Origin: Psychromarinibacter sediminicola
GTDB taxonomy: Bacteria; Pseudomonadota; Alphaproteobacteria; Rhodobacterales; Rhodobacteraceae
Length of the DNA stretch: 63,619 bases
Assembly: GCF_029168335.1 (NCBI RefSeq)
Contig: NZ_JARGYC010000023.1
Location: forward strand, 1 to 63,619
Reading direction: 5' to 3'
Every line of letters begins with the position of its first letter. The first letter of the stretch is position 1. A model generated the notes under the pieces. It ran no database searches. It was given only the letters and a program-made list of their open reading frames with translations, and was not told the DNA's origin. Below, one piece after another: positions 1 through 63,619 of the stretch. A program made the position numbers and the translations under genes.

Positions 1-1
1 C

Positions 2-532
2 GGAGGCATGGGGTTTTGGAAGGCCCTCGACGAGGTGTTCCCTGGCACGCGCCATCAAAGATGTTGGGTTCACAAGGCCGCAAACGTCCTGAACACGCTC
101 CCGAAATCCATGCATCCGGCGGTGAAGGCCGACCTGCGCGAGATCTGGCAGGCCGAGACCCGCGCCGCGGCCGAAGCCGCCATGGACACCTTCGCCGAGA
201 AATACGGGGCCAAGTACGAGAAGGCTGTCACCTGCCTGATGAAGGACCGCGAGGCCCTGCTGACCTTCTATGACTTCCCCGCCGAGCATTGGGATCACCT
301 GCGCACGGGCAACCCGATCGAGAGCGTCTTTGCCACCGTCCGGCACCGAACCGTCCGAACCAAGGGCGCGCTCTCGCAGAAGACGGCGAGGCTGATGGTC
401 TTCAAGCTGGTTCAGGCCGCCGCCAAAACATGGCGCCGCCTGAAGGGCGCGAACCAGTTGTCACGGGTCATCGAAGGCGTCACATTCACCGACGGCGTCG
501 CCGCAAACGACACGGAAAACCGCGCCGCCTGA
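2..532 (+). CDS. IS256-family transposase, C-terminal part (5' truncated by window edge)
   Basis: The reading frame is open to the left edge, so the true start lies outside the window. The visible part matches the C-terminal half of Mutator/IS256-type DDE transposases: a CWVHK motif near the start, then RTGNPIESVFATVRHRT, whose Glu is the usual third catalytic acidic residue, then a basic tail. The enzyme would catalyse transposition of its own insertion sequence. It lies just downstream of the integrase gene and is transcribed towards it. The visible half is intact with no frameshift; the state of the N-terminal half is unknown. Confidence 0.88.
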   Translation, partial: GGMGFWKALDEVFPGTRHQRCWVHKAANVLNTLPKSMHPAVKADLREIWQAETRAAAEAAMDTFAEKYGAKYEKAVTCLMKDREALLTFYDFPAEHWDHLRTGNPIESVFATVRHRTVRTKGALSQKTARLMVFKLVQAAAKTWRRLKGANQLSRVIEGVTFTDGVAANDTENRAA

Positions 533-602
533 TCAAGCCGCGTCACCCACAATCGGGCATAGCTCCCGGCAAACCCGGTGCGGTTCAACCTGGTTCTGTA
601 CC
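533..602. mobile_element. probable right end of the IS256-type element
   Basis: The stretch between the transposase stop and the integrase stop holds no gene. The sequence CACAATCGGGCATAGCTCC, at about 547-565, resembles the terminal inverted repeats of IS256-family elements in its GGGC.TAGCTCC core. The left end is outside the window, so the repeat cannot be paired and the exact boundary and target duplication are not resolved. Confidence 0.35.
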
Positions 603-1787
603 TCAAAGCGATCTGAACTGGTCGCATAGATCGGCCCAAACCTGCATCAATTCGACACGCTGATCCCAGTAGGTGGTGCGGTTGTATGTACGACGGATTA
701 CGTTCGTATCTTGATGGGCCAGCATGGCTTCGATCACGTCGGGATTGTGCTCTCTCGAATTCAGAATGGTGCTTGCAGTGACGCGGAAGCCATGGGCCGT
801 CACCTCGTCGCCAGAATAGCCTAGCCGCCGCAGGACGGTGTTGAAGGCGTTCTCGGAGATCAGCTTTCTGTTCGAGATGAGTGACGGGAAAACGAGCTCG
901 ACATCATCGATTGCCGACCAGTTCTCCATGACGATGCTGAACGCTTGGCGCGACAGCGGGACCTTGTGCTCTCGACGCATTTTCATTCGTGTCGGTGGGA
1001 TGGTCCATGTTCGAGCATCGAGGTCGAATTCATTCTTCCTAGCGCCGCGTGTCTCGCTGGGGCGCGTGCAAGTTAGAATTTGGAATTTCATGGCAGCTGG
1101 GATGACCGGCCACCCGGTATAGTCGTCCAAGCGGCGCAGTAGCTGACCGAATTCGTTCTCGTCGATAATCGCTGCCCGGCCTTTCACCTTGGGCGCCAAT
1201 AGAGCGTCATTGAGCGCAGCCGACGGGTCAGCCGGTGCGCGCATTGTCACCATTGCCAATCGAAAAATCGCCGAGATGGTTGCCCGCAGCTTCTTGGCGG
1301 TCTCGCGTCGACCACTCCGCTCGATTGGTTTTAGGAGGTGAAGCAACTCGGCCGCAGTGATCTGATCGATCGGTCGGTTGTGGAGCGGTTTGGCAAGATC
1401 CTCGATGTGCCATCGCTTCTTGCGCAACGTCGCTGCCGCCAACCCCCGGTCGACCAGGCTTTCATAGTATTCGTCGGCAACCTCCTTGAAGGTCATGCGT
1501 GCCTTCACCTGCGCGTCAATCTGTTCGAGATGCTTCCGAACCGATGGGTCAATCCCATCTACAAGCAGCCTTTTCGCATCGTCGCGCTTTCGCCGGGCGT
1601 CTGCGAGAGAGACAGCAGGATACGGGCCTAGGCTTAGGAGCTTCTCTTTACCCATGTACCTGTAGCGAAACTGCCAAAGCTTCGAACCCGTGGGTTTGAC
1701 GGCCAAATGAAGACCTAAACCGTCGGTCAGTCGGTAGGGCTTATCTTTTTGTTTTGCCTTGCGAATTTGAAGGTCGGATAGGTGCAT
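603..1787 (-). CDS. tyrosine-type site-specific integrase (P4/DUF4102 class)
   Basis: This 394-residue protein has the layout of P4-type island integrases. An N-terminal DUF4102 arm-binding domain covers about residues 1-90 (MHLSDLQIRKAK, LGPYPAVSLADARRKRDDA). A SAM-like core-binding domain follows, then a C-terminal catalytic domain. The catalytic signatures are TCTRPSETRGA (first Arg), AHGFRVTAS (His-x-x-Arg) and LAHQDTNVIRRTYNRTTY (His, nucleophilic Tyr). It starts 164 bp from the 3' end of tRNA-Leu and is transcribed away from it, the usual geometry of an element integrated in a tRNA 3' end. The element would extend left, out of the window. The gene looks intact. Confidence 0.93.
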   Translation of the reverse strand: MHLSDLQIRKAKQKDKPYRLTDGLGLHLAVKPTGSKLWQFRYRYMGKEKLLSLGPYPAVSLADARRKRDDAKRLLVDGIDPSVRKHLEQIDAQVKARMTFKEVADEYYESLVDRGLAAATLRKKRWHIEDLAKPLHNRPIDQITAAELLHLLKPIERSGRRETAKKLRATISAIFRLAMVTMRAPADPSAALNDALLAPKVKGRAAIIDENEFGQLLRRLDDYTGWPVIPAAMKFQILTCTRPSETRGARKNEFDLDARTWTIPPTRMKMRREHKVPLSRQAFSIVMENWSAIDDVELVFPSLISNRKLISENAFNTVLRRLGYSGDEVTAHGFRVTASTILNSREHNPDVIEAMLAHQDTNVIRRTYNRTTYWDQRVELMQVWADLCDQFRSL

Positions 1788-1788
1788 T

Positions 1789-1874
1789 GCGGGTATCGAA
1801 ACTCTGATTCGCCGAAATCGCGGGCCGATACCCGCATCGATACCCGCAAAATGATGCGATTATGTGGGTATCGA
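1789..1874. repeat. four GGGTATCGA repeats at the integrase promoter
   Basis: The 86 bp next to the integrase start contain four copies of the core GGGTATCG. They lie at 1789-1799 (GCGGGTATCGA), 1826-1835 (CGATACCCGC, inverted), 1837-1847 (TCGATACCCGC, inverted) and 1864-1874 (GTGGGTATCGA). Two point each way and the middle pair is nearly abutting. Such clusters at an int gene beside an att site are expected for integrase arm-type sites or for the operator of an excisionase or repressor. Which of these applies cannot be told from sequence. The rest of 1788-1950 shows no gene. Confidence 0.6.
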
Positions 1875-1950
1875 CGTTCAGCTATGAGCAGGATAATGGC
1901 GCGAAAACCCTTGTTTTTCAAGGGTTTTGAGCTGCAAAGTTCTGGATGGA

Positions 1951-2037
1951 TGGTGCCCAGGAGAGGACTCGAACCTCCACGTCCATACGGACACTAGCAC
2001 CTGAAGCTAGCGCGTCTACCAATTCCGCCACCTGGGC
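1951..2037 (-). tRNA. tRNA-Leu (anticodon CAG)
   Basis: On the minus strand the acceptor stem GCCCAGG pairs with CCTGGGC, followed by discriminator A and an encoded CCA. The anticodon stem CTAGC/GCTAG encloses loop TTCAGGT, anticodon CAG at 2001-2003. The D-loop (AATTGGTAGACGC) and the T-arm (GGTTCGAGTCC) are canonical, and the long variable arm marks a class II leucine tRNA. It decodes CUG. Its 3' end faces the integrase gene and is the probable attachment site. The tRNA is complete on this side of the junction. Confidence 0.97.
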
Positions 2038-2056
2038 CGGTGTGCGTGAGAGCGGC

Positions 2057-2084
2057 ATTTATACACGCCCGACAAGGGTGTCAA
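2057..2084 (-). promoter_or_regulatory. sigma-70 promoter of tRNA-Leu
   Basis: Reading the minus strand, TTGACA (2079-2084) is followed after 15-16 bp by TATAAA/ATAAAT (2057-2063). This places the start point about 13 bp before the tRNA. Both boxes are close to consensus in an otherwise GC-rich region. Confidence 0.75.
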
Positions 2085-2179
2085 CGGCAGATCGACGGAT
2101 GTGACGCGACGCGATGGCGGGTTGTTCTGAACCGCCGGCACGGCTAAGGAAAACCCCGGATGCAAGGCGGAGGCTGGCC

Positions 2180-3160
2180 ATGTCGAAACTCGTCACCATC
2201 TTCGGAGGCTCGGGGTTCATCGGGCGCTATATCGCGCGACGACTCGCACGGAAGGGTTGGCGCGTCCGGGTGGCCTGCCGGCGGCCGGAGACGGCCGGCT
2301 TCGTGCGGACCTACGGCGTGGTCGGGCAGGTCGAGCCGATCTTCTGCAACATCCGCGACGACGACAGCGTGCGGGGCGCGCTGCATTCGGCGGATGCGGT
2401 CGTCAACTGCGTGGGCACGTTCGACGCGAAGGGCAAGAACAACTTCGACGCGATCCAGCACGAGGGCGCCGCGCGGATCGCCCGGCTCGCCAAGGAGCAG
2501 AGCGTGGCGCGGATGGTGCATATCTCGGCCATCGGCGCCGACGCCGAGAGCGAGAGCGGCTATGCCCGCACCAAGGCCGAGGGCGAGGCGGCGGTGCTGG
2601 AGCACATGCCGGACGCGGTGATCCTGCGGCCGTCGGTGGTGTTCGGTCCGGAGGACGCCTTTTTCAACCGCTTCGCCAAGATGACGCGGATCAGCCCGTT
2701 CCTGCCGCTCTTCGGGGCCGAGACGCGGTTCCAGCCGGTCTATGTGGACGACGTGGCGGCGGCGGCCGTGATGGGCGCCACGGGCCGGGCCGCGCCGGGC
2801 GTATACGAGCTGGGCGGGCCGGAAGCGGCCAGTTTCCGCGACCTGATGAAACAGATGCTGTCGGTGATCATGCGTCGCCGGCTGGTCATCGGCTTTCCGT
2901 TCTGGGTCGGGGCCATCGCCGGCTGGATGTCGGACCTGATGACCAGCGCCACGCTGGGCGTGATCTCGGGGCCGGTGACGGGCGACCAGATCAAGCAGCT
3001 GAAGGCGGACAACGTGGTCTCGGAGGACGCTCACGGCTTCGAGGCGCTGGGGATCAGCCCGACCTCGATGGATGCGATCCTGCCGGAATACCTCTGGGCC
3101 TACCGCCCGTCGGGGCAGTACGCCGCGATCAAGGACTCGGCGCGCGACCTGCGGACCTGA
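2180..3160 (+). CDS. complex I NDUFA9-like NAD(P)-binding protein (atypical SDR)
   Basis: The protein has 326 residues. It opens with the Rossmann motif GGSGFIGRYIARRL (GGSGFIG at residues 9-15) and carries an SDR-type Tyr-x-x-x-Lys at Y128/K132. The overall pattern (SVARMVHISAIGAD, DAVILRPSVVFGPEDAFFNRFA, FQPVYVDDVAAA) is that of bacterial homologues of the NDUFA9 subunit of respiratory complex I, also described as NAD-dependent epimerase-like proteins. I chose ATG 2180, preceded by an AGGCGGAGG ribosome site, over the upstream in-frame ATG at 2114. It is monocistronic, and its exact role in complex I assembly or quinone biology is not certain in bacteria. Confidence 0.85.
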   Translation: MSKLVTIFGGSGFIGRYIARRLARKGWRVRVACRRPETAGFVRTYGVVGQVEPIFCNIRDDDSVRGALHSADAVVNCVGTFDAKGKNNFDAIQHEGAARIARLAKEQSVARMVHISAIGADAESESGYARTKAEGEAAVLEHMPDAVILRPSVVFGPEDAFFNRFAKMTRISPFLPLFGAETRFQPVYVDDVAAAAVMGATGRAAPGVYELGGPEAASFRDLMKQMLSVIMRRRLVIGFPFWVGAIAGWMSDLMTSATLGVISGPVTGDQIKQLKADNVVSEDAHGFEALGISPTSMDAILPEYLWAYRPSGQYAAIKDSARDLRT

Positions 3161-3180
3161 CCCGTCCGGCCCCGCCCGCC

Positions 3181-4188
3181 TCACGCGAAGCGGCGGCGGC
3201 TCCGGTTGGCGAAGGCCACCAGCGACAGCATCACCGGCACCTCGACCAGCACGCCAACGACCGTCGCCAGCGCCGCGCCGGAGTTGAGGCCGAACAGGCT
3301 GACCGCCACGGCGACGGCGAGTTCGAAGAAGTTGGATGTGCCGATCAGCGCGCAGGGCGCCGCGATACGGTGCGGCAGACGCCACAGGTAGGCCGCCGCA
3401 TAGGCGACGGCGAAGATGCCGTAGGACTGGATCAGGATCGGCACCGCGATCAGCGCGATCACCTGGGGCCGGTCGAGGATCACTTGCCCCTGCAGCCCGA
3501 ACAGGATCATGACGGTGGCGATCAGGCCGATCACCGACCACGGCTTGACCCGCGCCTGGAAGGCCGCGATCCGCTCGGCACGGCCCAGTCGCAGGCGCGT
3601 CAGCACCCCCGCGCCCAGCGGCAGCGCGACGAACAGAACGACCGACAGCACCAGCGTTTCCCACGGGACCGAGATGTCGGTGACGCCGAGGAGAAAGGCC
3701 ACGATGGGCGCGAAGGCGAAGACCAGCACCACGTCGTTCACCGAGACCTGCAACAGCGTGTAGCTCTCGTCGCCGCGCGTCAGCTGCGACCAGACGAAGA
3801 CCATCGCCGTGCAGGGCGCGGCCCCCAGAAGGATGAGCCCCGCGATGTATTGCTGCGCGTCCGCGGGGGCGATGAGGTCGGCGAAGACCCCCTCGAAGAA
3901 CAGGACGGCGAGCGCCGCCATCGTGAACGGCTTGATCAGCCAGTTGACCGCGAGCGTGATCGCCAGCCCCTTGGGCTGCCGCACCACCCGGCCCAGCGAG
4001 GCCGGGTCGACCCCGACCATCATCGGATAGACCATCGCCCAGATCAGCACGGCCACGACGAGGTTGACGCTGGCGACCTCCGCCGCCGCGATGGCCGAGA
4101 TGAGCGCCGGCGCGACGCTGCCGATCGCGATGCCCGCGATCATCGCCAGGGCGACCCAAAGGGTCAGGTATCGCTCGAAAGCGCTCAT
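3181..4188 (-). CDS. Acr3-type arsenite efflux carrier (bile acid/arsenite family)
   Basis: This 335-residue integral membrane protein has about ten hydrophobic segments. The signature [13 protein letters not shown] (Cys126) carries the cysteine conserved in Acr3 arsenite carriers, and [17 protein letters not shown] and [16 protein letters not shown] are family blocks. It would export As(III) across the inner membrane. No arsR or arsC gene adjoins it; the neighbours are an NDUFA9-like gene converging from the left and uppP upstream. It therefore lacks the usual ars operon, and regulation would have to come from elsewhere. The family is clear; the substrate is inferred. Confidence 0.85.
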
Positions 4189-4307
4189 GCGTGTCGGGCC
4201 TTCTGCTGTTCGAACTCGGACGTCCGGGTGGCGGACTTCCGATATGCCGGACTGTTGCCACGAACGGCGGGCGGTGCAAAGCCCGCCTGTGCGATGCCCC
4301 GGTTACC

Positions 4308-5111
4308 TCACCCGTAGGCGATCACCAGCAGCACGACCCCCAGGATCACCCGGTAGATCACGTAGGGCGTGAAGCTGACCGACTTCAGCAGGCGCATCAT
4401 GAACCACAGGGCAAAGAGCGCCGCGACGAAGGCGAAGGCCGCGGCGATGGCGGCATCGCGGGCGGCCGCGGTATTCGCGGTCACGGCGACCTCGGCCCCC
4501 AGCAACAGGCCCGAGGCCAGGATCGTCGGAATCGACATCAGCATGGCGATCTTCGCCGCGCCCTTGCGCCCGTAGCCGAGATACCGCGCGCCGGTGATGC
4601 AGATGCCCGAGCGCGAGGTGCCGGGAATCAGCGCGACCGCCTGCCACAGGCCCAGAATTACGGCATGGGGGATGTTCCAGAACTCCGCCGGCATGTTGCG
4701 CGGCGCCCGCTGATCGGCCCAGTAGAGCAGCAGGCCGAAAAGCAGCATCGTCCAGCCGATCACCGCCGTCGAGCGCATCGCCGCATCGAGCCCGGTCAGC
4801 TTCAGGATCAGTCCGAAGATAAGCACCGGAATCGTCGCCAGAAGGAGACAGAGCGCCAGCCCGGCCCCGGCCGTGTCCATCTTGCCGCGCAGCAGGCGCG
4901 GAATGCCGGACAGGGCCAGCCGCACGTCGGGCCAGAAGTAAAGGACGACGGCGCCCAGCGTGCCGACATGGACCGCGACGTCGACGACCAGCCCCTGGTC
5001 CTGAAGGCCGGTCAGATTCGGAATCAGAATCAGGTGACCCGAGGAGGAAACCGGCAGAAACTCGGTAAGGCCCTGAATCAGCGCCACAAGCAAAAGATGA
5101 AGAAGGGGCAT
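4308..5111 (-). CDS. uppP: undecaprenyl-diphosphate phosphatase
   Basis: The protein has 267 residues and many membrane spans. It has the two BacA/UppP signatures: QGLTEFLPVSSSGHL near residues 10-25 and ALIPGTSRSGICITGA in the second half. It dephosphorylates undecaprenyl diphosphate to recycle the lipid carrier for peptidoglycan and other envelope polymers, and extra copies give bacitracin tolerance. I chose ATG 5111 because MPLLHLLLVALIQG is the family N-terminus; an in-frame start 51 bp upstream would add a polar extension. It is transcribed towards the arsenite carrier and diverges from gltD. Confidence 0.93.
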   Translation of the reverse strand: MPLLHLLLVALIQGLTEFLPVSSSGHLILIPNLTGLQDQGLVVDVAVHVGTLGAVVLYFWPDVRLALSGIPRLLRGKMDTAGAGLALCLLLATIPVLIFGLILKLTGLDAAMRSTAVIGWTMLLFGLLLYWADQRAPRNMPAEFWNIPHAVILGLWQAVALIPGTSRSGICITGARYLGYGRKGAAKIAMLMSIPTILASGLLLGAEVAVTANTAAARDAAIAAAFAFVAALFALWFMMRLLKSVSFTPYVIYRVILGVVLLVIAYG

Positions 5112-5177
5112 AGGATACCCGTAAATGATTCGGCCCGGATAAATTAACCGCCTGCGAGTCAATGAAAAGCCTGAAAG

Positions 5178-5302
5178 TAGGACATATATGCTGTCCTAAA
5201 ATCTTGCATCGCGGCGCGGTCCGCTGCGGTGCGGCGGCGAGAAATGGAAAACCGGGTCAGCATATCTGACTTTATTTCCCGTCGCGCCTAATTTATAGGA
5301 CA
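5178..5302. promoter_or_regulatory. palindromic operator candidates between uppP and gltD
   Basis: The 221-bp divergent region holds a perfect inverted repeat TAGGACA-N7-TGTCCTA (5178-5198). A second palindrome, GTCAG-N5-CTGAC, lies at 5256-5270, and a lone TAGGACA half-site at 5296-5302, just before the gltD ribosome site. Both palindromes contain the core CAGCATAT, one on each strand. Lrp/AsnC-type regulators bind loosely similar AT-rich sites and control glutamate synthase in enterobacteria, so an Lrp-like regulator is a guess; the regulator is not identified here. Confidence 0.5.
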
Positions 5303-5332
5303 GCCAAGATCCTTCCCAGGAGGTTTGCCGAG

Positions 5333-6766
5333 ATGGCCAAGCAGATGATGCTGAAGTTCGTGAGCGTCGACCGCGACATGCCCGAGAAGCGGGATGCCAA
5401 CGTGCGCCGCACCGACTTTCACGAGATCTACGCCGAGTTCGCCCACGAGAAGGCCGCGCAGCAGGCCGGGCGCTGCAGCCAGTGCGGCGTGCCCTACTGC
5501 CAGACGCATTGCCCGCTGCACAACAACATCCCCGACTGGCTGAAGTTGACGGCCGAGGGGCGGCTACAGGAGGCCTACGAGGTCGCCCAGCAGACCAACA
5601 CCTTCCCCGAGATCTGCGGCCGCATCTGCCCGCAGGACCGGCTGTGCGAGGGCAACTGCGTGATCGAGCAGTCGGGCCATGGCACCGTCACCATCGGCGC
5701 GGTGGAGAAATACATCACCGACACCGCCTTCGACATGGGCTGGGTCAAGCCGATCAAGCCGGCCGAAGACCGCGCCGAAAGCGTCGGCATCATCGGCGCC
5801 GGGCCCGGCGGGCTGGCGGCGGCCGATGCGCTGCGGCGCGCGGGCGTGCAGGTGACGGTCTACGACCGCTATGACCGCGCGGGCGGGCTGATGACCTATG
5901 GCATCCCCGGCTTCAAGCTGGAGAAAGAGGTCGTCATGAAGCGCATCACGCAGCTGGAGGACGGCGGGGTCGAGTTCGTCCTGAACTGCAACGTGGGCGA
6001 GGACATCTCCTTCGAGGCGATCCGCGGCAAGCACGACGCGGTGCTGATCGCCACGGGCGTCTACAAGTCGCGCGGGTTGCAGGCGCCGGGTGTCGGCGCG
6101 CAGGGTATCGTGCGGGCGATCGACTACCTGACCTGTTCCAACCGGATCAGCTTTGGCGACGAGGTCGAGGAGTACGACACGGGCGAGCTGAACGCCAAGG
6201 GCAAGCGCGTGGTCGTCATCGGCGGCGGCGATACCGCGATGGACTGCGTGCGCACCGCCGTGCGGCAGGGCGCCAAGAGCGTGAAATGTCTCTATCGCCG
6301 CGACAGGGACAACATGCCGGGCTCGCAGCGCGAGGTGGCAAACGCCGAGGAAGAGGGCGTGGAATTCGTCTGGCTGTCGGCGCCCAAGGGCTTTTCCGGC
6401 GACACGGTCGAGGGCGTGATGGTGCAGCGGATGCGCCTGGGCGCCCCGGATGCCAGCGGGCGGCAGAGCCCCGAGGTGATCGAGGGCGCGGATTACGTCG
6501 AGGACGCGGATCTGGTGATCATGGCGCTCGGCTTCGAGCCGGAGGACCTGCCCAAGCTGTGGGGCGCCGACGGGCTGGAGGTGACGCGCTGGGGCACGGT
6601 GCTGGCCGATTTCCGGACCCACGCGACCAGCATCGAGGGGGTCTATGCCGTGGGCGACATCGTGCGGGGCGCGAGCCTGGTGGTCTGGGCCATCCGCGAC
6701 GGGCGCGAGGCGGCCGAGTCGATCCTGGAGTACCTGACCGCGCCGGCACAGGTCGCGGCGGAGTAA
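5333..6766 (+). CDS. gltD: glutamate synthase (NADPH) small subunit
   Basis: The protein has 477 residues, normal for GltD. An N-terminal cysteine cluster (C48, C51, C56, C60 in CSQCGVPYCQTHC) and a second group (ICGRICPQDRLCEGNC) ligate the 4Fe-4S centres. GAGPGG at residues 155-160 binds FAD and IGGGDTAMD near residue 296 is the NADPH-binding fold. It feeds electrons from NADPH to GltB, which makes two glutamates from glutamine and 2-oxoglutarate. The start follows AGGAGG at good spacing. It is the first gene of a locus that reaches gltB only after four other reading frames, whereas gltB and gltD are usually adjacent. Confidence 0.97.
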   Translation: MAKQMMLKFVSVDRDMPEKRDANVRRTDFHEIYAEFAHEKAAQQAGRCSQCGVPYCQTHCPLHNNIPDWLKLTAEGRLQEAYEVAQQTNTFPEICGRICPQDRLCEGNCVIEQSGHGTVTIGAVEKYITDTAFDMGWVKPIKPAEDRAESVGIIGAGPGGLAAADALRRAGVQVTVYDRYDRAGGLMTYGIPGFKLEKEVVMKRITQLEDGGVEFVLNCNVGEDISFEAIRGKHDAVLIATGVYKSRGLQAPGVGAQGIVRAIDYLTCSNRISFGDEVEEYDTGELNAKGKRVVVIGGGDTAMDCVRTAVRQGAKSVKCLYRRDRDNMPGSQREVANAEEEGVEFVWLSAPKGFSGDTVEGVMVQRMRLGAPDASGRQSPEVIEGADYVEDADLVIMALGFEPEDLPKLWGADGLEVTRWGTVLADFRTHATSIEGVYAVGDIVRGASLVVWAIRDGREAAESILEYLTAPAQVAAE

Positions 6767-6775
6767 GGAGGCACG

Positions 6776-7498
6776 ATGCGGCACGGGATGAACGGCGCAT
6801 GGACGATGCGGGGCGGCGCGGTCGCCCTGCTGCTGTCCTGCACGCCCGTGTCGGCAGAGCCGGCATATCCGGACGGCTGCACGCCCGAGCTGACGGTGCA
6901 GAACATCGACTGCGAGGTCGATATCTACCTGGCCTGCGGCGACCGGGTGCGGGTGCAGAACTACGGGCCGGACGGGCCGGACACGGTGGAGGAGATGACC
7001 GCCGACTGGTCGCTGCTGTTCTCGATGGACACAAGCGGGCCGTCGGGGCTGGTGGTGCGCGACGGGCCGGCGGAGCCGCTGTCGCGCGACGCGCTGCTGG
7101 CCGAGGGGATCAGCCGGTTCTCCTACCCGGTGGATTTCTACCTGCAGCGGCCCGAGCCGGTGGCGACGCGCCTGACGGGGACGTTCCGGATGACCGGCGA
7201 CGAAACCGAAATCGACGGCCATGTGCTGCAGCGGGTGGAAACGCGAATGACCGTCGATCTTCCGCCGCCCGCGGGACCGCTGGAGACGATCCAGACGGGA
7301 TATTACAGCGAAGCGCTGGACGTGTTCATGGAAGGCCCCGGGTCGCTGCGGCTGGGCGACCGCGTCCAGCAGGTGACCAAGGGGCCGAAGCGGATCATCC
7401 TGCCGGGCGCGGACGGGTTCCTGTCGACGGTCCCGCTTTTCGGCTGCGTGGCCGACGAGGCGTTTCTGGCGCCGGGCAATGAGGAGCGGGCGGGATGA
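6776..7498 (+). CDS. hypothetical secreted protein between gltD and gltB
   Basis: I do not recognise this 240-residue protein. Residues 1-27 form a signal peptide (basic start, hydrophobic GGAVALLLSC core, cleavage near VSA|EP), so it is probably periplasmic. The mature part is rich in acidic residues and has four cysteines in its first 50 residues and near the end (GCTPELTVQNIDCEVDIYLAC, PLFGCVADE), suggesting disulfides. It starts 9 bp after gltD behind GGAGG, and its TGA overlaps the next ATG. Translational coupling places it firmly in the operon, but a role in glutamate synthesis is not obvious for a secreted protein. Confidence 0.75.
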   Translation: MRHGMNGAWTMRGGAVALLLSCTPVSAEPAYPDGCTPELTVQNIDCEVDIYLACGDRVRVQNYGPDGPDTVEEMTADWSLLFSMDTSGPSGLVVRDGPAEPLSRDALLAEGISRFSYPVDFYLQRPEPVATRLTGTFRMTGDETEIDGHVLQRVETRMTVDLPPPAGPLETIQTGYYSEALDVFMEGPGSLRLGDRVQQVTKGPKRIILPGADGFLSTVPLFGCVADEAFLAPGNEERAG

Positions 7499-7581
7499 GC
7501 GCGGTGATGGAGCGTGTCGACCCGGTCGCCGTGGAGGCGGCCGCGCCGCTCGTGGTGCCACAGATGGAGGAACGGGCATGA
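7495..7581 (+). CDS. possible 28-residue ORF coupled to both neighbours
   Basis: An ATG at 7495 overlaps the TGA of the secreted-protein gene (ATGA). It opens a 28-codon frame, MSAVMERVDPVAVEAAAPLV and so on, whose TGA in turn overlaps the ATG of the first GFA gene (ATGA at 7578). The double four-base overlap would fit translational relay between the two larger genes. The ribosome site GAGGAGCGGG lies just upstream. No family is recognisable, and the frame may serve only to couple translation. Confidence 0.4.
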   Translation: MSAVMERVDPVAVEAAAPLVVPQMEERA

Positions 7582-8018
7582 CCCAGCGTGACGGCGGCTG
7601 CCTGTGCGGCGCGGTGCGGTTCACCGCGCGGAACGTGCCCGAGACGGCCGGGATCTGCCATTGCGAAACCTGCCGCCGCTGGACCGGCACGGCGCTGGTC
7701 GGCGTGGGCCTGAAGGACACCGACGTGACCTGGAAGGGCGCGGCGCATATCCGCCGCCGCCAGACCAGCTCCTGGGCAGAGCGCGCATGGTGCGCCGAGT
7801 GCGGGTCCAACCTGTTCTTCCGGTTCACCGGCGACGGGGCCTATGCCGGCGAGATCGAGCTTCCGATCGGGATTTTCGACGATCCCAACGGGTTCCGGAT
7901 CACCAACGAGATCTACATCGACCACAAGCCCGACAGCTATGCCTACGCCGGCGAGGACCGGCAGGTGCTGACCCGGGCGCAATGCGTCGAGAAGATGCCT
8001 TTGCTGGATGGGGAGTGA
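7578..8018 (+). CDS. GFA family protein (CENP-V/GFA zinc fold), first copy
   Basis: The protein has 146 residues and the GFA fold, with zinc-binding cysteines in CLCGAVRF, CHCETCRRW and CAECGSNLFFRF. The family is named after a glutathione-dependent formaldehyde-activating enzyme, but most members have no proven activity, so only the fold is called. ATG 7578 follows AGGAAC and overlaps the preceding stop. It forms a tandem pair with the next gene, with which it shares the cysteine pattern but only moderate identity, suggesting an old duplication. Both sit inside the glutamate synthase operon. Confidence 0.9.
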   Translation: MTQRDGGCLCGAVRFTARNVPETAGICHCETCRRWTGTALVGVGLKDTDVTWKGAAHIRRRQTSSWAERAWCAECGSNLFFRFTGDGAYAGEIELPIGIFDDPNGFRITNEIYIDHKPDSYAYAGEDRQVLTRAQCVEKMPLLDGE

Positions 8019-8019
8019 C

Positions 8020-8445
8020 ATGCGGGGACATTGCCTGTGCGGTGCAGTGCAGATCACGGTGACGGGGTCTCCGGGCGAGGTCTCGGCCTGCCATTGCGAC
8101 ATGTGCCGCCGCTGGACCGGCGCCGCGCAATGGGGCTTCGAGGTGCCCGCCGATGCCGTGACGGTGCGTGGGGACGTCGGCCGCTATCGCGCGTCGTCCT
8201 TCGCCGAGCGGGCGTTCTGCCCGACCTGCGGCACGCATCTGTGGCTGCGCGACGACGACGGCCCGTATGAATTCGTGCCGGGCCTGTTCGACGGGGCCCG
8301 GGACCTGCCGCTTGCAAGAGAAGTCTATGCCGACCGCGCCTTTGCCTGCGTGCCCCTGGCGGGCGAGCATCCGCGCGTGTCCCGGGAAGCCTACGAGCGG
8401 GACCACCCGCACGTGAACATGGAGGTACGACATGACCAAGTATGA
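8020..8445 (+). CDS. GFA family protein (CENP-V/GFA zinc fold), second copy
   Basis: This 141-residue paralogue of the upstream gene has cysteine motifs CLCGAVQITV, CHCDMCRRWTGAAQW and CPTCGTHLWLR. It starts one base after the upstream stop, behind GGGGAG; an in-frame ATG at 8008 would overlap the upstream gene and lacks a ribosome site. Its 3' end overlaps the start of gltB by 14 bp, so translation of gltB is probably coupled to it. Function is unknown beyond the fold. Confidence 0.9.
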   Translation: MRGHCLCGAVQITVTGSPGEVSACHCDMCRRWTGAAQWGFEVPADAVTVRGDVGRYRASSFAERAFCPTCGTHLWLRDDDGPYEFVPGLFDGARDLPLAREVYADRAFACVPLAGEHPRVSREAYERDHPHVNMEVRHDQV

Positions 8446-11400
8446 CGCCGAATGGATGGCCCGCGAGGACGCCAAGCGGGCCTTGATGGCCGAAACCGGT
8501 CTGTACCAGCCCGAAGACGAACGCGCCTCCTGCGGGGTCGGCCTCGTGGTTTCCATCGACGGCAAGCGCAGCCGCAAGGTGGTGGAGTCGGGCATCGACG
8601 CGCTGAAGGCGATCTGGCATCGCGGCGCGGTGGATGCCGACGGCAAGACCGGCGACGGCGCAGGGATTCACGTGCAGATCCCGGTTCCGTTCTTCTTCGA
8701 GCAGATCGAGCGGACTGGGCATTCCCCGCGCAAGGACCAGTATTTCGCCGTCGGCCAGGTGTTCCTGCCGCGCACCGACTTCGGCGCGCAGGAGACGTGC
8801 CGGACCATCGTCGAGACCGAAGTCCTGCGGATGGGCTACTACATCTACGGCTGGCGCCACGTGCCGGTGAATATCGGCGTGCTGGGCGAGAAGGCCAACG
8901 CCACGCGGCCGGAAATCGAGCAGATCCTGATCTCGAACTCCAAGGGTGTGGACGAGGAGACGTTCGAGCGCGAGCTCTACGTCATCCGCCGCCGGATCGA
9001 GAAGGCGGCGGCCGCGGCGCAGGTCGGCGGCCTGTATATCGCGTCGCTGTCCTGCCGGTCGATCATCTACAAGGGCATGATGCTGGCCGAGCAGGTGGCG
9101 GAATTCTATCCCGACCTGAAGGACGAACGCTTCGAGAGCGCCTTCGCGATCTATCACCAGCGGTATTCCACCAACACCTTCCCGCAGTGGTGGCTGGCCC
9201 AGCCGTTCCGGATGCTCGCCCATAACGGCGAGATCAACACGCTGAAGGGCAACACCAACTGGATGAAGAGCCACGAGATCCGGATGGCCTCGGCCGCCTT
9301 CGGGGACCTGGCCGAGGACATCAAGCCGATCATCGCCAACGGCTCGTCGGATTCGGCGGCGCTGGATTCGGTGTTCGAAGTGCTGGTCCGCGCCGGGCGC
9401 AACGCGCCGATGGCGAAGACGATGATGGTGCCCGAATCCTGGTCGAAACAGGCGGTGGAGCTGCCCGAGACCTGGCGCGACATGTATTCCTACTGCAACT
9501 CCGTGATGGAGCCGTGGGACGGGCCGGCGGCGCTGGCCATGACCGACGGGCGCTGGGTCTGCGCCGGGATGGACCGGAACGGCCTGCGCCCGATGCGCTA
9601 TGTCGTCACCGGCGACGGGCTGGTGATCTGCGGGTCCGAGGCCGGGATGGTGCCGGTGGACGAATCCGGCGTGCAGGAGAAGGGCGCGCTGGGGCCCGGC
9701 CAGCTTCTGGCGGTGGACATGCGCGAAGGCAAGCTGTTCCACGACGCCGAGATCAAGGACGAGCTGGCCAACAGCCAGCCCTTCGGCGACTGGGTCGGCA
9801 AGATCAACGAGCTAGACACCGAGCTGGCCGGCGTCTCCGAGCGGGCGCTGTTCACCGGCGGCGAGCTGCGCAAGCGGCAGATCGCGGCGGGCTATTCGCT
9901 GGAAGAGCTGGAATCGATCCTGTCGCCCATGGTCGAAGACGGCAAGGAACTGGTCGCCTCGATGGGCGACGACACGCCGCTAGCCGTCCTGTCCGAGAAG
10001 TACCGGCCGTTGTCGCACTTCTTCAGGCAGAACTTCAGCCAGGTGACCAACCCGCCGATCGACTCGTTGCGCGAGTTCCGGGTGATGAGCCTGAAGACGC
10101 GGTTCGGCAACCTCAAGAACGTGCTGGACGAGGATTCTAGCCAGACCGAGATCGTGGTGCTGGACAGCCCCTTCATCGGCAACGCGCAGTTCGACCGGCT
10201 GGTCGAGCGGTTCAACGCGCCTATGGTCGAGATCGACTGCTCCTTCCCGCGCGACGCCGGGGCGGACGCGCTGCGCGACGGGCTGGCGCGCATCCGGGCC
10301 GAGGCGGAGGACGCCGTGCGCTCGGGCGCCGGGCATCTCGTGCTGACCGATCAGCACCAGGGGCCGGACAAGGTGCCGATGCCGATGATCCTGGCCACCA
10401 GCGCGGTGCATTCCTGGCTGACGCGCAAGGGTCTGCGCACCTTCTGCTCGCTGAACGTGCGCTCGGCCGAATGCATCGACCCGCATTACTTCGCCGTGCT
10501 GATCGGCTGCGGCGCGACGGTGGTGAACGCCTATCTCGCCGAGGACAGCATCGCCGACCGGATCGAGCGCGGCCTGTTCGACGTGTCGCTGAACGAGGCG
10601 GTGGCCAAGTTCCGCGCGGCGGTCGATGCGGGCCTGCTGAAGATCATGTCGAAGATGGGCATCTCGGTGGTCTCCTCCTATCGCGGCGGCCTCAATTTCG
10701 AGGCCGTGGGCCTGAGCCGCGCGATGGTGGCGGAGTATTTCCCCGGGATGCCGTCGCGGATCTCCGGCATCGGCGTGTCGGGCATCCAGAAGAAGCTTCT
10801 GGAGGTGCATCAGGCCGGCTGGCTGGGCGGGCGCGACGTGCTGCCCATCGGCGGCTTCTACAAGGCGCGGCGGTCGGGCGAAAGCCACGCCTGGGAAGCG
10901 CAGGCGATGCACATGATGCAGGCCGCCTGCAACCGGGCCTCCTATGAGCTGTGGAAGCAGTATTCGGCCAAGATGCGGGCGGCGAAACCGATCCACCTGC
11001 GCGACCTGATGGAGATCAAGCCGATGGGCCGGCCGATCCCGCTGGAAGAGGTGGAAAGCATCACCTCGATCCGCAAGCGGTTCGTCACGCCGGGGATGAG
11101 CCTCGGCGCGCTGTCGCCCGAGGCGCACAAGACGCTGAACGTCGCGATGAACCGGATCGGCGCCAAGTCGGATTCCGGCGAGGGCGGCGAGGATCGGGCG
11201 CATTTCCACCCCGAGCCCAACGGCGACAACCCGTCGGCCAAGATCAAGCAGGTGGCCTCGGGCCGGTTCGGCGTGACCGCCGAGTACCTCAACCAGTGCG
11301 AGGAACTGGAGATCAAGGTCGCCCAGGGCGCCAAGCCCGGCGAGGGCGGGCAGCTTCCGGGCATGAAGGTGACCAAGCTGATCGCGCGGCTCAGGCACTC

Positions 11401-12970
11401 GACGCCGGGCGTGACGCTGATCTCGCCGCCGCCGCACCACGACATCTACTCGATCGAGGACCTGGCGCAGCTGATCTACGACCTCAAGCAGATCAACCCG
11501 CGCGCCAAGGTGACGGTCAAGCTGGTGTCGTCGTCGGGCGTCGGCACCATCGCGGCCGGCGTGGCCAAGGCCAAGGCCGACGTCATCCTGATCTCGGGGC
11601 ATAACGGCGGCACCGGCGCCTCGCCGGCCACCTCGATCAAGTATGCCGGCCTGCCGTGGGAGATGGGCCTGACCGAGGCGCACCAGGTGCTGGCGATGAA
11701 CAACCTGCGCGAGCGGGTGACGCTGCGCACCGACGGCGGGCTGCGGACAGGCCGCGACATCGTGATGGCGGCGATGCTGGGGGCCGAGGAATACGGCATC
11801 GGCACCGCCGCGCTGATCGCGATGGGCTGCATCATGGTGCGCCAGTGCCAGTCCAACACCTGCCCCGTCGGTGTCTGCACCCAGGATCCGGCGCTGCGCG
11901 ACAAGTTCACGGGCAACGCCGACAAGGTCGTCAACCTCATCACCTTCTACGCGCAGGAGGTGCGCGAGATCCTCGCCGAGATCGGCGCGCGGTCGCTCGA
12001 CGAAGTGATCGGGCGGGCCGACCTACTGGGCCAGGTCAGCCGCGGCGCGTCGCATCTGGACGATCTGGACCTGAACCCGATGCTGATCACCGTCGACGGG
12101 GCCGAGCACATCCGCTACGACCGGCTGCGCCCGCGCAACGAGGTGCTGGACACGCTGGACGCCGAGATCGTCCAGGACGCCGCGCGCTTCCTGGAGGACG
12201 GCGAGAAGATGCAGCTGTCCTATGCCGTGCGGAACACCCACCGCACCATCGGCACGCGCACCTCCAGCCACATCGTCAAGCGCTTCGGCATGCATAACGA
12301 CCTGCAGCCCGACCACCTGACGGTGAAGCTGTCGGGCTCGGCCGGCCAGTCGCTGGGCGCCTTCGCGGCGCCGGGGCTGAAGCTGGAGGTGTCGGGCGAC
12401 GCCAACGACTATGTCGGCAAGGGGCTGTCGGGCGGCACCATCGTGGTGCGGCCGCCGATGTCCAGCCCGCTGAACGCTTCCGAGAACACGATCATCGGCA
12501 ACACCGTGCTCTACGGCGCGACCGAAGGCTACCTGTTCGCCGCCGGCCGCGCGGGCGAACGGTTCGCGGTGCGCAACTCCGGCGCGCATGTGGTGGTCGA
12601 GGGCTGCGGCTCGAACGGCTGCGAGTACATGACCGGCGGGGTCGCGGTGATCCTCGGCACCGTCGGCGCCAATTTCGGCGCCGGGATGACCGGCGGCATG
12701 GCCTATCTGCACGACCCGGAGGGCACGGCGCAGGACTTCATGAACATGGAGACGCTGGTGACCTGCCCGGTGACGGTGGCGCATTGGGAGGCCGAGCTGA
12801 AGGGCCTGATCGAACGGCACGCGGCCGAGACGAACAGCGTCAAGGCACAGGACATCCTGCAGCACTGGGAGACCGAGAAGCACAACTTCCTGCAGGTCTG
12901 CCCGAAGGAGATGCTGGTCCACCTGTCGCACCCGCTGTCCGAGGAAGAAGGCGCGATCCCGGCGGAGTGA
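8432..12970 (+). CDS. gltB: glutamate synthase large subunit
   Basis: The protein has 1512 residues, the usual GltB length. The class II glutaminase domain begins at Cys34 (ASCGVGLV) after a 33-residue propeptide that should be cleaved to free the catalytic cysteine. The central domain follows, then the FMN-binding synthase domain (IGAKSDSGEGGED near residue 910, SGHNGGTGASP). The 3Fe-4S cysteines are C1133, C1139 and C1144 (CIMVRQCQSNTC), and the C-terminal glycine-rich beta-helix completes the protein. It makes glutamate from glutamine and 2-oxoglutarate with electrons from GltD. It ends the locus and is followed by a strong terminator. Confidence 0.98.
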   Translation: MTKYDAEWMAREDAKRALMAETGLYQPEDERASCGVGLVVSIDGKRSRKVVESGIDALKAIWHRGAVDADGKTGDGAGIHVQIPVPFFFEQIERTGHSPRKDQYFAVGQVFLPRTDFGAQETCRTIVETEVLRMGYYIYGWRHVPVNIGVLGEKANATRPEIEQILISNSKGVDEETFERELYVIRRRIEKAAAAAQVGGLYIASLSCRSIIYKGMMLAEQVAEFYPDLKDERFESAFAIYHQRYSTNTFPQWWLAQPFRMLAHNGEINTLKGNTNWMKSHEIRMASAAFGDLAEDIKPIIANGSSDSAALDSVFEVLVRAGRNAPMAKTMMVPESWSKQAVELPETWRDMYSYCNSVMEPWDGPAALAMTDGRWVCAGMDRNGLRPMRYVVTGDGLVICGSEAGMVPVDESGVQEKGALGPGQLLAVDMREGKLFHDAEIKDELANSQPFGDWVGKINELDTELAGVSERALFTGGELRKRQIAAGYSLEELESILSPMVEDGKELVASMGDDTPLAVLSEKYRPLSHFFRQNFSQVTNPPIDSLREFRVMSLKTRFGNLKNVLDEDSSQTEIVVLDSPFIGNAQFDRLVERFNAPMVEIDCSFPRDAGADALRDGLARIRAEAEDAVRSGAGHLVLTDQHQGPDKVPMPMILATSAVHSWLTRKGLRTFCSLNVRSAECIDPHYFAVLIGCGATVVNAYLAEDSIADRIERGLFDVSLNEAVAKFRAAVDAGLLKIMSKMGISVVSSYRGGLNFEAVGLSRAMVAEYFPGMPSRISGIGVSGIQKKLLEVHQAGWLGGRDVLPIGGFYKARRSGESHAWEAQAMHMMQAACNRASYELWKQYSAKMRAAKPIHLRDLMEIKPMGRPIPLEEVESITSIRKRFVTPGMSLGALSPEAHKTLNVAMNRIGAKSDSGEGGEDRAHFHPEPNGDNPSAKIKQVASGRFGVTAEYLNQCEELEIKVAQGAKPGEGGQLPGMKVTKLIARLRHSTPGVTLISPPPHHDIYSIEDLAQLIYDLKQINPRAKVTVKLVSSSGVGTIAAGVAKAKADVILISGHNGGTGASPATSIKYAGLPWEMGLTEAHQVLAMNNLRERVTLRTDGGLRTGRDIVMAAMLGAEEYGIGTAALIAMGCIMVRQCQSNTCPVGVCTQDPALRDKFTGNADKVVNLITFYAQEVREILAEIGARSLDEVIGRADLLGQVSRGASHLDDLDLNPMLITVDGAEHIRYDRLRPRNEVLDTLDAEIVQDAARFLEDGEKMQLSYAVRNTHRTIGTRTSSHIVKRFGMHNDLQPDHLTVKLSGSAGQSLGAFAAPGLKLEVSGDANDYVGKGLSGGTIVVRPPMSSPLNASENTIIGNTVLYGATEGYLFAAGRAGERFAVRNSGAHVVVEGCGSNGCEYMTGGVAVILGTVGANFGAGMTGGMAYLHDPEGTAQDFMNMETLVTCPVTVAHWEAELKGLIERHAAETNSVKAQDILQHWETEKHNFLQVCPKEMLVHLSHPLSEEEGAIPAE

Positions 12971-12990
12971 CCCCTCCGGCCCGGCTTCAA

Positions 12991-13022
12991 CCGCCCCGGT
13001 CAAACGGCCGGGGCGGTTTTTC
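12991..13022 (+). terminator. intrinsic terminator of the glutamate synthase operon
   Basis: A GC-rich hairpin, CCGCCCCGG / CCGGGGCGG with a short loop, is followed by TTTTTC, 20 bp after the gltB stop. The remaining 220 bp up to mtgA show no convincing gene. Confidence 0.85.
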
Positions 13023-13244
13023 GTCGGGGGGCCGCACCGGGTCGCGACAGGGCGGTGCCCCGTTTGCGCCGGTCCGGCACCCGTTTCCCCTGCCCGGTTG
13101 ACGGAACGCATTGCCGCATCGTGAACTGGGGCCATATGCTGTGACGGAGCGAGGCCGGGGGGAGGCGGTGAGAGCAGTGCAGATGGAAGACGCCGGACCA
13201 GGCGGCGCGCGGGGCGCGTGCGCGCTTGACCGGGGATCGGCCGC

Positions 13245-13970
13245 GTGGTTTGGCTGCGCATCATGGGCAGGAAAGCAGATGAGACACGGCGCCGGTTCCG
13301 GCCGATCCGGTGGCTTCTGCGCTGGACGGCGCGGATGGCGGGGCTTGCCGTCATGCTGATCATCGCGGTCGTGGCGTTCTTCGCCGTCTTCAACCCGCCC
13401 TTCACGCCCTATATCCTGTCCGAGGGCCGCCGGCTGGGCGATATCCAGCGGGAATGGGTCGATATCGAGCGCATCGCGCCGGTGATGGGCCGGTCGGTCG
13501 TGGCCGCGGAAGACGCCAATTTCTGCCTGCACTGGGGCTTCGACGTCAGCGCCATCCGCGCCGCCATCGCCGACGGCGGCAACCGGGGCGCCTCGACCGT
13601 CAGCCAGCAGGTCGTCAAGAACGTCTTCCTGTGGCACGGCCGCTCCTGGCTGCGCAAGGCGCTGGAAGCCGCCATCACGCCGGTGATGGAGGCGATCTGG
13701 CCGAAGCGGCGGATCCTGGAGGTCTATATGAACATGGTGGAGTTCGACGAGGGCGTGTTCGGCGTGGAAGCGGCGGCGCAGCACTATTTCGGCGTGTCCG
13801 CCGCCGAGCTGACGGCGAGCCAGGCCGCGCGCCTCGCGGCGATCCTGCCCGACCCCAAGGGACGGTCGGCCTCGACCCCGTCGGCCTTCGTCACCCGGCG
13901 CGCCGCGTCGATCCGCGACGGGGCCGCGACGATCCGCGCAGACGGCCGCGCGGCCTGTTTCGAGAGTTGA
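13245..13970 (+). CDS. mtgA: monofunctional biosynthetic peptidoglycan transglycosylase
   Basis: The protein has 241 residues with one N-terminal membrane anchor (AGLAVMLIIAVVAFFAVF) and a GT51 domain. The hallmark motifs are VVAAEDANFCLHWGFD, where the Glu is catalytic, and GASTVSQQVVKNVFLW. The last motif, RRILEVYMNMVEFDEGVFG, confirms the monofunctional MtgA subfamily. It polymerises lipid II into glycan strands at the inner membrane. The start is uncertain: GTG 13245 (used here) has a weak GGGGAT site, while ATG 13263 gives MGRKADETRRR with no clear site. Confidence 0.93.
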   Translation: MVWLRIMGRKADETRRRFRPIRWLLRWTARMAGLAVMLIIAVVAFFAVFNPPFTPYILSEGRRLGDIQREWVDIERIAPVMGRSVVAAEDANFCLHWGFDVSAIRAAIADGGNRGASTVSQQVVKNVFLWHGRSWLRKALEAAITPVMEAIWPKRRILEVYMNMVEFDEGVFGVEAAAQHYFGVSAAELTASQAARLAAILPDPKGRSASTPSAFVTRRAASIRDGAATIRADGRAACFES

Positions 13971-14025
13971 ACTCGCGCCGCCAAAACTGCATTGATGCCT
14001 GCAGTCCGTATTGGAATGCCCCCGC

Positions 14026-14691
14026 ATGAACCGTTTGTTCCACGTTCCCCTGTCGCCCTTCTGCCGCAAGGTCCGCCTGTCGCTCGCCGAGAAACGGATC
14101 GAGGTGGAGCTGGTCGAGGAGCGATACTGGGAGCAGGAGCCGGACTTCCTGCGGCGCAACCCGGCCGGCAAGGTGCCGGTGCTGAAGATGGGCGGCAACA
14201 CGCTCGCCGAGAGCGGACCGATCTGCGAATACATCGAGGAGGTGCATCCCGAACCGCCGCTGATGCCCCGCGAGCCGCTGGCGCGGCACGAGGTGCGGCG
14301 GCTGGTGATGTGGTTCGACGACAAGTTCCACCACGAGGTGACGTCCAAGCTGCTCTACGAGCGGGTGAACAAGAAGATCATGGGGATGGGCTATCCGGAG
14401 TCGAAGAACGTCAAGATGGGCGCCCAGAAGATCAAGTACCACCTGGACTACATGGGCTGGCTGCTGGATCAGCGGCGCTGGCTGGCGGGCGACGTGATGA
14501 CCCTGGCCGACTTCGCCGCCGCGGCGCATCTGTCGTCGCTGGACTACATCTCGGACGTGGACTGGAACCGGAACGCCACGGTCAAGGACTGGTACGCGAA
14601 GATCAAGTCGCGGCCGGCGTTCCGGTCGATCCTCGCCGACCAGGTGCCGGGCTTCCCGCCGCCGCAGCATTATGCCGACCTGGATTTCTGA
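14026..14691 (+). CDS. glutathione S-transferase family protein
   Basis: The protein has 221 residues. The thioredoxin-like N-terminal domain starts MNRLFHVPLSPFCRKVRLSL and includes the cis-proline region GKVPVLKMGG and the SNAIL-type AESGPICEYIEE. The helical C-terminal domain includes AGDVMTLADFAAAAHLSSLDY, the N-capping motif. The first active residue may be Ser10 or Cys13 of SPFCRK. The substrate is unknown. It starts at ATG 14026 rather than 14011 because the family N-terminus fits. It stands alone, followed by a repeat hairpin and then queG. Confidence 0.88.
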   Translation: MNRLFHVPLSPFCRKVRLSLAEKRIEVELVEERYWEQEPDFLRRNPAGKVPVLKMGGNTLAESGPICEYIEEVHPEPPLMPREPLARHEVRRLVMWFDDKFHHEVTSKLLYERVNKKIMGMGYPESKNVKMGAQKIKYHLDYMGWLLDQRRWLAGDVMTLADFAAAAHLSSLDYISDVDWNRNATVKDWYAKIKSRPAFRSILADQVPGFPPPQHYADLDF

Positions 14692-14706
14692 GCGGTCGGC
14701 GCCTTT

Positions 14707-14761
14707 GGGGGCGCTGCCCCCGTCCTTCGGACTCCCCCGGCGTATTTGGAACGAGAAGAAG
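14707..14761 (+). repeat. REP-like hairpin element, copy 1 (after GST gene)
   Basis: A perfect hairpin GGGGGC-GCT-GCCCCC (14707-14721) is followed by CCTTCGGACTCCCCCGG and the tail GTATTTGGAACGAGAAGAAG (14742-14761). The same order of hairpin, CCTTCGG-type middle and GTATTT-N6-AGAAGAAG tail occurs at 19788-19837. Both copies begin within about 15 bp of a stop codon. From memory, similar blocks are scattered in many Rhodobacteraceae genomes; they probably act as weak terminators or repetitive extragenic elements. Confidence 0.6.
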
Positions 14762-14769
14762 CAGGGGCC

Positions 14770-15807
14770 TTGTCTGCCGAGCTGAAGTCACGCCTGGTTG
14801 CGCGGGCCCTGGACGAAGGGTTCGCGAAGTGCCGCGTGACCACGCCGGACGCGGTGCCCCAGGTGGCGGAGCGGCTGGCAACCTTCGTTGGCGCGGGGCG
14901 ACACGGGCAGATGGGGTGGATGGCCGAGCGCATGGGCTGGCGCGGCGATCCGGCGGCGCTGTGGCCCGAGGCGCGCTCGGTCATCATGCTGGCGGAGATG
15001 TATACGCCCGAGGTGGATCCGCTGGCGGTGCTGGAACGGCCGGACCGGGGGGCGGTGTCGGTCTATGCCCAGGGACGCGACTACCACGACGTGGTCAAGA
15101 AACGCCTGAAGCGGCTGGGGCGCTGGCTGATCGAGGCGGCGGGCGGCGATATCAAGGTCTTCGTCGATACGGCCCCGGTGATGGAGAAGCCGCTGGCGGA
15201 GGCGGCGGGGCTCGGCTGGCAGGGCAAGCATACCAACCTCTTGGCGCGGGATCTGGGCAACTGGTTCTTCCTCGGCGCGATCTTCACCACGCTGGAGCTG
15301 CCGCCGGATGCGGCCGGGGAGGAGCATTGCGGCTCCTGCACCGCCTGCCTCGACATCTGTCCGACCGACGCCTTCCCGGCGCCCTTCCAGCTCGATGCGC
15401 GACGCTGCATCTCCTACCTGACGATCGAGCATAAAGGCCCGGTGGACGTGGAGCTGCGCGCCAAGCTCGGCAACCGCATCTATGGCTGCGACGACTGCCT
15501 CGCCGTCTGTCCCTGGAACAAGTTCGCGCAACGGGGCCGCGACGCGAAGCTGGCGGCGCGCGAGGACCTCCTGGCGCCGGACCTGGCGGAGCTGGCCGCG
15601 CTGGACGACGCCGGGTTCCGGGCGCGGTTCTCGGGCTCGCCGATCAAGCGGATCGGACGTGACCGATTCGTGCGCAACGTGCTGTATGCCATCGGCAATT
15701 CCGGCCTGCCGCGGCTGCGCCCCGTGGCGCAGGATCTGTGCGAGGACGCGGATGAGACGGTGCGGGACGCCGCACGCTGGGCCGTGTCGCGACTGCCCGA
15801 TCTTTAG
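14770..15807 (+). CDS. queG: tRNA epoxyqueuosine(34) reductase
   Basis: The protein has about 345 residues. It contains two 4Fe-4S ferredoxin motifs, [17 protein letters not shown] and [11 protein letters not shown], the second giving the fourth ligands as in QueG. The cobalamin/active-site segment [17 protein letters not shown] is present, with a C-terminal HEAT-like tail ([32 protein letters not shown]). It reduces epoxyqueuosine to queuosine in tRNA, the last step of the pathway. No ATG is available: TTG 14770 (LSAELKSRL) is preferred, while TTG 14746 would begin inside the upstream repeat. A queuosine-precursor transporter lies 31 kb away in the window. Confidence 0.93.
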
Positions 15808-15888
15808 GCTGGCCAGCGGGCGCCGGGGCTTTCTATGATCGGGTCCGGCCCCCATATGCAGGGGAAGAGCAACAAGGAGGACGCGATC

Positions 15889-16086
15889 ATGCCGAAGACA
15901 CCGCTCGACCACGACCACACCCGCAGCAGCGGCCGCGTGACGGCCTATACCCGCCTGGAGCGGATCAAGGCCGGCGAGGGCGCGCATCCGAACATCAAGC
16001 TGCTGGACCGGCGCAAGCGCAAGGGTCCGACCGATGCCAGCCGCGTGAAGCAGTTCCTGCGGATCGAGCGCGGCTACCTCGCCTGA
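15889..16086 (+). CDS. conserved-looking small basic protein, unknown function
   Basis: The protein has 65 residues, is very rich in Arg, Lys and His, and has no membrane segment. The start at 15889 is set by a strong AAGGAGG eight bases upstream. The middle reads RVTAYTRLERIKAGEGAHPN and the end LRIERGYLA. I do not recognise the family. Base composition and the strong ribosome site support it as a real, well-translated gene. It could bind nucleic acid, but that is only a guess from charge. Confidence 0.65.
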   Translation: MPKTPLDHDHTRSSGRVTAYTRLERIKAGEGAHPNIKLLDRRKRKGPTDASRVKQFLRIERGYLA

Positions 16087-16169
16087 TCCCCTGATACATG
16101 CCAAGGGCATGGGCTTTCCCGTGACCCTCTGCTAGGCAGTCCGGGACTCTTTCTCAGTCCCGGACCTGC

Positions 16170-17084
16170 ATGACCTCCCTGCGTGGAATCTTCTTGATGA
16201 TCGCGGCGATATCGAGCTTCGCCGTGATGGCCGTCTTCGTGAAGGCCGCCCCCCGCATCCCCGCCGGCGAGGCCGTCTTCTTTCGCGCCTTCTGCGCCGT
16301 TCCCGTCATCCTCGTCTGGCTGCGGCTCCGCAAGGAGCTGGCGTCGGGCCTGCGCGTCAACTCGATCACGGGCCACGCCGTCCGCGGCATCGCCGGCAGC
16401 TGCGCGATGGGGCTGGGCTTCTGGGGGCTGAAGCTGATCCCGCTTCCCGAAGCGACGGCGATCCGCTTTGCCACGCCGATCCTGATCGTCGTCTTCGCGG
16501 CCATCATTCTGGGCGAGCGGGTGCGCCTGTTCCGGCTGACCGCGGTGGCTATCGGGCTTCTGGGGGTGATGATCGTGATGTGGCCGCAGCTGACCTTCGA
16601 GGGCGGCAGCGCGGCGCGGATCGGGGCGCTGGTGACGCTGGCCTCGGCGGCGCTGGCGGCGCTGGCGCAGATCTTCATCCGGTCGATGGCCGGCACCGAA
16701 CGCACCGAGGCGATCGTGTTCTGGTTCTCGTTGACCGCGAGCTTCTTCGCGCTGTTCTCGATCCCGTTCGGCTGGGTCATGCCGGTGGGATGGGAATGGG
16801 TCTTTCTGGTCGGCGCGGGGCTTGTCGGCGGCGCAGGCCAGATATTCCTGACCTCGGCCTATCGGTTCGCCGAGGCCGGGACGCTGGCGCCCTTCACCTA
16901 CATCTCGATGATATGGGCGCTGATCTTCGGCTATTTCCTGTTCGACGAGCGGCCGACCGTCGCGATGCTGGGCGGCGCGGCGCTGGTTATCGCGGCGGGG
17001 GTGGCGATCGTCTATCGCGAACGCCAGCTCGGGCGGCGCACGGCCAGCGAAGGCAAGATCCGCAGCCTGATGAAGGGCGGTTAA
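16170..17084 (+). CDS. DMT-superfamily transporter (EamA family)
   Basis: The protein has 304 residues with ten predicted membrane helices arranged as two EamA repeats. Family cues are GEAVFFRAFCAVPVILVWL in the first half, EATAIRFATPILIVVFAAIILGERVR ending repeat one, and LAPFTYISMIWALIFGYFLFDERPT ending repeat two. It should carry a small metabolite, possibly an amino acid or nucleotide derivative, across the inner membrane. Its stop overlaps by four bases the end of the convergent gene at 17081-17410. Confidence 0.9.
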   Translation: MTSLRGIFLMIAAISSFAVMAVFVKAAPRIPAGEAVFFRAFCAVPVILVWLRLRKELASGLRVNSITGHAVRGIAGSCAMGLGFWGLKLIPLPEATAIRFATPILIVVFAAIILGERVRLFRLTAVAIGLLGVMIVMWPQLTFEGGSAARIGALVTLASAALAALAQIFIRSMAGTERTEAIVFWFSLTASFFALFSIPFGWVMPVGWEWVFLVGAGLVGGAGQIFLTSAYRFAEAGTLAPFTYISMIWALIFGYFLFDERPTVAMLGGAALVIAAGVAIVYRERQLGRRTASEGKIRSLMKGG

Positions 17085-17410
17085 TCCTGCGCATTGATGA
17101 AGGTGCCGCCGCTGCCGGAGCGCAGGGCGCCACCGCCGAATAGGACGCGCGGCGGCTCGCGGCGCTCGGTCGCCGTGGCGGGCGGCGCGACGCCAGCTTC
17201 GGCGAGCGGTTCCATCGGGATCTCCGACAGCTCGCCGTCCGCTTCCGGGCCCGACGACGCGGCCGCCTCCTCGCTGTCCGCCAGGGTCTCCGGCGCGGTC
17301 TCTTCCACGTCGAGCGATGCCGACGCGACGTCTTCCTTCATCGTCGACAGGAAGGCGACGCCGCCCAGAAGGCCCGCCACGATCAGAAATAGGGGGAGTG
17401 CTCTGCTCAT
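17081..17410 (-). CDS. hypothetical membrane-anchored acidic protein
   Basis: The protein has 109 residues. MSRALPLFLIVAGLLGGVAFL is an N-terminal membrane anchor or uncleaved signal. An acidic, Ala/Glu-rich and probably disordered stretch follows (about residues 25-70), then a basic, glycine-rich tail (RVLFGGGALRSGSGGTFINAQD). I do not recognise a family. It is read towards the EamA transporter with tail-to-tail overlap and lies downstream of ilvE on the same strand, 131 bp from the ilvE stop. Confidence 0.55.
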   Translation of the reverse strand: MSRALPLFLIVAGLLGGVAFLSTMKEDVASASLDVEETAPETLADSEEAAASSGPEADGELSEIPMEPLAEAGVAPPATATERREPPRVLFGGGALRSGSGGTFINAQD

Positions 17411-17541
17411 TGTCCTGCCCGGATCTGCGATATGTCTACCGGCCTCGGGAGCTAGGCCGGCAATCGGGCAGCAGTTTGACGGAAGAAGGGAATCCACGCC
17501 CCTCCGCTGGGAGGAGCGCGGCCGTCTCGCGGATCGCGGGG

Positions 17542-18411
17542 TTACTGGCGCACCAGCTTCTCGTAATCCTCGGCGATGTCTCGCGTCATCGCGCCGACCT
17601 CGAAGCTGTAGTCGCCGATCTGCCCCACCGGCGTGACCTCGGCCGCGGTGCCGGTCAGCCAGCACTGCTGCATGCCTTCCATCTCGCCGGGGTCGATGTG
17701 ACGCTCGTGCACCTTGACCTGGCGGTCCTTCAGCATCCCGATCACCGTCTGCCGGGTCAGCCCGTTCAGGAAGGCGTCGGCCAGCGGGGTATGCACCTCG
17801 CCGTCCTTGACGAAGAAGATGTTGGCGCCGGTCGCCTCGGCCACGTAGCCGCGGTAATCCATGAACAGCGCGTCCGAGCAGCCCTTGGCCTCGGCCGCGT
17901 GCTTCGACGTGGTGCAGATCATGTAGAGACCGGCCGCCTTGGCGTGGACCGGCGCGGTTTCCGGGCTGGGCCGCTTCCATTTAGAGATGTCCAGCTTGGC
18001 GCCCTTCATCTTGGAGTCGCCGTAATAGGCGCCCCATTCCCAGGCGGCCACCGCCATGCGCACCGGGTTGCGCGCCGAGGACACGCCCATGTCCTCGCCC
18101 GAGCCGCGCCAGGCGACGGCGCGCACATAGGCGTCGGTCAGGTTGTTGGCCTTCAGCACCTCGTATTTCGCGGCCTCGATCTCGTCGACGGTATAGGGGA
18201 TCGGCATGTCGATCTCGTCGCCGGAGAAGCGCAGGCGCTCGGAATGCTTGCGCGACAGGAAGATGTTGCCGTTATAGGCGCGCTCGCCTTCGAACACGGA
18301 AGAAGCATAGTGCATCGCGTGGGACAGGATATGCACGTTCGCCTCGCGCCAGGGCACGAGCTGGCCGTCCATCCAGATATATCCGTCGCGATCGTTATAG
18401 GCGCCAGCCAT
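17542..18411 (-). CDS. ilvE: branched-chain amino acid aminotransferase
   Basis: The protein has 289 residues, class IV PLP-dependent aminotransferase fold. Visible blocks are YASSVFEGERAYNG, RLRFSGDEIDMPIPYT, SKHAAEAKGCSDALFMDYRGYVAEATGANIFFVK and LTGTAAEVTPV, matching IlvE rather than D-amino acid transaminase. It interconverts Leu, Ile and Val with their 2-oxo acids using glutamate. ATG 18411 is preceded by AAGGAGGG; an upstream extension in the same frame runs through the divergent promoter region and is not used. It diverges from the MarR gene. Confidence 0.93.
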   Translation of the reverse strand: MAGAYNDRDGYIWMDGQLVPWREANVHILSHAMHYASSVFEGERAYNGNIFLSRKHSERLRFSGDEIDMPIPYTVDEIEAAKYEVLKANNLTDAYVRAVAWRGSGEDMGVSSARNPVRMAVAAWEWGAYYGDSKMKGAKLDISKWKRPSPETAPVHAKAAGLYMICTTSKHAAEAKGCSDALFMDYRGYVAEATGANIFFVKDGEVHTPLADAFLNGLTRQTVIGMLKDRQVKVHERHIDPGEMEGMQQCWLTGTAAEVTPVGQIGDYSFEVGAMTRDIAEDYEKLVRQ

Positions 18412-18465
18412 CGGGCCCTCCTTCCTTGCCGTTTTACTTTTGTTGCGCCTGATATGGCCGAACCG

Positions 18466-18538
18466 GACATAAAATTGCGCCAAATCTGCGATTCGGTACC
18501 AGTTGACTCTTGGAATGTCAACAAAGCTGACATAAAAT
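18466..18538. promoter_or_regulatory. inverted and direct repeats in the ilvE/MarR divergent promoter
   Basis: The 163-bp region between the two start codons contains a perfect inverted repeat GTTGAC-N9-GTCAAC (18502-18522). It also contains a direct repeat GACATAAAAT at 18466-18475 and 18529-18538. MarR-family proteins usually autoregulate by binding inverted repeats in such divergent promoters, so the inverted repeat is a reasonable operator for the adjacent regulator. Its use for ilvE control is inferred. Confidence 0.5.
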
Positions 18539-18574
18539 GCCCGTAAAGGCGGCGGATTGTGAACGAGGCAGACC

Positions 18575-19087
18575 ATGGCCGAGGGCGGAGGTACCGGTGC
18601 GCCGGGCGGAGAGAACCTTCTCTTCCTGACGGACGAGCAGCTGCGCAAGGGAATCGAGGCGATGTTCTTCGCCTATCGCGGCTTCACGTCCGACCCTGAC
18701 CGCATCCTGGAGAAGCACGGCTATGGCCGGGCGCATCACCGGGCGATCCATTTCATCAACCGCTCGCCGGGGACGACGGTGAACAACCTGCTGACGATCC
18801 TGGGGGTGACGAAGCAGTCGCTGAACCGGGTGCTGCGGACGCTCGTCGAGGACGGCCTGGTCGAAAGCCGGGTCGGCACGCGGGACAAGCGCGAGCGGCA
18901 TCTCTACCTGACCGAGGCGGGCGCGGCGCTGGAATCCGAGCTGTCCACGGCACAGCGGGCGCGGATGCGCGATGCCTACCGGCAGGCGGGGCCGGAGGCG
19001 GTGGCCGGGTTCCGGACGGTGCTCGAGGCGATGATGAACCCGGACATGCGGCACCACTTCAACCGGTTGAAGGAGAGCGGGTCATGA
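18575..19087 (+). CDS. petP: MarR-family transcriptional regulator (PetP-like)
   Basis: The protein has 170 residues with a winged-helix MarR domain: NRSPGTTVNNLLTILGVTKQSLNRVLRTLVEDGLVESR (helix-turn-helix) and GTRDKRERHLYLTEAG (wing). It is followed with ATGA overlap by an OmpR-type response regulator. In Rhodobacter capsulatus the petP-petR pair (MarR plus response regulator) lies upstream of the petABC cytochrome bc1 operon, and this pair fits that type. Here no petABC follows. The symbol rests on gene pairing, not on alignment. Confidence 0.7.
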   Translation: MAEGGGTGAPGGENLLFLTDEQLRKGIEAMFFAYRGFTSDPDRILEKHGYGRAHHRAIHFINRSPGTTVNNLLTILGVTKQSLNRVLRTLVEDGLVESRVGTRDKRERHLYLTEAGAALESELSTAQRARMRDAYRQAGPEAVAGFRTVLEAMMNPDMRHHFNRLKESGS

Positions 19088-19779
19088 GCGACGCGCATCT
19101 TCTGATCGTCGACGACGACGAGCGGATCCGGGGGCTCTTGCAGAAATTCCTGATCCGGCACGGCTTCCTCGTCAGCGCGGCGAAGGATGCGGGGCACGCG
19201 CGGCGGATCCTCAGCGGGCTGGAATTCGATCTGATCGTGCTGGACGTGATGATGCCGGGCGAGGACGGGGTGTCGCTGACCCGGGCGCTGCGCGAGGAGA
19301 TCGCCACGCCGATCCTCCTGCTCACGGCCAAGGGCGAAACCGAGGACCGGATCCGCGGGCTGGAGGCGGGGGCGGACGACTACCTGTCGAAGCCGTTCGA
19401 GCCGAAGGAGCTTCTGCTGCGGATCAACGCGGTGCTGCGCCGGGTGCCGGCGCCGGCGGAAGGGAGCGAGGCGCCGAAGCAGCTGAAACTGGGCCCGGTG
19501 CGCTACGACGTGGAGCGGGGCGAGATGTGGCGGGGCGAGGATCTGATCCGGCTGACCGCCACCGAGGCGCAGCTGATGCGGATCTTCTCGGCCCAGCCGG
19601 GAGAGCCGGTGAGCCGGGCGAAGCTGGTGGAGGATCTGGGCCGCGACCGGGGCCAGGCGCAGGAGCGGGCGGTGGATGTCCAGATCACCCGGCTGCGGCG
19701 CAAGTTGGAGGCCGATCCGAAGCAGCCGCGCTACCTGCAGACGGTGCGCGGGGCGGGGTACATGCTGGCGCCGGACTGA
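19084..19779 (+). CDS. petR: OmpR-family response regulator (PetR-like)
   Basis: The protein has 231 residues. The receiver domain has acidic residues DDD at 10-12, phosphoacceptor Asp54 (IVLDVMMPGEDG) and Lys103 (YLSKPFEP). The C-terminal winged helix carries QAQERAVDVQITRLRRKLE and YLQTVRGAGYML. It overlaps the MarR stop codon and is probably co-translated with it. No histidine kinase adjoins it, so its kinase, if any, is encoded elsewhere. The Rhodobacter PetR assignment is by operon context. Confidence 0.9.
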   Translation: MSDAHLLIVDDDERIRGLLQKFLIRHGFLVSAAKDAGHARRILSGLEFDLIVLDVMMPGEDGVSLTRALREEIATPILLLTAKGETEDRIRGLEAGADDYLSKPFEPKELLLRINAVLRRVPAPAEGSEAPKQLKLGPVRYDVERGEMWRGEDLIRLTATEAQLMRIFSAQPGEPVSRAKLVEDLGRDRGQAQERAVDVQITRLRRKLEADPKQPRYLQTVRGAGYMLAPD

Positions 19780-19787
19780 GGGCGGAA

Positions 19788-19837
19788 ATGCCCCGGTGGG
19801 GCATGCCTTCGGCGAGAGTATTTCGGGCCAGAAGAAG
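19788..19837 (+). repeat. REP-like hairpin element, copy 2 (after response regulator)
   Basis: The hairpin ATGCCCC-GGT-GGGGCAT (19788-19804) is followed by a CCTTCGG block and the tail GTATTTCGGGCCAGAAGAAG (19818-19837). It matches the copy at 14707-14761 in order and tail but has a different stem sequence, so the stem is conserved by pairing and not by sequence. It lies directly behind the petR-like gene and may terminate it. Confidence 0.6.
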
Positions 19838-19852
19838 CCGGGGCGCCCGGAG

Positions 19853-19907
19853 TGTCCGAGGTTGGACGGGGTGGCAAGGCTCTGGAATCATTATAGCTAG
19901 CGCTAAC
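19853..19907 (+). repeat. 55-bp two-block element, copy 1
   Basis: This element starts TGTCCGAGGTTGGACG and ends GCTAGCGCTAAC. It aligns without gaps over 55 bp to 53341-53395 (43 identities by eye) and to the minus strand of 31034-31088. The outer blocks are the most conserved. The amidase start lies 153 bp downstream. Function is unknown; see findings. The rest of 19780-20060 shows no gene. Confidence 0.7.
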
Positions 19908-20060
19908 AAGGGTGCGGCGTCCGGAGGCAGTCCGGGGGTGTGGAGCCGCGGCGTCCGCGGCCCGGCGTCGCGGCGAGGCGTCGGCGCGGGAACAATGGCC
20001 CGAGCCGCCCGTTGGCCCCATGTCACCCGTATCACCCGTAGCACGACAGGAGGCGCGAAG

Positions 20061-21479
20061 ATGCTGGACGATACCGACCCGGGCACGTTGACGGCGGCGC
20101 AACTGTCGCGCGCCTATGCGGAGAAGACGCTGTCGCCGCTGGACGCCACGCGCGCCGCGCTGGACCGGATCGAGCGGTTCAACGACGCGGTCAATGCCTA
20201 TGTCCTGGTCGACGCGGAAGCGGCCGAGCGCGCCGCCACGGCCGCCGCCCGGCGCTGGGGCCGGGGCGAGGCGCGCAGCCCGCTCGACGGCGTGCCGGTC
20301 TCGGTCAAGGATCTGACCAACGTCGCCGGCTGGCCGACGCGGTCCGGATCGCTTCTGTCCTCGGACGCCCCCTGCGAGGAGGACTCGCCGCCCGCGCGGA
20401 TGCTGCGCGAGGCCGGCGCGGTGCTGCTGGGCAAGACCAACACGCCCGAGCTCGGCTGGAAGGGCGTCACCGACAACCGGGTCTTCGGCGCCACGGCCAA
20501 CCCCTGGGACACGGCGCTGACGCCCGGCGGCTCGTCGGGCGGGGCGGCGGCGGCCGCGGCGCTGAACATGGGCGTGCTGCACCAGGGCGGCGACTCGGGC
20601 GGCTCGATCCGCATTCCGGCCGCCTTCACCGGCGTCTTCGGGTTCAAGCCCACCTTCGGCTGGACACCGCAATGGCCGCCCTCCACCGCGCCGACGCTGA
20701 GCCATATCGGCCCCCTCGCCCGCACCGTCGAGGACGCGGCGATGATGCTGAACGTCATCGGCCGCTACGACCAGGCCGACCCCTATGCCATGCGCGGGCA
20801 GCCCGAGGACTGGGGCGAGGATCTGGGCGAGGGGTTGTCGGGCCTGCGCATCGCCTTCTCCCCCGACCTGGGCTATGCGACGGTCGACCCGGAGGTGGCC
20901 GCGCGGGTGCGCGAGGCGGCCGAGAAGCTGGAGGCGCTGGGCGCCGAGGTGGTCGAGATCTCGCCCGAGATCGCCAGCCCGATCGACACGTTCCAGAAGA
21001 TCTGGTTCACCGCCTCGCTGGTCCTTTACGAGGATTGCACGCCCGCCCAGCGCAAGAAGCTGGACCCCGGCCTTGTCGACAACGCGCGCCGGGCCGAGGC
21101 GTGGTCGGCCGCCGACCATTTCCGCGCGCTGGGCGCGCGCGCGGCGCTGACCCAGGCGCTGGAGCGGTTCAACCGGGACTATCACCTGCTGATGACGCCG
21201 ACGGTCGCGGTCCCGCCCTTCGAGGTGGAGCACGACACGCCGCCGGGCAGCGGGATGAGCGACTGGACCGAGTGGTCGCCCTTCACCTACCCGTTCAACC
21301 TGTCGCAGCAGCCGGCGGCGTCGGTGCCCTGCGGCTTTACCGAAGCGGGGCTGCCGGCGGGGTTCCAGCTGGCGGGCGGCAAGCATGACGACGTGCGGGT
21401 GCTGCGCGCGGCGCATGCCTTCATGCGGGCGCATCCGCCGCGCTTTCCGGCGGTGCCGGACCCGGCCGAGACCGCGTGA
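20061..21479 (+). CDS. amidase-signature family hydrolase
   Basis: The protein has 472 residues. The amidase-signature triad is visible with canonical spacing: Lys83 (PVSVKDL), cis-Ser158 (GGSSGG) and nucleophile Ser182 (GGDSGGSIRIPA). It hydrolyses a C-N amide bond, substrate unknown. Absence of gatC or gatB nearby, and divergence from GatA in the second half, argue against the tRNA amidotransferase subunit. ATG 20061 has an ACAGGAGG site. A 55-bp repeated element lies in its upstream region. Confidence 0.92.
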   Translation: MLDDTDPGTLTAAQLSRAYAEKTLSPLDATRAALDRIERFNDAVNAYVLVDAEAAERAATAAARRWGRGEARSPLDGVPVSVKDLTNVAGWPTRSGSLLSSDAPCEEDSPPARMLREAGAVLLGKTNTPELGWKGVTDNRVFGATANPWDTALTPGGSSGGAAAAAALNMGVLHQGGDSGGSIRIPAAFTGVFGFKPTFGWTPQWPPSTAPTLSHIGPLARTVEDAAMMLNVIGRYDQADPYAMRGQPEDWGEDLGEGLSGLRIAFSPDLGYATVDPEVAARVREAAEKLEALGAEVVEISPEIASPIDTFQKIWFTASLVLYEDCTPAQRKKLDPGLVDNARRAEAWSAADHFRALGARAALTQALERFNRDYHLLMTPTVAVPPFEVEHDTPPGSGMSDWTEWSPFTYPFNLSQQPAASVPCGFTEAGLPAGFQLAGGKHDDVRVLRAAHAFMRAHPPRFPAVPDPAETA

Positions 21480-21491
21480 GGCGCCTCGGCG

Positions 21492-22370
21492 TTACGCCAC
21501 GGCGCGCCGCGCCTGCTTGTCGAGCTGCACCAGCAGGATGCCCAGCATGATCACCGCCACGCCCAGCGCGTCGAGCGGCCCCAGCCGCTCGCCCAGCAGC
21601 AATGCCGCGACGGCCACGCCGAAGAACGGCGTCAGGAAGTGGAAGGTCGCCGCCCGCACCGCGCCGATCCGGTTGACCAGGCGGAACCAGACCCATGTCG
21701 CCGCCAGCCCGGGCACCAGCGTGGTGTAGGTGAACGCCGCCGCCAGCGGCCAGGTCCAGCTCACCTCCCAGGTCTCGGTCGCCGCCGCCGCCGCGCCCAG
21801 CGCCGCCGCGCCGACCAGCATCTGCAGCCCCACGATCATCAGCACGTTGCCGCCCGAGGATGCCCCGCGCACCGCCATCGTCGCCACGGTCAGCGACAGC
21901 ACGCCCAGCACGCACAGACCCAGCCCGAACAGGTCCACCCCCTCGGTCAGGCGCGAGCCCATGATGACGGCCACGCCCGCGACCCCGGTGATCAGCCCGA
22001 CGGCGCCCATCGCGCGCACCCGGTCGCCGAAGACCAGAAACCCGCCCAGCGCCACCAGAAGCGGCATGGTCGAGGCGACGATGGCGGCGAGCGACGCCTC
22101 CACCGTCTGCATCGCCACGAAGTTCAGGCCGAGATAGAGACCGTTCTGGCAGATCCCGAACACCACCGTCGCCGCCGCCTGGCCGCGCGTCAGCCGCCAG
22201 CTCTGCCCCAGCGCCCGCGCCACGCCCACCGCGATCAGCCCGGAGATCACGAAGCGCAGCGACAGCGCCGTCAGCGGCGGCGCGTCGGCCACGATGATCC
22301 GCGCCGAGGTGAAGGCCGAGGCCCACATGATGGCGAACGCCACCCCCATCAGTATCGCGCGGACATCCAT
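21492..22370 (-). CDS. DMT-superfamily transporter (EamA family)
   Basis: The protein has 292 residues and ten hydrophobic helices in two EamA repeats. The first repeat includes FAIMWASAFTSARIIVADAPPL and ends LGGFLVFGDRVRAMG; the second ends FHFLTPFFGVAVAALLLGERLGPLDALGV. It is an inner-membrane carrier of an unidentified metabolite. It converges with the amidase gene (12 bp apart) and diverges from the GST gene at 22527. Confidence 0.9.
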   Translation of the reverse strand: MDVRAILMGVAFAIMWASAFTSARIIVADAPPLTALSLRFVISGLIAVGVARALGQSWRLTRGQAAATVVFGICQNGLYLGLNFVAMQTVEASLAAIVASTMPLLVALGGFLVFGDRVRAMGAVGLITGVAGVAVIMGSRLTEGVDLFGLGLCVLGVLSLTVATMAVRGASSGGNVLMIVGLQMLVGAAALGAAAAATETWEVSWTWPLAAAFTYTTLVPGLAATWVWFRLVNRIGAVRAATFHFLTPFFGVAVAALLLGERLGPLDALGVAVIMLGILLVQLDKQARRAVA

Positions 22371-22526
22371 GCCCCGGCCCTTCCCGCTCGCTCTTCCGCC
22401 CTGCTAGCAAGCCGGGCCGGCGGGGGGAAGCGGCGACGGCGAGCGAGAACCGGCGTCTGCTCCTGACGGTGCCTGACAGGGGGGTCGTGCTAGGCTGCCC
22501 GCGACTCGTCGATGGAAAGGTTCCGC

Positions 22527-23144
22527 ATGCTTACGCTCTATCACGCCCCCCGCTGCCGCTCGACCCGCATCGTCGCGCTGCTCGACGAGCTCGGCGCGCG
22601 CGATCAGGTGTCGGTCGAGGTCGTCGGCATCCCCCGGCAGGACGGCTCGGGCGGCCGCGACCCGCGCAATCCGCATCCCGAGGGCAAGGTGCCCCTGCTG
22701 GTCCATGACGGCGTCGAAATCTGGGAATCCACCGCCATCGCGCTGTATCTGACCGAGCTGTTCCCCGAGGCCGGCCTCGGCCGCCCGGTCGGCGCGCCGG
22801 ATCGCGGGCGGCTTCTGTCCTGGCTCGCCTGGTATGGCGACGTGCTGGAGCCGGTGATGGTCATGACCTATGCCCAGCTCGACCACCCGGCGCTGCGCGC
22901 CACCTTCCGCGGCATGGAAGAGGCCGGCCACCGCCTCTCCGCCGCGCTGTCGGGCGCGCCCTATCTGATGGGCGCGGATTACACCGTGGCCGATCTGATC
23001 TGCGCCTCGGCCTTCCAGTTCGCGCCGCAGTACGCGCCGGATGCGCCGGGGCTGGCCGACTGGGTCGCCCGCTGCGCCGACCGGCCGGCACAGCACCGGG
23101 CCCAGCGCTACGACGCCGAATTGCTGGAGGCGGCGGGCGGCTGA
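22527..23144 (+). CDS. glutathione S-transferase family protein
   Basis: The protein has 205 residues. The N-terminal thioredoxin fold (MLTLYHAPRCRSTRIVALLDEL, GKVPLLVHDGVEIWESTAIALYLTE) is followed by a C-terminal helical domain with the capping motif GADYTVADLICASAFQF. It starts at ATG 22527 behind GGAAAGG. It differs strongly from the GST at 14026 and is not a recent duplicate. Substrate unknown. Confidence 0.88.
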   Translation: MLTLYHAPRCRSTRIVALLDELGARDQVSVEVVGIPRQDGSGGRDPRNPHPEGKVPLLVHDGVEIWESTAIALYLTELFPEAGLGRPVGAPDRGRLLSWLAWYGDVLEPVMVMTYAQLDHPALRATFRGMEEAGHRLSAALSGAPYLMGADYTVADLICASAFQFAPQYAPDAPGLADWVARCADRPAQHRAQRYDAELLEAAGG

Positions 23145-23219
23145 GCCGGGGCCGATTGACCATCCCGGCGCGGGCCCGAATAGTGCGGCCATGACCGACC
23201 GCTCCCCCCGGACCCGCCG

Positions 23220-24662
23220 ATGACCGGCGTCGCGGCCGCCGTGCTTGCCGTGATCCACGTCGCCGCGCAGGTGGCCTTCATCCTGCGCGCCCTGCTGCGG
23301 CCGCATCGCGACCCGGCCTCGCGCGTGGCGTGGGTGCTGGTGCTGCTGGTGGTACCGGTGGCGGGCATCGTCGGCTACGTGCTGTTCGGCGAGGCGAATG
23401 TCAGCAAGGGCCGCGCCCAGCGCTATCACCGGCTGGAACGGCTGTTCGCCGCCAGCAACCGCGAGATGCCGGGGCAGGACTGCATGGACCGGATCGCGCC
23501 GCGGCATCGTCACCTGTTCCGCGCGGGCCGGTCCGTCAACGGCTTCGATCCCGTCGACGGCAACACGGCACAGCTGCTGACGGAGACCGACGGCGCCGTC
23601 GACGCCATCGTCGCCGACATGGACGCGGCGACCGACCACGTTCATTTGCTGTGCTACATCTGGCTGAACGACACGAACGGGCAGAAGGTGGCCGAGGCGG
23701 CGAAGCGCGCGGCGCGGCGCGGCGTGACGGTGCGCGCGCTGGCCGACAACCTCGGCTCGCGCCGCATGATCCGGTCGGCCCACTGGGCCGAGATGGAGGC
23801 GGCCGGCGTCCGGCTTGCCCGCGCGATGCCGCTGGTCAACCCGTTCCTGCACCCGTTCCGCGGCCGCATCGACCTGCGCAACCACCGCAAGATCGTGGTG
23901 ATCGACGACCGCATCACCTATAGCGGCAGCCAGAACTTCGCCGACGCGGAATTCCGCATCAAGGCGCGCTATGCCCCCTGGGTCGACGTCATGGTGCGCT
24001 TCACCGGCCCCGTCGCGCGGCAGAACCAATACCTGTTCGCGCAGGACTGGATGGCGCATGTGGACGAGGACCTGCGCCCGATGTTCCCGCCGAAGAGCGC
24101 CGAGACCTCGGGCGGCGTCATCGCGCAGGCCATCGGCACCGGGCCCACGGTCCGGGCCTCGGCGATGCCCGAGATGTTCGGGGTGCTGATCCACGCCGCG
24201 CGCGAGGAGCTGGTGCTGTCGACGCCCTATTACGTGCCGACCGAGGCGATGCAGGACGCGCTCTGCGCCGCCGCGCATCGGGGCGTCGATACCCGCATCG
24301 TGTTCCCGGCGCATAACGACTCCTGGCTCGTCGCGGCGGCCAGCCGCAGCTATTATCAGGACCTGCTCGCCGCCGGGGTGCGGATCTACGAGTTCCCAGA
24401 CGGGCTTCTGCATGCCAAGACGCTGACGCTCGACCGCGAGGTCGCGATGATCGGCTCCGCCAACCTCGACCGCCGCAGCTTCGAGCTGAACTTCGAGAAC
24501 AACATCCTGTTGCAGGACGCCGACCTCACCGCCAGCCTGCGCGCGCGCCAGCAGGACTGGCTGGAGGCCTCCGACGAGGTGCTCGACCGGGACGTGGCCG
24601 AATGGTCCCTGGCGCGGCAGCTGTGGAACAACTCGGTCGCGATGCTGGGGCCATTGGTCTGA
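23220..24662 (+). CDS. cls: cardiolipin synthase (phospholipase D family)
   Basis: The protein has 480 residues. Two N-terminal membrane helices (VAAVLAVIHVAAQVAFILRALL and VAWVLVLLVVPVAGIVGYVLFG) precede two PLD domains. The HKD motifs are present as NHRKIVVIDDRITYSGSQNF and HAKTLTLDREVAMIGSANLD. It condenses two phosphatidylglycerols into cardiolipin at the inner membrane. The family length is normal. It begins 75 bp after the GST stop on the same strand, so co-transcription is possible. Confidence 0.93.
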   Translation: MTGVAAAVLAVIHVAAQVAFILRALLRPHRDPASRVAWVLVLLVVPVAGIVGYVLFGEANVSKGRAQRYHRLERLFAASNREMPGQDCMDRIAPRHRHLFRAGRSVNGFDPVDGNTAQLLTETDGAVDAIVADMDAATDHVHLLCYIWLNDTNGQKVAEAAKRAARRGVTVRALADNLGSRRMIRSAHWAEMEAAGVRLARAMPLVNPFLHPFRGRIDLRNHRKIVVIDDRITYSGSQNFADAEFRIKARYAPWVDVMVRFTGPVARQNQYLFAQDWMAHVDEDLRPMFPPKSAETSGGVIAQAIGTGPTVRASAMPEMFGVLIHAAREELVLSTPYYVPTEAMQDALCAAAHRGVDTRIVFPAHNDSWLVAAASRSYYQDLLAAGVRIYEFPDGLLHAKTLTLDREVAMIGSANLDRRSFELNFENNILLQDADLTASLRARQQDWLEASDEVLDRDVAEWSLARQLWNNSVAMLGPLV

Positions 24663-24717
24663 GGTCCTGATATGAGTTGAATCGTCGGCGCCACGGCCTG
24701 ACACGCCGGCAGGGATC

Positions 24718-24746
24718 TTGACGCGCCCGCAATTTGATAGCATATA
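24718..24746 (+). promoter_or_regulatory. promoter of the toxin-antitoxin pair, possibly giving a leaderless mRNA
   Basis: TTGACG (24718-24723), a 17-bp spacer, then CATATA (24741-24746) within the palindrome CATATATG. The start point would fall near 24752-24754, that is at or next to the toxin ATG 24754, with no room for a ribosome site. The palindrome could also be the autoregulatory operator. Confidence 0.45.
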
Positions 24747-24753
24747 TGATGTC

Positions 24754-25194
24754 ATGGTTCGGCGTGCAGTCGTGGATACGAGTGTTCTGGTTTCGGCGCT
24801 TCGCTCGGATGGGGGTGCAGCGCGTGAAGTGGTACGCCGGTGCCTGGGTGGGTGGATCGAGCCACAGATGGGAAACGCGCTATTCACCGAGATCGAGGAC
24901 GTGTTCGCCCGTTCCACGCCCTTTCAGGGGAGCGCGGCGTCGGCAAAGGAACGGGACATCGTGCTTGATGCGTTTTTCAGCCGATGCCGTTGGGTGGAGG
25001 TATCGTACCTCTGGCGGCCGAACCTGCGCGATGAAGCCGACAATCACGTGATCGAGTTGGCGGTGGCGAGCGGTACGAAGACAATCGTCACGCACAACCT
25101 GCGAGACATGGAATCGGGCGAACTGGCATTTCCGTCCATCCGCATCGTCGGCCCCGGAAACGCGCTGGCAATGTGGGAAACAGAGGAGAGTTAG
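24754..25194 (+). CDS. PIN-domain toxin of a type II toxin-antitoxin pair
   Basis: The protein has 146 residues, of the PIN family often annotated as putative toxin component (COG1569-like). The N-terminus RRAVVDTSVLVSALRSDGGA carries the first acidic residue (Asp8). The other acidic positions are in NALFTEIEDVF and RDEADNHVIELAVASGTKTIVTHNLRDM, the last Asp being in the conserved C-terminal site. Such proteins are Mg-dependent ribonucleases. It precedes its antitoxin by 3 bp, the reverse of the commonest order but usual for this PIN subfamily. Start codon ATG 24754; a TTG at 24718 overlaps the promoter and is rejected. Confidence 0.85.
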   Translation: MVRRAVVDTSVLVSALRSDGGAAREVVRRCLGGWIEPQMGNALFTEIEDVFARSTPFQGSAASAKERDIVLDAFFSRCRWVEVSYLWRPNLRDEADNHVIELAVASGTKTIVTHNLRDMESGELAFPSIRIVGPGNALAMWETEES

Positions 25195-25197
25195 AGC

Positions 25198-25419
25198 ATG
25201 GCGACACTGACGATCAGGATGCCCGACAGCAGCCGCGACCGGCTTGCCGCAATGGCGGCGGATCGCGGCGTCAGTCTCAACAAGCTCATCGAGGAAATCT
25301 CGACCCGCGCCATCGCGGAACACGACACCGCGCTGCGGTTTCGCGCCCGGGCGGCGCGCGGGGACGTCGAAAAGGCGATGGATATTCTCGACCGCCTCGA
25401 CGCGGAGGCCGAGCGGTAA
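25198..25419 (+). CDS. ribbon-helix-helix antitoxin
   Basis: The protein has 73 residues. The N-terminus MATLTIRMPDSSRDRLAAMAADRGVS has the beta-strand-helix pattern of Arc/MetJ ribbon-helix-helix proteins, followed by LNKLIEEISTRAIAEHD. The C-terminal 30 residues are charged and helical, suited to wrap around the PIN toxin. It is co-transcribed with the toxin and would repress the promoter at 24718-24746. An intrinsic terminator follows. Confidence 0.82.
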   Translation: MATLTIRMPDSSRDRLAAMAADRGVSLNKLIEEISTRAIAEHDTALRFRARAARGDVEKAMDILDRLDAEAER

Positions 25420-25435
25420 GCGGAGTCCCGGCAAG

Positions 25436-25464
25436 AAAAAAGCCGCCCCGAAGGGCGGCTCTTT
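25436..25464. terminator. bidirectional terminator between antitoxin and HU genes
   Basis: The hairpin AGCCGCCC-CGAA-GGGCGGCT is flanked by an A-run on the left and CTTTCC on the right. It can terminate the toxin-antitoxin operon rightward and the HU gene leftward. Confidence 0.8.
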
Positions 25465-25484
25465 CCGACCGGATGCCGACGGGC

Positions 25485-25772
25485 TCAGTCGTTGACGCTG
25501 TCTTTCAGCGCCTTGGCGATGGTCATCTTGACCACCTTGTCGGCGTCCTTCTTGATCTGCTCGCCGGTCGCGGGGTTGCGGACCATGCGCTCGGGGCGCT
25601 CGCGGCAATAGATCTTGCCGACGCCCGGAAGGGTCACGGCGCCGCCCGCGGCGACTTCCTTGGTGATCACGTTGGTGATCGCGTCCAGCGCCGCGGCGGC
25701 GGACTTCTTGTCGCTGTCCATCTCCTCCGCCAGGGCGGCCACGAGCTGGGTCTTGGTCATGGGTTTGGCCAT
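25485..25772 (-). CDS. HU-family DNA-binding protein
   Basis: The protein has 95 residues, all of one HU fold. Visible blocks are MTKTQLVAALAEEMDSDKKSAAAALDAI, the beta-arm GAVTLPGVGKIYCRERPERMVRNPATGEQI with the intercalating proline in RNPATG, and the C-terminal helix. It compacts and bends DNA in the nucleoid. A clear sigma-70 promoter precedes it. The central CRERPERM arm is typical of alphaproteobacterial HU. Confidence 0.92.
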   Translation of the reverse strand: MAKPMTKTQLVAALAEEMDSDKKSAAAALDAITNVITKEVAAGGAVTLPGVGKIYCRERPERMVRNPATGEQIKKDADKVVKMTIAKALKDSVND

Positions 25773-25819
25773 TGTTGTGCTCTCCTCGTACTCCCCCGTC
25801 CTAGCGGGTTCTCACGAAA

Positions 25820-25848
25820 ATTTATCGGAATGTAGGGCGGACGCACAA
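25820..25848 (-). promoter_or_regulatory. promoter of the HU gene
   Basis: On the minus strand TTGTGC (25843-25848) is separated by exactly 17 bp from ATAAAT (25820-25825), about 50 bp before the HU start codon. A GAGGAGAG ribosome site precedes that start. Confidence 0.55.
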
Positions 25849-25954
25849 CCTTTAGTGTGAGTTTTCGCCATGTTTTCCTGCATTTTGTGGTGCTTTTTTG
25901 CCGGTTTTCGCCGAGTCAGGGGGGCCGCGGCGGCCTGCGCGGCCGGTTCGGGCC

Positions 25955-27439
25955 CTAAAGGAACGCCGTTTCCTCGAAACTGCGCAGCTTGCGCGAGTGG
26001 ATGCGTTCCAGCGGCATGTCGCGGATCAACTCCATCGCGCGGATGCCGATCAGCAGGTGATTGGCCACCTGCGTGCGGTAGAATTCGCTCGCCATGCCGG
26101 GCAGTTTCAACTCGCCGTGCAGCGGCTTGTCCGACACGCACAGAAGCGTTCCATAGGGCACCCGGAACCGGAATCCGTTCGCGGCGATGGTGGCGGACTC
26201 CATGTCCAGCGCGATCGACCGCGACTGGCTGAGCCGTTGCACCGGGCCGGACTGGTCGCGCAGTTCCCAGTTGCGGTTGTCGATGGTCGCCACGGTCCCG
26301 GTCCGCATGATCCGCTTCAGCTCGTAGCCTTCCAGCCGCGTGACATCCTCCACCGCCTGCTCCAGCGAGGTCTGGATCTCGGCCAGCGGCGGGATCGGCG
26401 TCCAGACCGGCAGGTCGTCGTCCAGCACGTGATCCTCGCGCAGATAGGCGTGGGCCAGCACGAAATCGCCCAGCCGCTGCGAGTTCCGCAAGCCGGCGCA
26501 ATGCCCGACCATCAGCCAGGCATGCGGGCGCAGCACCGCGATATGGTCGGTCGCCGTCTTGGCGTTCGACGGTCCCACCCCGATATTGACCAGCGTGATG
26601 CCCGCGCTGTTCGGCCGCTTCAGGTGATAGGTCGGCATCTGCGGCAGCTTCGCCGGCGTCGGCAGCACCCCGTCCGAGGTCGTGATCTCGGCATTCCCGG
26701 TACCGACGAAGCTGGTATAGCCGCTGTTCGGATCGGCCAGCATGGCCCGCGCGACGGCCTCGAACTCCTCGACGTAGAACTGGTAGTTGGTGAACAGCAC
26801 GTGGTTCTGGAAATGCTCTGGGTCCGTCGCGGTGTAATGCGCCAGCCGCGCCAGCGAGTAGTCGATGCGCTGGGCGGTGAACGGCGCCAGCGGCGCCACC
26901 CCGTCGCCATAGGGAAAGCCGTAGCCGTTCACGATGTCGTCGTTCGTCGTCGCCAGGTCCGGCACGTCGAACACGTCGCGCAGCGAAAACTCCATCGCCC
27001 CGTCCTGCGGCACGGTCATCCCGTCGACCCCGCCCATCGCGAAATGCAGCGGGAGCGGCGTGGCCGACGGCCCGATCGCCACCGGCAGCCCGTGGTTCTC
27101 GATCAGCAGCCCGATCTGCTGGATCAGGTAGTTGCGGAACAGGTCGGGCCGCGTGATCGTGGTCACGTAGGTCCCCGGCTCGGCCACATGGCCGAAGGAC
27201 AGGCGGCTGTCGATCTGCGCGTAGCTGGCGGTGCTGAACCGGATCTCGGGGTAATAGGCGCGATAGCGGCTGGTGGGCTTGGTCTGGGCCAGCGCCTCGG
27301 TGAACATCGCGCGCAGGAAACCGACGCCGCCGTCGTAGATCTCGGTCAGCCGGTCGACCGCCGCCTCCGCGTCCTGGAACCGTTCTGGTCCGGGCAGCTC
27401 GGGGGATTTCAGCGGCAGCTGGCGATGGGAAATGGTCAC
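25955..27439 (-). CDS. amn: AMP nucleosidase
   Basis: The protein has 494 residues, the usual Amn length. An N-terminal regulatory domain (about residues 1-180, including RFSTASYAQIDSRLSFGHVAEPGTY) is followed by a phosphorylase-like catalytic domain with GITLVNIGVGPSNAKTATDHI and ALDMESATIAANGFRFRVPYGTLLCVSDKPLHGELKLP. It splits AMP into adenine and ribose 5-phosphate. Its start overlaps the adenine deaminase stop by four bases, so AMP can be turned into adenine and then hypoxanthine by two co-translated enzymes. Confidence 0.94.
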   Translation of the reverse strand: MTISHRQLPLKSPELPGPERFQDAEAAVDRLTEIYDGGVGFLRAMFTEALAQTKPTSRYRAYYPEIRFSTASYAQIDSRLSFGHVAEPGTYVTTITRPDLFRNYLIQQIGLLIENHGLPVAIGPSATPLPLHFAMGGVDGMTVPQDGAMEFSLRDVFDVPDLATTNDDIVNGYGFPYGDGVAPLAPFTAQRIDYSLARLAHYTATDPEHFQNHVLFTNYQFYVEEFEAVARAMLADPNSGYTSFVGTGNAEITTSDGVLPTPAKLPQMPTYHLKRPNSAGITLVNIGVGPSNAKTATDHIAVLRPHAWLMVGHCAGLRNSQRLGDFVLAHAYLREDHVLDDDLPVWTPIPPLAEIQTSLEQAVEDVTRLEGYELKRIMRTGTVATIDNRNWELRDQSGPVQRLSQSRSIALDMESATIAANGFRFRVPYGTLLCVSDKPLHGELKLPGMASEFYRTQVANHLLIGIRAMELIRDMPLERIHSRKLRSFEETAFL

Positions 27440-29244
27440 GTCTCGGCCTCGAACACATCGGTTGTCTGGAATGTCGTCACGTCCACCAGCCCCAGGTCGG
27501 AGATCCTCAACTCCGGGATCACCACCAGCGCCAGCAGGGAATGCTGCATATAGGCGTTGTTCAGCGTGCAGCCGCAGGCGCCCATCGCCTCCACCATCTT
27601 CTGCGCCTTCGCCGCGACCTCCTCGGCCGGCGCGTCCGACATCAGCCCGGCGATGGGCAGCTCCACCAGCGCCAGCTCCTGCCCGTCGCGCCAGACGGTC
27701 ACGCCGCCGCCCACCTCGGCCAGCCGGTTCGCCGCCTTGGCCATGTCCGCACGCGAGGTGCCGACGACGATCATGTGGTGGCTGTCATGCGCCACGGTCG
27801 AGGCGACGGCCATCTCGCCCTGATACCCAAAACCCGACACGAAGCCGTTCACCACGCCGCCCGTCGCCCGGTGCCGCTCCACCAGCGCGATCTGGCACAC
27901 GTCGCGGCCCGCGTCGCCCTCCACCGCGCCGTCGCGCACCTCCAGCTCGGCGGTCAGCGCCCTGGTCGGCGCCTGGTTCTCGACCACCCCGATGACCTTC
28001 GCCTTCACCCGGTTCGCACCCTCCGGCGCCGTTACCACGAAGTCGTCGGCCCGCTTGTCGGCGCCCATATTCACCGAGTCCCGCGCATGCGCCGGCCAGT
28101 CCCCGTGCGGGAAGTCCACCGTCACCCGGCCGTCCACGGCCACCGTCTCGCCGCGCGCGATCACCCGCCCGATCGGCAGGGTCGCGAGATCCGACGTCAG
28201 GATCATGTCCGCGCGACGCCCCGGCGCGATGGACCCGAGCTCGCGCTCCAGCCCGAAATGCGTGGCGGTGTTGATCGTCGCCATCTGCAAGGCCACCAGC
28301 GGGTCGCAGCCGCACTCCACCGCATGCCGCACCACCCGGTTCATGTGCCCGTCATTCACCAGCGTCCCGGAATGGCAGTCGTCGGTGCAGAGGATAAAGT
28401 TCCGCGGGTCCAGCCCCTTCTCGGTCACCGCGGTGATCTGCGCCTTCACGTCGTACCAGGCCGAGCCCAGCCGCAGCATCGCGCGCATCCCCTGCCGCAC
28501 CCGCATGATCGCGTCGGCCTCGCGCGTGCCCTCGTGGTCGTCCGCCGGCCCGCCCGCGACATAGGCCAGGAACGCGGGCCCCAGGTCGGGCGACGCATAG
28601 TGCCCGCCCACGGTCTTGCCCGCCGCCTGCGTCGCCGCGATCTCGGCCAGCATCTTCGCATCCCCGGCCGCGACGCCGGGATAGTTCATCATCTCGCCCA
28701 GCCCGACGATCCCCGGCCAGGTCATCGCCTCGGCCACGTCCTCGGGCCCGATCTCGTAGCCGGTCGTCTCCAGCCCCGGCGCCGACGGCGCACAGCTCGG
28801 CATCTGGGTAAAGATGTTGACCGGCTGCAGCAGCGCCTCGTCATGCATCAGCCGCACGCCCTCCAGCCCCATGACATTGGCGATCTCGTGCGGGTCGGTG
28901 AACATCGTGGTGGTGCCGTGCGGCGTCACGGCGCGGGCGAACTCCGCCGGTGTCAGCATGCCCGACTCGATGTGCATATGCGCGTCGCACAGGCCGGGGA
29001 TCACGTATTGCCCCGGGGCCTCGATCACCTCGGTCGCCTCGCCGATGCAATGCGACAGGTCTTCGGCGACCGCCGCGATGCGCCCCGCGGCGACCGCCAC
29101 CTGCCAGCCGTCCAGCACCTCGCGGGAATGGACGTTCACGACCTTGCCGCCCCGGATCACCAGGTCGGCGGGCGCCCGGCCGGCCGCCACGGCGACCAGC
29201 TTCGGCGCCGCCTCGGCCCAGCTCTGCAAATCAGTCGCTCTCAT
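27436..29244 (-). CDS. ade: adenine deaminase
   Basis: The protein has 602 residues, amidohydrolase superfamily. Metal ligands are visible in VIPGLCDAHMHIESGMLTPAEFARAVTPHGTT, VGLGEMMNYPGVA, FILCTDDCHSGTLVNDGHMN and the C-terminal domain typical of Ade (TVAHDSHHMIVVGTSRADMAKAANRL). It deaminates adenine to hypoxanthine with Mn or Fe. ATG 29244 is chosen because MRATDLQSWAEAAPKLVAVAAGR is the family N-terminus. It is upstream gene of the ade-amn pair and follows the ABC-F gene by 62 bp on the same strand. Confidence 0.94.
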   Translation of the reverse strand: MRATDLQSWAEAAPKLVAVAAGRAPADLVIRGGKVVNVHSREVLDGWQVAVAAGRIAAVAEDLSHCIGEATEVIEAPGQYVIPGLCDAHMHIESGMLTPAEFARAVTPHGTTTMFTDPHEIANVMGLEGVRLMHDEALLQPVNIFTQMPSCAPSAPGLETTGYEIGPEDVAEAMTWPGIVGLGEMMNYPGVAAGDAKMLAEIAATQAAGKTVGGHYASPDLGPAFLAYVAGGPADDHEGTREADAIMRVRQGMRAMLRLGSAWYDVKAQITAVTEKGLDPRNFILCTDDCHSGTLVNDGHMNRVVRHAVECGCDPLVALQMATINTATHFGLERELGSIAPGRRADMILTSDLATLPIGRVIARGETVAVDGRVTVDFPHGDWPAHARDSVNMGADKRADDFVVTAPEGANRVKAKVIGVVENQAPTRALTAELEVRDGAVEGDAGRDVCQIALVERHRATGGVVNGFVSGFGYQGEMAVASTVAHDSHHMIVVGTSRADMAKAANRLAEVGGGVTVWRDGQELALVELPIAGLMSDAPAEEVAAKAQKMVEAMGACGCTLNNAYMQHSLLALVVIPELRISDLGLVDVTTFQTTDVFEAET

Positions 29245-29306
29245 GGGCCGATCATCGCCAGAACGGACCGGCGCGCAACCCCCCGCAATGCGCGGCGGGC
29301 GCGGGC

Positions 29307-30884
29307 TCACCCGAGGTCCAGGACCCGCGTCACCCCGATCGCCTCCAGGAACGCCGCGTCGTGGCTGACCACCAGCAGCGCGCCGTCATAGCCGCGCAGC
29401 GCCGCTTCCAGCGCCTCGACCGCCTCCAGGTCCAGATGGTTCGTCGGCTCGTCGAGGATCAGCAATTGCGGCGGCACGCCCCCGCCGATGGCACAGGCCA
29501 GCCCGGCCCGCAGCATCTGCCCGCCGCTCAGCGACGCCACCTTCGTCAGCGCCGCCTCGCCCCGGAACAGGAACCGCGCCAGCATCGCCCGCGCCGCGGT
29601 CGCGTCCGTGCCGGGGTTCAGCCGCCGGAAATTCTCCAGAACCGACAACCTTGGGTCCAGCGCCCCCACCGACTGATCCAGCATCGCGAACTCTACATGG
29701 ACGCGCGCCGCCCCGGCCATCGGCGCGAGCCGCCCGGCCAGCACCGACAGAAGCGTCGTCTTCCCGGACCCGTTCGGCCCGGTCACCGCCACCCGCTCGG
29801 GCCCGGTCATCCGGAAGGACAGTCCCTGTATCACCGCAACATCGCCGTACCCGGCCGCCAGATCATCGACCGTCACAACGTCCCGCCCCGCCGGCAAGCC
29901 GGTCGGCGGCAGCTCCATCGCCAGCGGCTGCAAGACCTCGACCTTTTCGCGCGCCGCCTCCACGGCCTCCCGCGCAGCGCCGATCCGCGCCTCGGCCAGC
30001 CGCGCCTGCGCGCCGCCGGTGCCCTCGGACCGCTCCTTCATCTTGTCCAGGAGCATCTTCGACTGCCCGCCGCTGGCGCGGATCCTCTTGCCGGACTTGT
30101 CGGTCCGCGCCTTGCGCTCCGCCCGCGCCTGCGCCGCCTTCGAGGCCTCGGCCAGCCTGCGCTCGGCCTCGGCCAGCCCCTGTTCCGCCGCCGCAAGCTC
30201 CTGCGCCTTCTGCGCGCGATACAGGCTCCATCCGCCGCCATAGCGCGTGGTCCCCAGCGTGGTCAGCTCCACGATGGCGTCCATCTCCTCCAGCAGTTCC
30301 CGGTCATGGCTTACAACCACCGCCCCGCCGCGCCAGCCGCGCAGCAGGTCCAGAACCGCCGCGCGGCCGTCGCGGTCCAGGTTGTTCGTCGGCTCGTCCA
30401 GCAGCAGGAACTCCGGCTCTCGGAAGATCAGCGCCGCCAGCCCGGCCCGCGTCCGCTGCCCGCCGGACAGGTCCGCCAGCCGCGTCTCCGGCGCCACCTC
30501 CAGCCCCACGCGCGCCAGCGCGGCCGCCATCCGCTCCTCCAGCGTCCAGTCCGCCTCGGCCAGCTCTTCCACCGTCGCCGCGCCCGCCGCCGCCCGCGCG
30601 AGAAGCGCCAGCGACGAGCGCACCCCGAACAGGTCCGCGACGGTCGCGCCAGGCTCGGTCTGCACCGATTGCTGCAGCCAGCCCAGCGACGCCTCCGTCG
30701 ACACGTTGCCCGACGCCGGCGTCAACTGCCCCGCGATCAGCCGCAACAGCGTGGTCTTGCCCACCCCGTTGCGCCCGACGAGGCCGGTGCGCTCGGGCGC
30801 GAGCGTCAGCGTCAGGTCGGTGAAAAGGGCGTGGCCGTCAGGCGTGGCCCAGGACAGGTCGGAAAGCGTGATGGCGTGCGGCAT
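29307..30884 (-). CDS. ABC-F family ATPase (translation factor or antibiotic-protection type)
   Basis: The protein has 525 residues with two nucleotide-binding domains and no membrane domain. Walker A GRNGVGKTT (N-terminal) and GPNGSGKTT (C-terminal), signature LSGGQRTRAGLAAL and LSGGQMLRAGLA, and Walker B LLLDEPTNNLD and LILDEPTNHLD are all intact. The charged linker between domains is helical (TLGTTRYGGGWSLYRAQKAQELAAAEQGLAEAERRL). ABC-F proteins act on the ribosome. The start is ATG 30884; a short upstream ORF overlaps it (see next entry). A 55-bp repeated element lies 149 bp upstream. Confidence 0.93.
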   Translation of the reverse strand: MPHAITLSDLSWATPDGHALFTDLTLTLAPERTGLVGRNGVGKTTLLRLIAGQLTPASGNVSTEASLGWLQQSVQTEPGATVADLFGVRSSLALLARAAAGAATVEELAEADWTLEERMAAALARVGLEVAPETRLADLSGGQRTRAGLAALIFREPEFLLLDEPTNNLDRDGRAAVLDLLRGWRGGAVVVSHDRELLEEMDAIVELTTLGTTRYGGGWSLYRAQKAQELAAAEQGLAEAERRLAEASKAAQARAERKARTDKSGKRIRASGGQSKMLLDKMKERSEGTGGAQARLAEARIGAAREAVEAAREKVEVLQPLAMELPPTGLPAGRDVVTVDDLAAGYGDVAVIQGLSFRMTGPERVAVTGPNGSGKTTLLSVLAGRLAPMAGAARVHVEFAMLDQSVGALDPRLSVLENFRRLNPGTDATAARAMLARFLFRGEAALTKVASLSGGQMLRAGLACAIGGGVPPQLLILDEPTNHLDLEAVEALEAALRGYDGALLVVSHDAAFLEAIGVTRVLDLG

Positions 30885-30936
30885 GAAAATCCCCGGTCGG
30901 TCGTGTCTGGACGATGGCGACAGGGTGGATTTCCAT
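30838..30936 (-). promoter_or_regulatory. possible leader ORF (32 codons) overlapping the ABC-F start
   Basis: On the minus strand ATG 30936, behind a GGAGTG site, opens a 32-codon frame starting MEIHPVAIVQTRPTGDFH. It runs past the ABC-F start codon (30884) in another frame. Its translation would interfere with or couple to ABC-F initiation. Short leader ORFs control several antibiotic-inducible ABC-F genes; here this is only a structural resemblance. Confidence 0.35.
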
Positions 30937-31033
30937 GGCTCACTCCGGATTGGACGCGACGGCCGCGTCGCGGCGTATCTAGCCGCCGCCCGCCGCGGAA
31001 TCAAGCCCCGCGCCCCGCGTCCGGACGCGCGCA

Positions 31034-31088
31034 GTTACCGCTATCATGAAAGATATCAACGACTTGCCTATGCGTCCAACCTTGGACA
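31034..31088 (-). repeat. 55-bp two-block element, copy 2 (minus strand)
   Basis: Read on the minus strand it begins TGTCCAAGGTTGGACG and ends GATAGCGGTAAC, with AAGTC in the middle. It is gap-free against the copy at 53341-53395, with 37 of 55 positions identical by eye and the first 16 identical. It points at the ABC-F gene, whose start is 149 bp away. The remaining non-coding part of 30885-31152 shows only the leader ORF and the aldolase ribosome site. Confidence 0.7.
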
Positions 31089-31152
31089 CCCCTCCCTTTC
31101 CCCCGCCCCCGCGGATCGCTACCCTGTCCGCGACAGATCACAGGAGCCGCCC

Positions 31153-31905
31153 ATGGACACCGCCCGCATCCCCAATATCGACCACTGGTCCGAGCGCGTC
31201 GACCTCGCCGCCGCCTTCCGCTGGACCGCCCGGCTGAACATGCACGAGGCCGTCGCCAACCACTTCTCGCTGGCCGTGAACGACGACGGGACGCAGTTCC
31301 TGATGAACCCCAACCAGCAGCATTTCTCGCGCACCCGCGCCTCCGACCTGCTGCTGATCGACGCCAACGACCCGGCCGCGCTCGACGGCCCCGACGCTCC
31401 CGATCCCACGGCCTGGCACCTGCACGGCGCGATCCACCGGCACTGCCCCCATGCCCGCTGCGCGATGCATGTCCACTCGGTCCATGCCACGATCCTCGCC
31501 TGCCTCGAGGACAGCCTGCTGCCGCCCATCGACCAGACCTCGGCGATGTTCTACGGTCGCCAGGTCGTCGACGACGCCTATGGCGGGCTCGCCTTCGAGG
31601 AGGAAGGCGAACGCTGCGCCGCGCTGTTCTCGGACCCGGAGAAATTCGTGATGATCATGGGCAACCACGGGATCATGGTCATCGGCGACACCGTCGGCCA
31701 GGCCTTCAACCGGCTCTACCATTTCGAACGCGCGGCCCAGACCTATATCGGCGCGCTGCAGACCGGCCGGCCGTTGCGGATGCTGCCCGACGTCGTCGCC
31801 GCGAAGACGGCGCAGGAGATCGCGGATTATCCCGAGACCGACCAACGCCACCTCGACGAGCTGAAGGCGATCCTCGACGAGGAAGGCTCGAACTACGCCA
31901 CCTGA
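31153..31905 (+). CDS. class II aldolase/adducin family protein
   Basis: The protein has 250 residues. Metal-binding motifs are HLHGAIHRHCPHARCAMHVHSVHATILA (two histidines of the H-x-H pair) and MGNHGIMVIGDTVGQAFNRLYHFERAAQ (third His). This is the fold of L-fuculose-1-phosphate aldolase, but many members with the N-terminal ERVDLAAAFRWTARLNMHEAVANHFS are of unknown substrate. ATG 31153 follows CAGGAG. It ends in a pair of large palindromes shared with the converging YciI gene. Confidence 0.88.
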   Translation: MDTARIPNIDHWSERVDLAAAFRWTARLNMHEAVANHFSLAVNDDGTQFLMNPNQQHFSRTRASDLLLIDANDPAALDGPDAPDPTAWHLHGAIHRHCPHARCAMHVHSVHATILACLEDSLLPPIDQTSAMFYGRQVVDDAYGGLAFEEEGERCAALFSDPEKFVMIMGNHGIMVIGDTVGQAFNRLYHFERAAQTYIGALQTGRPLRMLPDVVAAKTAQEIADYPETDQRHLDELKAILDEEGSNYAT

Positions 31906-31929
31906 GCGGCAAAGGGCGGGACGGGCGCC

Positions 31930-31975
31930 GGATCGTTGCCAACGATCCGATCCGTTTTCTTCGCGAAGAAAACGG
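31930..31975. terminator. double palindrome between converging genes
   Basis: Two perfect palindromes lie 3 bp apart. GGATCGTTGCCAACGATCC is at 31930-31948, and a 24-bp palindrome (CCGTTTTCTTCG plus its reverse complement) is at 31952-31975. They are flanked by a weaker GGCGGGACGGGC / GCCCGCCCGTC pairing. The position between convergent stops suggests a bidirectional terminator; the second palindrome carries T- and A-runs on its arms. Confidence 0.6.
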
Positions 31976-31993
31976 GCAGGCCCGCCCGTCGCG

Positions 31994-32308
31994 CTACATC
32001 TCGATCATCTCCGCGACCTCGACCGAGCCGGATCCGTCCTGCACCATCGGGCAACCCTTCGCCATCTCGCAGGCGGCCGCCTGGTCCGCCGCCTCGACGA
32101 GGGTCAGCCCCGACACCGGATTCGCGCCGCCGTCCCCGGCAATGCCCTGCGCGCTGACTGTCTTCGACGGCCCGGCCGGCCCGCCGCCATGGACCACCTT
32201 GTCGCCCATCGACTGATACCAGGCGTTCCATTCGGCCATCACTTTCTCACCCTCTTCGGGCGTCTCCGGTGTCTTGCCGCCGTGATAGATGAACATGAAA
32301 TTCGGCAT
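31994..32308 (-). CDS. YciI-family (DGPF-domain) protein
   Basis: The protein has 104 residues. MPNFMFIYHGGKTPETPEEGEKVMAEWNAWYQSMGDKVVHGGGPAG and the DGSGSVEVAEMIEM end match YCII/DGPF-domain proteins, which have a ferredoxin-like fold with His/Asp pairs of unknown catalytic role. It is the last gene of an ArsR-SRPBCC-YciI operon, a combination common in actinobacteria and alphaproteobacteria. The SRPBCC gene starts 22 bp upstream. Confidence 0.85.
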   Translation of the reverse strand: MPNFMFIYHGGKTPETPEEGEKVMAEWNAWYQSMGDKVVHGGGPAGPSKTVSAQGIAGDGGANPVSGLTLVEAADQAAACEMAKGCPMVQDGSGSVEVAEMIEM

Positions 32309-32330
32309 CTCGTTCTCCCTGTTTGCCAGA

Positions 32331-32765
32331 TCAGCTGCCGGCCAGCGCCTCCAGCCTGCGCAGGCTGGAGGTCCAGCCTTCTGTATGATTGCGCGCCGTC
32401 TCGTCGTCGGGCAGGTCGGTGTGGTCCAGCGTCAGGTCGGTGCCGCCGCCCTGGGCGGGGACCAGCCGGATCGTCACGTGGCTTTCCACGCCGCGCCTGT
32501 CGTTCTCGTCGTGCCACGCCCAGGTGAAACCGATGGAATTCGGCGGGTCCACATGCGTCACCTGGCCCGAGACCTTGAACCGCCGCCCCTCGGCATTCAC
32601 CATCACCGACATCCACGGCCCCGTCGTCTCGAAGGACAACCGGTGCTCGGTGACATGCACCTCCTCCGGCCCCCACCATTTCAGCAGGTTCTCGGTCCTG
32701 GACACGAACTCGAACACCCGCGCCGGCGGGGCCTTCAGGTGGCGTTCCAGTCTGACCTCCGGCAT
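32331..32765 (-). CDS. SRPBCC-domain protein (AHSA1-like)
   Basis: The protein has 144 residues with one START/Bet v1-like fold. MPEVRLERHLKAPPARVFEFVSRTENLLKWWGPEEVHVTEH is the AHSA1-type N-terminus and GGTDLTLDHTDLPDDETARNHTEGWTSSLRRLEAL the C-terminal helix. These proteins bind small hydrophobic ligands. It is adjacent (4 bp) to the ArsR regulator, typical of ligand-linked stress operons. Ligand unknown. Confidence 0.88.
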   Translation of the reverse strand: MPEVRLERHLKAPPARVFEFVSRTENLLKWWGPEEVHVTEHRLSFETTGPWMSVMVNAEGRRFKVSGQVTHVDPPNSIGFTWAWHDENDRRGVESHVTIRLVPAQGGGTDLTLDHTDLPDDETARNHTEGWTSSLRRLEALAGS

Positions 32766-32769
32766 CGGG

Positions 32770-33102
32770 CTAGCCCTCCTCGTTCAGCGCGGCGGCGAGC
32801 CGGTCCAGGCTGGCCCCCCAGAACGCCGCGTGGTCCATCGTCCAGTCGTTGATCGCCCGCACGGCCGCCGGGTTGGCGGAATAGATGCGCCGTTGCGCAT
32901 CGACCCGCTGCGAGATCAGCCCGGCCTCGCGCAGCACCTTCAGATGGCGCGAAACCGCGGGGGCGGAGATATCCGCCACGTCCTGCAGATCTCCCGCCGA
33001 CTGCGCCCCGTCGCGCAGGAGCCGCTCCAGGATCGCGAAGCGGTTCGGGTCGCCCAGGGCCGAGAAGGCCGTGACCAGGTCGGGTGTCATTGTTTTGCTC
33101 AT
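32770..33102 (-). CDS. ArsR-family winged-helix repressor
   Basis: The protein has 110 residues. LGDPNRFAILERLLRDGAQSAGDLQDVADISAPAVSRHLKVLREAGLISQRVDAQRRIY is the complete helix-turn-helix and wing. The metal-binding ELCVCDL motif of true ArsR is absent, so it belongs to the metal-independent branch usually linked to SRPBCC genes. It heads the operon and is preceded directly by a GTTAATTAAC palindrome. An internal ATG at 33090 is also possible. Confidence 0.9.
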   Translation of the reverse strand: MSKTMTPDLVTAFSALGDPNRFAILERLLRDGAQSAGDLQDVADISAPAVSRHLKVLREAGLISQRVDAQRRIYSANPAAVRAINDWTMDHAAFWGASLDRLAAALNEEG

Positions 33103-33104
33103 CG

Positions 33105-33114
33105 GTTAATTAAC
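33105..33114. promoter_or_regulatory. palindrome at the ArsR-family gene start
   Basis: GTTAATTAAC is a perfect 10-bp palindrome, three bases upstream of the ATG, in an AT-rich island. AT-rich inverted repeats here usually serve as the autorepression site of ArsR-family proteins. Confidence 0.45.
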
Positions 33115-33178
33115 TATCCTGCGAATCGCAATCCGTCAAGCCTTGCCTTCCGGTCCCGGGACGGCGAGTGTCGCCGCC

Positions 33179-34045
33179 ATGACGAAAACGCTCCTGTCCT
33201 TCGGTCACGGTTACTCGGCGCGCGCGCTGTCCCGGCTTCTTTTGCCGCGCGGCTGGCGGATCATCGGCACGACCCGGACGCATGAGAAGGCCGACAGCCT
33301 GCGCGCCGACGGGGTCGCGCCGCTGATCTGGCCGGGGGACGCGCTGTCCGAACCGCTCGCCACCGCGACCCATCTGCTGATCTCCGCCGGCCCGGATGCG
33401 GCGGGCGACCCGGTTCTGAACGCCGCCCGGGCGCAGATCGCCGACGCCGCGCCGCATATCGACTGGGTCGGCTACCTCTCCACCACCGGGGTCTATGGCG
33501 ATCACCGGGGCGGATGGGTCGACGAGGACACGCCGCTGACGCCTTCGACCCGCCGCGGCAAGCTCCGGGTCGAGGCCGAGGCCGCGTGGCGCGCGCTGGC
33601 CGCCGAGACCGGCCTGCCGCTGCACATCTTCCGGCTCGCCGGTATCTACGGCCCCGGCCGCGGCCCGTTCGCCAAGGTCCGTGCCGGCACCGCGCGCCGG
33701 ATCGTCAAGCCGGGACAGGTGTTCAGCCGCATCCATGTGGAGGACATCGCGCAGGTTCTGGCGGCCTCGATCGCCCGGCCGAATCCCGGCGCCGTCTACA
33801 ATGTCTGCGACGACGACCCGGCGCCGCCGGAGGACGTCATCGCCCATGCCGCGGACATGCTGGGCCTGCCGCTGCCGCCGGCGGAGGATTTCGAGACGGC
33901 CGAGATGACGCCCATGGCCCGCAGCTTCTATGCCGAGTCCAAGCGCGTTCGGAACGACCGGATCAAGGACGAGCTGGGTGTCGACCTGATCTACCCGTCC
34001 TATCGCGACGGGCTCGCGGCGCTTCTGCGCGACGACGCGGCCTGA
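33179..34045 (+). CDS. NAD-dependent epimerase/dehydratase-like SDR (YeeZ-type)
   Basis: The protein has 288 residues. It opens with a degenerate Rossmann motif LSFGHGYSARALSRLLL where classic SDRs have GxxGxxG. The extended-SDR features STTGVYGDHRGGWVDEDTPL, RLAGIYGPGRGPFAKV and FSRIHVEDIAQVLAASI are clear. It resembles YeeZ-like proteins of unknown substrate. ATG 33179 is chosen; an in-frame start 36 bp upstream lacks a ribosome site. It diverges from the ArsR gene. Confidence 0.82.
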   Translation: MTKTLLSFGHGYSARALSRLLLPRGWRIIGTTRTHEKADSLRADGVAPLIWPGDALSEPLATATHLLISAGPDAAGDPVLNAARAQIADAAPHIDWVGYLSTTGVYGDHRGGWVDEDTPLTPSTRRGKLRVEAEAAWRALAAETGLPLHIFRLAGIYGPGRGPFAKVRAGTARRIVKPGQVFSRIHVEDIAQVLAASIARPNPGAVYNVCDDDPAPPEDVIAHAADMLGLPLPPAEDFETAEMTPMARSFYAESKRVRNDRIKDELGVDLIYPSYRDGLAALLRDDAA

Positions 34046-34048
34046 GCG

Positions 34049-34234
34049 CTACTGTGCCGCGCCCACGACGATCGTAAGGAAAGCCATCAGCCCGATGACC
34101 CAGGCATCGCTGCCGGTTTCGGCGGCGGCCTCGACCACCACCTCGGGCTCCACCACCACGACCTTGTCGTAGTTGCCGGCCGTCGCCCCGCCAGCGAGCG
34201 TGGCGAACGCAGCCGCAAGTACAAGCTTCTTCAT
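34049..34234 (-). CDS. small secreted or membrane protein, unknown function
   Basis: The protein has 61 residues. MKKLVLAAAFATLAGGATAGNY is a signal peptide with a likely cleavage at TAG|NY. A short acidic valine-rich segment (VVVVEPEVVVEAAAETG) is followed by a C-terminal hydrophobic helix (AWVIGLMAFLTIVVGAAQ). The same plan occurs in short Rhodobacteraceae proteins that I recall but cannot name with certainty. Its stop lies 3 bp from the converging SDR gene. Confidence 0.65.
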   Translation of the reverse strand: MKKLVLAAAFATLAGGATAGNYDKVVVVEPEVVVEAAAETGSDAWVIGLMAFLTIVVGAAQ

Positions 34235-34348
34235 GTCACGACCCCCCAGTCGTTGAATACTCCACAACATCTAGGGGACGGCATCCGGTCGGGACCACAA
34301 CTGAGCGCCCCGACGTCAACCGAAAGCCGAAGCTGTGGCTTTCCCGCA

Positions 34349-36277
34349 TCAGGCGCGGCGGGACTCCAGCCGTTCGACACCGAGGGCCTGCAGTACCTTC
34401 GCCTCGATATCTCCCGCGTTCAGCCCGGCCACGGCGTACATGTCGCCCGGCGAGGCCTGGTCGATGAAGATATCCGGGAGCGTCATGGACCGGTACTTGA
34501 GCCCGCTGTCGAAGACGCCCTCTTCCGCGAGCAGCTGCGCGACATGGCTGCCGAACCCGCCTACGGCGCCTTCCTCGATGGTGATCAGCGCCTCGTGTTC
34601 GGCGGCCAGCCGCAGGATCAGCTCGCGGTCCAGCGGCTTGGCGAAACGGGCGTCGGCCACCGTCGGGGAAATGCCCCGCGCGCCCAGCGCCTCGACCGCC
34701 TCCATCACCTCCTTCAGCCGCGCGCCGAAGGACAGGATGGCGACGCCCGACCCCTCGCGCACCACGCGGCCCTTGCCGATCTCCAGCACCTCGCCGCGCT
34801 CGGGCATCTCGACGCCCACGCCCTCGCCGCGGGGGAAGCGGAAGGCGATGGGGCCCGCGTCATGCGCCACGGCGGTGGCCACCATGTGCTTCAGCTCCGC
34901 CTCGTCGGCAGCGGCCATCACGGTGAAGCCCGGCAGGTTCGACAGGTAGGCGATGTCGTAGGACCCGGCATGCGTGGCCCCGTCGGCCCCGACCAGCCCG
35001 GCGCGGTCGATGGCGAAGCGCACCGGCAGCCGCTGAATCGCCACGTCATGCACCACCTGGTCGTAACCGCGCTGCAGGAAGGTGGAATAGATCGCGGCGA
35101 AGGGCTTCATCCCGCCGGCCGCCAGCCCGGCGGCGAAGGTCACGCCATGCTGTTCGGCGATGCCCACATCGAAGCACCGGCGCGGGAAGCGTTCGGCGAA
35201 GAGATCGAGCCCGGTGCCGTCCGGCATCGCCGCGGTCACGGCCACGACGCGATCGTCGCGCTCGGCCTCTTCGGTCAGCGACTGGGCGAAGACCTTGGTA
35301 TAGGACGGCGCGTTCGAGGGCGCCTTCTTCTGCTCGCCGGTGATCATGTCGAACTTGGACACGCCATGGCCCCTGTCGGCGGCCTGTTCGGCGGGGCCGT
35401 AGCCCTTGCCCTTCTTGGTCACGGCGTGAATCAGGATCGGTCCGGTGGCGCGCGCCTTGACGGTGCGCAGGACCGACAGCAGCTGGTCCAGGTCGTGCCC
35501 GTCCAGCGGCCCGATATAGCTGAACCCCAGCTCCTCGAACAGCGTTCCGCCCACGGCCATGCCCTTCAGCATCTCCTTGGCCCGCCGCGCGCCCTCCTGG
35601 AACGGCGGCGGCAACAGCGACACGGCGCCCTTGGCGGCGGCCTTCAGCTCCTGGAACGGTCCCTCGGCATAAAGCCGCGACAGGTAGGAGGACATCGCAC
35701 CGACCGGCGGCGCGATGCTCATCTCGTTGTCGTTCAGGATGACGATCAGCCGCTTGCCCAGGTGGCCGGCATTGTTCATCGCCTCATAGGCCATGCCGGC
35801 GCTCATCGCGCCGTCGCCGATCACCGCGATGGCGTCGCCCAGCGCCGGGTCCGGCGCGCCGCCCAGCTCGCGCGCCATGGCAAAGCCCAGCGCGGCGCTG
35901 ATCGAGGTCGACGAATGCGCGGCGCCGAACGGGTCGTAGGGGCTTTCCGAGCGCTTGGTGAAGCCCGACAGCCCGTCCTTCTGGCGTAGGGTGCGGATGC
36001 GGTCGCGGCGGCCGGTCAGGATCTTGTGGGGATAGCACTGATGGCTGACGTCCCAGATCAGCCGGTCGCGCGGCGTGTCGAAGACCGAATGGATCGCCAC
36101 CGTCAGTTCCACCACGCCCAGCCCGGCGCCCAGATGTCCGCCGGTCTCCGACACGGCGCTGATCGTCTCGGCGCGCAGCTCGTCGGCGACGCGGTGCAGC
36201 TCCGCATCGCTCAGCGCCTTCAGGTCAGAGGGCAGGTGCACCCTGTCCAGCGTGGGTGTCTTGGGTCGGTCGGACAT
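34349..36277 (-). CDS. dxs: 1-deoxy-D-xylulose-5-phosphate synthase
   Basis: The protein has 642 residues, normal for Dxs. The thiamine-diphosphate motif [35 protein letters not shown] is present, as is [46 protein letters not shown] at the N-terminus. The transketolase C-terminal domain contains [18 protein letters not shown]. It condenses pyruvate and glyceraldehyde 3-phosphate, the first step of the MEP isoprenoid pathway. ATG 36277 gives the family N-terminus [11 protein letters not shown]. It is the last gene of the operon with ispA and xseB. Confidence 0.97.
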
Positions 36278-36302
36278 GTGCGTCCCCCTCAGGGCGTCAC
36301 GA

Positions 36303-37172
36303 TCAGGTCCGGCGGGCAATAACGAAGCGCGCCGCCTGTCGCAAGTTCTCCGCCGCCGGCCCGTATCCGTCAAGTGCCGTGACGGCCTCGTCGACCAGCG
36401 CCTGCGCCCGGTCCTTCGCCCCGGCCAGCCCCAGCAGCGACACGAAGGTCGCCTTTCCGGCCGCCGCGTCCTTGCCCACGCGCTTGCCGGCGGCCTCGGC
36501 GTCGCCCTCGACGTCCAGCACGTCGTCGGCGATCTGGAAGGCCAGCCCCAGCGCCCGGGCGTAGCGCGTCAGCGGGCCGGGATCGCCGCCGCCCAGCGTC
36601 GCCCCGGCGGTGCAGGACCACTCGATCAGCGCGCCGGTCTTGTTGCCCTGAAGCGCGGTGATCTGGTCCAGCGTCAGCGGCGCGGCGGCGGTTTCCGCGG
36701 CGAGGTCCTGCGCCTGGCCCAGCACCATGCCGCGCACCCCGGCGGCCCGCGCCAGCGAGGTCACCAACGCCACCCGCATCTCGGCCGGTCCGACCGCCTC
36801 GCGCGTCAGCAGGTCGAAGGCCAGCGACTGCAGCGCGTCGCCGACCAGCACGGCCGTCGCCTCGTCCCATTTCACGTGAACCGTCGGCTGGCCGCGCCGC
36901 AGGTCGTCGTCGTCCATGCAGGGCAGGTCGTCATGCACCAGGCTGTAGCTGTGCACCGCCTCGATCGCCGCCGCCGCGTGCACCGAACGCGCGTCCGGCA
37001 CGCCGAACAGGCCGGCCGATTCCATCACCAGGAAGGCCCGCAGCCCCTTGCCGCCGCGCACCGCATAGCGCATGCCCGCGACGACCGGCAGCGGCTCCAG
37101 CGGTTCCAGCGCCTCGTTCAGGCACGCGCGGGCGGCGGCGCCGCACTGCGCCAGCCGTTCGGCGAAACTCAC
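36303..37172 (-). CDS. ispA: polyprenyl (farnesyl) diphosphate synthase
   Basis: The protein has 289 residues. The first Asp-rich motif is [18 protein letters not shown], the second is [13 protein letters not shown], both intact, and [16 protein letters not shown] is the substrate-binding KxxR region. Length and motif spacing fit short-chain synthases making farnesyl diphosphate. It joins the MEP precursors made through Dxs, with which it is cotranscribed (25 bp gap). Its start overlaps the xseB stop by four bases. Confidence 0.94.
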
Positions 37173-37411
37173 TGCGTGTCCACCGGCGTCGTCCCTTTCG
37201 GTGCGCCGGTCTCGTCGAAGGTGATGGCGGCCACCTTCTCCTCGGCCTCTTTCAGCTTCTCCTCGCAGCGTTTCTTCAGCGCCGCGCCGCGCTCGTAGAG
37301 CTGGATCGACTTCTCCAGCTCCACGTCGCCGGATTCCAGCTGGCCGACCACCGCCTCCAGCTCGCGCATCGCCTGTTCGAAACTCATCTCGGATACGGGG
37401 GTGTCGGTCAC
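37169..37411 (-). CDS. xseB: exodeoxyribonuclease VII small subunit
   Basis: The protein has 80 residues. [52 protein letters not shown] is the complete XseB coiled-coil signature. With XseA it degrades single-stranded DNA from either end. It overlaps ispA and the HDAC-like gene by four bases each, so the three are translationally coupled. The xseB-ispA-dxs order is ancient in proteobacteria; xseA is not in this window. Confidence 0.95.
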
Positions 37412-38343
37412 TGCGAAAACTCCATCAGAACGTCCACATGCGCCGCCACGCTCGCGGCCAGCGCCTGCAGATCATAGCCCCCTTCCAAAGTCGAGACCAC
37501 GCGCCCGCCGCAGGTATTCGCCGCCACCTCGCAGATCCGCCGCGTGATCCAGCCGAAATCCTCCGTCGTCCAGTCGAGCCCCGCCAGCGGGTCGTCGGCA
37601 TGGGCGTCGAACCCGGCCGAGACCAGGATCATCTCCGGCTCCCATTCCTCGACCACGGGCAGAATGTCCTGCTCCCAGGCCCGCCGCATCTCGCGGCTGC
37701 CGGAGCCCTCGGTCAAGGGCACGTTGACGATGGTGCCATGCGCCCCGGTCTCATGCGCCGCGCCGGTGCCGGGGAACAGCGGCATCTGGTGACTGGAGCA
37801 GAACAGCGCGCGGCCCTCGTTCCACAGCAGATCCTGCGTGCCGTTGCCGTGATGCACGTCGAAATCCAGCACCGCCACGCGGCCCAGCCCGTGATGCTCC
37901 AAGGCTCTAACGGCCGCGATAGAGACGTTTCCGAACAGGCAGAACCCCATCGGGCGGGCCGTCTCGGCATGGTGCCCCGGCGGCCGCATCGCGACGAAGG
38001 CATTGCCGATCTCGCCCGAAAGCACCGCGTCCACCGCGGCACAGCAGCCGCCCGCGCCCCGCAGCGCCGGCTCTAGCGAGCCGGGCGAGACATGCGTGTC
38101 CGGGTCCAGCGCCCGGGCGCCTTCCCGGGGGATCGCGGCCTCGATCCGCGCGATGTACTCCTCGGGGTGACAGCGCAGCAGGTCGGCCCGGTCGGCCACC
38201 GGGGCCTCGCGCCGGTCCAGCGCGGCGAAGCGGTCCTGCCCCAGCGCCCGGGTCACGGCCTCGTAGCGGGCCACGCGCTCCGGGTGGCAGGGCGGCGTGA
38301 CATGGTCAAGGCTGGAGCGATGTGTATAAAGCGCGGTAGTCAT
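37408..38343 (-). CDS. histone deacetylase family protein (acetylpolyamine/acetoin-type)
   Basis: The protein has 311 residues. Deacetylase motifs: [38 protein letters not shown] (His pair), [17 protein letters not shown] (zinc Asp and His) and [16 protein letters not shown] (zinc Asp), all intact. Bacterial members deacetylate polyamines or other small amides, or proteins; the substrate cannot be told. ATG 38343 gives the family N-terminus. It heads the operon with xseB, ispA and dxs and diverges from the gene at 38372. Confidence 0.92.
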
Positions 38344-38371
38344 AGCCAGACCCAACCGGATTGCCCGACCC

Positions 38372-38923
38372 ATGACAAGCCGTTTCGCCCTTGCGCTCCT
38401 GTCCCTTCTGCTCGCCGCGCCCGCCCTTGCGCAGGCCGTGGTCGATTCCTCCCTGTCCGACCTGAACGGCGACGGGCTGCGCGAGCGTTTCACACTCCTG
38501 CACTATCCGGGCGCCGATACCGTCGACCTGATCGTCGAGGACACCGGCACCGGCCGGGTGACGGCCCGCGACATCGCCTGGACCGGCGGCATCGGGCAGC
38601 AGCCGGACATCGACGTCGCGCCCAACGGCTCCATCCGCCTGCATTCCCGCAACGAATCCATCGGCCGCAACCGGTGGGTCCAGACCCTGACCATCGCCTA
38701 TCGCGACGGGGCCTACCGGGTCGCGGGGTTCACCTATGAATTCTACGACACGCTGAACCCCGACGCCGCCGGATCCTGCGACCTGAACCTGCTGACCGGG
38801 CGGGGCTTCGTGACGCGCGGGCCGGGTCCGAAGAAGACGATCGCCCACGATGTCGCCGCCCGGCGGGTCACCGACTGGCGGGAGAGCGACCCGATCCCCG
38901 AGATCTGCCGTCCCTGGGAGTAG
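38372..38923 (+). CDS. hypothetical periplasmic protein
   Basis: The protein has 183 residues. MTSRFALALLSLLLAAPALAQAV is a strong signal peptide (cleavage at ALA|QA). The mature part, rich in DLNGDGLRERF-like and IAYRDGAYRVAGFTYEFYDTLNPD segments, resembles FG-GAP or VCBS-like beta-rich proteins with a possible calcium loop (DLNGDG). I do not recognise a named family. Two cysteines (SCDLN and EICRPWE) may form a disulfide. It starts 28 bp from the divergent HDAC-like gene and is not obviously in an operon. Confidence 0.65.
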   Translation: MTSRFALALLSLLLAAPALAQAVVDSSLSDLNGDGLRERFTLLHYPGADTVDLIVEDTGTGRVTARDIAWTGGIGQQPDIDVAPNGSIRLHSRNESIGRNRWVQTLTIAYRDGAYRVAGFTYEFYDTLNPDAAGSCDLNLLTGRGFVTRGPGPKKTIAHDVAARRVTDWRESDPIPEICRPWE

Positions 38924-39011
38924 GCCGGCCGACCCCGTCTGAAACATCCCTGACACCCTTTTGAAGCGGCCTCACGCGCTGTTGGGGTGACTTGTCGGCC
39001 GGCAACAGCCC

Positions 39012-39734
39012 ATGGTGCGGTCGATGGACCTGATCTTCGCATACGGCGCGGGGCTGCTGACGCTGATCAACCCGTGCGTCCTGCCGATCCTGCCGATCGT
39101 GCTGGCCGCCTCGCTGCAGGCGGGGCGGCACGGGCCGGCGCTGATCGCGGCCGGCCTGTCGCTGTCCTTCGTCGTGCTGGGGCTTGGCGTGACCGCGCTG
39201 GGCCGGGCCGTGGGGCTGACGGCCGCGACGGTCGCGGATGCGGGCGCCGTGCTGATGGTGGCGTTCGGGCTGGTTCTGCTGGTGCCGCAGGTCGCCGGCC
39301 GGTTCGAGATGGCCACGGCCGGCGTCTCGGCCCGCGCGGATGCCGGGATGGACGGGCTGGCGCGGAACGGCCGGGGGCAATTCATCGGAGGCGTCCTGCT
39401 GGGCGCGGTCTGGAGCCCCTGTATCGGGCCGACGCTGGGCGGCGCGATCTCGCTCGCGTCACAGGGCGAGAGCCTGATGCGCGCCGGGGCGATCATGGTG
39501 GCCTTCGCCGCCGGAGTCTCGACGATCATCGTCGCGCTCGGATACGGCGCGCGCAGCGTGATCCAGCGGCGCGCGGCCTGGATGCGGGCGATTGCCGGGC
39601 GGGCCAAGCCGATCCTCGGCGCGGTCTTCGTGATCGTCGGCGCCGGGCTCTTGTTCGATGTGCATCACATGCTGGAATTCTGGGCGCTGCAGGTGCTGCC
39701 GCCCTGGCTGATCGACCTGTCCGTTTCGCTGTAA
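39012..39734 (+). CDS. ccdA: cytochrome c biogenesis protein CcdA (thiol-disulfide transporter)
   Basis: The protein has 240 residues with six predicted membrane helices. The two redox cysteines are in NPCVLPILPIVLAASL and AVWSPCIGPTLGGAI, the CcdA/DsbD-membrane-domain signature. It moves electrons from cytoplasmic thioredoxin to the periplasm for cytochrome c maturation or disulfide reduction. ATG 39012 or 39024 may be the start. The next gene, a periplasmic thioredoxin 10 bp downstream, is its likely electron acceptor. Confidence 0.92.
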   Translation: MVRSMDLIFAYGAGLLTLINPCVLPILPIVLAASLQAGRHGPALIAAGLSLSFVVLGLGVTALGRAVGLTAATVADAGAVLMVAFGLVLLVPQVAGRFEMATAGVSARADAGMDGLARNGRGQFIGGVLLGAVWSPCIGPTLGGAISLASQGESLMRAGAIMVAFAAGVSTIIVALGYGARSVIQRRAAWMRAIAGRAKPILGAVFVIVGAGLLFDVHHMLEFWALQVLPPWLIDLSVSL

Positions 39735-39744
39735 GGGGAGTGAC

Positions 39745-40152
39745 ATGATGAAACGACGCGATTTCCTGGCGGGCTCCGCCGCCGTTCTGGCCGCCGGCCC
39801 GGCGCTGGCCGCCACCGCCTACACGCCCGGCCTGGTGACCGAGGAGCTGCAGGCGGGCAAGACCGTCTTTCTGGACTTCAAGGCCAGCTGGTGCACGACC
39901 TGCGCGGCGCAGGAGCGGGTGTTGAACGCGCTGAAGGCCGAGAACCCGGCCTACGAGCAGGCGATCAGCTTCATCGAGGTCGACTGGGACACCTACGGCA
40001 ATTCCGAGCTGGCCCGGTCGCTGAACATCCCGCGCCGCTCGACGCTGGTGGTGCTGAAGGGCGACCGCGAGCTGGGGCGGATCGTGGCCGGCACGGGACG
40101 CGACCAGATCAAGGCGCTGATGGACACGGCGCTGCAGGCGGCAACCGCCTGA
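39745..40152 (+). CDS. periplasmic thioredoxin-family protein with Tat-like signal
   Basis: The protein has 135 residues. The N-terminus MMKRRDFLAGSAAVLAAGPALA has a Tat-type RRDFL motif. The thioredoxin fold carries the active site FKASWCTTCAAQERVL and resembles the DsbD C-terminal domain. The cis-proline loop NIPRRSTLVVL follows. It is coupled to ccdA (10 bp) and would receive electrons from it. ATG 39745 or 39748 may be the start. Confidence 0.88.
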   Translation: MMKRRDFLAGSAAVLAAGPALAATAYTPGLVTEELQAGKTVFLDFKASWCTTCAAQERVLNALKAENPAYEQAISFIEVDWDTYGNSELARSLNIPRRSTLVVLKGDRELGRIVAGTGRDQIKALMDTALQAATA

Positions 40153-40224
40153 GGCCCCCTGCCCTTTCGGTTTACAGGTGTCGGGCGAGCGCGTATTCGC
40201 CTGACAAACCGAGAGGCTTTCGCA

Positions 40225-40836
40225 ATGACCAACCATCTGTACCGGAACGACCTGCCCGACGGGCTGGACCTTGGGCCCGTCGTGGCTATCGACTGCGAGA
40301 CGATGGGGCTGAACCCGCACCGCGACCGGCTGTGCGTGGTGCAGATGTCGGGCGGCGACGGCGACGCGCATCTGGTGCAGGTGGAGCAGGGCCAGACCGA
40401 GGCGCCGAACCTGTGCCGCATGCTGGCCGATCCGAACGTGCTGAAGCTGTTCCATTTCGGCCGGTTCGACATCGCCGCGATGTACAACGCCTTCGGCACG
40501 CTGGCCGCCCCGGTCTATTGCACCAAGATCGCCAGCAAGCTGATCCGCACCTATACCGACCGCCACGGGCTGAAGAACCTGCTGCAGGAGCTGCTGGAGA
40601 TCGACATCTCGAAGCAGCAGCAGATGAGCGACTGGGGCGCCGCGGAACTGACCGAGGCGCAGCTGGCCTATGCCGCGTCGGACGTGCTGTACCTGCACCG
40701 GCTGCGCGACAAGCTGGACGCCCTGCTGGAGCGCGAGGGCCGCGCGGACCTTGCCCGGGCCTGTTTCGACTTTCTGCCCACGCGCGCGCGGCTGGATCTC
40801 GCCGGGTGGCCTGAAATCGACATTTTCGCGCATTAG
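40225..40836 (+). CDS. ribonuclease D-like 3'-5' exonuclease
   Basis: The protein has 203 residues, consisting of the DEDD exonuclease domain only. Catalytic residues appear in AIDCETMGLNPHRDRLCVVQ (Asp, Glu), KLFHFGRFDIAAMYNAFG (Asp) and YAASDVLYLHRLRDKLD (Tyr, Asp), that is the DEDDy set. It lacks the HRDC domains of full-length RNase D, as in many alphaproteobacteria. It would process RNA 3' ends. It stands before the lpt genes but 67 bp apart. Confidence 0.9.
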   Translation: MTNHLYRNDLPDGLDLGPVVAIDCETMGLNPHRDRLCVVQMSGGDGDAHLVQVEQGQTEAPNLCRMLADPNVLKLFHFGRFDIAAMYNAFGTLAAPVYCTKIASKLIRTYTDRHGLKNLLQELLEIDISKQQQMSDWGAAELTEAQLAYAASDVLYLHRLRDKLDALLEREGRADLARACFDFLPTRARLDLAGWPEIDIFAH

Positions 40837-40903
40837 ATAGGGCGGATGGACCGCCCGAGCGACAGAATCGCCCGTCCGGCCCGCGAGCGGCGGGGCTAGG
40901 CCG

Positions 40904-41512
40904 GTGGCGACCTACGACAACACATATTCGCGCGTCGTGTCGTGGCTGAAGGTGATCCTGCCGCTGGCCGCGCTGGCCGGGTTGTCGACGCTGTTCATGG
41001 TGGCGCGCACCATCGACCCGGCCCAGGACATCCCCTTCGCCGACGTCGACATCGAGGAACTGACGCGCGAAGAGCGGATCGGGCGACCCACCTTCTCGGG
41101 CATGACGCCGGGCGGCGCGGCGTTCTCGCTGTCGGCCGAGCGCGCGCGGCCCGACCCGGAGGATCCCGGCAAGATCATCGGCGAGGAAATCCGCGCCGGG
41201 ATCGACATGCCCGACGGCACCGGTATCGAGGTGACCGCCGGCGGCGGCCTGGTGGACAATGCGAGCCGCACCGCGGGGCTGCGCGGCGGGGTGATGGCGC
41301 AGACCTCGGACGGCTATCTGATGCAGGCGCAGGACGTGACCATCGACTTCGACGCCCGGCGCATGTGGTCCGGCAACGAGGTCTCCGTCACCTCGCCGGA
41401 ACTCAAGCTGCGAGCCGGCGCGTTCGAGGTGCAGGGTGACGGGACGGAAGACCGGCCCTACGTGCTGGTTTTCAAGGACAAGGTGAACCTGCTATACGAA
41501 CCGGAGCAATGA
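40904..41512 (+). CDS. lptC: LPS export ABC transporter periplasmic protein LptC
   Basis: The protein has 202 residues. An N-terminal membrane helix (VSWLKVILPLAALAGLSTLFMV) is followed by an LptC/OstA beta domain (PTFSGMTPGGAAFSLSAERA, GIEVTAGGGLVDNASRT, VTSPELKLRAGAFEVQGDG). It passes lipopolysaccharide from LptFG to LptA. The start is GTG 40904. The next genes are lptA (7 bp) and lptB (overlap), the standard order. Confidence 0.9.
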   Translation: MATYDNTYSRVVSWLKVILPLAALAGLSTLFMVARTIDPAQDIPFADVDIEELTREERIGRPTFSGMTPGGAAFSLSAERARPDPEDPGKIIGEEIRAGIDMPDGTGIEVTAGGGLVDNASRTAGLRGGVMAQTSDGYLMQAQDVTIDFDARRMWSGNEVSVTSPELKLRAGAFEVQGDGTEDRPYVLVFKDKVNLLYEPEQ

Positions 41513-41519
41513 GGGGCCC

Positions 41520-42032
41520 ATGACTGCGCTTACCCGTTTCCTGACTGCCTTGTGGGCGGTTTTCCTTGTCTTCGCGGCGGCCGGTCCCGCCGCGGCGCAG
41601 GGTGCGGACGTCTCGCTCGGCATCGCCGATTTTGACAACTCGCAACCGGTGGAGATCACCTCGGAATCGCTGTCGGTCAATCAGCAGGCCGGCAACGCGA
41701 CCTTCGAGGGCAACGTCATCGTCGGCCAGGGCGAAATGGTGCTGACCTGCGACCGCATGGTCGTGGAATACGGCGCCGACGAAGGCGGGCGCAACGATAT
41801 CCGCGTGATCTGGCTGTACGGCGGCGTGACCTTCGTGGGGCCGTCGGAAGCGGCGGAGGCGGACAGCGCGACCTACACGCTGGCCGACGAGACGATCGTG
41901 CTGACCGGCAACGTGCTGGTAACGCAGGGGGCGACGGCGATCTCCTCCGACAGGCTGATCTACAACCTGCAAAGCGGGTCGGGCCGGATGGAGGGCCGCG
42001 TCAAGACCATCCTGAACCCGGGCAGCAACTGA
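41520..42032 (+). CDS. lptA: lipopolysaccharide transport periplasmic protein LptA
   Basis: The protein has 170 residues with a signal peptide (FLVFAAAGPAAA|QG). The OstA/LptA beta-jellyroll is shown by QPVEITSESLSVNQQAGNATFEGNVIVGQGEM and ATYTLADETIVLTGNVLVTQGATAISSDRLIYNLQSG. It forms the periplasmic bridge for LPS. The stop overlaps the lptB start (TGATG). Confidence 0.93.
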   Translation: MTALTRFLTALWAVFLVFAAAGPAAAQGADVSLGIADFDNSQPVEITSESLSVNQQAGNATFEGNVIVGQGEMVLTCDRMVVEYGADEGGRNDIRVIWLYGGVTFVGPSEAAEADSATYTLADETIVLTGNVLVTQGATAISSDRLIYNLQSGSGRMEGRVKTILNPGSN

Positions 42033-42805
42033 TGGCGAAGGACGCCGACTCTCGCCCCGTCTTCACCGTCACCGACGGGCAGGCCGGCCTGCGCGTGGTC
42101 AACCTGCGCAAGAGCTACCGCAAGAAGACGGTGATCCGCGACGTCAGCATGGAGTTGGGGCGCGGCGAGGTCGTGGCCCTGCTGGGCCCCAACGGGTCGG
42201 GCAAGACGACGAGCTTCTACGCCATCGCCGGGCTGATCAGCCCCGAGGGCGGCCAGGTCGTCATCGACGGGCGCGACGTGACCTACCTGCCGATGTACCG
42301 CCGCGCCAAGCTTGGCATCGGCTATCTGCCGCAGGAAGTGTCGATCTTCCGCGGGCTGACGGTCGAGGACAACATCCTCGCCATCCTGGAAATCTCGATG
42401 CCGAACAAGAACCGCCGGCGCGAGCGGCTGGAGGAGCTGCTGAGCGAGTTCTCGATCACCCATATCCGGCGGGCCAGCGCGCTGTCCCTGTCGGGCGGCG
42501 AACGCCGGCGGGTGGAGATCGCGCGCTGCCTGGCGGCCGATCCGAAATACCTGCTGCTCGACGAGCCCTTCGCCGGGGTCGACCCGATCGCGGTGGGCGA
42601 GATTCGCGGCCTGGTGGCCGACCTGAAGACCCGGGGAATCGGGGTGCTGATCACCGATCACAACGTACGCGAAACGCTCGAAATCGTCGACCGCGCCTAT
42701 ATCTTGCACGATGGCAAGGTGCTGATGAGCGGGACCACCGACGAGGTGATCCGGGACGAGAACGTGCGGCGCGTGTATCTCGGCCAGACCTTCAGAATTA
42801 CTTAA
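42032..42805 (+). CDS. lptB: LPS export ABC transporter ATP-binding protein LptB
   Basis: The protein has 257 residues. Walker A LLGPNGSGKTT, signature SLSGGERRRVEIARCLA, Walker B YLLLDEPFAGVDPIA and the switch histidine in GVLITDHNVRET are intact. It powers LPS extraction with LptFG. The N-terminus has a short acidic extension (KDADSRPVFTVTDGQAG) before the ABC domain. After it comes a 266-bp gap and then hpf; the rpoN gene often found here in other proteobacteria is absent. Confidence 0.96.
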   Translation: MAKDADSRPVFTVTDGQAGLRVVNLRKSYRKKTVIRDVSMELGRGEVVALLGPNGSGKTTSFYAIAGLISPEGGQVVIDGRDVTYLPMYRRAKLGIGYLPQEVSIFRGLTVEDNILAILEISMPNKNRRRERLEELLSEFSITHIRRASALSLSGGERRRVEIARCLAADPKYLLLDEPFAGVDPIAVGEIRGLVADLKTRGIGVLITDHNVRETLEIVDRAYILHDGKVLMSGTTDEVIRDENVRRVYLGQTFRIT

Positions 42806-43071
42806 CGATTTCAAGTCAGTGAGTCGCGCGGCGCCGGAAAATGGTCGGTTGCTCTTGTGCCCGGTTGACTTCGACAGCATAGAAGGCGCCAAATGCGGAT
42901 GATGCGCGACCTGACCGTCTTTCCTCATGGCCCGCGTGGTCTTCCGCGAAATTGCAATCCCCGGCCGGGCCGGGGGATCGGGACGATGCGAGACGGATGT
43001 CGTCGCCAGGGATCGGCGCCTGCCCCAGCAGCGGCGCGCGCCGGCCTGGCGCCATAGTCGAAGGAGGTATC

Positions 43072-43647
43072 ATGCGTTATCAGATCACCGGGAAACAGAT
43101 CGACGTCGGCGCTGCGCTGCAGACGCATGTCGAGACCGAGTTGAGCGAGGTCGTGGCCAAGTATGCCGAGCGGCCCACTGACGCGCAGGTTACCTTTTCC
43201 AAAAGCGGCCACGAACATGTGTGCGAGGCGATCGTTCACCTGTCCACCGGCCTGACGGCGCAGGCGAGCGCGCATGCCAACGAGATCTACGCGGCGTTCG
43301 ACGATTGCTGCGAAAAGATGGAAAAACAGCTGCGCCGCTACAAGCGCCGGCTGAAGGATCACCACCGCGAGCGGTCGCAACCGGTTGAAGTTTCGGGCGC
43401 AAACTCGTATATCTTGGCTGCGTCCGATGAGGATCACGAGCAGGAGCCGGAGACGCTCCAACCGATTATCGTGGCCGAGATGGAGACGAAGATTCCGTCG
43501 CTTTCCGTGGGTGAAGCCGTCATGCAGATGGAGCTAGCGGGCGTTCCGGTTCTTGTCTTCCGCAACGAAGGCCATTCCGGCGTCAACGTCGTGTACCGGC
43601 GCGACGACGGCAACATCGGCTGGATCGACCCCAGCAACGCAAGCTGA
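43072..43647 (+). CDS. hpf: ribosome hibernation promoting factor, long form
   Basis: The protein has 191 residues. The N-terminal S30AE domain (MRYQITGKQIDVGAALQTHVETELSEVVAKYAERP, YAAFDDCCEKMEKQLRRYKRRLKDHH) is joined by a linker to a C-terminal dimerisation domain (IPSLSVGEAVMQMELAGVPVLVFRNEGHSGVNVVYRRDDGNIGWIDP). Long Hpf makes 100S ribosome dimers in stationary phase or stress. AAGGAGGT lies four bases before the ATG, a near-perfect ribosome site. Upstream (42806-43071) I see no gene. Confidence 0.95.
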   Translation: MRYQITGKQIDVGAALQTHVETELSEVVAKYAERPTDAQVTFSKSGHEHVCEAIVHLSTGLTAQASAHANEIYAAFDDCCEKMEKQLRRYKRRLKDHHRERSQPVEVSGANSYILAASDEDHEQEPETLQPIIVAEMETKIPSLSVGEAVMQMELAGVPVLVFRNEGHSGVNVVYRRDDGNIGWIDPSNAS

Positions 43648-43689
43648 AGCGCCGGCACCGCACGGGCCGGGACAGACGAGCAGAGGCGC

Positions 43690-44154
43690 ATGGAACTTTC
43701 CAGGATATTGCAGCCCGAAGCGGTGCGCGTCGTCAACAGCCTGACGAGCAAGAAGCGCCTGTTTCAGGAACTGGGTGAAACGGCGGCGGCGGTCTACGAT
43801 CTGCCGCAGGCCGACGTGGTGGATTCGCTCACCGACCGGGAATCGCTCGGCCCGACGGGCGTGGGCCAAGGCATTGCCCTGCCGCATGCCCGGCTGTCCG
43901 GCCTGACCGAGGTGAAGGGCGTGTTCCTCAGAATCGAGAAGCCGCTGGACTTCGGCGCCGTCGACCGGCAGCCCGTGGACCTCGTCTTCGCGCTGCTGGC
44001 CCCGTCGGGATCCGGCGTGGACCATCTGCGCGCGCTGGCGCTGGTCTCGCGGACGCTGCGCGATCAGGGCGTCTGCGGCAAGCTCAGGGCGAACACCGAC
44101 CCGGCGACGCTGCACGCGGTGCTGACCGAGCAGCCGGCCAGCGAGGCGGCCTGA
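43690..44154 (+). CDS. ptsN: PTS IIA-like nitrogen regulatory protein PtsN
   Basis: The protein has 154 residues. The phosphorylated histidine lies in GVGQGIALPHARLSGL, and VDLVFALLAPSGSGVDHLRALALVSRTLRD is the IIA-Ntr signature. It relays phosphate from PtsP/NPr to control K+ uptake, nitrogen and envelope functions. The hpf-ptsN pair is conserved; rpoN is missing from the cluster. Confidence 0.95.
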   Translation: MELSRILQPEAVRVVNSLTSKKRLFQELGETAAAVYDLPQADVVDSLTDRESLGPTGVGQGIALPHARLSGLTEVKGVFLRIEKPLDFGAVDRQPVDLVFALLAPSGSGVDHLRALALVSRTLRDQGVCGKLRANTDPATLHAVLTEQPASEAA

Positions 44155-44219
44155 GCGGCACGCACGGCCCCGGCCGTGTGCCGCAGCGGCGGGCGCTGTG
44201 ACGGGCGCCGCCGCCAGCC

Positions 44220-45221
44220 CTACGCCGGGGCGCCCACCTCTTCGCCATGCAGTCGGTCGATGATCCGCCGGACCAGCGCGATGTCGGCGAAGATGGCGTG
44301 CAGATCCTCCTCCATCTCGGTCACCGACGTCGTCAGCCCGCCCATCTTCATAAAACTGCCGCCGCGCGCCAGGGCGAGGTAGAACGCGCTCCCCTCGAAG
44401 CCGGCGACCATCGACTTCGTGCCCTTCCGGCCGCCTTCGTCCTCGCCGATCGCCAGCAGCGAATCGAGGAAGGGGGGCGGCATGAAGGCGCGGGCTTCGT
44501 CGGGCCGGTCGGCATGCACCTCGAACGCGCGCTCGAATCGCTCGTGCTCCAGCTCGACCCGCGGCATCCCCCGGCCCCGGTCGCCGGAGAACAGGCCGCT
44601 GAGCGTGTTGCCGATGGCGCCGTAGTCCCGCGCGACCAGGATGCGCCCCGGCGCCTCGACCGGCACCGCGATATGGAACAGCAGGCCGTCGAACACGGTT
44701 CTGGTCTTGGTCTTGTTGTCGCTGTCGCGGGTCTTCTTGGTCAGCCGCGCCTCGACCATGTGATAGGACGTGTCGCGATAGGTGCCGCGAAGCTCGTCCG
44801 TCAGGTTCGCCCGGTCATAGCTGCCCAGCATGCCCAGCGCGCGCATCTGGCTCACCGGGAAGTCGCGGGTCGGCGTGCTGGAGAATTGCAGCTCGCCCAC
44901 ATGGTCGCAGATCGCCGGCATCACCGCCTGCTCCACCGCGCCGGACCAGGCATTGGCCTGGGCGCTGCGGATCGTCAGCCCGACGATCACGCCGAGTCCG
45001 ACGGCCACCAGCGCGAAGATAAACCGCGCCTCTCCCTGAATCAGGAAAGACAGCACCGCGCCCAGCGCGACCCCCGCGCCGATGCAGATGAAAAGCCATT
45101 TGCGCGCGGTGGCCAGGCGCCGCAGGCGCTCGGTCTCGATCTTTTCCAGGGCCGGGGCGACGTGGTCGCGGAACACGGGCGCAAAGCCCTGCTCCAGCGG
45201 GGTCCGCTCGGTGAAGTCCAT
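44220..45221 (-). CDS. DUF3137 domain-containing membrane protein
   Basis: The protein has 333 residues. Two adjacent N-terminal membrane helices (KWLFICIGAGVALGAVLSFLI and ARFIFALVAVGLGVIVGLTI) are followed by a soluble domain of the DUF3137 type: DRANLTDELRGTYRDTSYHMVEARL, TVFDGLLFHIAVPVEAPGRILVARDYG and FERAFEVHADRPDEARAFMPPPFLDSLLAI. Function is unknown; similar proteins occur in membrane stress contexts in alphaproteobacteria. It is downstream of arfB on the same strand with a 60-bp gap. Confidence 0.8.
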   Translation of the reverse strand: MDFTERTPLEQGFAPVFRDHVAPALEKIETERLRRLATARKWLFICIGAGVALGAVLSFLIQGEARFIFALVAVGLGVIVGLTIRSAQANAWSGAVEQAVMPAICDHVGELQFSSTPTRDFPVSQMRALGMLGSYDRANLTDELRGTYRDTSYHMVEARLTKKTRDSDNKTKTRTVFDGLLFHIAVPVEAPGRILVARDYGAIGNTLSGLFSGDRGRGMPRVELEHERFERAFEVHADRPDEARAFMPPPFLDSLLAIGEDEGGRKGTKSMVAGFEGSAFYLALARGGSFMKMGGLTTSVTEMEEDLHAIFADIALVRRIIDRLHGEEVGAPA

Positions 45222-45281
45222 GAATGCCTCCCGTCGAATATCGGCGCAGCTTAGACGCGGCGCCGCGCTCCGCGCAACGGC

Positions 45282-45704
45282 TCAGGCATCGGGATCGACG
45301 GGGCCGCGCAGTGCCTTCTTCTGGCCGCGGGCCTTCTTCGACTCGACCCGGCGCCGCTTTGACGCCAGCGTCGGGCGGGTGGGAATGCGGCGGCGCGGGC
45401 GTTCCAGCGCCTTGCGGATCAGCTCGACAAGGCGGTCGCGGGCAATGTCGCGGTTGCGGGCCTGATGGCGCGTCTCGTCCACCCGGATCAGCATCGCGCC
45501 GTCATTGGTCCAGCGCCGCCCGGCCAGCCGCTTCAGGCGCCGCTTCACCGGATCGGGCAGGTTCGGCGACCGCTCCGCCTCGAACCGCAGCTCGACGGCG
45601 GTGGCGACGTTGTTCACGTTCTGCCCGCCGGGGCCGCCGGCGCGGGTGAACTGCTCGGTCAGTTCCCAGTCCTCGATCGCGATCTGGTCGTTGATTCTCA
45701 GCAT
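45282..45704 (-). CDS. arfB: alternative ribosome-rescue aminoacyl-tRNA hydrolase ArfB
   Basis: The protein has 140 residues. The catalytic GGQ motif is in EQFTRAGGPGGQNVNNVATAVELRF. The basic C-terminal tail (RIPTRPTLASKRRRVESKKARGQKKALRG) that enters the empty mRNA channel of stalled ribosomes is present. It hydrolyses peptidyl-tRNA on ribosomes lacking a stop codon, backing up tmRNA. Upstream on the same strand is a separate transcription unit with a striking match to the 16S rRNA 3' end (45755-45950). Confidence 0.94.
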   Translation of the reverse strand: MLRINDQIAIEDWELTEQFTRAGGPGGQNVNNVATAVELRFEAERSPNLPDPVKRRLKRLAGRRWTNDGAMLIRVDETRHQARNRDIARDRLVELIRKALERPRRRIPTRPTLASKRRRVESKKARGQKKALRGPVDPDA

Positions 45705-45754
45705 GGCCCCGGTTCCGCGTTGACGGGCGCAAGGATAACGCGCCGGGGCGCAAC

Positions 45755-45781
45755 GAAAAGGGCCGCCATGTCCGGCGGCCC
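45755..45781 (-). terminator. intrinsic terminator of the arfB-upstream transcript
   Basis: On the minus strand GGGCCGCC / GGCGGCCC with a six-base loop is followed by TTTT. It ends the unit starting near 45950, about 50 bp before arfB, so arfB expression must read through it or start later. Confidence 0.8.
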
Positions 45782-45950
45782 CTCGAGTCCTTATGGAGAA
45801 GTTCGGTTAGGACCTTTCTTCAGTCCAATCGAAAGGAGGTCCCTCTTCGGGGCTGCCCTCAGACGGAATATCCTCCGACTGTTCCGACACCTTTCTCCAA
45901 TATCGCTCTAGACACTGGATCACCTCCTTTCGCTGGTTTCTGATAGGGGC
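45755..45950 (-). ncRNA. candidate structured small RNA or leader upstream of arfB
   Basis: The 336-bp gap 45705-46040 holds no long gene but has a full transcription unit on the minus strand. It comprises TTGACA at 45973-45978 (within ACAGA-N7-TCTGT), a transcript start near 45945 and the terminator at 45755-45781. The RNA contains GAAAGGAGGTGATCCAG (45915-45931), a 17-base exact complement of the 16S rRNA 3' end, and ACCTCCTTTCG (45830-45840), able to pair with it over 11 bases. Two small frames are open. MSRAILEKGVGTVGGYSV (GTG 45915) has ideal ribosome-site spacing. A frame ending GPPFDWTEERS at 45807 has more protein-like composition but no well-placed start. Whether it is an sRNA, a leader or a micro-gene is undecided. 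Confidence 0.45.
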
Positions 45951-45972
45951 AGCGTCGCACAGATTTTGTGTC

Positions 45973-45978
45973 TGTCAA
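45973..45978 (-). promoter_or_regulatory. -35 box of the arfB-upstream unit
   Basis: A perfect TTGACA on the minus strand is overlapped by the inverted repeat ACAGA (45959-45963) / TCTGT (45971-45975). No good -10 hexamer is seen at 16-18 bp, so strength is uncertain. Confidence 0.4.
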
Positions 45979-46040
45979 ATGTTTTCACGCAAGCTCTGGC
46001 GAATTTCTGACGCCCCTGGAAACATGTGCCGAAAATGCGC

Positions 46041-46676
46041 TCAGGCGGGCCGCGCCCCGCGCATCCGGTCGACGATGATCCGGAACGGGATCAGCGCGAT
46101 CAGCGCCAGCGTCAGCTTCACCATCCAGTCGGCGACGGCCAGCGAAACCCAGAGCGGAACGACCGGCCCCGCGCCCAGAAGCGGCAGCGTCTCGTTCGCC
46201 CAGCTCACGTCGTTCGCCGGCTCGATAAAGGCGAGGCCGGCGGAGAAGGCGATGGTGAAGAAGATCGCCGTGTCCACGGTGGAGCCGATCAGCGTCGAGG
46301 CCAGCGGCGCGCGCCACCAGCGGCCCTCGCGCAGGCGGTCGAAGATCGCCACGTCCAGCAGCTGTGCCGTCAGGAAGGCAAGGCCCGAGCCGATGGCGAC
46401 GCGGAGCGTCACGGCCGGGTAGGTGAAACCGTCGCCCTGCAGCGTGATCTGGGTGCCGATCAGGGAGCAGGCCACACCGGTGAGAAAGCCCGCGAAGACG
46501 ACCTTGCGCGCGGTGGCGGGGCCGTAGACGCGGTTCATCACGTCGGTGACGAGGAAGGCCAGCGGATAGGTGAAGGCGCCCCAGGTCAGCCATTGACCGA
46601 ACAGGAACTGGACGAGGATGTTGGACGCCACGACGATGGCGGCCATGGCGAGGATGCCGGGGAGGATACGGGTCAT
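46041..46676 (-). CDS. yhhQ: queuosine precursor transporter (YhhQ/VUT family)
   Basis: The protein has 211 residues with about six membrane helices. QWLTWGAFTYPLAFLVTDVMNRVYGPATARKVVFAGFL is the VUT/ECF-like signature, and PLASTLIGSTVDTAIFFTIAF and AVADWMVKLTLALIALIPFRIIV follow. It takes up queuosine precursors (preQ0 or preQ1). Its upstream region can fold into hairpins (46694-46728), but these do not match the preQ1 riboswitch classes I know. QueG is encoded elsewhere in the window. Confidence 0.92.
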   Translation of the reverse strand: MTRILPGILAMAAIVVASNILVQFLFGQWLTWGAFTYPLAFLVTDVMNRVYGPATARKVVFAGFLTGVACSLIGTQITLQGDGFTYPAVTLRVAIGSGLAFLTAQLLDVAIFDRLREGRWWRAPLASTLIGSTVDTAIFFTIAFSAGLAFIEPANDVSWANETLPLLGAGPVVPLWVSLAVADWMVKLTLALIALIPFRIIVDRMRGARPA

Positions 46677-46791
46677 GTTGTGGTCCGTTTTGGCAAGGTT
46701 GCGGAGACTTGGTCCCCCGGCAGGGGACGCGGCGCCTTACCGCCCCGCCCCCGGTCCGTCAAGCGCTCCGTCGAGGCGGCCCGTCGGGCCG

Positions 46792-47682
46792 TCAAGGCGG
46801 CAGACGGTATTCCACGAACTCGGTAACCTGGAACGGGCGGAAGTTGTCGTCGGAGATCATCGTCAGCCGGATCGCGCCGCCGGCATCCCGCCAGACAGAG
46901 AGGCCTTCCAGGTTGTCATGGGTACCGACGCGGGTCTCCAGAACCGTCCGTTCGTCTCTAATGCCATCGTTCGTGACGTCGAAGCTGCGCACCCGGCTGC
47001 GGAATCCGAAGAGTCCGGTGAAGTCGCGCTCCAGCAGATACAGCCGGCCGTCCGGCCCGAAATCGGCCCCGGTGGGCAGGAACTCGCCGCGCCGGGGCAA
47101 GTCGAACGCATAGGTCCATTCGCCGCCGGCGAACCGGTAGACCGGAAACGGCAGCAGCTTGCGCCCCGACCGCTCCGGCAGGGTATAAAGCGCGCCGTCC
47201 GGCCCGATGGCCAGCGCCTCGAGCGACGAGTTCAGTTGAAGCCGGTCGAAATGCGGATGCTGTGGCAGGTCCGTGGCGGCGCTGTCGGGCCGCGCATAGG
47301 CCCAGACGCGGTGCTTGCCCTCGAAGGAAACGAAGACCCGGCCGTCGGCGCCCTGCGCCAGCCCCTCGGCGTCGGTCCAGAACCGGCCGAGCGCCTCGTT
47401 CTCCGGCCCCTTCAACTTGCGGACGGGGCCGGCCTCGACCCCGGCTATGCTGTCGCCCTCGCGCAGCAGGCGGCCCTGCACGATGCCGCCCCGGTCGGAG
47501 ATCGCGGTGAAGCGCGTGCCGTCGGCATCGACCTCCAGCCCGGAAAACCCGCCGAACGCCTTGCCGGACTCCTCCCAGGTGTAGCTGCCCACATGCTCGG
47601 CCATGCCCGGCGATCCGGCGGGGGCCGGGCCGCAGGCGGCGAGCATCAGCAGGGCTACTGCGACGCGAGGACGGTGGCGCAT
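46792..47682 (-). CDS. lipoprotein with esterase-like activity of phytase domain
   Basis: The protein has 296 residues. [19 protein letters not shown] is a lipoprotein signal (lipobox LAAC). The rest is a beta-propeller-like esterase-phytase domain: [64 protein letters not shown] and [26 protein letters not shown]. Substrate unknown. It overlaps the upstream lipoprotein gene mepA by 28 bp, so the two are translated as a pair. Confidence 0.85.
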
Positions 47683-48590
47683 TGCGCGGGAAGGTCGGCG
47701 AGCACGGTCTCCCGGCGCGGTGTCGGCGGCGGCGCGTCGGGGTCGGGCGGCGGCGGGTTCAGGATGTTGTTCACCCATTCCTGCGCCTCTTCGCAACCGT
47801 CGCCCGGTGGCGGCGGGGCCTGGTTCACGCAGCCGCTGGCCCCGTCGGGACAGGCAAGCCGCACGTGGAAGTGATAGTGATGCCCCCACCACGGCCGGAT
47901 CCTGCGCAGCCACGACCGGTCGCCGGTGGCGGTCTTGCACATGTGGACCTTGGCGCCGGGGAACACGAAGATCCGGGCCACGGCCGGGTCGCTGGCGGCG
48001 GCCTTCAGGACCTCCATATGCTGCTGCGTCCAGTTGTCGTTGATATAGGCCCCGTTCGCCCGGCGCAGCGAGATCGACGAGATGTTCTCGCGCTGCGCCG
48101 GCGTCAGGTCCAGCCGCTTCGGCGGCAACATCCAGATGTCGGCATCCAGCCCGATCTGGTGCGAGCGGTGGCCGGTCAGCATCGGCCCGCCGCGCGGCTG
48201 CGACATGTCGCCGACATAGAGACCCTCCCACCCCGGCTGCGTCGCGGCGAAGCGGGACAGCCGCTTGACGTAGTCGATCAGCTCGGGATGGCCCCAGTTG
48301 CGGTTGCGCGACAGGCGCATCGCCTGCCAGGTCGGCCCGGTCTCGGGCAGCTGCACGGCCCCGGCCACGCAGCCCCCGGCATAGCTGCCATAGGGGGCGG
48401 GCGGCTGCGGCGAGCCGGCCTTCACCCGGCCGAAGAGCTGCTTGGCGATGGCATTCGGGTCGAAATCGGCCGCCGCGAAGGTCAGCGCGGCGTCGGCGGT
48501 GGCGTCCTTGTCGGTGTCGGCGTCGTCGCGCCCGCCGCCACAGGCGGCAAGGCCGAGGGTCAGGCCAAGGAGGGCGAGCTTTCGGACCAT
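47655..48590 (-). CDS. mepA: penicillin-insensitive murein endopeptidase, lipoprotein form
   Basis: The protein has 311 residues. [20 protein letters not shown] is a lipoprotein signal. Peptidase M74 zinc motifs are [12 protein letters not shown] and [51 protein letters not shown] is the family N-terminal block. It cleaves D-Ala-mDAP cross-links in peptidoglycan. It overlaps the MFS gene by 31 bp upstream and the esterase-like gene by 28 bp downstream. Confidence 0.9.
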
Positions 48591-49957
48591 GCGGCGTGGT
48601 CTCCATCCGGTTTCACCCATGCTAGCAGGATCAGCCCGAAGAGAAAAAGCCCTATCAGCGGCGTGACGCCCAGCCGCTGGTTGCCCGTGACATCGGTGAC
48701 AACGGCGATCAGCGCGGGCGCGACGAAGGTCGTCGCCTTGCCCGCCAGCGCATAAAGGCCGAACGCCTCGGTCATCCGCGCCGGGTTGGCCTGCAGCACC
48801 ATCATTGTGCGGCTGGCGGATTGCAGCGCCCCGCCGGCCCCGCCGATCGCCGCGCCGCACAGGTAGAAGGCGATATCGGGGATCGCCGTGCCCGGCGCCA
48901 GCGGCATCCACAGCACGCTGTCCTCGGCGATGGAGGTGATGACCACCGCGACCAGCAGCAGGACGACGATACAGACCCTAAGCACCGGTTTAGGGCCGAA
49001 GGCGCGGTCCGCCTTGCCGCCGATCCAGGCGAATACCGCGCCGGTGATCGCGGCCACGATCCCGAACACGCCGATATCCACCACCGTCCATCCCAGCACG
49101 CCCAGCGCGTAGACCCCGCCGAACGTATACATCCCGTTCAGCGCGTCGCGGTACAGCATGGACGAGCCGAGATAGGCCGACATGGAGACATGGTTGGGCA
49201 GCGACCGCAACGTCGTCAGCAACTCGCGCAGCCCTTTCCGCACCGGGGCGCCGCGCACCACCCCCTGCGCCGGCTCGCGCACCCACAGGAAGAACGGGAT
49301 CATGAAGACCGCGTACCAGACCGCCACGAATGGCCCGACCGAGCGGGTGCCCTCGCGCATGTCGGGGTCGAGGCCCAGAACAGGCTCTATCCCGATGAAA
49401 GTCACGCCCGCCTCGTTCTCGGCGAAGAACACCAGCACCAGCGCCAGCGCCAGCACCCCGCCGACATAACCCCAGGCCCAGCCAGAGCCGGAAATCGCGC
49501 CGATCTCGGCCCGGCTGCCCAGCGACGGCAGCATCGCGTTGGTGAAGATCGTGGCGAATTCCATCCCGATCAGGCCGATCCCGAAGAAGACCAGCACGAC
49601 CACCGGATCGAACGCGCCGGGGTCGGCCAGCCACAGCCCAGCGGCGCCGACGACGTAGAGCGCGGAGAATCCCCAGACATAGGGCAGCCGCCGCCCGGTG
49701 CTGTCGGCCGCGGCGCCCAGGATCGGCGCAAGGACCGCGATGGTCAGGCCGGCGGCGGTCAGGCCATAGCCCCACCACGCCTGCGCCCGGGCCCGCGCGG
49801 CGGCCTGCGGCAGCCCGCCATCCATCAGCATGCCGGCCGCGATTTCCGCGAAATAGGGACCGAAGATGAAGGTCAGGAGCAGGGTGTTGTACGGCTGGCT
49901 CGCCCAGTCGAACATCATCCAGCCCCAGATGCGCTTGCGCGCGCTGATCTCGGCCAT
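48560..49957 (-). CDS. MFS transporter, UMF1/Atg22-like
   Basis: The protein has 465 residues and about 12 membrane helices. The start [36 protein letters not shown] is the UMF1/Atg22 signature (FDWA.QPY). Further blocks are [20 protein letters not shown] and [30 protein letters not shown]. It probably exports amino acids or a similar solute from the cytoplasm, but the substrate is unknown. ATG 49957 is preferred to one 42 bp upstream. Confidence 0.9.
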
Positions 49958-50097
49958 CGTCGGAATGTCCCCCAATTGCCCCCGGGTTATGGCAGGCAAT
50001 CTGCCCGTTTCGCAAGACTCCGCGGCCCGCGTTCTTGTCAGCGGCGCCGCGACCGCCTAACTAGCCGACGACGTTTCAGATACAGGGCCGGCGGACC

Positions 50098-50382
50098 ATG
50101 ACATCACTGTTCCAAATCCTCATTCTCATCCTGGACGTGATCTGGTTCATCATGATCGTCCACATCATCATGTCCTGGCTTCTGAACTTCCAGGTCCTGA
50201 ACCCGCGCCAGCCGATCGTTTTCCAGATCTGGACCGGCCTGAACCGGTTCCTGGAGCCGATCTACGAGCCGATCCGCCGCGTCCTGCCCGACACGCGGCC
50301 GCTGGACCTGGCGCCGCTGGTCGCGCTGATCGCCGTATATGCGCTTCGGATCATCATTCGTAACAACATGTACGCATTCTGA
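50098..50382 (+). CDS. YggT-family membrane protein
   Basis: The protein has 94 residues, with two membrane segments (ILILILDVIWFIMIVHIIMSWLL and LDLAPLVALIAVYALRIII). The central NRFLEPIYEPIRRVLPDTRPLDLAP is the family mark. It may act in cell division or membrane organisation, as the family does in cyanobacteria and chloroplasts. It stands alone, before recQ. Confidence 0.92.
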   Translation: MTSLFQILILILDVIWFIMIVHIIMSWLLNFQVLNPRQPIVFQIWTGLNRFLEPIYEPIRRVLPDTRPLDLAPLVALIAVYALRIIIRNNMYAF

Positions 50383-50464
50383 CGCCGCTTCCCGGTTGTT
50401 AAGCGAATCTTCATCTGCGATGTTTCTGCTGAAACGAGCAGTTTGAAGAAAAATCGCGATACAG

Positions 50465-52504
50465 ATGGACCGCGCGGCGCAGCTTCTCGGCACAGTCTTC
50501 GGATTCGACGCCTTCCGGCCCGGCCAGGCCGAGATCGTGGAGGCCGTGGCGGACGGCCGCAACGTTCTGGCGATCATGCCCACGGGCGGCGGCAAGTCGC
50601 TGTGCTACCAGTTGCCCGCGCTGTGCCGCGAGGGCGTGACGGTGGTGATCTCGCCGCTCATCGCGCTGATGCGCGACCAGGTGCGCGCGCTGCGCGAGGC
50701 CGGGGTGGAGGCCGGGGCGCTGACCTCCGGCAACACCACCGAAGAGACCGACGCGGTCTTCGCGGCGCTGGAGGCGGGGCGGCTGAAGCTTCTCTACATG
50801 GCGCCGGAACGGCTCGCCTCGGGCGGCACACAGTCTCTGCTCAGGCGCATCGGCTGCACCCTGATCGCGGTGGACGAGGCGCATTGCGTCAGCCAGTGGG
50901 GGCATGACTTCCGGCCCGACTACCTGGCCATCGGCGCATTGCGGCGGTCGCTGGACGTGCCGCTCGCCGCCTTCACCGCCACGGCGGACGAGGAGACGCG
51001 CGCCGAGATCGTGACCCGCCTGTTCGACGGGCAGGCGCCGCAGACCTTCCTGCGCGGCTTCGACCGGCCGAACATCCACCTCGCCTTCCAGCCGAAGAAC
51101 CAGCCGCGCAAGCAGATCCTCGACTTCGCCGAGCGGCGGCGCGGTCAGTCCGGCATCGTCTATTGCGGCACGCGGGCCAAGACCGAAACGCTGGCCGCCG
51201 CGCTGCGGGCCGAGGGGCACGCGGCCTGTCACTATCACGGCGGAATGGAGCCCGAGGCCCGCCGCGGGGTCGAGGCCCGGTTCAGCCGCGAGGACGGGCT
51301 GATCGTTGTGGCGACGGTGGCCTTCGGCATGGGCATCGACAAGCCCGACATCCGCTGGGTCGCCCATGCCGACCTGCCGAAGTCGATCGAGGCCTATTAC
51401 CAGGAGATCGGCCGCGCCGGCCGAGACGGCGCCCCGGCCGAGACGCTGACGCTGTATGGTGCCGACGACATCCGGCTGCGGCGCACGCAGATCGACGAGG
51501 GGCTGGCGCCGGACGACCGGAAATCGGCCGACCACGCGCGGCTGAACGCCCTTCTGGGCCTGGCCGAAGCGCTGCGCTGCCGGCGGCAGACGCTTCTGGG
51601 CTATTTCGGCGAACAGGCCGAGCCCTGCGGCCATTGCGACCTCTGCGACACGCCGCCCGAGGTGTTCGACGGGACCGAGGCGGTGCGCAAGGCGCTGTCG
51701 GCGATGCTGCGGACGGGCGAAAGCTTCGGCGCCGGGCACCTGATCGACATCCTCATCGGGAACGAGACCGACAAGGTGAAACAGCGCGGGCACGACCGGC
51801 TGCCGACCTTCGGCGTCGGCAAGGACCTGAGCCGCGCGCAGTGGCAGGCGGTCTACCGGCAGATGATGGGGCGCGACCTGTGCCGCCCGGATGCGGAGCG
51901 GCACGGCGCCTTCCGGATGACCGAGGCGGCGCGGCCGATCCTGCGCGGCGAGGAGGGCATCGAGCTGCGGCGCGACACGATCCAGACCGCCAAGGCGCGG
52001 CCGGCGGTGAAGACGCTGGTCAGCGAGGAGGACGCGCCGCTGTTGTCCGCGCTGAAGGCCAAGCGCCGCGCCCTGGCCGAGGCGGCGCGGGTGCCGGCCT
52101 ATGTGATCTTCCCCGACCGCACCCTGATCGAGATGGCCGAGGCGCGGCCCGAGACGCTGGACCAGATGGCGCGGATCTCCGGCGTCGGCGCGAAGAAGCT
52201 GGACCGCTACGGCGCCGCGTTCCTGGAGGTGATCGCCGGCGACCGGCCGGAGCCGGTGCATCCGGTGCGGATGAAGCTGGCGGCGCGCGGCGCGGGCGAG
52301 GTTTATGACCGGCTGTTGCAGGCGCAGGCGGAGCTGGCGCGCGGCGAGGCGGGGACCGACAAGCCGCTGAGCTGCTCGGCCTCGCTCCTGGCCAAGGTCG
52401 CGGCGCTGCGCGAGCCGGATCTGGGCATGCTTGAAAACCTGATGGGCGAGCGGCGGGCGGAGCGGTTCGGGCCGACCTTCCTGAGCATCCTGCAGGAGGC
52501 TTGA
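50465..52504 (+). CDS. recQ: ATP-dependent DNA helicase RecQ
   Basis: The protein has 679 residues. The helicase core has Walker A IMPTGGGKSLCYQLPAL, DEAH box AVDEAHCVSQWGHDFRPDYLAI and C-terminal helicase motifs GMGIDKPDIRWVAHADLPKSIEAYYQEIGRAGRDG. The RecQ zinc-binding cysteines (C391, C394 region, EPCGHCDLCDTPPE), winged-helix and HRDC domain (AYVIFPDRTLIEMAEARPETLDQMARISGVGAKKLDRYG) follow. It unwinds DNA 3'-5' in repair and recombination. It starts 82 bp after yggT. Confidence 0.96.
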   Translation: MDRAAQLLGTVFGFDAFRPGQAEIVEAVADGRNVLAIMPTGGGKSLCYQLPALCREGVTVVISPLIALMRDQVRALREAGVEAGALTSGNTTEETDAVFAALEAGRLKLLYMAPERLASGGTQSLLRRIGCTLIAVDEAHCVSQWGHDFRPDYLAIGALRRSLDVPLAAFTATADEETRAEIVTRLFDGQAPQTFLRGFDRPNIHLAFQPKNQPRKQILDFAERRRGQSGIVYCGTRAKTETLAAALRAEGHAACHYHGGMEPEARRGVEARFSREDGLIVVATVAFGMGIDKPDIRWVAHADLPKSIEAYYQEIGRAGRDGAPAETLTLYGADDIRLRRTQIDEGLAPDDRKSADHARLNALLGLAEALRCRRQTLLGYFGEQAEPCGHCDLCDTPPEVFDGTEAVRKALSAMLRTGESFGAGHLIDILIGNETDKVKQRGHDRLPTFGVGKDLSRAQWQAVYRQMMGRDLCRPDAERHGAFRMTEAARPILRGEEGIELRRDTIQTAKARPAVKTLVSEEDAPLLSALKAKRRALAEAARVPAYVIFPDRTLIEMAEARPETLDQMARISGVGAKKLDRYGAAFLEVIAGDRPEPVHPVRMKLAARGAGEVYDRLLQAQAELARGEAGTDKPLSCSASLLAKVAALREPDLGMLENLMGERRAERFGPTFLSILQEA

Positions 52505-52554
52505 GGCCCGCCCGCCCCGCGGATAGATCGGGGCGGATCTCAAGGAGGCTGTCG

Positions 52555-53334
52555 ATGCTCGTCGTGATTTCCCCGGCCAAGCGCCTGAACGAAACGCCGA
52601 TGGACGGCGTGGAGACCACGCGGCCGCAATTCGAGGCGGAAGCCGCGCGGCTGGCGGGGCATATGCGGCAGCTGAGCCTGCAGAAGCTCAAGGGGCTGAT
52701 GGGGCTGTCAGACGACCTGGCCAAGCTGAACCGGCGGCGGTTCGCCGGATTCATGGATACGCCGGACGCGGCGGCGGTGAAGCCGGCGATGTACCTGTAC
52801 GCGGGCGACACCTATCTGGGGCTGGAGGCGGCGTCGCTAGAGTCCGAGACCGTGGCGTATGCCCAGCGGCACCTGCGGATCCTGTCGGGGCTTTACGGGC
52901 TCTTGCGGCCGCTCGACGGGATACAGCCGCATCGGCTGGAGATGGGCAGCCGGCTGAAGACGCGGCGGGGCGGGAACCTCTACGAGTTCTGGCGAGACCT
53001 GCCGGCGACGGCGCTGAACCAGGCGGCGGAGGAGGCGGGGACCGGCGTGCTGGTGAACTGCGCGAGCCAGGAATATTTCGGGGCGGTGGATCGGGAGCGG
53101 CTCAAGCTGGAGGTGATCACCCCGGGCTTCTTCGAGATGCGGAACGGGGCGCCGAAGGTCGTGAGCTTCTACGCGAAGAAGGCCCGGGGGGCGATGGCGC
53201 GCTTCGTGATGGAGCGGCGGGTGCGCGATCCGGAGGGGCTGAAGGACTTCGATTTCGGGGGCTACCGCTACGATCCGGACCTGAGTCGGGAGGGGCAGCC
53301 GGCATTCGTCCGGAGCGGCGAAGAGGTGGCCTGA
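52555..53334 (+). CDS. yaaA: peroxide-stress response protein YaaA (DUF328)
   Basis: The protein has 259 residues. MLVVISPAKRLNETPMDGVETTRPQFEAEA, YAGDTYLGLEAASLESETVAYAQRHLRILSGLYGLLRPLDGIQPHRLEMGS and NCASQEYFGAVD are the YaaA/DUF328 blocks. In E. coli YaaA lowers free iron during peroxide stress. The start at 52555 follows AAGGAGG. It is 50 bp after recQ and may share its transcript. Confidence 0.95.
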   Translation: MLVVISPAKRLNETPMDGVETTRPQFEAEAARLAGHMRQLSLQKLKGLMGLSDDLAKLNRRRFAGFMDTPDAAAVKPAMYLYAGDTYLGLEAASLESETVAYAQRHLRILSGLYGLLRPLDGIQPHRLEMGSRLKTRRGGNLYEFWRDLPATALNQAAEEAGTGVLVNCASQEYFGAVDRERLKLEVITPGFFEMRNGAPKVVSFYAKKARGAMARFVMERRVRDPEGLKDFDFGGYRYDPDLSREGQPAFVRSGEEVA

Positions 53335-53340
53335 GCCGGG

Positions 53341-53395
53341 TGTCCAAGGTTGGACGGGGTGTTAAGTCCCGGGGATTGCTGTAGATAGCGCTAAC
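53341..53395 (+). repeat. 55-bp two-block element, copy 3
   Basis: It starts TGTCCAAGGTTGGACG, seven bases after the yaaA stop, and ends GATAGCGCTAAC. It is gap-free against the copies at 19853-19907 and 31034-31088 (minus). Unlike those, no gene begins downstream on this strand; it is followed at once by the palindromic block 53400-53684. Confidence 0.7.
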
Positions 53396-53399
53396 GGGA

Positions 53400-53684
53400 G
53401 TCGTGGACGTCCATGCGGCACGACGCTACATCCTCGGCCTTGCCATATAGCGGCCCCGGTCGAGCGGAACGCCGTGCAGCGCCGACCCGCCGGGGCGCGG
53501 TCGAACTTTGCGATTCCGGAGAAATAAGCATATAGATCGGGCACTTGGCACCGTCCTCGCCAGAAGCGCCGCCCCGATGGGGGCGGGGCGGCGCTGCACG
53601 GCGTTCCGCCGCGCGATGCAGGTGGAGATTCCCCACGGAAAACCCAGTGTCGTGTAGTGTGCGTGGACGCCCATGCGACACGCG
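53400..53684. repeat. palindromic block: two similar hairpins around a 21-bp inverted repeat
   Basis: The gap 53335-53709 holds no convincing gene. CGTGGACGTCCATGCGGCACG (53402-53422, split here as CGTGGACGTC plus CATGCGGCACG) recurs at 53662-53682 with two changes. Each copy is the loop of a hairpin (GTCGTG/CACGAC at 53400-53424; TGCGTG/CACGCG at 53660-53684), with a T-A to G-C compensatory change. Between them lies a perfect 21-bp inverted repeat at 53464-53484 and 53589-53609, and a GC-rich palindrome near 53569-53593. The structure suggests a folded RNA or DNA element, or a miniature mobile element. Confidence 0.55.
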
Positions 53685-53709
53685 CCCCGGTCCGGCCAGT
53701 CACGCCGCC

Positions 53710-55899
53710 TCAGGCGCCGGCGGCCTCGGGCGCGTCCTCCGGCAACGGGGGCAGGCACTCCGCGGGGCACGCCGCCGCGACGTGGTGCAGGATCGTGGCC
53801 TTCTTCAGCGGCTTGGTCAGGTAGTGGTCCAGCCCGGCGGCGAGGATGTCGTCCTCGTCGCCGGCCAGCGCGTGGGCCGTCATCGCGACGACCGGAACCC
53901 GGGGCAGGCCCTGGTCCGCCTCTACCACGCGAATCCGGCGCGTCGCCTCCTTGCCGTCGACCTCGGGCATCGAGATGTCCATGAAGACGAGATCCGGCGG
54001 CGCGGCGCGATAGGCCTCGACCGCCTCGCGCCCGTTCTCGGCGAATTGCAGGTCGATATCGGCGGACTTCACCAGCTTGGAAAAGACCAGCCGGTTCGTC
54101 CGGTTGTCCTCTGCCGCCAGAACGCGCATGCGGCGCCGCGGGCCGGGCCGCGCATTCGCCTCCGCCGGCGCCGCGCCGGGGGCACGCGGCGGCGCCGCGG
54201 CGATTGCGCGCAGCACGTCGTGGCGGCGCAACGGCGTGTGGAGGACCGCGGTCACCTCGGCGCCGGTTCGGACCGGGGTCGCGGACAGAACGAAGATCGG
54301 CCCCGCGAAACCGTCGGCGCGGAGCGCCGCCGCGACGTCGCCGGGGCCGGGCCCGGACCCCGACAGCGCCGCATCGAGCAGGACGACATCGCCCGCGCCG
54401 GGCCCGGCCGCGCGCAGCTCGTCCGCGGATCCGAAGCCGCTGGCCGCGACCTTCTGGGCCAGGAGCTGGCGTCGGAGGATATCCCGGCCCGCGGCCAGCG
54501 GATCGGCCAGCAGCACCCGGTTCAGCCAGCCCGGCGCCGCCGGCGGGGGCGACGCGGCGTGGACCGCCAGCTCCAGCGTCAGGAAAAAGCCGAAACTGGA
54601 GCCGGTTCCGACCTCGGACTCGACCCAGATCTCGCCGCCCATCATCTCCACCAGCCGCTTGGTGATGGCAAGGCCGAGCCCCGTGCCCTCGAACGTGCGG
54701 TTGCGGTCGTCCTCGACCTGGTTGAATTCGCCGAAGATATGGTCCCGCTTGTCCGGCGCGATGCCGATGCCGGTATCCTCCACCGTGACATGCACGCGCT
54801 GCCGTCCCGCGGCGCTGTCGGGCAGGCTGGACACCCGGACCAGCACATGCCCCGACTCGGTGAACTTCACCGCGTTGCCCACGAGGTTGGTCAGCACCTG
54901 CCGCACCCGGCCCGGATCGCCGACGAAGCGGGTGGGCATGAACATGTCGTAGTCGATCAGCATCGTCAGGGGCTTGGTGCCGACCGAGGGGCGCAGCAGC
55001 GTCGCCACCTCGTAGACCGCCTGTTCCAGGTCGAATTCCTCGGGGTGGAGCGTCAGCCGCTCCGCCTCGATCTTGGAATAGTCGAGCACGTCGTTGATCA
55101 GCACCAGCAGCGCCTCGCCCGAGGAGCGGATCGTCTCGACATAGAGCCTTTGTTCCTCGTCCAGCGCGCTGTCGTCCAGCAGCTGTGCCATGCCGACGAT
55201 GCCGTTCATCGGCGTGCGGATCTCGTGGCTCATATTGGCGAGAAAAGCGGACTTGGCGCGGCTCGCGGCCTCGGCCGTCTTGCGGGCGGCCTTCAGCCTG
55301 GCCTCGTAGCGGATCTGCGCGGTGATGTTCAGCGCGAGCGACACGGTATCGCCGCCCTCGGTCCGCCGGTCGACCAGCCGGACAAAGGTGCCGTTCCAGA
55401 AGCGGATGACGCGCGGGTGGATCGTGGGCGCCCGCCAGCGCCACATCATGTCCTCGACCCAGTCGTCGCGGCCGGCGCCGTCGGTGTCGACGACGCCTTC
55501 CTCGGCGGCGATGCGCAGCAGTTCCTCGTCCCGGATGCCGGGGCCCACGCTGTCCAGCCCCTCGAACGGGGCGAGATAGGCCCTGTTCGCGGCGATCATC
55601 GTGCTGTCGGCATCGAACACGGCAAAACCGTCCTGGATGGTTTCCACCGAGTCCCAGAGGCGCCGCTCGGCGATCAGCACGGCGCCCTTCGCGGTCTCCA
55701 GCTCGTGGCGCACGGTCTCGGTCTGCTGGCGCAGGACGGCGGTTTCCTCGCGCTTCTCGACGATCTCTTCGGAGAGGTTGCGGGCATGGGCCGCCAGCTT
55801 GCGGTTGGCGTCGCTGAGCTCGGCCTGTTTCATCTCCAACAGACGCTCCGCGGCAAGCCGCGCCCGCCGTTCCCGGGCGAGTTCGTCTGAGTTGGCCAT
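53710..55899 (-). CDS. soluble hybrid histidine kinase with two receiver-like domains
   Basis: The protein has 729 residues with no membrane segment. An N-terminal coiled coil (residues 5-75) and a PAS-like domain precede the HisKA domain, with phosphorylated His225 ([14 protein letters not shown]). The HATPase domain follows (N-box [16 protein letters not shown]1 [16 protein letters not shown]2 [13 protein letters not shown]). A degenerate receiver with Asp509 ([10 protein letters not shown]) is followed by a canonical receiver with Asp641 ([12 protein letters not shown]) and a C-terminal Lys (YLTKPLKK). The start is ATG 55899. Its input is probably cytosolic, and no cognate regulator adjoins it. 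Confidence 0.93.
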
Positions 55900-56052
55900 G
55901 CGAGGGACTCCGCCCGCTTCTGCTCCCGATCCACGGGATTGTGTAGGGATTTTGGTGAAAAGGCTGTTAACACGGTCTTGAAAACGTTGAACCGGCCGGA
56001 TCGCGCATGCGACGATGGCCGCAATTTCATCAGAAAAGGCGAGGACCTTCCG

Positions 56053-59000
56053 ATGCGTTTCAGTGTTCTCCTGGCATTCGTTTTGAGCTTTCTGGCCGGT
56101 GCGGCCGCCGCGCAGAGCCCCGTTCCCGAACGTCGTCTGGCCCTGATCCGCGACGTGGATTTCCCCGGCGGCGACATTCAGACGATCTTCGATTCCTCGC
56201 TGAACGCCTGCGAGCGGGCCTGCCTGTCCAATGCAAGCTGCATGGCGTTCACCTACAACACCAAGTCGCAGGCCTGCTTCCCGAAGCGGTCGGCCGGCGA
56301 ACCGGCGGCCTATGAAGGCGCGTTCTCCGGCCGGGTCCTGGTCGCCTCGCCCGAGGCGCTGGCGCGGGGCGAGACGCGCGCGGCCGAGCTGGACTTCCTG
56401 CGCGACGGCGACGTGTCGGCCGCGCGCGAGGTGGCGCTGGACCTGACCAACAAGCACGTGCCGGGCGACTGGACCGTGGGCGAGCTTTTGCGCTCGGCGG
56501 CGGAGGCGCGGCAGAACGGCAATATCGTGTCGGCGTACCGCTTTATCGGGGCGGCGACGGTGCTGAGCGACGCCTCCGACCACTGGACCGAGTATGCGCG
56601 GCTGGCGATGGCGATCGACACGGACCGCGATTCCGACCGGCGCGAGTACCGGCGGCGCGCGCTGTCGGCGGCGGTGAACGGCTATCTGCGGGCGCCGGAC
56701 GGGCCGATGCAGCACAACGCGCTGGTGGTGCTTGCCGAGGCGCTGGAGCTGAACGACCGCGGGCGCGACATGGTCCCGGCGCTGCGGCTGGCGCAGGCGG
56801 TCGTCGAACGGCAGGACACCGCCGAGATGCTGGACGAGGCGGTGGCGAAATACGGCTTCCGCATCGTCGAGCACACGGTGGAGAGCGACGCGGCCAGCCC
56901 GCGGGTCTGTGCCGAGTTTTCCGAGGATCTGGTGCAGGCGGGCGTGGACTATTCCACCTATGTCCGCGTGCCCGAGGCCGAGCTGACCGTCGAGCCCGAC
57001 CAGCGGCGGCTGTGCATCGAGGGGGTGACCCACGGCGAGCGCTACCGGGTGACCTTCCGCGAGGGGCTGCCGGCGGCGTCGGGCGAAGAGATGATCAAGG
57101 ATGTCACGCTGAACCTCTACGTGCGCGACCGGTCGCCCGCGGTGCGGTTCCCGGGGCGCAACTATATTCTGCCGGCGACGGGGCAGGTGAACATCCCGGT
57201 CGAGACGGTGAATGTCGAGACGCTGGAGCTGGAGCTGAAGCGGGTGTCGGACCGCTCGATCCTGCGCGCGATCCAGGAAGGCTATTTCGGGCGGCCGCTG
57301 TCGCCGTGGGAGGAGCGGCAGTTCGGCGAGGAGATGGCCACCAGCGTGTGGCAGGGCACCGGCGAGGTGGAGCGCGAGCTGAACCGCGACATGACCACGC
57401 GGCTGCCGCTGACCGACGTGGTCGAGGGGCTGGATCCGGGGATCTACGCGCTGAAGGCGGCGATCCCGGATGCCGACCCGTATGACACGCCGGCGGCGAC
57501 GCAGTGGTTCGTGGTGTCGGATATCGGCCTGGCGACGATGGCCGGGGCGGACGGGCTGCATGTCTTCACCCGGTCGCTGGGCACGGCGGAGCCGGAGGCG
57601 GGCGTGGAGATCACGCTGTTGTCGCGGGCCAACGCGGTTCTGGGCGAGACAGAGACGGATTCGCAGGGCTATGCCCGTGTCGCGCCGGGGCTGATGAACG
57701 GCACCGGCGGCGCGGCGCCGGCGATGGTGCTGGCCGAGGCGGGCGATGACCTGACCTTCCTGTCGCTGACCGAGCCGGAATTCGACCTGAGCGACCGCGG
57801 CGTCGAGGGGCGCGAACCGGCGGGGCCGGTCGATGCCTACCTGACGACCGACCGGGGCGCCTATCGCGCCGGCGAGACGATCAACGCCACCGTGCTGACG
57901 CGGGATGCCGAGGCCGAGGCGATCGAGGGGCTGCCGCTGGTCGCGGTGCTGACGCGGCCCGACGGGGTGGAATACGCCCGCGCGATGAGCATCGACAGCG
58001 CCGCGGGCGGCCATGTCTTCAGCTTCCGTACCTCGGGCGAGGTGCCGCGCGGCGCCTGGCGGCTGGACATCCACAGCGACCCGGACGCGCCGGCCATCGC
58101 GTCGGAATCGGTGCTGGTCGAGGATTTCCTGCCCGAGCGGATCGACTTCGAGCTGGACGCGGGCGACGCCCCGCTGCGGCCGGGCGAGCCGAACGGGCTG
58201 GCCATCGACGCCGACTATCTGTTCGGCGCGCCGGCGGGCGACCTGGAGGTCGAGGGCGACGTGCGGCTGCGCGCGACGCGGACGCTGGAGGCCTGGCCGG
58301 ATTACGTCTTCGGCCGCTACGACACCAACATCCCGGCCGAGCGCTGGTTCTTCCCCAGCGACATCCGCACCGACGCCGACGGCGAGACGACCGTCGACCT
58401 GGAGCTGCCGGAGCTGGCGCCGCATTTCCGGCCGATGCAGGCCGATATCACGGTGCGGATCGCCGAAGGCTCCGGCCGGCCGGTGGAACGGCGGATCACG
58501 CATCCCGTGGCCCCGGACGGGCCGGTCATCGGGATCAAGCCGAACTTCGACGGCACGCTGGCCGAGAACACCGAGGCGTCGTTCAGCCTGATCGCGCTGG
58601 ACGAGATGCAGGCGCGCACCGGCATGGAGGTCCACTGGACCATCAACCGCGTCGAGACGCGGTATCAGTGGTACAGCTATGACGGCTACTGGGACTGGGA
58701 GCCGATCACCCGGCGGACGACGGTCGCCGAGGGCAACGCCACGCTGGGCGATGCGCCCGCCACGGTCACGGCGCCGGTCGAATGGGGCCGCTACGAGATC
58801 CGGGTCGAGGCCGTCGGCGGCGACTACATCGCCGCGTCCGAGGACTTCAACGCCGGCTGGTACGGCGGCGCGGATGCCTCGGCCACGCCCGACCTGCTGG
58901 AGATGTCGCTGGACGCCGAAAGCTACGATCCCGGCGACACCGCCACCGTGCGCGTCGTGCCGCGCGAGGCGGGCAAGGGTCTGATCACCGTCGTCTCCAA

Positions 59001-61491
59001 CCGGCTGATCGACATGCGGCCGGTGGATCTGGCCGCCGGCGAGAACATCTTCGAACTGCCGGTGACCGACGAATGGGGCGCCGGCGCCTATGTGACCGTC
59101 ACCGCCGTCAAGCCGATGGACGCGGCGGAGGGGCATAACCCGGCGCGGTCGCTGGGGCTGGCCCATGCCGCCGTCGATCCCGGCGAACACGCGCTGGAGG
59201 TCGCCTTCGACGGGCCGGACGAGGTCGACCCGCGCGGCCCGATGCCCGTCGAGGTCAGGGTCGACGGCGTGGCCGAGGGCGAAAGCGCCTATGTCACGAT
59301 TGCGGCGGTGGATGTGGGAATCCTGAACCTGACCGGCTTCGAAAGCCCCGACCCCAGCGGTCACTATTTCGGGCAGAGAAAGCTCGGCATGGGTTTCCGC
59401 GACATCTATGGCCGGCTGATCGACGGCATGAACGGGTCGGTCGGCAATGTCCGCTCGGGCGGCGACTTCAACCCCGAGGCCGGGATGCAGGCACCGCCGC
59501 CGACCGAAGAGCTGGTGGCCTATTTCTCCGGCCCGCTGGAGGTGGGCGCCGACGGCTATGCCCGGACCGAGTTCGACCTGCCGTCGTTCAACGGCACGGT
59601 CAAGCTGATGGCCGTGGCCTGGTCGAAGACCGGCGTGGGCGAGGCCGACAAGGAGGTGCTGGTGCGCGACCCGGTGGTCGTGACGGCCAGCCTGCCGCGC
59701 TTCATGGCGCCGGGCGACCAGTCTCGATTGCTCTTGGAAATCGTCCATGCCACGGGCCCCGCGGGGCGCGTCGGGCTGGACGTTCAGGCCGACGGCGTGA
59801 AGCTGAACCGTGCCGTGCCCTCGGGCTTCGACATCGAGGACCAGGGCAAGGCGGTCTACTCGATCCCGATCACGGCCGAAGCGGTCGGCGTGCAGGAGAT
59901 CGAGGTGACGCTGACCACGCCGGGCGGCAAGGTCCTGACCAAGGTGCTGAAACTGCCGGTAGAGGTGAACGATCCCGTCGTCAGCCGCGTCAGCCGTTTC
60001 GAGCTGGCCGCCGGCGACACCTTCACCTTCGACAGCGACGTGTTCAGCGGGTTCCGGAACGGCACCGCCTCGGCCACGCTGGCGGCGGGGCCCATCGCGC
60101 GGATGGACGCGCCGGGGCTGTTGGAGGCGCTGGACCGCTATCCCTATGGCTGCACCGAGCAGACGACCAGCCGGGCGCTGCCGCTTCTGTATCTCGACCA
60201 GGTGGCCGAGGCGATGGGGCTGGACGAACGGCGGGGCCTGGAAGAGCGGATCGCCCAGGCCATCGACAGCGTGCTGACCCGGCAGGCGCCGAACGGGGCC
60301 TTCGGGCTGTGGCGCGCGACCTCGGGCGACTTCTGGCTGGACGCCTATGTCACCGACTTCCTGTCGCGGGCGAAGGCGCGGGGGCATGACGTGCCCGACG
60401 TCGCCTTCCGCAACGCGCTGGACAACCTGCGCAACCGGGTGAACTACGCCGCCGATTTCGACGACGGGGGCGAGGCGATCGCCTATGCGCTCTACGTGCT
60501 GGCGCGCGAGGGCGCGGCGTCGATCGGCGACCTGCGGTACTACGCCGACGTGAAGGCGCAGGACTTCGCCACGCCGCTGGCGGTGGCACAGGTCGGCGCG
60601 GCGCTGGCGGCCTATGGCGATCCGACCCGGGCCGACCGGATGTTCGGCCTCGCGGGCAAGATGATCGAGATGCAGGCCGGCGACGAACGTCATGTCTGGC
60701 GGGCCGACTACGGCACTCGGTTCCGCGACCGGGCCGCGGTGCTGACGCTGGCGTCCGAGGCCGGCAGCGAGGCGGTGGACCTCGACGCGCTGCTCGACAG
60801 CATCGCGCCGGTGAACCCCGACCGCTACCTGTCGACGCAAGAGAAGGTCTGGACCCTGCTGGCGACCAACGCGCTGCTGGAAGGCGAGGCGTTCGGCGAC
60901 CTGACGATGGACGGCGCGGCGCTGGACGGGCCGCTGGTGAAGGTCGTGGAGGACGACACCGCCTTCAACCCCATCGAGGTGGAAAACACCGGCGACTCGG
61001 CCACGACCATCACGCTGACCGCCTTCGGCGTGCCCGAGACGCCGGGGCCGGCAAGCGGCAAGGGCTACAACATCGCCCGGCGCTACTTCGACATGGAGGG
61101 CAACCCGGTGCAGCTGTCGGAGGTCGAACAGGGCACGCGGCTCGTCGCGGTGCTGACGGTCACGCCCTTCGCGAAGTCCGAGGCACGGCTGATCGTGGAC
61201 GATCCGCTGCCCGCGGGGTTCGAGATCGACAATCCGAACCTGATGCGCGGCGGCGATCTGCGGGCGCTGGACTGGCTGGAGCTGATGGACGACGCGCGGC
61301 ACACCGAGTTCCGGCAGGACCGGTTCATCGCCGCCGTCGACTGGCGCTCGGAGGACGAGTTCCGGCTGGGCTACATCGTGCGCGCGGTGTCGCCGGGCAG
61401 CTACCACCACCCCGCCGCGAGCGTCGAGGACATGTACCGCCCCGAATACCGCGCGGTCAGCGAGGCGGGGCGCGTCGTCGTCACCGAATGA
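56053..61491 (+). CDS. alpha-2-macroglobulin family protein with N-terminal PAN-like domain
   Basis: The protein has 1812 residues and a signal peptide (VLSFLAGAAAAQS). Residues about 30-100 have six cysteines in a PAN/apple-like pattern (NACERACLSNASCMAFTYNTKSQACFPK). The rest follows the bacterial alpha-2-macroglobulin plan: macroglobulin domains, bait-like region, then a thioester motif CTEQ at Cys1367-Gln1370 (PYGCTEQTTSRALPLLYL). It would trap proteases in the periplasm. ATG 56053 is the likely start. It overlaps pbpC by four bases (ATGA), the usual A2M-PBP1C pairing. Confidence 0.93.
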   Translation: MRFSVLLAFVLSFLAGAAAAQSPVPERRLALIRDVDFPGGDIQTIFDSSLNACERACLSNASCMAFTYNTKSQACFPKRSAGEPAAYEGAFSGRVLVASPEALARGETRAAELDFLRDGDVSAAREVALDLTNKHVPGDWTVGELLRSAAEARQNGNIVSAYRFIGAATVLSDASDHWTEYARLAMAIDTDRDSDRREYRRRALSAAVNGYLRAPDGPMQHNALVVLAEALELNDRGRDMVPALRLAQAVVERQDTAEMLDEAVAKYGFRIVEHTVESDAASPRVCAEFSEDLVQAGVDYSTYVRVPEAELTVEPDQRRLCIEGVTHGERYRVTFREGLPAASGEEMIKDVTLNLYVRDRSPAVRFPGRNYILPATGQVNIPVETVNVETLELELKRVSDRSILRAIQEGYFGRPLSPWEERQFGEEMATSVWQGTGEVERELNRDMTTRLPLTDVVEGLDPGIYALKAAIPDADPYDTPAATQWFVVSDIGLATMAGADGLHVFTRSLGTAEPEAGVEITLLSRANAVLGETETDSQGYARVAPGLMNGTGGAAPAMVLAEAGDDLTFLSLTEPEFDLSDRGVEGREPAGPVDAYLTTDRGAYRAGETINATVLTRDAEAEAIEGLPLVAVLTRPDGVEYARAMSIDSAAGGHVFSFRTSGEVPRGAWRLDIHSDPDAPAIASESVLVEDFLPERIDFELDAGDAPLRPGEPNGLAIDADYLFGAPAGDLEVEGDVRLRATRTLEAWPDYVFGRYDTNIPAERWFFPSDIRTDADGETTVDLELPELAPHFRPMQADITVRIAEGSGRPVERRITHPVAPDGPVIGIKPNFDGTLAENTEASFSLIALDEMQARTGMEVHWTINRVETRYQWYSYDGYWDWEPITRRTTVAEGNATLGDAPATVTAPVEWGRYEIRVEAVGGDYIAASEDFNAGWYGGADASATPDLLEMSLDAESYDPGDTATVRVVPREAGKGLITVVSNRLIDMRPVDLAAGENIFELPVTDEWGAGAYVTVTAVKPMDAAEGHNPARSLGLAHAAVDPGEHALEVAFDGPDEVDPRGPMPVEVRVDGVAEGESAYVTIAAVDVGILNLTGFESPDPSGHYFGQRKLGMGFRDIYGRLIDGMNGSVGNVRSGGDFNPEAGMQAPPPTEELVAYFSGPLEVGADGYARTEFDLPSFNGTVKLMAVAWSKTGVGEADKEVLVRDPVVVTASLPRFMAPGDQSRLLLEIVHATGPAGRVGLDVQADGVKLNRAVPSGFDIEDQGKAVYSIPITAEAVGVQEIEVTLTTPGGKVLTKVLKLPVEVNDPVVSRVSRFELAAGDTFTFDSDVFSGFRNGTASATLAAGPIARMDAPGLLEALDRYPYGCTEQTTSRALPLLYLDQVAEAMGLDERRGLEERIAQAIDSVLTRQAPNGAFGLWRATSGDFWLDAYVTDFLSRAKARGHDVPDVAFRNALDNLRNRVNYAADFDDGGEAIAYALYVLAREGAASIGDLRYYADVKAQDFATPLAVAQVGAALAAYGDPTRADRMFGLAGKMIEMQAGDERHVWRADYGTRFRDRAAVLTLASEAGSEAVDLDALLDSIAPVNPDRYLSTQEKVWTLLATNALLEGEAFGDLTMDGAALDGPLVKVVEDDTAFNPIEVENTGDSATTITLTAFGVPETPGPASGKGYNIARRYFDMEGNPVQLSEVEQGTRLVAVLTVTPFAKSEARLIVDDPLPAGFEIDNPNLMRGGDLRALDWLELMDDARHTEFRQDRFIAAVDWRSEDEFRLGYIVRAVSPGSYHHPAASVEDMYRPEYRAVSEAGRVVVTE

Positions 61492-63530
61492 GGCGGTTCG
61501 GTCTCTTTGTCCTTGCCCTGGCGCTGTTTCTCGCGGCGCTGGGGCGGGACCGGTTCGAGCAATGGGTCGCGGCGACGGAGCTGCCGCCGCTGGCGGTCGA
61601 GACCTCGGTCGAGATGCTGGACCGCAACGGCGTGCTGCTCAGGGCCTATACCGTGGCCGACGGGCGCTGGCGGCTGGCGGCGGGGCTCGACCAGGTCGAC
61701 CCGCGCTACCTGGACATGCTGATCGCCTACGAGGACAAGCGGTTCCGGGAGCACGGCGGCGTCGACCCGCTGGCGATGCTGCGGGCGGTGGGGCAGGCCC
61801 TGTGGTACGGCGAGGTCGTCTCTGGCGGCTCCACGCTGACGATGCAGGTGGCGCGGCTGCTGGAGGACGGCACCACCGGGCGGATCGCGGGCAAGCTGCG
61901 GCAGATCCGGGTGGCGCTGGCGCTGGAGCGGCGGCTGACCAAGCGCGAAATCCTCGCGCTCTACGTGAACCGGGCGCCGTTCGGCGGGAACCTGGAAGGC
62001 GTGCGGGCGGCGAGCTTCGCCTATTTCGGCAAGGAGCCACGACGGCTGACCCCGGCGCAGGCGGCGCTGCTGGTCGCCCTGCCCCAGTCGCCCGAGACGC
62101 GGCGGCCCGACCGCTATGCCGGCACGGCCCATGACGCCCGCGCGCGGGTGCTGGCCCGCGTCGCGGCGGCCGGGGTGATCGACGAAAGCGCCCGCGCGGC
62201 GGCCGAAACGGAGACTGTTCCACACGAACGCCGCCCCTTCCCGAGGCGCGCGGCCCACCTCACCGACCGGCTGCGCCGCGAAGACCCCGGCGTGCAGGCG
62301 CACCGCCTGACGCTCGATGCGGGCCTGCAGGCCCGGCTGGAGGCGCTCGCCGAACGCGCCGCGCGCGACGCAGGGCAGCGGCAATCCATCGCGATGATGG
62401 TGGCCGATCACACCACCGGCGAGATCCTGGCCTCCGTCGGCTCGTCGGGCTACGAGAACGGCGCGCGGGACGGGTTCGTGGACATGACGCAAGCCGTGCG
62501 CTCGCCCGGCTCCACGCTGAAGCCGCTGGTCTACGGGCTGGCCTTCGACCGCGGGCTGGCGCATCCCGAGACGCTGATCGAGGACCGCCCGGTCGCCTTC
62601 GGCCCGTACGAGCCGCAGAATTTCGACGGCGAGTTCCGCGGCACGATCCGCATCCGCGACGCGCTGAAACAGTCCCTGAACATCCCGGTTGTGAAGCTCC
62701 TGGACGCGATGGGCCCCGCCCGCCTGATGGTCCACCTGCGCCGTGCCGGCGTCGAGGCGCAGCTGCCCGGCGGCCAGCCCGGCCTCGCCGTGGCACTGGG
62801 CGGCGTGGGGGTCAGCCTGGAGGGGCTGATCCGTCTCTATGCCGGCCTCGCGAATGGCGGCGAGGCGGTCCTGCTGTCCGCCCGCCCCGGCGTCGCGCAG
62901 CCCGAGACGCCGCAGGACATCCTGTCGCCGGAATCCGCCTGGATGATCGCCGACATCCTGTCCGACATCGCGCCGCCGCCCGGCGCGGCGCGCAACGGGC
63001 TGGCCTACAAGACCGGCACCTCCTACGGCCACCGCGACGCCTGGGCCATCGGCTTCGACGGCCGCCACGTCGCCGGCGTCTGGATGGGCCGGCCCGACGG
63101 CACCCCGGTCCCCGGCGCCTTCGGCGGAGAGGTCGCCGCCCCGATCCTGTTCGAGGCCTTCGCCCTGCTGAAACCGGACCTCGACCGCCTGCCCCCGCCG
63201 CCGCCGGCGACCCTGATCGTCGGCCATTCCGGCCTGCCGCAGCCGCTGAAACGCTTCCGCCCGCGCGACGCGGCCTTCGCCGAGGCGCCGGACGCGCCCG
63301 CCGTCGCCTTTCCCCCCGATGGGGCCAGGGTAGAGACCGAAGGCGACCGCCTCGCCGTGAAGGTCCGCGACGGCGTCCCGCCCTTCACCTGGCTCGCCGA
63401 CGGCCGCCCGGTCCTGACGCGCAGCCACGACCGCGACGCGCTGATCGAGATGCCGGGCCCCGGCTTCGTGACGCTCTCCGTCATCGACGCCGAAGGCCGG
63501 TCGGCCCGTACCACAGTCCGGCTTGATTAG
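61488..63530 (+). CDS. pbpC: penicillin-binding protein 1C
   Basis: The protein has 680 residues. One N-terminal helix precedes the GT51 domain (catalytic Glu82 in IAYEDKRFREHGGVDPLAM, then SGGSTLTMQVARLL). The transpeptidase domain carries the nucleophile Ser342 in SPGSTLKPLVYGLAFD, SLN in KQSLNIPVVKLL and KTGTS in AYKTGTSYGHRDAWAIGFD. A C-terminal beta domain (about residues 575-680) is the PBP1C type. It makes or repairs peptidoglycan in the periplasm. Its stop TAG at 63528 is immediately followed by an IS630-type terminus. Confidence 0.96.
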   Translation: MRRFGLFVLALALFLAALGRDRFEQWVAATELPPLAVETSVEMLDRNGVLLRAYTVADGRWRLAAGLDQVDPRYLDMLIAYEDKRFREHGGVDPLAMLRAVGQALWYGEVVSGGSTLTMQVARLLEDGTTGRIAGKLRQIRVALALERRLTKREILALYVNRAPFGGNLEGVRAASFAYFGKEPRRLTPAQAALLVALPQSPETRRPDRYAGTAHDARARVLARVAAAGVIDESARAAAETETVPHERRPFPRRAAHLTDRLRREDPGVQAHRLTLDAGLQARLEALAERAARDAGQRQSIAMMVADHTTGEILASVGSSGYENGARDGFVDMTQAVRSPGSTLKPLVYGLAFDRGLAHPETLIEDRPVAFGPYEPQNFDGEFRGTIRIRDALKQSLNIPVVKLLDAMGPARLMVHLRRAGVEAQLPGGQPGLAVALGGVGVSLEGLIRLYAGLANGGEAVLLSARPGVAQPETPQDILSPESAWMIADILSDIAPPPGAARNGLAYKTGTSYGHRDAWAIGFDGRHVAGVWMGRPDGTPVPGAFGGEVAAPILFEAFALLKPDLDRLPPPPPATLIVGHSGLPQPLKRFRPRDAAFAEAPDAPAVAFPPDGARVETEGDRLAVKVRDGVPPFTWLADGRPVLTRSHDRDALIEMPGPGFVTLSVIDAEGRSARTTVRLD

Positions 63531-63619
63531 AGCGTTTTCCGATCAATCTGCATCGTATCCGCAGGCGGCGAAGTAGTTTTCGCATTCCTGGTGCGTGAAG
63601 CAGTCGATGAGTTCGCCGA
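63530..63619 (-). mobile_element. IS630-type insertion sequence, end (partial, cut by window)
   Basis: From GAGCGTTTTCCGATC at 63530 the sequence looks like the terminus of an IS630-family element, which inserts at TA. The TA of the pbpC stop TAG would be one target copy. On the minus strand a reading frame open to the window edge ends ENYFAACGYDAD at 63543, a typical IS630 transposase C-terminus (ECxNYF..xGY). The rest lies outside the window. Confidence 0.6.
63543..63619 (-). CDS. IS630-family transposase, C-terminal fragment
   Basis: Only the last 24 residues are visible: GELIDCFTHQECENYF then AACGYDAD and stop. The ECxNYF and terminal GY pattern matches IS630 transposases, in which this helix ends the protein a few bases before the element end. 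Start and completeness lie outside the window. Confidence 0.6.
   Translation of the reverse strand, partial: GELIDCFTHQECENYFAACGYDAD

What the first reader, a model, noticed from the sequence alone, without database searches (positions are those of the whole stretch)
45755..45978. Small transcription unit upstream of arfB that mimics and masks the ribosome anti-Shine-Dalgarno
On the minus strand the predicted RNA carries GAAAGGAGGTGATCCAG, an exact 17-base complement of the 16S rRNA 3' tail (CTGGATCACCTCCTTTC), far longer than a normal ribosome site. About 80 bases later ACCTCCTTTCG occurs, itself a copy of the 16S tail and able to form an 11-bp helix with the first segment. The unit has its own TTGACA and its own terminator and lies directly before the ribosome-rescue gene arfB. 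It could sense free 30S or rescue demand, act as an anti-Shine-Dalgarno sRNA (Rhodobacter CcsR-type RNAs carry CCUCCUCCC loops), or encode a micro-peptide. Sequence facts are direct; function is inference.
Basis: partly seen in the sequence, partly recalled or inferred. Interest (0 to 1): 0.75.

Follow-up and report, generated by a model that had tools for sequence, protein, structure and literature searches.

The report
Self-locked micro-ORF RNA with maximal ribosome-binding site
A short bacterial RNA, related to a database family described as a Caulobacter small RNA, looks like a tiny self-locked messenger that pairs with the whole free tail of the 16S ribosomal RNA to start an 18-codon reading frame.

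Summary
In detail: the minus strand carries GAAAGGAGGTGATCCAG, a 17-base complement of the family's 16S tail, and a segment (45830-45840) that folds onto it. It is not arfB-specific. It is a divergent relative of Rfam RF01867 (Caulobacter sRNA CC2171; 39.8 bits, cut-off 75). The motif occurs in 70 of 113 sampled alphaproteobacterial genomes and 1 of 186 other Proteobacteria. Selection seems to keep a start codon (first base A, G or T, never C, in 87 rows) and, in 51 of 53 Rhodobacteraceae-type elements, a stop at codon 19 (three stop types, no TGG against 9 expected). Codon positions show no selection on the peptide. In those 53 the Shine-Dalgarno pairs with an arm just before the terminator (99% of cells) and the start codon sits in a hairpin (99.5%). 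Best reading: a short fold-back-locked mRNA with a maximal Shine-Dalgarno; what it controls is unknown, and neither transcription nor translation was observed. An arfB leader or a CcsR-type sRNA is not supported.

The parts
45973..45978 (-). -35 hexamer TTGACA of the unit's own promoter
   Evidence: within one mismatch in 48 of 52 Rhodobacteraceae-type loci. The scan found no full sigma-70 match.
45915..45931 (-). GAAAGGAGGTGATCCAG: maximal Shine-Dalgarno, complement of the 16S 3' tail (its last base is also the first base of the GTG start)
   Evidence: the core recurs across the class.
45859..45915 (-). 18-codon ORF GTG...TGA (MSRAILEKGVGTVGGYSV)
   Evidence: ATG, GTG or TTG in 84 of 87 core rows of the class search; stop at codon 19 in 51 of 53 Rhodobacteraceae-type elements.
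45896..45919 (-). hairpin UCCAGUGUC/GAUAUUGGA that buries the start codon
   Evidence: Alignment A1 helix 3, 99.5% of cells paired; MFE of the window RNA.
45830..45840 (-). anti-Shine-Dalgarno arm ACCTCCTTTCG, the form used in the window's genus
   Evidence: Best Shine-Dalgarno partner in the 5 genus members examined, -15.2 to -17.9 kcal/mol; pair probabilities.
45795..45801 (-). CTTCTCC, degenerate copy of the arm that most Rhodobacteraceae-type elements use before the terminator
   Evidence: Alignment A1 columns 144-153.
45754..45784 (-). intrinsic terminator of the unit
   Evidence: changes on both sides in 7 of 8 pairs of the aligned hairpin (helix 7). Not listed by the simple scan.
45759..45939 (-). 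full-length match to Rfam RF01867 (CC2171), positions 1-159 of 159
   Evidence: 39.8 bits, E 3.5e-7, gathering score 75.
45282..45704 (-). arfB-like gene (neighbour, not part of the element)
   Evidence: PF00472.
46041..46676 (-). Vut_1 transporter gene (neighbour upstream)
   Evidence: PF02592; upstream in 49 of 51 Rhodobacteraceae-type loci.

Best explanation
It is a stand-alone RNA of about 195 nt that works as a tiny structure-gated mRNA. A Shine-Dalgarno complementary to the whole free 16S tail lies seven bases before the start of a micro-ORF (18 codons here). In the finished transcript the RNA folds back on itself: an anti-Shine-Dalgarno arm, or in several other groups a strand pairing with codons 2-6, lying 5' of the terminator covers the initiation region, and in Rhodobacteraceae-type elements a hairpin also hides the start codon. 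Translation would happen in the interval before the arm is transcribed, when 30S subunits are plentiful enough to win the full duplex, or after the 3' part is removed. Because start, stop and length are kept but the peptide is not, the act of translating, and its effect on the RNA's state or life-time, is probably the function rather than the peptide. Shown by sequence: homology, start/stop constraint, conserved folds. Inferred: transcription here (and its start), translation, gating, and the role.
For: Start codon: in the 87 core rows taken from the listed part of a search of 387 class genomes, the unconstrained first base is A 40, G 39, T 8, C 0. Stop: TGA 29, TAG 16, TAA 6 at codon 19 in 53 Rhodobacteraceae-type elements, TGG 0 against 9.1 expected if the two bases were independent; codons 2-18 free of stops in frame 0 in 53 of 53, while frames +1 and +2 hold a stop in 32 and 34. 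Sphingomonadales-type: 18 codons in 26 of 27. Fold: 94.5% of cells paired in A1 against 41.8-59.3% when partners are slid; 104 cells changed on both sides against 38.2 shuffled, 0 of 500 shuffles as high. Shine-Dalgarno paired 0.86 against 0.61 shuffled in the Rhodobacteraceae type. Codons 2-6 with the pre-terminator strand, own strand / strand of another group / shuffled: -9.6/-4.6/-6.0 in MSH(C), -13.2/-5.5/-5.8 in the Sphingomonadales type, -7.3/-5.5/-4.9 in MSS. The 16S duplex (-25.2 to -32.2 kcal/mol) exceeds the computed cost of opening bases 1-21 (2.7-20.6) in 53 of 53.
Against: No expression or translation data for this organism. Third positions are not more variable (0.261, 0.260, 0.285 in the Rhodobacteraceae type; 0.324, 0.352, 0.232 in the Sphingomonadales type), so coding rests on start and stop. 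The structure was derived from the same alignment, which favours it over slid versions, and the Shine-Dalgarno helix changes on one side only. Outside the Rhodobacteraceae type the Shine-Dalgarno is not more paired than in shuffles. The codon 2-6 helix is weak in the Rhodobacteraceae type (-5.4/-4.2/-4.5) and in the mixed group (-5.9/-5.0/-5.5), absent in the Bradyrhizobium type (-4.3/-4.5/-5.6); strands swapped between members of one group pair nearly as well as their own (e.g. -13.2 and -13.2, -8.5 and -9.6), so within-group covariation is slight. In 3 of 5 genus members opening bases 1-21 costs only 2.7 kcal/mol. Groups were formed partly by peptide motif and many loci were collected by the DNA motif, so conservation there, and the seven-base spacing, is partly by construction; two further hits (L026, L052) have one base less. 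Rows are related by descent.
Confidence: 0.5

Rival explanations
1. Non-coding regulator or sponge: the GGAGGUG segment titrates anti-Shine-Dalgarno-type sRNAs, or the CCUCC-like arm, when released, blocks mRNA ribosome sites; the ORF is incidental.
For: RF01867 is filed as an sRNA. Sponging of sRNAs with an anti-Shine-Dalgarno motif is known in Caulobacter (CrfA and SisA-D; abstract and passages of PMC12559287). The CCUCC-like arm is conserved.
Against: First base of the start codon never C in 87 rows, stop kept with three codons, and complementarity running on through GATC, which a generic Shine-Dalgarno mimic does not need.
Confidence: 0.2
2. Ribosome decoy: the RNA occupies the anti-Shine-Dalgarno of free 30S subunits and lowers initiation, for example in stationary phase.
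For: Complement of the whole free tail, the strongest site in the window by far; the duplex beats the lock in 53 of 53.
Against: A decoy needs no start or stop codon; the predicted resting fold hides the site in the Rhodobacteraceae type.
Confidence: 0.12
3. The peptide itself is functional (micro-protein, mostly 14-32 residues).
For: Similar residues within groups, e.g. KRCHLAGIAR in the Bradyrhizobium type and MSRVILERGVGT in the Rhodobacteraceae type.
Against: No codon-position signal; little shared between groups beyond MS; the similar stretches overlap paired RNA strands.
Confidence: 0.12
4. Cis-acting leader or attenuator of arfB, tied to ribosome rescue.
For: arfB follows in the window and in 34 of 47 Rhodobacteraceae-type loci.
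Against: 0 of 117 loci in other groups have arfB downstream on the same strand (one MSS locus has a match elsewhere); 13 of 47 Rhodobacteraceae-type loci lack it too; the unit ends in its own terminator.
Confidence: 0.05

Closest known systems
Rfam RF01867, CC2171 (Caulobacter sRNA)
   Same: Full-length alignment, shared GAAAGGAGGUGAUCCAGUGUCU block, terminator.
   Different: 39.8 bits against the 75-bit cut-off; the closing CAUUGUC/GACAAUG helix is not kept, and a Shine-Dalgarno arm and a start-codon hairpin appear instead. Rfam treats it as an sRNA gene; the start and stop evidence here suggests a micro-ORF.
icaR mRNA of Staphylococcus aureus (PMC3868564, abstract and outline)
   Same: A 3' segment of the same mRNA pairs with the Shine-Dalgarno and interferes with initiation.
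   Different: icaR encodes a repressor protein; no full-tail 16S complementarity is described in the abstract; unrelated sequence.
Type I toxin mRNAs (aapA3, PMC6733600, abstract and outline; hok, recalled)
   Same: Small ORF whose Shine-Dalgarno can be hidden by mRNA structure, with folding during transcription as a control.
   Different: The peptides here do not look like hydrophobic toxins; an antisense antitoxin was not sought.
Extended Shine-Dalgarno sites of S. aureus (PMC13009471, abstract and passages)
   Same: Extended pairing with the 16S tail drives initiation, including at small ORFs.
   Different: There a general feature of initiation sites; here one RNA, its 15-base core unique in the assembly.
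rnTrpL/peTrpL of Sinorhizobium (PMC10117765, passages)
   Same: Short alphaproteobacterial RNA carrying a micro-ORF; an sRNA that is translated.
   Different: It is a leaderless trp attenuator; this one has a leader, a maximal Shine-Dalgarno and no fixed downstream gene.

Membership tests
Rfam RF01867 (CC2171) | score at or above the curated gathering cut-off (75 bits) | tested here: not met
   39.8 bits; 5 of 96 class genomes exceed it.
Rfam RF01867 (CC2171) | significant full-length alignment including the 5' block and terminator | tested here: met
   E 3.5e-7, model 1-159 of 159; 11 of 12 loci given, the window's own copy among them, match at E up to 0.01, L013 does not.
Rfam RF01867 (CC2171) | helix between the codon 2-6 region and the strand before the terminator | tested here: inconclusive
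   Strong in MSH(C) and Sphingomonadales-type elements, weak in the Rhodobacteraceae type.
CcsR-type anti-Shine-Dalgarno sRNA (features recalled) | CCUCCUCCC loops | tested here: not met
   No CCTCCTCCC on the minus strand 45750-45980 (read); the invariant motif is GGAGG.
arfB leader or attenuator | arfB downstream wherever the element occurs | tested here: not met
   34 of 47 Rhodobacteraceae-type loci, 0 of 117 other loci.
Type I toxin mRNA | short hydrophobic peptide | tested here: inconclusive
   Peptides such as MSRVILERGVGTVRGAVA carry charges and differ between groups; judged by reading, no hydropathy calculation.
Type I toxin mRNA | antisense antitoxin RNA | not tested
   No transcript data.
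Translated micro-ORF | start and stop codons under selection | tested here: met
Translated micro-ORF | synonymous (third-position) excess | tested here: not met

The most novel reading that the evidence does not exclude
A class-wide translation-capacity switch: an RNA whose locked and open states are set by free 30S subunits carrying an intact 16S 3' tail, read out through a length-fixed mini-translation event. It would be a ribosome-sensing counterpart of a riboswitch, conserved across the Alphaproteobacteria.
Probability: 0.2. Interest if true: 0.9.

Novelty: new variant of a known kind. Interest (0 to 1): 0.62.

Why it matters
An RNA kept across much of a bacterial class is filed as a Caulobacter small RNA, and my searches for its name brought up no paper that gives it a function. 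The evidence here suggests that it is a tiny messenger: a ribosome-binding site matching the whole free 16S tail, a start and stop that selection seems to keep, and a lock on the initiation region that is apparently built from different strands in different groups. If right, it is a natural test of what very strong Shine-Dalgarno sites do, and a candidate readout of free ribosomes in Caulobacter, Rhodobacter and rhizobia, where genetics is easy.

Tried and rejected
StsR was my first guess for a known Rhodobacter sRNA; a paper search listed papers on it, but I read none and did not compare its sequence, so that identity is untested; RF01867 then explained the region. A motif search of the literature found 954 papers, 40 listed, which by title look like users of a 16S primer; not informative. 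L001, the second 13-base match in the genome, is not a 16S gene. Sequestration of the Shine-Dalgarno above shuffled level was tested in six groups and seen in the Rhodobacteraceae type only. A codon-position test for coding failed. A pseudoknot between the start-hairpin loop and the pre-terminator strand in the Rhodobacteraceae type is weak: 70.5% of cells paired, two of five pairs mostly unpaired. The simple scan found no promoter and did not list the terminator. A longer frame that is open in the window (read by eye) is closed by a TGA in most of the 30 aligned relatives.

Rows dropped: of 203 loci, 3 were skipped on purpose (L001, and two further copies of the window) and 11 had no motif hit; 189 elements, 184 distinct; 178 had enough flank and 169 a terminator by my rule. 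Groups were made by peptide motif; same-family elements of another type (L210-L212, L215) are not in the 53. The 87 rows come from the listed part, which says that more matches are not listed; rows identical to the 16S complement were left out when typing (107 typed, 90 with the AGGAGGTG core, 3 more 16S-like removed). Three of the 87 lack an NTG start (GTA twice, GCA once).

Full report
What is there. On the minus strand between a Vut_1 transporter gene (46041-46676) and an arfB-like gene (45282-45704) lies a unit with TTGACA at 45978-45973, GAAAGGAGGTGATCCAG at 45931-45915, ACCTCCTTTCG at 45840-45830 and a terminator hairpin at about 45784-45754. No copy of the 16S 3' end is in the assembly, but a 16S gene of the same family ends CGGCTGGATCACCTCCTTTCT, so the 17-base complement holds for the family. 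Over 42,400 stretches of the window the site binds that tail at -32.8 kcal/mol; the next best is -23.1. The simple promoter and terminator scan listed neither a promoter nor this hairpin.

What it belongs to. Rfam's gathering threshold finds nothing here, but a permissive search gives a full-length match to RF01867, 'caulobacter sRNA CC2171': 39.8 bits, E 3.5e-7, cut-off 75. Of 12 loci given, the window's own copy among them, 11 match at E up to 0.01. In 96 class genomes the family is found in 21, above its cut-off in 5; of 14 control genomes only Caulobacter vibrioides rings. By the curated cut-off it is not a formal member; by descent I take it as a divergent relative. With a pattern allowing two mismatches, 70 of 113 alphaproteobacterial genomes and 1 of 186 other Proteobacteria match, the last with two mismatches inside the block (the split is my count of the rows). 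In the window's family, 50 of 61 genomes match the 231-base query (my count) and 5 of the other 11 hold an element-like sequence, four of them with an ATG start and one with GTG.

Is it translated? In a search of 387 class genomes with the first base of the start codon left free, the 87 core rows of the listing show A 40, G 39, T 8 and C 0 there; ATG 40, GTG 36, TTG 8, others 3. The seven-base spacing from GGAGG is set by the ungapped pattern and is not evidence; two other hits have one base less (L026, L052). In 53 Rhodobacteraceae-type elements, grouped by peptide motif, the frame ends at codon 19 in 51, by TGA 29, TAG 16 or TAA 6; TGG would be expected 9.1 times and is not seen. Codons 2-18 are open in frame 0 in 53, in the other frames in 21 and 19. 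The Sphingomonadales type keeps 18 codons in 26 of 27, and eight Bradyrhizobium-type elements keep 14. Against coding, third positions are not clearly more variable than first and second, and peptides share little between groups beyond MS. I read this as selection on translating a frame of set length, not on the peptide. Rows are related by descent, so the counts are not independent.

How it folds. In alignment A1 of 53 Rhodobacteraceae-type elements, RNAalifold pairs GGAGGUG with C..(A/G)(U/C)CUCC just before the terminator, and UCCAGUGUC, which holds the GUG start, with GAUAUUGGA. Cells paired are 99.1% in the main Shine-Dalgarno helix, 100% for its extra pair and 99.5% in the start hairpin; the whole structure gives 94.5% against at most 59.3% when partners are slid, with the caveat that it was derived from the same alignment. 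Changes in the Shine-Dalgarno helix are on one side, as the other is invariant, and nearly all keep pairing (G-U to G-C, U-A to U-G). Changes on both sides are seen in an internal helix (81.9% paired) and the terminator (96.9%). So the lock seems to have been rebuilt in this genus from another strand. In other groups a similar fold-back uses codons 2-6 and the strand before the terminator, e.g. CAUUGUC/GACAAUG, AAUGAGAUU/AAUCUCAU, CAUGGUUCAGC/GCUGACCAUG. Own strands beat those of other groups clearly in MSH(C), Sphingomonadales-type and MSS elements, little in the Rhodobacteraceae type and the mixed group, not in the Bradyrhizobium type; swaps within a group pair nearly as well. Shine-Dalgarno pairing above shuffled level was seen only in the Rhodobacteraceae type.

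Context. arfB follows on the same strand in 34 of 47 Rhodobacteraceae-type loci and in 0 of 117 loci of other groups, where one has a match elsewhere; Vut_1 precedes in 49 of 51 and 0 of 118. The largest neighbour clusters, from a crude ORF caller, contain only members of one group as far as listed. I take the unit as its own gene, not an arfB leader.

How it probably works. The duplex with the 16S tail (-25.2 to -32.2 kcal/mol) outweighs the computed cost of opening the first 21 bases (2.7-20.6) in 53 of 53, so a 30S subunit could open the lock if it meets the RNA; kinetics and protein contacts are ignored. During transcription the site is made before its lock. I propose a self-locked short mRNA that is translated early or when 30S subunits are abundant, with the translation event setting the RNA's fate. 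Sponge, decoy and peptide readings remain open and are listed as rivals.

What is known. A search for Caulobacter with CC2171 found no paper; one for RF01867 or CC2171 listed 17, of which two concern the family as far as titles and passages show: a table line in the Rfam 15 paper (one added covarying pair) and a line of a prediction table in Mesorhizobium huakuii (passages only, the other 15 not opened). A 2015 Caulobacter study names only tmRNA and crfA as non-coding RNAs with characterised function, housekeeping RNAs apart (passages). Another reports that only 24.6% of Caulobacter coding sequences have a Shine-Dalgarno (PMC4117421, passages). That CC2171 was first described by Landt 2008 is recalled; that paper is not held and was not read. 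Close mechanistic parallels are icaR (abstract and outline), aapA3 (abstract and outline) and extended Shine-Dalgarno sites in S. aureus (abstract and passages). S. meliloti Ribo-seq indicates that some annotated sRNAs are translated (passages).

Noticed in passing
window 45958-45971 (minus strand) and the same region of relatives: Just after the -35, many Rhodobacteraceae-type loci keep a sequence like ACACAAAATCTGTG, a small inverted repeat that could be an operator.
   Followed up: no
L215, oriented element: One same-family genome carries CCGGATCACCTCTCC before its terminator, almost a copy of the 16S tail itself, as a possible lock arm.
   Followed up: no
G427 (C23, C24), G434 (C2), G072 (C1): Some genomes hold two copies of the element or its motif.
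   Followed up: no
RF01867: The Rfam cut-off of 75 bits leaves out most relatives found here: 5 of 21 class genomes with a match exceed it, and the Rhodobacteraceae-type loci tested score about 31-43.
   Followed up: partly
L062, L085: Two loci titled Gemmatimonadetes or Gemmatimonadota carry the motif; possibly mis-binned alphaproteobacterial contigs, not checked.
   Followed up: no
G000 assembly: No exact copy of the complement of the 16S 3' end is found apart from this element, so the 16S gene seems to be missing from the assembly.
   Followed up: partly
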